9,410 nt of DNA from Candidatus Iainarchaeum sp. Its GTDB lineage: Archaea > Iainarchaeota > Iainarchaeia > JAGGVJ01. The stretch spans positions 1 to 9,410 of the forward strand of contig JAGGVJ010000007.1 of assembly GCA_021158055.1 (NCBI GenBank), read 5' to 3'. Of this stretch, positions 1-9,410 are shown in pieces (the stretch's first letter is position 1; every line of letters starts with the position of its first letter). The translations under genes and the position numbers were made by a program. The notes beneath the pieces were generated by a model that was not told the DNA's origin, searched no databases, and saw nothing but the letters and a program-made list of their open reading frames with translations.

Positions 1-1121
1 GGCAATTTTTTCCGGCCATTCAACTCTTTTAAAGCCTCTTGGCAGACAGTTTCAAATCCTTTCCCGAAAAACGAGTTTATCGTCAGGTCAACTTTTTTCA
101 GCACATATTCATAGTCGCCGTTTTCAAAATAACTCAAATGCGGGTATATGTACCTGAACCAAAACCGGAATAATGGATTTTTAATGACATATGAGGTATT
201 TCTGCTTTTTGTCTTTTTGTGTGTAACCGGCACAAGCCGTTCTATCAGTTCATAATAGTTTACGGCGTCATCCATAAAGGACGTTATTGCCGTAGGGTTT
301 TTCCCCATGAATGATGCAATTTCCGAAAATTTTGTATGGCTTGTTGCAATGGCTTCTAAAATATTGTAATAATAGCTCTTGCCTGCTCCGAACTCGCTTC
401 TCAGGATAAATATCACTTCGTTTCTCAACGGGGCATTGTCCCGGAAAAACAGATACCTAATGATCTCATCAAAATTTTTTCCTTCAAGCCCGAAATCCTG
501 CATTGCAGTATAATACTTGGGAAACCCGCCGAAAACAGAATAAAATTTTATAAAATCCTCTTCATTGCTATACTTAAGTTTTTTCAAAAACACCCTTACA
601 TTTTTGTAGGACAAGGGCTTGAGATTTATTGAAGATTTCATTCGCCCGTATAACGGGGCTTTTGAATCCTCAAAGACTTTTTTTATCAGCCCTGTAATGG
701 ATCCTAAAAATACAAAATGCATCTTTTTTTGCTGATTTTCGTCAATTTCCCGTTGCAGAACGGAAAAAAAAGCCGGATACACGCGATTCATATACTGCAC
801 TTCGTCAAATATTATCCTTGTGTTTTCACAGGCACGGAAAAGCAGGCGGATAAATGAATCAAAATCCCTTATTTCAACATCCTTGTCTATGCATCCCTTT
901 TCTTTCAGCTCTGTTTCAAATTCCTTAAGCAGTGACTCCTTTGTTTTGCCTTCATAAACAAAAAAATACAAAAAAGGCATGCTTTTTGACGCGTGCTTTA
1001 CCAGCTCGGTTTTTCCAACACGCCTTGGCCCGTAAATTAAGGTTGTAAACAGCCTTTTTTCTGAAAGTTTTGCAATATTTTCCAGTTCCAAAAGTTCTGT
1101 TTCACGATTTATAAAGATCAA
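1..1121 (-). CDS. Archaeal AAA ATPase, ATPase_2/DUF234 type (C-terminus cut off by window edge)
   Basis: This reading frame is open from about base 1130 down to base 1 and continues beyond the window, giving about 373 residues. It begins MIFINRETELLELE, the usual opening of archaeal ATPases, if TTG at 1121 is the start; GTG at 1130 or 1127 is possible, and a GTGGTGG stretch just upstream may serve as the ribosome site. Visible motifs are Walker A GPRRVGKTE (31-39), Walker B RIIFDEVQY (102-110), sensor FLGS (138-141), FGGFPKYY (197-204), a winged-helix-like stretch (about 255-298, HTKFSEIASFMGKNPTAITS) and the start of DUF234 (NPLFRFWFRYIYPH, 315-328). The family belongs to the STAND/MNS-like P-loop NTPases, and its members' roles are mostly unknown. 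A nuclease-like C-terminal part is usual in the family but lies outside the window. Palindromes sit immediately upstream. Family assignment is secure; function is not known. Confidence 0.9.
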   Translation of the reverse strand, partial: MIFINRETELLELENIAKLSEKRLFTTLIYGPRRVGKTELVKHASKSMPFLYFFVYEGKTKESLLKEFETELKEKGCIDKDVEIRDFDSFIRLLFRACENTRIIFDEVQYMNRVYPAFFSVLQREIDENQQKKMHFVFLGSITGLIKKVFEDSKAPLYGRMKSSINLKPLSYKNVRVFLKKLKYSNEEDFIKFYSVFGGFPKYYTAMQDFGLEGKNFDEIIRYLFFRDNAPLRNEVIFILRSEFGAGKSYYYNILEAIATSHTKFSEIASFMGKNPTAITSFMDDAVNYYELIERLVPVTHKKTKSRNTSYVIKNPLFRFWFRYIYPHLSYFENGDYEYVLKKVDLTINSFFGKGFETVCQEALKELNGRKKL

Positions 1122-1135
1122 TACCACCACTTAAT

Positions 1136-1167
1136 ATAGTTAATTACTATTATAGTAAATTACTATA
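1136..1167. promoter_or_regulatory. Two tandem palindromic sites just upstream of the DUF234 ATPase
   Basis: Two closely similar palindromes lie 16 bases apart, centre to centre: ATAGTTAATTACTAT (1136-1150) and ATAGTAAATTACTAT (1152-1166). The second extends to a perfect 8+1+8 palindrome at 1151-1167. They lie between the presumed TATA element (1171-1180) and the start codon, the position expected for a repressor site that blocks transcription. Which protein binds is inference; the downstream ATPase itself has a winged-helix-like segment. Confidence 0.55.
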
Positions 1168-1180
1168 TACGTATATATAA
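1164..1180 (-). promoter_or_regulatory. TATA-like promoter element for the DUF234 ATPase
   Basis: On the minus strand the stretch TTATATATAC (1171-1180) is a good archaeal TATA-box match. It would place the transcript start near 1145-1155 and leave a short leader before the start codon. The element overlaps a perfect 14-base palindrome, TATATACGTATATA (1164-1177). In DNA this AT-rich, a TATA-like match can also occur by chance. Confidence 0.45.
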
Positions 1181-1206
1181 AAAGCTATCGTTGCAGGCAA
1201 TCACCA

Positions 1207-1235
1207 AAACAACTTAAGATAACCCGCAGTTGTTT
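1207..1235. repeat. Inverted repeat, 8-base arms, 13-base loop
   Basis: AAACAACT (1207-1214) is the exact reverse complement of AGTTGTTT (1228-1235). It lies between the two ATPase genes, which are both on the minus strand. It could be a leader or terminator hairpin, but no T-run follows it on either strand, so its role is open. Confidence 0.35.
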
Positions 1236-1249
1236 ATGTTTTGCTTAAT

Positions 1250-1301
1250 TTTATATTGCGATATAAACTTGTTTATAAAGAACTTTATATCCGGATATAA
1301 A
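1250..1301. promoter_or_regulatory. Pair of related palindromes, 34 bases apart
   Basis: TTTATATCCGGATATAAA (1284-1301) is a perfect 18-base palindrome. TTTATATTGCGATATAAA (1250-1267) has the same seven-base arms around a different core. Centre-to-centre spacing is 34 bases, close to three helical turns. They lie about 130-170 bases upstream of the DUF234 ATPase start and just downstream of the neighbouring ATPase gene. Both contain TATA-like arms, so they could be paired operator or promoter sites; no ORF of useful size starts here. Confidence 0.45.
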
Positions 1302-1335
1302 ATCAAAAATAGTTAATTCTGTAATTAAAAAATTT

Positions 1336-2625
1336 TCATTTGCCGGTTGTTTTCAGCAGCCATTTCCAAAGCGGGATAAATGCCACGCCATCCGCAGTTT
1401 TTTCAGTGTTTTTTGTAATCAGGATTAAGTCTTTGGTTTTATTGAATTTTTCCTTAAATTCTTTCAATGCACTTGTTTCACGTTCAGGTATAGTGTCAGT
1501 GTAAGTCACGTTTATTGCAGTGAGTGAGTTGTCCCTGTTTTTTATCACAAAATCAATTTCTTTTTTGCCTTTCCAGTAATGGACTTCTTTCCCGCGTCTG
1601 CGAAGCTCAATGAACACAATGTTTTCAGCAAGCCTGCCTTCGTCTTTTGAAAAATTAAAGCTGACTGCGTTTCTTAAGCCATTGTCAATGCAGTATATTT
1701 TTCTTGGTTTTTGGATTGCAAGCGATTCTTTCAGCGAATAGGAAAAAAAGTTTACCTGAAAAACAAGGTATGCGTTTTCAAGAAAAAATAAGTATTCTTT
1801 GACGGTGTGGATGTTTAAGCCAGTTACTTTAGATAAGCTGTTGTAGCTGAAAGGCGATGACACATTGGAAAAAACATGGTTTGCCAGCTCATTAAGCTTT
1901 GCTGTCTCGCGGATCTCTTGAGACAATACTATGTCCCGGAACAAGATGTTGCCTGAATATTCCCTTAATCTCTGAATGTTTATGTCGCTGTTTTTTTCCA
2001 GGACAACCTCGGGAAAACCCCCGATTAACAGGTACCTTGAAAAATAATGCTGCAGTTCTTCTTTCTGCAGATCGAAGTCTTTTGCTTCAAACTTGTTGAA
2101 TGAAAGAAATTCTTTGAAAGACAGCGGGAATATTTTTTTAACCAGTATTCTGCCGGTTAAAAGCTTGGACAGATTGTCTGAAAGAAGCGTGTTGTTTGAG
2201 CCGGTTAACACGAATTTTATTTCGTCTCCAAACAAGTCATAATATTTTTTGACCCATTTTTCCCATTCGGCAACGTTTTGTATCTCGTCAAAGAAAACAA
2301 ACTTTTTTCCTTTAGGGTTGTTTAATTTCAAAAACGACCTGAAAACGTTTTCAAGAAAATCAGTGTTTTTTTCTGTAACGGGGTCGTCAAAGTTAAAATA
2401 AAGAATGTTTTTAGGGTCTGTTTTTTCAAGCAGCACGTCAATCAACTGGTAAGCCATTGTTGACTTTCCGCAGCGCCTGACCCCGCTTAATACCAGCACT
2501 TCTTTTGCGCTGAGAAATCCAAGCAGTTCTTTTAATAAATCTTGTCGTGGTATCCTTTTTTTGTTTTCCGGAACTTTTTTATCAACCCACCAGATGTTCC
2601 ATTGTTTTAATGTCTTTTCAAGCAT
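1336..2625 (-). CDS. AAA_14/DUF4143 family ATPase
   Basis: The protein is 429 residues if started at ATG 2625 (MLEKTLKQWN). The frame runs open up to 2739, but the extra 38 codons cross the promoter palindromes and look non-coding, and a TATA element 27 bases before ATG 2625 supports a leaderless start there. Motifs are Walker A GVRRCGKST (48-56), Walker B FVFFDEIQN (109-117), sensor TGSN (141-144), LLTGR and IGGFPE (201-206), followed by an HTH-like segment (about 243-290). The C-terminal DUF4143 part has a restriction-nuclease-like pattern, AEN...EL.RRG...EIDFV...INV (333-373). Its usual (E/Q)xK position reads NVT, so nuclease activity is unlikely. These proteins are common, often mobile, archaeal and bacterial NTPases of unclear function. 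The gene lies head-to-head with the toxin-antitoxin pair and tail-to-head with the other ATPase. Confidence 0.9.
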   Translation of the reverse strand: MLEKTLKQWNIWWVDKKVPENKKRIPRQDLLKELLGFLSAKEVLVLSGVRRCGKSTMAYQLIDVLLEKTDPKNILYFNFDDPVTEKNTDFLENVFRSFLKLNNPKGKKFVFFDEIQNVAEWEKWVKKYYDLFGDEIKFVLTGSNNTLLSDNLSKLLTGRILVKKIFPLSFKEFLSFNKFEAKDFDLQKEELQHYFSRYLLIGGFPEVVLEKNSDINIQRLREYSGNILFRDIVLSQEIRETAKLNELANHVFSNVSSPFSYNSLSKVTGLNIHTVKEYLFFLENAYLVFQVNFFSYSLKESLAIQKPRKIYCIDNGLRNAVSFNFSKDEGRLAENIVFIELRRRGKEVHYWKGKKEIDFVIKNRDNSLTAINVTYTDTIPERETSALKEFKEKFNKTKDLILITKNTEKTADGVAFIPLWKWLLKTTGK

Positions 2626-2646
2626 AATTATAATAAAGAAAACTTT

Positions 2647-2656
2647 GTTTATAAAA
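2647..2656 (-). promoter_or_regulatory. TATA box for the DUF4143 ATPase
   Basis: On the minus strand TTTTATAAAC is centred about 27 bases upstream of ATG 2625. That is the spacing expected if transcription begins at the start codon (leaderless mRNA). No Shine-Dalgarno match is seen in the intervening bases, which supports this reading. Confidence 0.5.
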
Positions 2657-2658
2657 GT

Positions 2659-2707
2659 TTGCGTTATAACGCAAGGTTTGCCGCTAAAACCTTGCATTAC
2701 GATGCAC
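2659..2707. promoter_or_regulatory. Two related 16-base palindromic sites plus interlocking inverted repeat
   Basis: TTGCGTTATAACGCAA (2659-2674) is a perfect 16-base palindrome abutting the TATA box of the DUF4143 ATPase. A diverged copy, TTGCATTACGATGCAC, lies at 2692-2707, 33 bases away; most of its changes come in symmetric pairs (G to A on the left arm, C to T on the right), which keeps palindromy. Between them a 9-base inverted repeat (GCAAGGTTT 2671-2679 with AAACCTTGC 2687-2695) links the two. This resembles a paired operator for a dimeric regulator acting at the BRE/TATA region. The regulator's identity is not shown by the sequence. Confidence 0.6.
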
Positions 2708-2736
2708 AGTTTTTGGTTTTTTTGACATTTTAAAAA

Positions 2737-2804
2737 CAAATTGGTTCAATTTGAATCATAAATGAAACATATTTAAATCATGTTAGCGCCATATACTTTG
2801 GTGG
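2737..2804 (+). promoter_or_regulatory. Promoter, operator-like repeat and ribosome site of the toxin-antitoxin pair
   Basis: An inverted repeat CAAATTG (2737-2743) / CAATTTG (2747-2753) with a GTT spacer lies upstream of a TATA-like ATATTTAAAT (2769-2778). A transcript start near 2797 would follow, and GGTGG (2800-2804) stands four bases before ATG 2809 as a Shine-Dalgarno site. Ribbon-helix-helix antitoxins normally repress their own operon, so the inverted repeat is a candidate operator. That role is inference from the family. Confidence 0.5.
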
Positions 2805-2808
2805 TTTT

Positions 2809-3051
2809 ATGAATATTCTTTTGAGGGGAAAAAGCAAGCAGATCATAGACAGCATGGTTGAAGAAGGTTATGCGAATACTAAATCAGAAGCAATAAGAAT
2901 GACCATTATAAATTTTGGTGAAGATTATTTAAATGAAATAAAATCAGTTAACAAAAAGCTTGACAAGTTAGACAAAGACATAGATTCAGGAAAAAGAAAA
3001 TTGCTTGATGTTAATCAGGCACTCGGCAGTTATTCCAGGCACGTGGAGTAA
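2809..3051 (+). CDS. Ribbon-helix-helix antitoxin of a type II toxin-antitoxin module
   Basis: This is a small 80-residue protein. The N-terminus, MNILLRGKSKQIIDSMVEEG, reads as a beta strand then a helix. It is followed by YANTKSEAIRMTIINFGEDY (21-40), the typical second helix of a ribbon-helix-helix DNA-binding domain (compare the GxxxSxSEAIRxA pattern of CopG/ParD-like antitoxins). The C-terminal half (about 41-70) is a charged helix rich in lysine and aspartate, the usual toxin-binding tail. It starts at ATG 2809 with a clear GGTGG ribosome site and ends five bases before the toxin gene, so the two are co-transcribed. It is expected to neutralise the toxin and repress the operon by binding DNA. 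The exact antitoxin family is not determined. Confidence 0.85.
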   Translation: MNILLRGKSKQIIDSMVEEGYANTKSEAIRMTIINFGEDYLNEIKSVNKKLDKLDKDIDSGKRKLLDVNQALGSYSRHVE

Positions 3052-3056
3052 TTGAA

Positions 3057-3320
3057 ATGTATCAGGCAAGTTTTGATGAGGACTGGCCTAAATATTTTAA
3101 TAAATTAGAACATGCCATTAAAGAACACGCGGCTAAAAAAATAAAAAAAATACTTGTGTCCCCGCAAAAACGTCACCTCAAAAAAGGAGCTCGGTTTTTT
3201 GTTGATGAAATCGGGCAATATAGATTAATTTATCGAATTTTTGAAGAGAATAACGAAGTTCGGTTTTATTTTATAGGCAACCACAAAGAATATGAAAAAT
3301 GGTATAAACACTACTTTTGA
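3057..3320 (+). CDS. RelE/ParE-superfamily toxin
   Basis: This 87-residue basic protein lies directly behind the ribbon-helix-helix antitoxin. A GGAG motif within the end of the antitoxin gene stands about eight bases before ATG 3057, so the two are probably translationally coupled. The N-terminal half is helical (FNKLEHAIKEHAAKKIKKIL). The C-terminal part, GQYRLIYRIFEENNEVRFYF followed by IGNHKEYEKWY, is the beta-sheet and terminal helix typical of archaeal RelE-like toxins. RelE members cut mRNA on the ribosome, whereas ParE members poison gyrase; the short length and the IGNHKEYEKWY ending favour a RelE-like nuclease, but the sequence alone does not settle this. The gene seems intact. Confidence 0.85.
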   Translation: MYQASFDEDWPKYFNKLEHAIKEHAAKKIKKILVSPQKRHLKKGARFFVDEIGQYRLIYRIFEENNEVRFYFIGNHKEYEKWYKHYF

Positions 3321-3324
3321 TCAC

Positions 3325-3450
3325 ATTAGGGAAGTATTTTAAATGCGGTCAATACATTAGCCAAAAACACTGATTTTCAGCTATTGTATTAGCCAAAAAT
3401 GCGCGTTTTTGGCGATTATGTTAGCCGATATTGCTAAAAAATAGCCAAAA
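3325..3450. repeat. Degenerate repeat of about 32 bases in the toxin/aglB intergenic region
   Basis: The word ATTAG recurs at 3325, 3356 and 3388, with GTTAG at 3420, so the spacing is 31, 32 and 32 bases. The two middle units share the 12-base start ATTAGCCAAAAA and are about 70 percent identical overall. The second and third units can each fold into a hairpin (TTAGC 3421-3425 pairs with GCTAA 3433-3437). Conservation is too poor and the unit too contiguous for a CRISPR array. It could be a decayed hairpin element or a binding-site array. The 188-base gap holds no gene. Confidence 0.45.
3392..3413. terminator. Hairpin between convergent toxin and aglB genes
   Basis: GCCAAAAA (3392-3399) pairs perfectly with TTTTTGGC (3406-3413) around a six-base loop. 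It stands between the ends of two convergent genes, a normal place for a bidirectional terminator. On the minus strand a T6 run (3436-3441) lies downstream of the aglB stop and before the hairpin, and archaeal termination often needs only such T-runs. Confidence 0.4.
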
Positions 3451-3508
3451 CAGCAACAGCAAAACGCGTTTTAATCAACTGCCGGAATATCTTCAACTTT
3501 TCAACCAG

Positions 3509-5695
3509 TCAGACCTTGTAGATCTTCACGCTGGGCGAGTCAAACACAAGCTCGAACGGGACATCGTCGGCCTTGAAGAAAAGCTTTGCAAGCAGTGTCT
3601 CGTTCAGGTAAGAATTTATTGCGTAAAGCGCGTCGCTATCGTCTGCGCGATACACAAAAAACGGAACCCCACGCTCTATCCCCGCGGGCCTGTTTGTCCA
3701 TTTGCTCGGGTAAACACTAAGGTCTTCACTGCTGTAGGCCTTTCCCCCGCATACAAACAGGTTGTCTTCGGCAGTGCAGTCAGAATACCTTCCCGCGTAT
3801 CTGGTTACCTGCCTGTCGCTTTGGGGCGCGTTGAACCCGATTGACGCAAACGCGCGGTAAGTGCCGAACATGCGCTTGTTTAACACGATGTAGTCAACCT
3901 TGTTTTTTTCAAGAAAAGCTTTCGTGGAATTCAGGTCGGGTTCAAGCAAAAACCTTGCAACCTGCGCGACAGTTCCGCCGTGCGCGTTTGTGTTGTCAAT
4001 CAATGCTTTTCTTTGCCCCACGAAAGTTATCCAGTGCCCGTAGTCCCACCAGCTCACCGTGGTCGAGCCCTCTGGAGTTGATTCGCGCAAAAAGTCAAGG
4101 GCGCCAACCCAGTCCTTGTCGTTGTCAAGGTCTGTGTTTTTGGTGGAGACAAAGTAAACCCCGGAAGAAACACCCATCAAAAGCATGAAACCCACAAACA
4201 AGACCCCGGCATATTTTGTGATGTTTTTTTTCTTTGACACTTCAAGCACTTCGTTAAGCGCAATCCCGCCGATTACTGCAAGCGCGGGTCCGAACAGGTA
4301 AGTGAATTTGAGTTTCATGAAAGCAAGGTACACTGTTGAAATCGCGATTACGAGCGCAAACGCATACAAACTTTTTTTGTCTTTGATCATCTTAAGGGGA
4401 AGAAGGACAAGCCCCAGCACAAACAACGCAAAAATGCCGTTGTATTTCAGGGGAAAAGACGATATTCCCATGTTTTCCTCGCCGATTGTCTGGCCTAAAA
4501 TCGAGGTGTTGTAAGAGATGCTCACAAAGTCAATGACTTTGTCAACAATCACCCCGCCTGAAACAACCAGGCCAACAACCACCAAGACAAGCAATGCAAG
4601 ATGAAGCGTCTCAAGGGATTTCACGCCGCCGGATGCGGCTGCAAGACCGACTGATTTTTTTTCAGGTTCTCTGATGTCTTTTCCTTTGGTTTGCCCGGTT
4701 TCTTTTGTTTCCCCGGCTTCTTCGGATTCTTCGGTTCCTTTAGTTTTTTCCTTGTCTTCATTGCTTTCATTGCCTTTTCCTGCCTTGCCTTTTCCTGCCT
4801 TGCCCCGCCTGGCGCTTCCCAAAAGGCCCTGCATAGTGATGCCTCTTGAGGTCAGGCACTGGAAAAACGCTGCGAAAAGGTACCCGATCAAGGCAAATCC
4901 TGTTGCTCCGAGGAAAAACATATTGCTTGAGAAAAGAAAAGAAAACACTGCAAACGAAAGCACAATCACAAGCGACGGTGTTGCAAGGTCTCGCTTTTGC
5001 CCGCGTGCAAAGTCGATTGCGGACTGGACTGCCACAAAGCCCCCGAAAATCCCTGCGCCGTAAATGAAGTTTTTCCAGGTAAGGACGGTGAGCAATACAA
5101 ACAAGCCGGCGAGCCCGGCGTTTTTGACCTGCGACGAGGTCTCTGTTTTTTTCATGGCCCGCACTGCAAACGCAAAGAAAATAATCATGAAAAGCATCCC
5201 GAGCGCGTCTTCTTCAAAGAACCCGGCCATGCTCCTGTAAACGTGGGAAGGGATTACTGCAATCAAAAACGCGCAGAACAGCCCTGCACGGTTTCCCGCC
5301 AGCTCGCGCCCGAGGAAAAACATTGCAATGGCTGAAAGCGCCCCCATAAATGCAGGAAAAAATTTCACGATCGCGATCAAGTCAAGCGGGTTGTCGACAG
5401 TGCTTTTTCCCGTGAACAGGTTGTAAAGAAATGCGTTTATGTAGTACATGAGCGCGGGGTCGTTTATTGCCCTGTTCAGCGTGTAGTACCCGAGCGTGTC
5501 TGTTGCCGGCAGCGACCCTGTCTCTATCACGCTTTGGGTGAGGCGCGCGTGGTAATACGAGTCAAACCCGTACAGGTACTCGTTTGGCGCAAGGTACGCC
5601 CTTACTGAAAAGGCAACAAGGAAAATCAATGCAATGGAAAAAATGATTTTTTTGTCTGTCAAAAAGTCAAGGGTTTTTTCAAGGGTTTTTTTCAT
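3509..5695 (-). CDS. aglB: Dolichyl-phosphooligosaccharide-protein glycosyltransferase (AglB/STT3)
   Basis: This is the membrane catalytic enzyme of archaeal N-glycosylation; it moves a lipid-linked glycan onto Asn in Asn-X-Ser/Thr sequons on the outer face of the membrane. The 728 residues start with a transmembrane helix (about 17-32). The first loop carries the metal-binding acidic residue in GFDSYYHARL (D45). The second acidic motif is FFEEDALG (159-166), TIGE (403-406) matches the archaeal TIXE loop motif, and WWDYG (549-553) is the sequon-binding hallmark in the soluble C-terminal domain. About ten further membrane segments lie between them. An unusual low-complexity, Lys/Glu/Gly/Thr-rich insert spans about 295-347 in a loop between two membrane segments. 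The start is well supported by GGAAGTGA six bases upstream. The gene is richer in G+C than the accessory genes around it and appears intact. Confidence 0.95.
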   Translation of the reverse strand: MKKTLEKTLDFLTDKKIIFSIALIFLVAFSVRAYLAPNEYLYGFDSYYHARLTQSVIETGSLPATDTLGYYTLNRAINDPALMYYINAFLYNLFTGKSTVDNPLDLIAIVKFFPAFMGALSAIAMFFLGRELAGNRAGLFCAFLIAVIPSHVYRSMAGFFEEDALGMLFMIIFFAFAVRAMKKTETSSQVKNAGLAGLFVLLTVLTWKNFIYGAGIFGGFVAVQSAIDFARGQKRDLATPSLVIVLSFAVFSFLFSSNMFFLGATGFALIGYLFAAFFQCLTSRGITMQGLLGSARRGKAGKGKAGKGNESNEDKEKTKGTEESEEAGETKETGQTKGKDIREPEKKSVGLAAASGGVKSLETLHLALLVLVVVGLVVSGGVIVDKVIDFVSISYNTSILGQTIGEENMGISSFPLKYNGIFALFVLGLVLLPLKMIKDKKSLYAFALVIAISTVYLAFMKLKFTYLFGPALAVIGGIALNEVLEVSKKKNITKYAGVLFVGFMLLMGVSSGVYFVSTKNTDLDNDKDWVGALDFLRESTPEGSTTVSWWDYGHWITFVGQRKALIDNTNAHGGTVAQVARFLLEPDLNSTKAFLEKNKVDYIVLNKRMFGTYRAFASIGFNAPQSDRQVTRYAGRYSDCTAEDNLFVCGGKAYSSEDLSVYPSKWTNRPAGIERGVPFFVYRADDSDALYAINSYLNETLLAKLFFKADDVPFELVFDSPSVKIYKV
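4772..4801. repeat. 15-base perfect tandem repeat inside aglB
   Basis: Two exact copies of a 15-base unit (GCCTTTTCCTGCCTT on the plus strand; 4772-4786 and 4787-4801) encode the repeated KGKAG part of the hydrophilic insert of AglB. The unit is a multiple of three, so copy-number changes keep frame and would vary only the loop length. Confidence 0.75.
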
Positions 5696-5701
5696 GCAAA
5701 T

Positions 5702-5709
5702 TCACTTCC
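5702..5709 (-). promoter_or_regulatory. Shine-Dalgarno site of aglB
   Basis: On the minus strand GGAAGTGA lies six bases before ATG 5695. It matches seven of eight bases of GGAGGTGA, the complement of the archaeal 16S rRNA tail, and fixes the aglB start. Confidence 0.7.
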
Positions 5710-5751
5710 AAAAAAATAATGTTAAAAAAATAAAGCCTGCTGATAACCTAT

Positions 5752-5793
5752 TAACTAAAACTAACTCCATAACACTAACACTATAACTAAAAC
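5752..5793. repeat. 10-base direct repeat in the aglB leader region
   Basis: TAACTAAAAC occurs at 5752-5761 and again at 5784-5793, 32 bases apart, within a run of irregular CTAAC/CTAAA words between thiC and aglB. A 10-base palindrome, AACCAAGGTT (5791-5800), overlaps its end. A possible minus-strand TATA element, CATAAAAAG, lies just beyond. Apart from these I see nothing in the 143-base gap 5696-5838. Confidence 0.3.
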
Positions 5794-5838
5794 CAAGGTT
5801 CTTTTTATGCTTTTACAACCTGTTTTGCGCCTGTAAAG

Positions 5839-7130
5839 TCAGCTTTTTGGCTTGCGGTCCCTGAAAACGCAGAACGGCCCACACATGGAACATTGTTTTG
5901 TCCGGGAATCTGTCCCGGCAGAATGATTGGTTTTCAGGCATTCGCCTCCCCTCATCCTGGCAAACTTTTTCCTGTCAATCGCGTGCTTTGACATCTCATC
6001 CCAGTTCACTTCTTCTCTTGCTTCTGCCATCCTGCGGTCTCTCAGGATAGCTTCTTTGTTCCCCCTGGCGATGTCTGCGATGTGGGCGGCTATTCTTGCC
6101 GCCGCGACACCTTCCCATACGTCATTGATGCCGGGCAGGCCTATGTGTTCTTTGGGGTGACATAACAGAGGAAATCCGCCCCCATCCAGCCTGCCAGGGC
6201 TCCGCCGACAGCGCAGGCAATGTGGTCGTATCCCGCGGCGATGTCTGTGGGCAGAGGCCCCAGGACATAAAAAGGGGCGTTGTCGCAGTGCTTTTTTTCC
6301 AGCCTGACGTTTTTTTCAATCTCGTTCAGCGGAATGTGGCCCGGGCCTTCTATCATTACCTGGACTTTTTTCTCCCTTGCCTGCCTTGCAAGGTCTCCCA
6401 AGATTTTAAGCTCCAGGATCTGCGCTTTGTCTGTGGCATCGGCAAGGCACCCGGGTCTTAACCCGTCTCCCAGACTCAGGGTGACATCGTATTCTGCAGC
6501 GATTTCAAGTATTTCATCAAAGCACTCGTGCAAAAAGTTCTCGCTCCCGTGGCACTTCATCCACTCAAGCAGAAAAGAACCCCTGCGACTGACGCATTTC
6601 ATCACCCTTGTCTTTATCGGGGGGAAAGCGTCCCTGGTTATCCCTGCGTGAACAGTGGCAAAATCAACGCCGTCTTTTGCGTGTTTTTCAAAGACCTCGA
6701 GATAAAGGTCTTTGTCCATGTCTGTCACTCCGCCCGCCTCGATTGCGGTCTGGTAGATCGGGACGGTGCCAAGGGGAACAATGCATTTTTTGATTATCTT
6801 TTTCCTGACATTGTCCAAATCATCGCTTGTGCTCAGGTCCATCACTGCGTCTGCACCTGCTTCGATTGCTGTCCTTAACTTCTTGAGTTCTGTCTTTAAA
6901 TCTGATTTTTCCTGGGAGGTGCCGATGTTGGCATTGACTTTCATCCTCAGGCCAAGACCGATGCCTGTTGGATTTAAATTCCTGTGTCTGGTGTTTGCCG
7001 GGATGACAGCCTGACCGCCGGCTATTCTTTCCCTCAGAAGATTAATGTCTGTGTTTTCCTTTTCCGCGACAATCCTCATCTCTTCTGTTGTCCTGTTTTC
7101 CAAAGCTTCCTGAACTTGTGTAATTTTCAA
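5839..7130 (-). CDS. thiC: Phosphomethylpyrimidine synthase ThiC, interrupted by a one-base frameshift
   Basis: ThiC is a radical-SAM enzyme that rearranges aminoimidazole ribotide into the pyrimidine phosphate of thiamine. Frame one runs 7130-6141 (329 codons) and covers most of the barrel: TRHRNLNPTGIG, VNANIGTS, GPGHIPL (262-268, metal-binding His265) and GYDHIACAVGG (His303). It then stops after ADFLCYVTPKNT, where the family reads about TPKEHIGLP. The rest is open in the next frame down to 5839 and includes the C-terminal cluster motif CSMCGPFC (CX2CX4C), which binds the [4Fe-4S] cluster. Joined, the product is about 430 residues, normal for archaeal ThiC. The start is TTG 7130; an in-frame TAA lies three codons upstream, and the nearby ATG at 7137 is out of frame. 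No TPP riboswitch is visible. It may be a fresh pseudogene, a sequence error, or expressed by -1 frameshifting. Confidence 0.9.
6150..6156 (-). other. CCCAAAG heptamer at the thiC frameshift point
   Basis: On the minus strand, frame-zero codons ACC CCA AAG AAC ACA TAG run into the stop at 6141. C CCA AAG fits the X XXY YYZ pattern of -1 slippery sites. Slippage there would give ACC CCA AAG then GAA CAC ATA GGC, that is TPKEHIG, exactly the expected ThiC sequence. A one-base loss from the C-run or from an AAGG would produce the same DNA, so the site alone does not prove programmed frameshifting. Confidence 0.6.
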
Positions 7131-7137
7131 AACCCAT

Positions 7138-7185
7138 TATCCTTTACTTTCAATCATTTAATATCCTTTACTTTCAACCATTTTA
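7138..7185. repeat. 24-base tandem repeat in the thiC leader
   Basis: Two adjacent 24-base units (7138-7161 and 7162-7185) share a 16-base identical core, TATCCTTTACTTTCAA on the plus strand, and differ at only a few later positions. On the minus strand each unit carries an ATG, then a GAAAGTAAAGGAT stretch with a ribosome-site-like AAAGGAT. The thiC translation-start region is thus duplicated. The units encode mini-ORFs MIESKG and MVESKGY that end just before thiC. Confidence 0.75.
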
Positions 7186-7213
7186 GCATGAAAACAAATT
7201 GAATACCATTCTT

Positions 7214-7367
7214 GTTTATTGCCCTGTCAGTGTGTAGTACCTGGGCGTGTCTGTTGCCGGCAGCGACCCTGTCTCTATCACGCTTTGGGTAAGGCGCGCG
7301 TGGTAATAAGAGTCAAACCCGAACAGGAACTCGTTCGGCGCAATGTACACCCTCACTGAAAAGGCAA
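7214..7367 (-). pseudogene. Fragment of a second aglB (codons about 28-78)
   Basis: About 154 bases align to 5462-5616 of aglB with about 11 mismatches and one clear single-base gap near the end (a further small gap may fall at the extreme edge), roughly 90 percent identity. Read on the minus strand it gives FSVRVYIAPNEFLFGF then DSYYHARLTQSVIETGSLPA, including the catalytic loop Asp. The missing base then turns LNRAIN into TGQ and a stop. There is no start codon, no first membrane helix and nothing of AglB beyond this. Most differences are synonymous or conservative (Tyr to Phe twice, Ala to Val, Leu to Ile), so the source was probably a functional paralogue or a relative's gene and not a random copy of the neighbouring gene. 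It fills the gap between thiC and the rloB remnant. Confidence 0.9.
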
Positions 7368-7773
7368 GAAGAATATGCTTTTATAATGTATTAATTGAAT
7401 TAGTTTTTTCTTAAACAAAAATTTATTGCCCACACGGTTTAGTTGAGTTTATTTTTTTCAATAAGCGCTTGAATAAACTCCACTAATTTAAAAACCTGTG
7501 TTGAAGGGTTGCTTTCTGTGCTGTTTAATGGCGTATTTTCTTTTTTATGCATTTGGTTTAAGAATTTTGCATTTTCTATCGCAGTAGTTTGTTTGTCTTC
7601 TAAGCAATCATTAATGTTTTTGTTTTTTTTATAATCATTTATGAACTTTTTTAGTTTTTGTATTGCTTCTTGTCTGGATATTTTAGATTGAGTTTTATCA
7701 TAATGTAAGATAAACCAAAGTTCAAAACAAGGGTTTGATAGGGCGATTTGAATATGTTTTGATTCTGCATAAT

Positions 7774-7823
7774 CGTGTGCTTGTTTCAAGACTGAATCCG
7801 TGTGCTTGTTTCAAGACTGAATC
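7774..7823. repeat. Perfect 25-base tandem duplication inside rloB
   Basis: Two identical 25-base units abut (7774-7798 and 7799-7823), each beginning CGTGTGCTTG and ending GACTGAATC, followed by a further partial CGTGT. Removal of one unit restores the open frame ENTDSVLKQAHDYAESKH. As 25 is not divisible by three, gain or loss of a unit switches the gene off or on. Confidence 0.95.
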
Positions 7824-8011
7824 CGTGTTTTCGTCAACGTCAAATACACACCAAACTGCATCGCCTTCATCTAAATCAACTGCCCATTGATTTTTCATGT
7901 TTTCTTCTGCAAATTCAACTATGCTTTTTGGATCCGTGCATTTTCCGTGATAAGTGCGGACATCCACACCGGAGTTCCTTGTCCTGAACCCTTCAAAATA
8001 TTTTCTTTCTG

Positions 8012-8020
8012 TTTTTTTTT
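8012..8020 (-). other. A9 homopolymer frameshift near the start of rloB
   Basis: The minus strand reads GAAGG, nine A, then CAGAAAG. Eight A would encode VCEGKKTERKYFEGF, the conserved RloB opening; nine A lead to a TGA within a few codons. It could be a true mutation, a phase-variable tract, a transcriptional-slippage site or a sequencing error. Confidence 0.75.
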
Positions 8021-8095
8021 CCTTCGCAAACAATTATTACTTTTCGTTTGGGTTCCCGGACCCCTTCTTTTCTGGAGCGGTACCCTTTTCCCATA

Positions 8096-9331
8096 TTAAA
8101 ATACCTTGTTATTTTTTATAAACGGCAATGCACCATATTTCCCCGCAAGATATCCTTTTTTAATATTTTTGTCTTTTCTCGGGCTATATTCCGCTAAAGA
8201 ATAAAGGTCTGTTGCTCCGGTCTCATAGTTTTTTTCAGTGAACCAGATTTGGTCTCTTCTGAATAAGTTTTGAGTATCAAGCAAATTCGTGTTGTGGGTT
8301 GTGAATATTAATTGGGCGTTGTTTTTGTTTTGTGTTGAATCGTGAAACAACTTAATTAAAAACACATTCAATAAATGGTGAAGTTTTATGTCCAATTCGT
8401 CAACAATCAAAACCCGGCCGTTCTTTAAAGAGTCAATCCAGGGGCCAATTAAAGAAAACATTCTTTGAGTCCCCCCTGATTCTTCGCTAAAGTCAAAACT
8501 GACACCTTTATGGGTCATGTTTATTACTTTTTCTTCAACGGTTTTTGCATTGCGCATTATTAATCTCTTAAATTCAGAAGGCATATTTTTTGGCAGGTCT
8601 TCTTCTTTTTTTCTTTCAACAGTCAATGAAACACCGTCAATTCCAACATCTGCCATGCATAATGCCTTTAAAATTAGTTTTTTTGCAGATTCATCTTTAA
8701 GCAGACCTGCGGTATAGTCAGGTAATGCCGGGTGGTCTGTTGAAGCAATGATCTGTAAACGATTTTTAAACCAGTCAAAAGCGTTTGAAACCGGCAGGTA
8801 ATTTTCTTGTGTTGCTTTTGAAAAATACAGCATATTCGGCAAAGTTCTTTCAAAGATTAATTTTTGTCTCGTTTCATCTTTTGGAAACCGGTATTCGCTT
8901 GTGTTTGTTCTTTCAAAAATAATCTTTTTGTTTGGATATTGATATAGATATTCATCAATTATTTTTTCACTGTTAAAAGAAAATCCGTAAACATATTGGA
9001 TATTTTTTTCAATAAAAGTAATATTGAATTTTGTTGGTTTCAAAAGATTGTTTTTATCCAGCTTAAACGGGGAAAAACTAAGTCTATCGCCTTTTTGGTG
9101 ATTATGGGATAATAAGACAAAACCTTTCAACAAGTTAATTGCTGAAACAATATTGGATTTGCCTGATGCGTTCGCTCCGTAAATTGCTGCACTTTTTAAC
9201 AGTGAGTCGTTTTTTAAAACATTTGTTTTGACTATATTTTCACTTAAGGAATCATCTTTTGCTGACACCATACTAAATGTTGCTTTTTCTTTTATTGAAC
9301 GAAAATTTTCGACATTAAATTCAATTAACAT
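8096..9331 (-). CDS. rloA: RloA-like (AbiLi-like) AAA_15/ABC-type ATPase
   Basis: The protein is 411 residues from ATG 9331 (MLIEFNVENFRSIKEKATFS). The frame is open to 9394, but the extra residues come from promoter-like AT-rich DNA. Motifs are the family opening FNVENFRSIKE, Walker A GANASGKS (52-59), signature-like SEESGGTQR (282-290), Walker B VLIVDELD (307-314), switch His346 in FTTHNTNLLD, and the C-terminal YLAGKYGALPFI (394-405) typical of COG1106 proteins. These ATPases resemble SMC/Rad50 heads and the OLD/PARIS (AriA) sensors. With RloB they form the RloA-RloB pair found beside restriction systems, and the pair matches the AbiL abortive-infection architecture. Here no restriction genes are seen, and the partner rloB is disrupted, so the system is probably inactive or only conditionally active. 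Confidence 0.88.
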   Translation of the reverse strand: MLIEFNVENFRSIKEKATFSMVSAKDDSLSENIVKTNVLKNDSLLKSAAIYGANASGKSNIVSAINLLKGFVLLSHNHQKGDRLSFSPFKLDKNNLLKPTKFNITFIEKNIQYVYGFSFNSEKIIDEYLYQYPNKKIIFERTNTSEYRFPKDETRQKLIFERTLPNMLYFSKATQENYLPVSNAFDWFKNRLQIIASTDHPALPDYTAGLLKDESAKKLILKALCMADVGIDGVSLTVERKKEEDLPKNMPSEFKRLIMRNAKTVEEKVINMTHKGVSFDFSEESGGTQRMFSLIGPWIDSLKNGRVLIVDELDIKLHHLLNVFLIKLFHDSTQNKNNAQLIFTTHNTNLLDTQNLFRRDQIWFTEKNYETGATDLYSLAEYSPRKDKNIKKGYLAGKYGALPFIKNNKVF

Positions 9332-9342
9332 ATAAATAACCC

Positions 9343-9410
9343 TAAATTTATTAAAAAATAATGTTTTTTGTGATTTTTCCACAAATATGAACATATCTAC
9401 ATATATATAC
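9343..9410 (-). promoter_or_regulatory. Upstream region of the rloAB operon
   Basis: The AT-rich region before ATG 9331 carries a TATA-like TTTTTTAATAAATTTA (about 9343-9358, minus strand), which would give a leaderless or nearly leaderless start. A perfect 5+2+5 palindrome, ATATGAACATAT, lies at 9385-9396, with a second ACATAT at 9399-9404. The palindrome is a candidate operator. Which TATA-like stretch is used cannot be decided from sequence. Confidence 0.35.

Follow-up and report, generated by a model that had tools for sequence, protein, structure and literature searches.

The aglB-thiC locus

The window analysed here is the whole stretch of DNA of one contig, 9,410 nucleotides long, from a Candidatus Iainarchaeum genome of 1.15 Mb in 45 contigs that is about 95% complete. 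Read in the direction of transcription, the minus strand carries abiLi (9394-8096), then a disrupted abiLii/RloB-like gene (8033-7439), a relic of aglB (7371-7214), thiC (7130 to about 5839) and aglB itself (5695-3509). The last of these encodes an intact AglB/STT3-family oligosaccharyltransferase of 728 aa; the genome has no other full copy. Of thiC, too, only one copy was found, and its frame is broken near 6160. Between the start of thiC and the relic lie two copies of a 22-bp unit, spaced 24 bp from start to start (7138-7183).

The neighbouring genes show several further features. The thiC frame is lost within 6130-6185 (minus strand), at ACC CCA AAG. This contains C CCA AAG, which has the form of a -1 slippery heptamer, and a -1 slip at this point would yield the conserved TPKEHI; alternatively, the simple loss of one base would, in codons as constrained as these, often leave the letters unchanged. 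At 7774-7823 an exact 25-bp tandem duplication disrupts the abiLii/RloB-like gene, beside an abiLi-like AAA ATPase gene (8096-9394, minus strand) whose frame is open, and this is apparently either a recently inactivated defence system or a switchable repeat. Directly past the aglB stop, at 3346-3427, units of the TTAGCCAAAAA type are repeated in both inverted and direct orientation, in the interval that separates aglB from a ParE/HigB-like toxin gene (3057-3320). The latter is the second gene of a small pair on the plus strand (2809-3320); its product matches ParE/HigB weakly, and the two are likely to be a toxin-antitoxin pair. With both thiC and abiLii broken, the neighbourhood of the relic is a stretch of decay, in which a short pseudogene fragment is not out of place.

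A partial copy of aglB upstream of thiC

An undirected repeat search identified 5476-5620 and 7227-7371 as a two-copy direct repeat of 92% identity. Full alignment extends this to 5462-5620 against 7214-7371, with 91.8% identity over 159 columns (E about 1e-58). The relic is therefore a minus-strand segment of 158 bases, situated 1.75 kb from its parent gene in the same genome, and it corresponds to codons 26-78 of the 728 in aglB, which include the first catalytic loop. An earlier note, made from the sequence alone, had recognised a relic of aglB at 7214-7367. The identification is borne out, and the coordinates were right to within 4 bases. The relic is both truncated and frameshifted, and the match begins at codon 26 and not at codon 28 as then proposed.

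The relic differs from aglB by 12 substitutions and one 1-base deletion. Five substitutions are synonymous (codons 31, 37, 46, 52 and 72) and seven are replacements, which in the direction from intact aglB to relic read V27L, A33V, L35I, Y40F, Y42F, L68P and G69R. The catalytic-loop residues GFDSYYH are retained. To describe the differences as mostly synonymous or conservative is, taken literally, correct (10 of the 12), but this does not hold for the final stretch, where L68P, G69R and the frameshift are all damaging. The missing base is in codon 74 and leads to an early stop; ahead of the frameshift there is no stop, and the relic has no start codon. Both edges are sharp and fall inside aglB, and no significant aglB similarity remains in the 100-base flanks (P 0.09 and 0.83). 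In these 158 frameshifted bases there is no open frame with STT3 and core domains, and no sign of a second functional AglB. Elsewhere in the genome no further aglB was found, leaving one full gene and one 158-base piece.

We also asked how usual such copies are in this genome. Self-comparison, conducted in stretches, covered 1,146,889 of the 1,147,527 bases. Other short dispersed repeats are present, and 20 pairs were classified, including four of tRNA genes, several internal to long repetitive proteins and two that involve a single 415-aa ORF; several of the 20 have no assigned identity. Among them, aglB alone is clearly an ordinary gene of which a piece with a broken frame lies elsewhere, and the idea that this genome copies parts of genes as a rule was rejected.

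The region was further searched for signals. A thiamine riboswitch or other RNA element upstream of thiC was considered and rejected, there being no Rfam match at the gathering score, nor any around the relic up to E 1. The predicted fold is no better than that of shuffled sequences (z 0.07). Patterns of sigma-70-type promoters and of terminators, which are of limited meaning in archaea, were absent. Viral contigs searched with a conserved 41-base pattern for a close relative gave no match.

Comparison with related genomes

The comparison set consisted of 87 genomes of the class (Diapherotrites-like archaea), every other genome compared being outside the genus, family and order of this one. 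The relatives recovered with aglB are Diapherotrites or Ca. Iainarchaeum-like archaea at about 30% identity, and the lineage is therefore remote from every genome compared. An aglB match is present in 78 of the 87 genomes and thiC in 23. In none of the roughly 20 other class genomes with both genes are the two adjacent; the only other pair on the same contig is about 58 kb apart. An intact second aglB beside thiC was found in none of the 87 class genomes.

Over the segment, the relic and the intact aglB are 85% identical in amino acid sequence, while no other aglB in the aligned set exceeds 52%. In a tree of 48 shared residues the two are sisters with support of 100/99, the relic having the longer branch (0.12 against 0.042 for the intact gene).

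Residue states were read from 35 aligned rows from relatives, some of which duplicate one genome from two collections. At codons 33, 40, 68 and 69 it is the intact gene that has a residue found among the relatives, and at codon 35 it has the usual L. Neither P at codon 68 nor R at codon 69 occurs in any of the 35 rows. At codons 27 and 42 it is the relic that carries the usual residue (at codon 27 L, in 21 of the 35 rows; at codon 42 F, in all 35), and these two replacements, both conservative, map to the branch of the intact gene. Codon 42 of the intact aglB (5570-5572, minus strand) specifies Y, beside GFDSYYH, where the relic and all 35 rows have F. Because the relic has the relatives' usual residues at these two positions, it was probably not copied from the aglB allele of today; either the intact aglB has itself changed since the two diverged, or a sister allele was the source of the piece. 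Against a profile of the relatives, the relic scores 63.7 bits and the intact segment 71.9.

Selection on the relic

The earlier note had also proposed that the fragment diverged under selection and was then lost. A neutral expectation was obtained by random mutation of the intact aglB segment with 12 changes. At least five synonymous changes were obtained in 10-18% of the trials, and the observed excess (5 synonymous against 7 non-synonymous) is thus not significant (P 0.10-0.18). A set of replacements as conservative as that observed, measured by the sum of BLOSUM62 scores, has P about 0.024 for the pair, and the synonymous count and conservativeness jointly have P 0.002-0.005 (0.2-0.5% of trials). 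It is therefore probable that the replacements between the two copies are truly conservative. When codons 27 and 42 are given to the intact gene, the replacements on the relic branch alone fit neutrality (P about 0.2, on few changes). As to relaxed constraint after the origin of the relic, this value and the joint value for the pair point in different directions, and both rest on just 12 substitutions. Since divergence between the two copies also counts changes on the living gene's branch, the conservatism can come from the constrained branch of the intact aglB, or from an allele living elsewhere, and there is no need for the relic to have diverged as a working gene.

Origin of the relic

The explanation that we favour, with a probability of about 0.8, is that the relic is a pseudogene made from a piece of a gene: part of the resident aglB, or of a closely similar allele, was duplicated, never encoded a whole enzyme and is now decaying. 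A piece of aglB, from the resident gene or a very close allele, would have been copied to the site upstream of thiC, most likely by a tandem or ectopic duplication with a breakpoint inside aglB near codon 78 and later loss of the 5' part, or else by direct short insertion. The relic would then have gathered substitutions and the frameshift among other broken genes (thiC and abiLii). The homology with its limits, the frameshift and the otherwise single-copy state of aglB are all shown directly, while we infer both the route by duplication and the lack of function from the start; there is no sign that the relic once encoded a whole enzyme, nor of a present function. In support of this reading are the single full aglB, the well-supported sisterhood, the sharp edges, the frameshift and the replacements L68P and G69R, together with the lower profile score, the longer and apparently neutral relic branch, and the lack of an Rfam match or unusual fold. 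The states at codons 27 and 42 argue against a recent copy of today's allele, and the pairwise replacements, being more conservative than neutral, count against the pseudogene reading.

A possible but less probable origin, which overlaps with the one above, is that a sister strain or species with an aglB about 92% identical supplied the piece, through DNA uptake and illegitimate insertion. The conservative differences would then represent ordinary divergence of alleles under selection, followed by a little decay. That the relic has ancestral residues at codons 27 and 42, that the pairwise pattern is conservative and that no stop lies ahead of the frameshift all agree with this. However, the donor allele was not found among genomes that all lie outside the order, and an old duplication of the resident gene accounts for the same pattern.

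The earlier note preferred a past second oligosaccharyltransferase, and this we regard as improbable. A complete and functional second enzyme, decayed to one internal piece, would agree with the conservative pairwise pattern. However, no other remnant of aglB flanks the fragment, the other genomes of the class contain neither a second aglB beside thiC nor any aglB-thiC neighbours, and the relic branch is compatible with neutrality; moreover, a partial copy is a simpler account than the loss of some 2 kb of gene with 158 bases left at 92%. That note had itself named, as evidence against its proposal, a fragment nearest to this very aglB, no functional paralogue in relatives and no excess of synonymous change. 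The tree, the search for two aglB genes flanking thiC and the substitution counts together gave essentially this outcome, with two caveats, namely that the pair is conservative and that every relative compared lies outside the order.

An assembly chimera of strain variants is more doubtful again. The genome, in its 45 contigs, resembles a metagenome bin, and some contigs (C26 and C41) resemble near-identical variants. However, several contig ends, including one of the present contig, overlap by exactly 127 bases, pointing to short-read assembly with k=127. The longest identical run common to the relic and aglB is 46 bases, and the repeat is therefore unlikely to have made a false join; the junctions also share no sequence. 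On these sequence grounds an artefact is unlikely. Many contig ends of the assembly, where it broke, are tandem arrays of 17-24-bp units.

Least credible is the suggestion that the relic is maintained as a gene-conversion donor for the first catalytic loop of aglB, the sole hint being the identical middle 46 bases, as a run of at least this length occurs in 13.5% of random placements (P 0.135), the stretch (about codons 53-67) comes after the catalytic motif, and conversion would risk importing the nearby L68P, G69R and frameshift. Even taken together, it is very improbable that the relic is either what survives of a second aglB that formerly worked or a kept donor recoding the first catalytic loop by gene conversion.

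Comparison with known systems

The relevance of the relic beyond annotation is small. It shows that, in a small archaeal genome, part of a key glycosylation gene can be duplicated and then left decaying. A mildly interesting detail is that codons 27 and 42 of the relic retain a state that is either older or that of a sister, while the aglB of today differs there from most or all of the relatives examined. A literature search found no paper evidently concerned with aglB fragments of this kind.

In comparison with AglB/STT3 oligosaccharyltransferases (PF02516, TIGR04154), the relic keeps the first-loop GFDSYYH and 92% DNA identity to the intact gene, but it consists of codons 26-78 only, has no start and no core domain and is frameshifted, and is thus not a functional member of the family. 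The STT3 isoforms of plants and animals, as outlined in PMC7050244, have in common with it the duplication of an STT3-type gene; however, they are two full working genes, whereas here there is one piece without a reading frame. Pseudogene fragments in prokaryotes are well documented, in a survey of 64 genomes (PMC522871) and with Pseudofinder (PMC9336565). In what these accounts set out, they are short, disabled intergenic copies with frameshift and truncation, as here, and nothing essential differs. The relic is an ordinary gene-fragment pseudogene, with the particular circumstance that its parent is a single-copy gene, 1.75 kb away in the same small archaeal genome.
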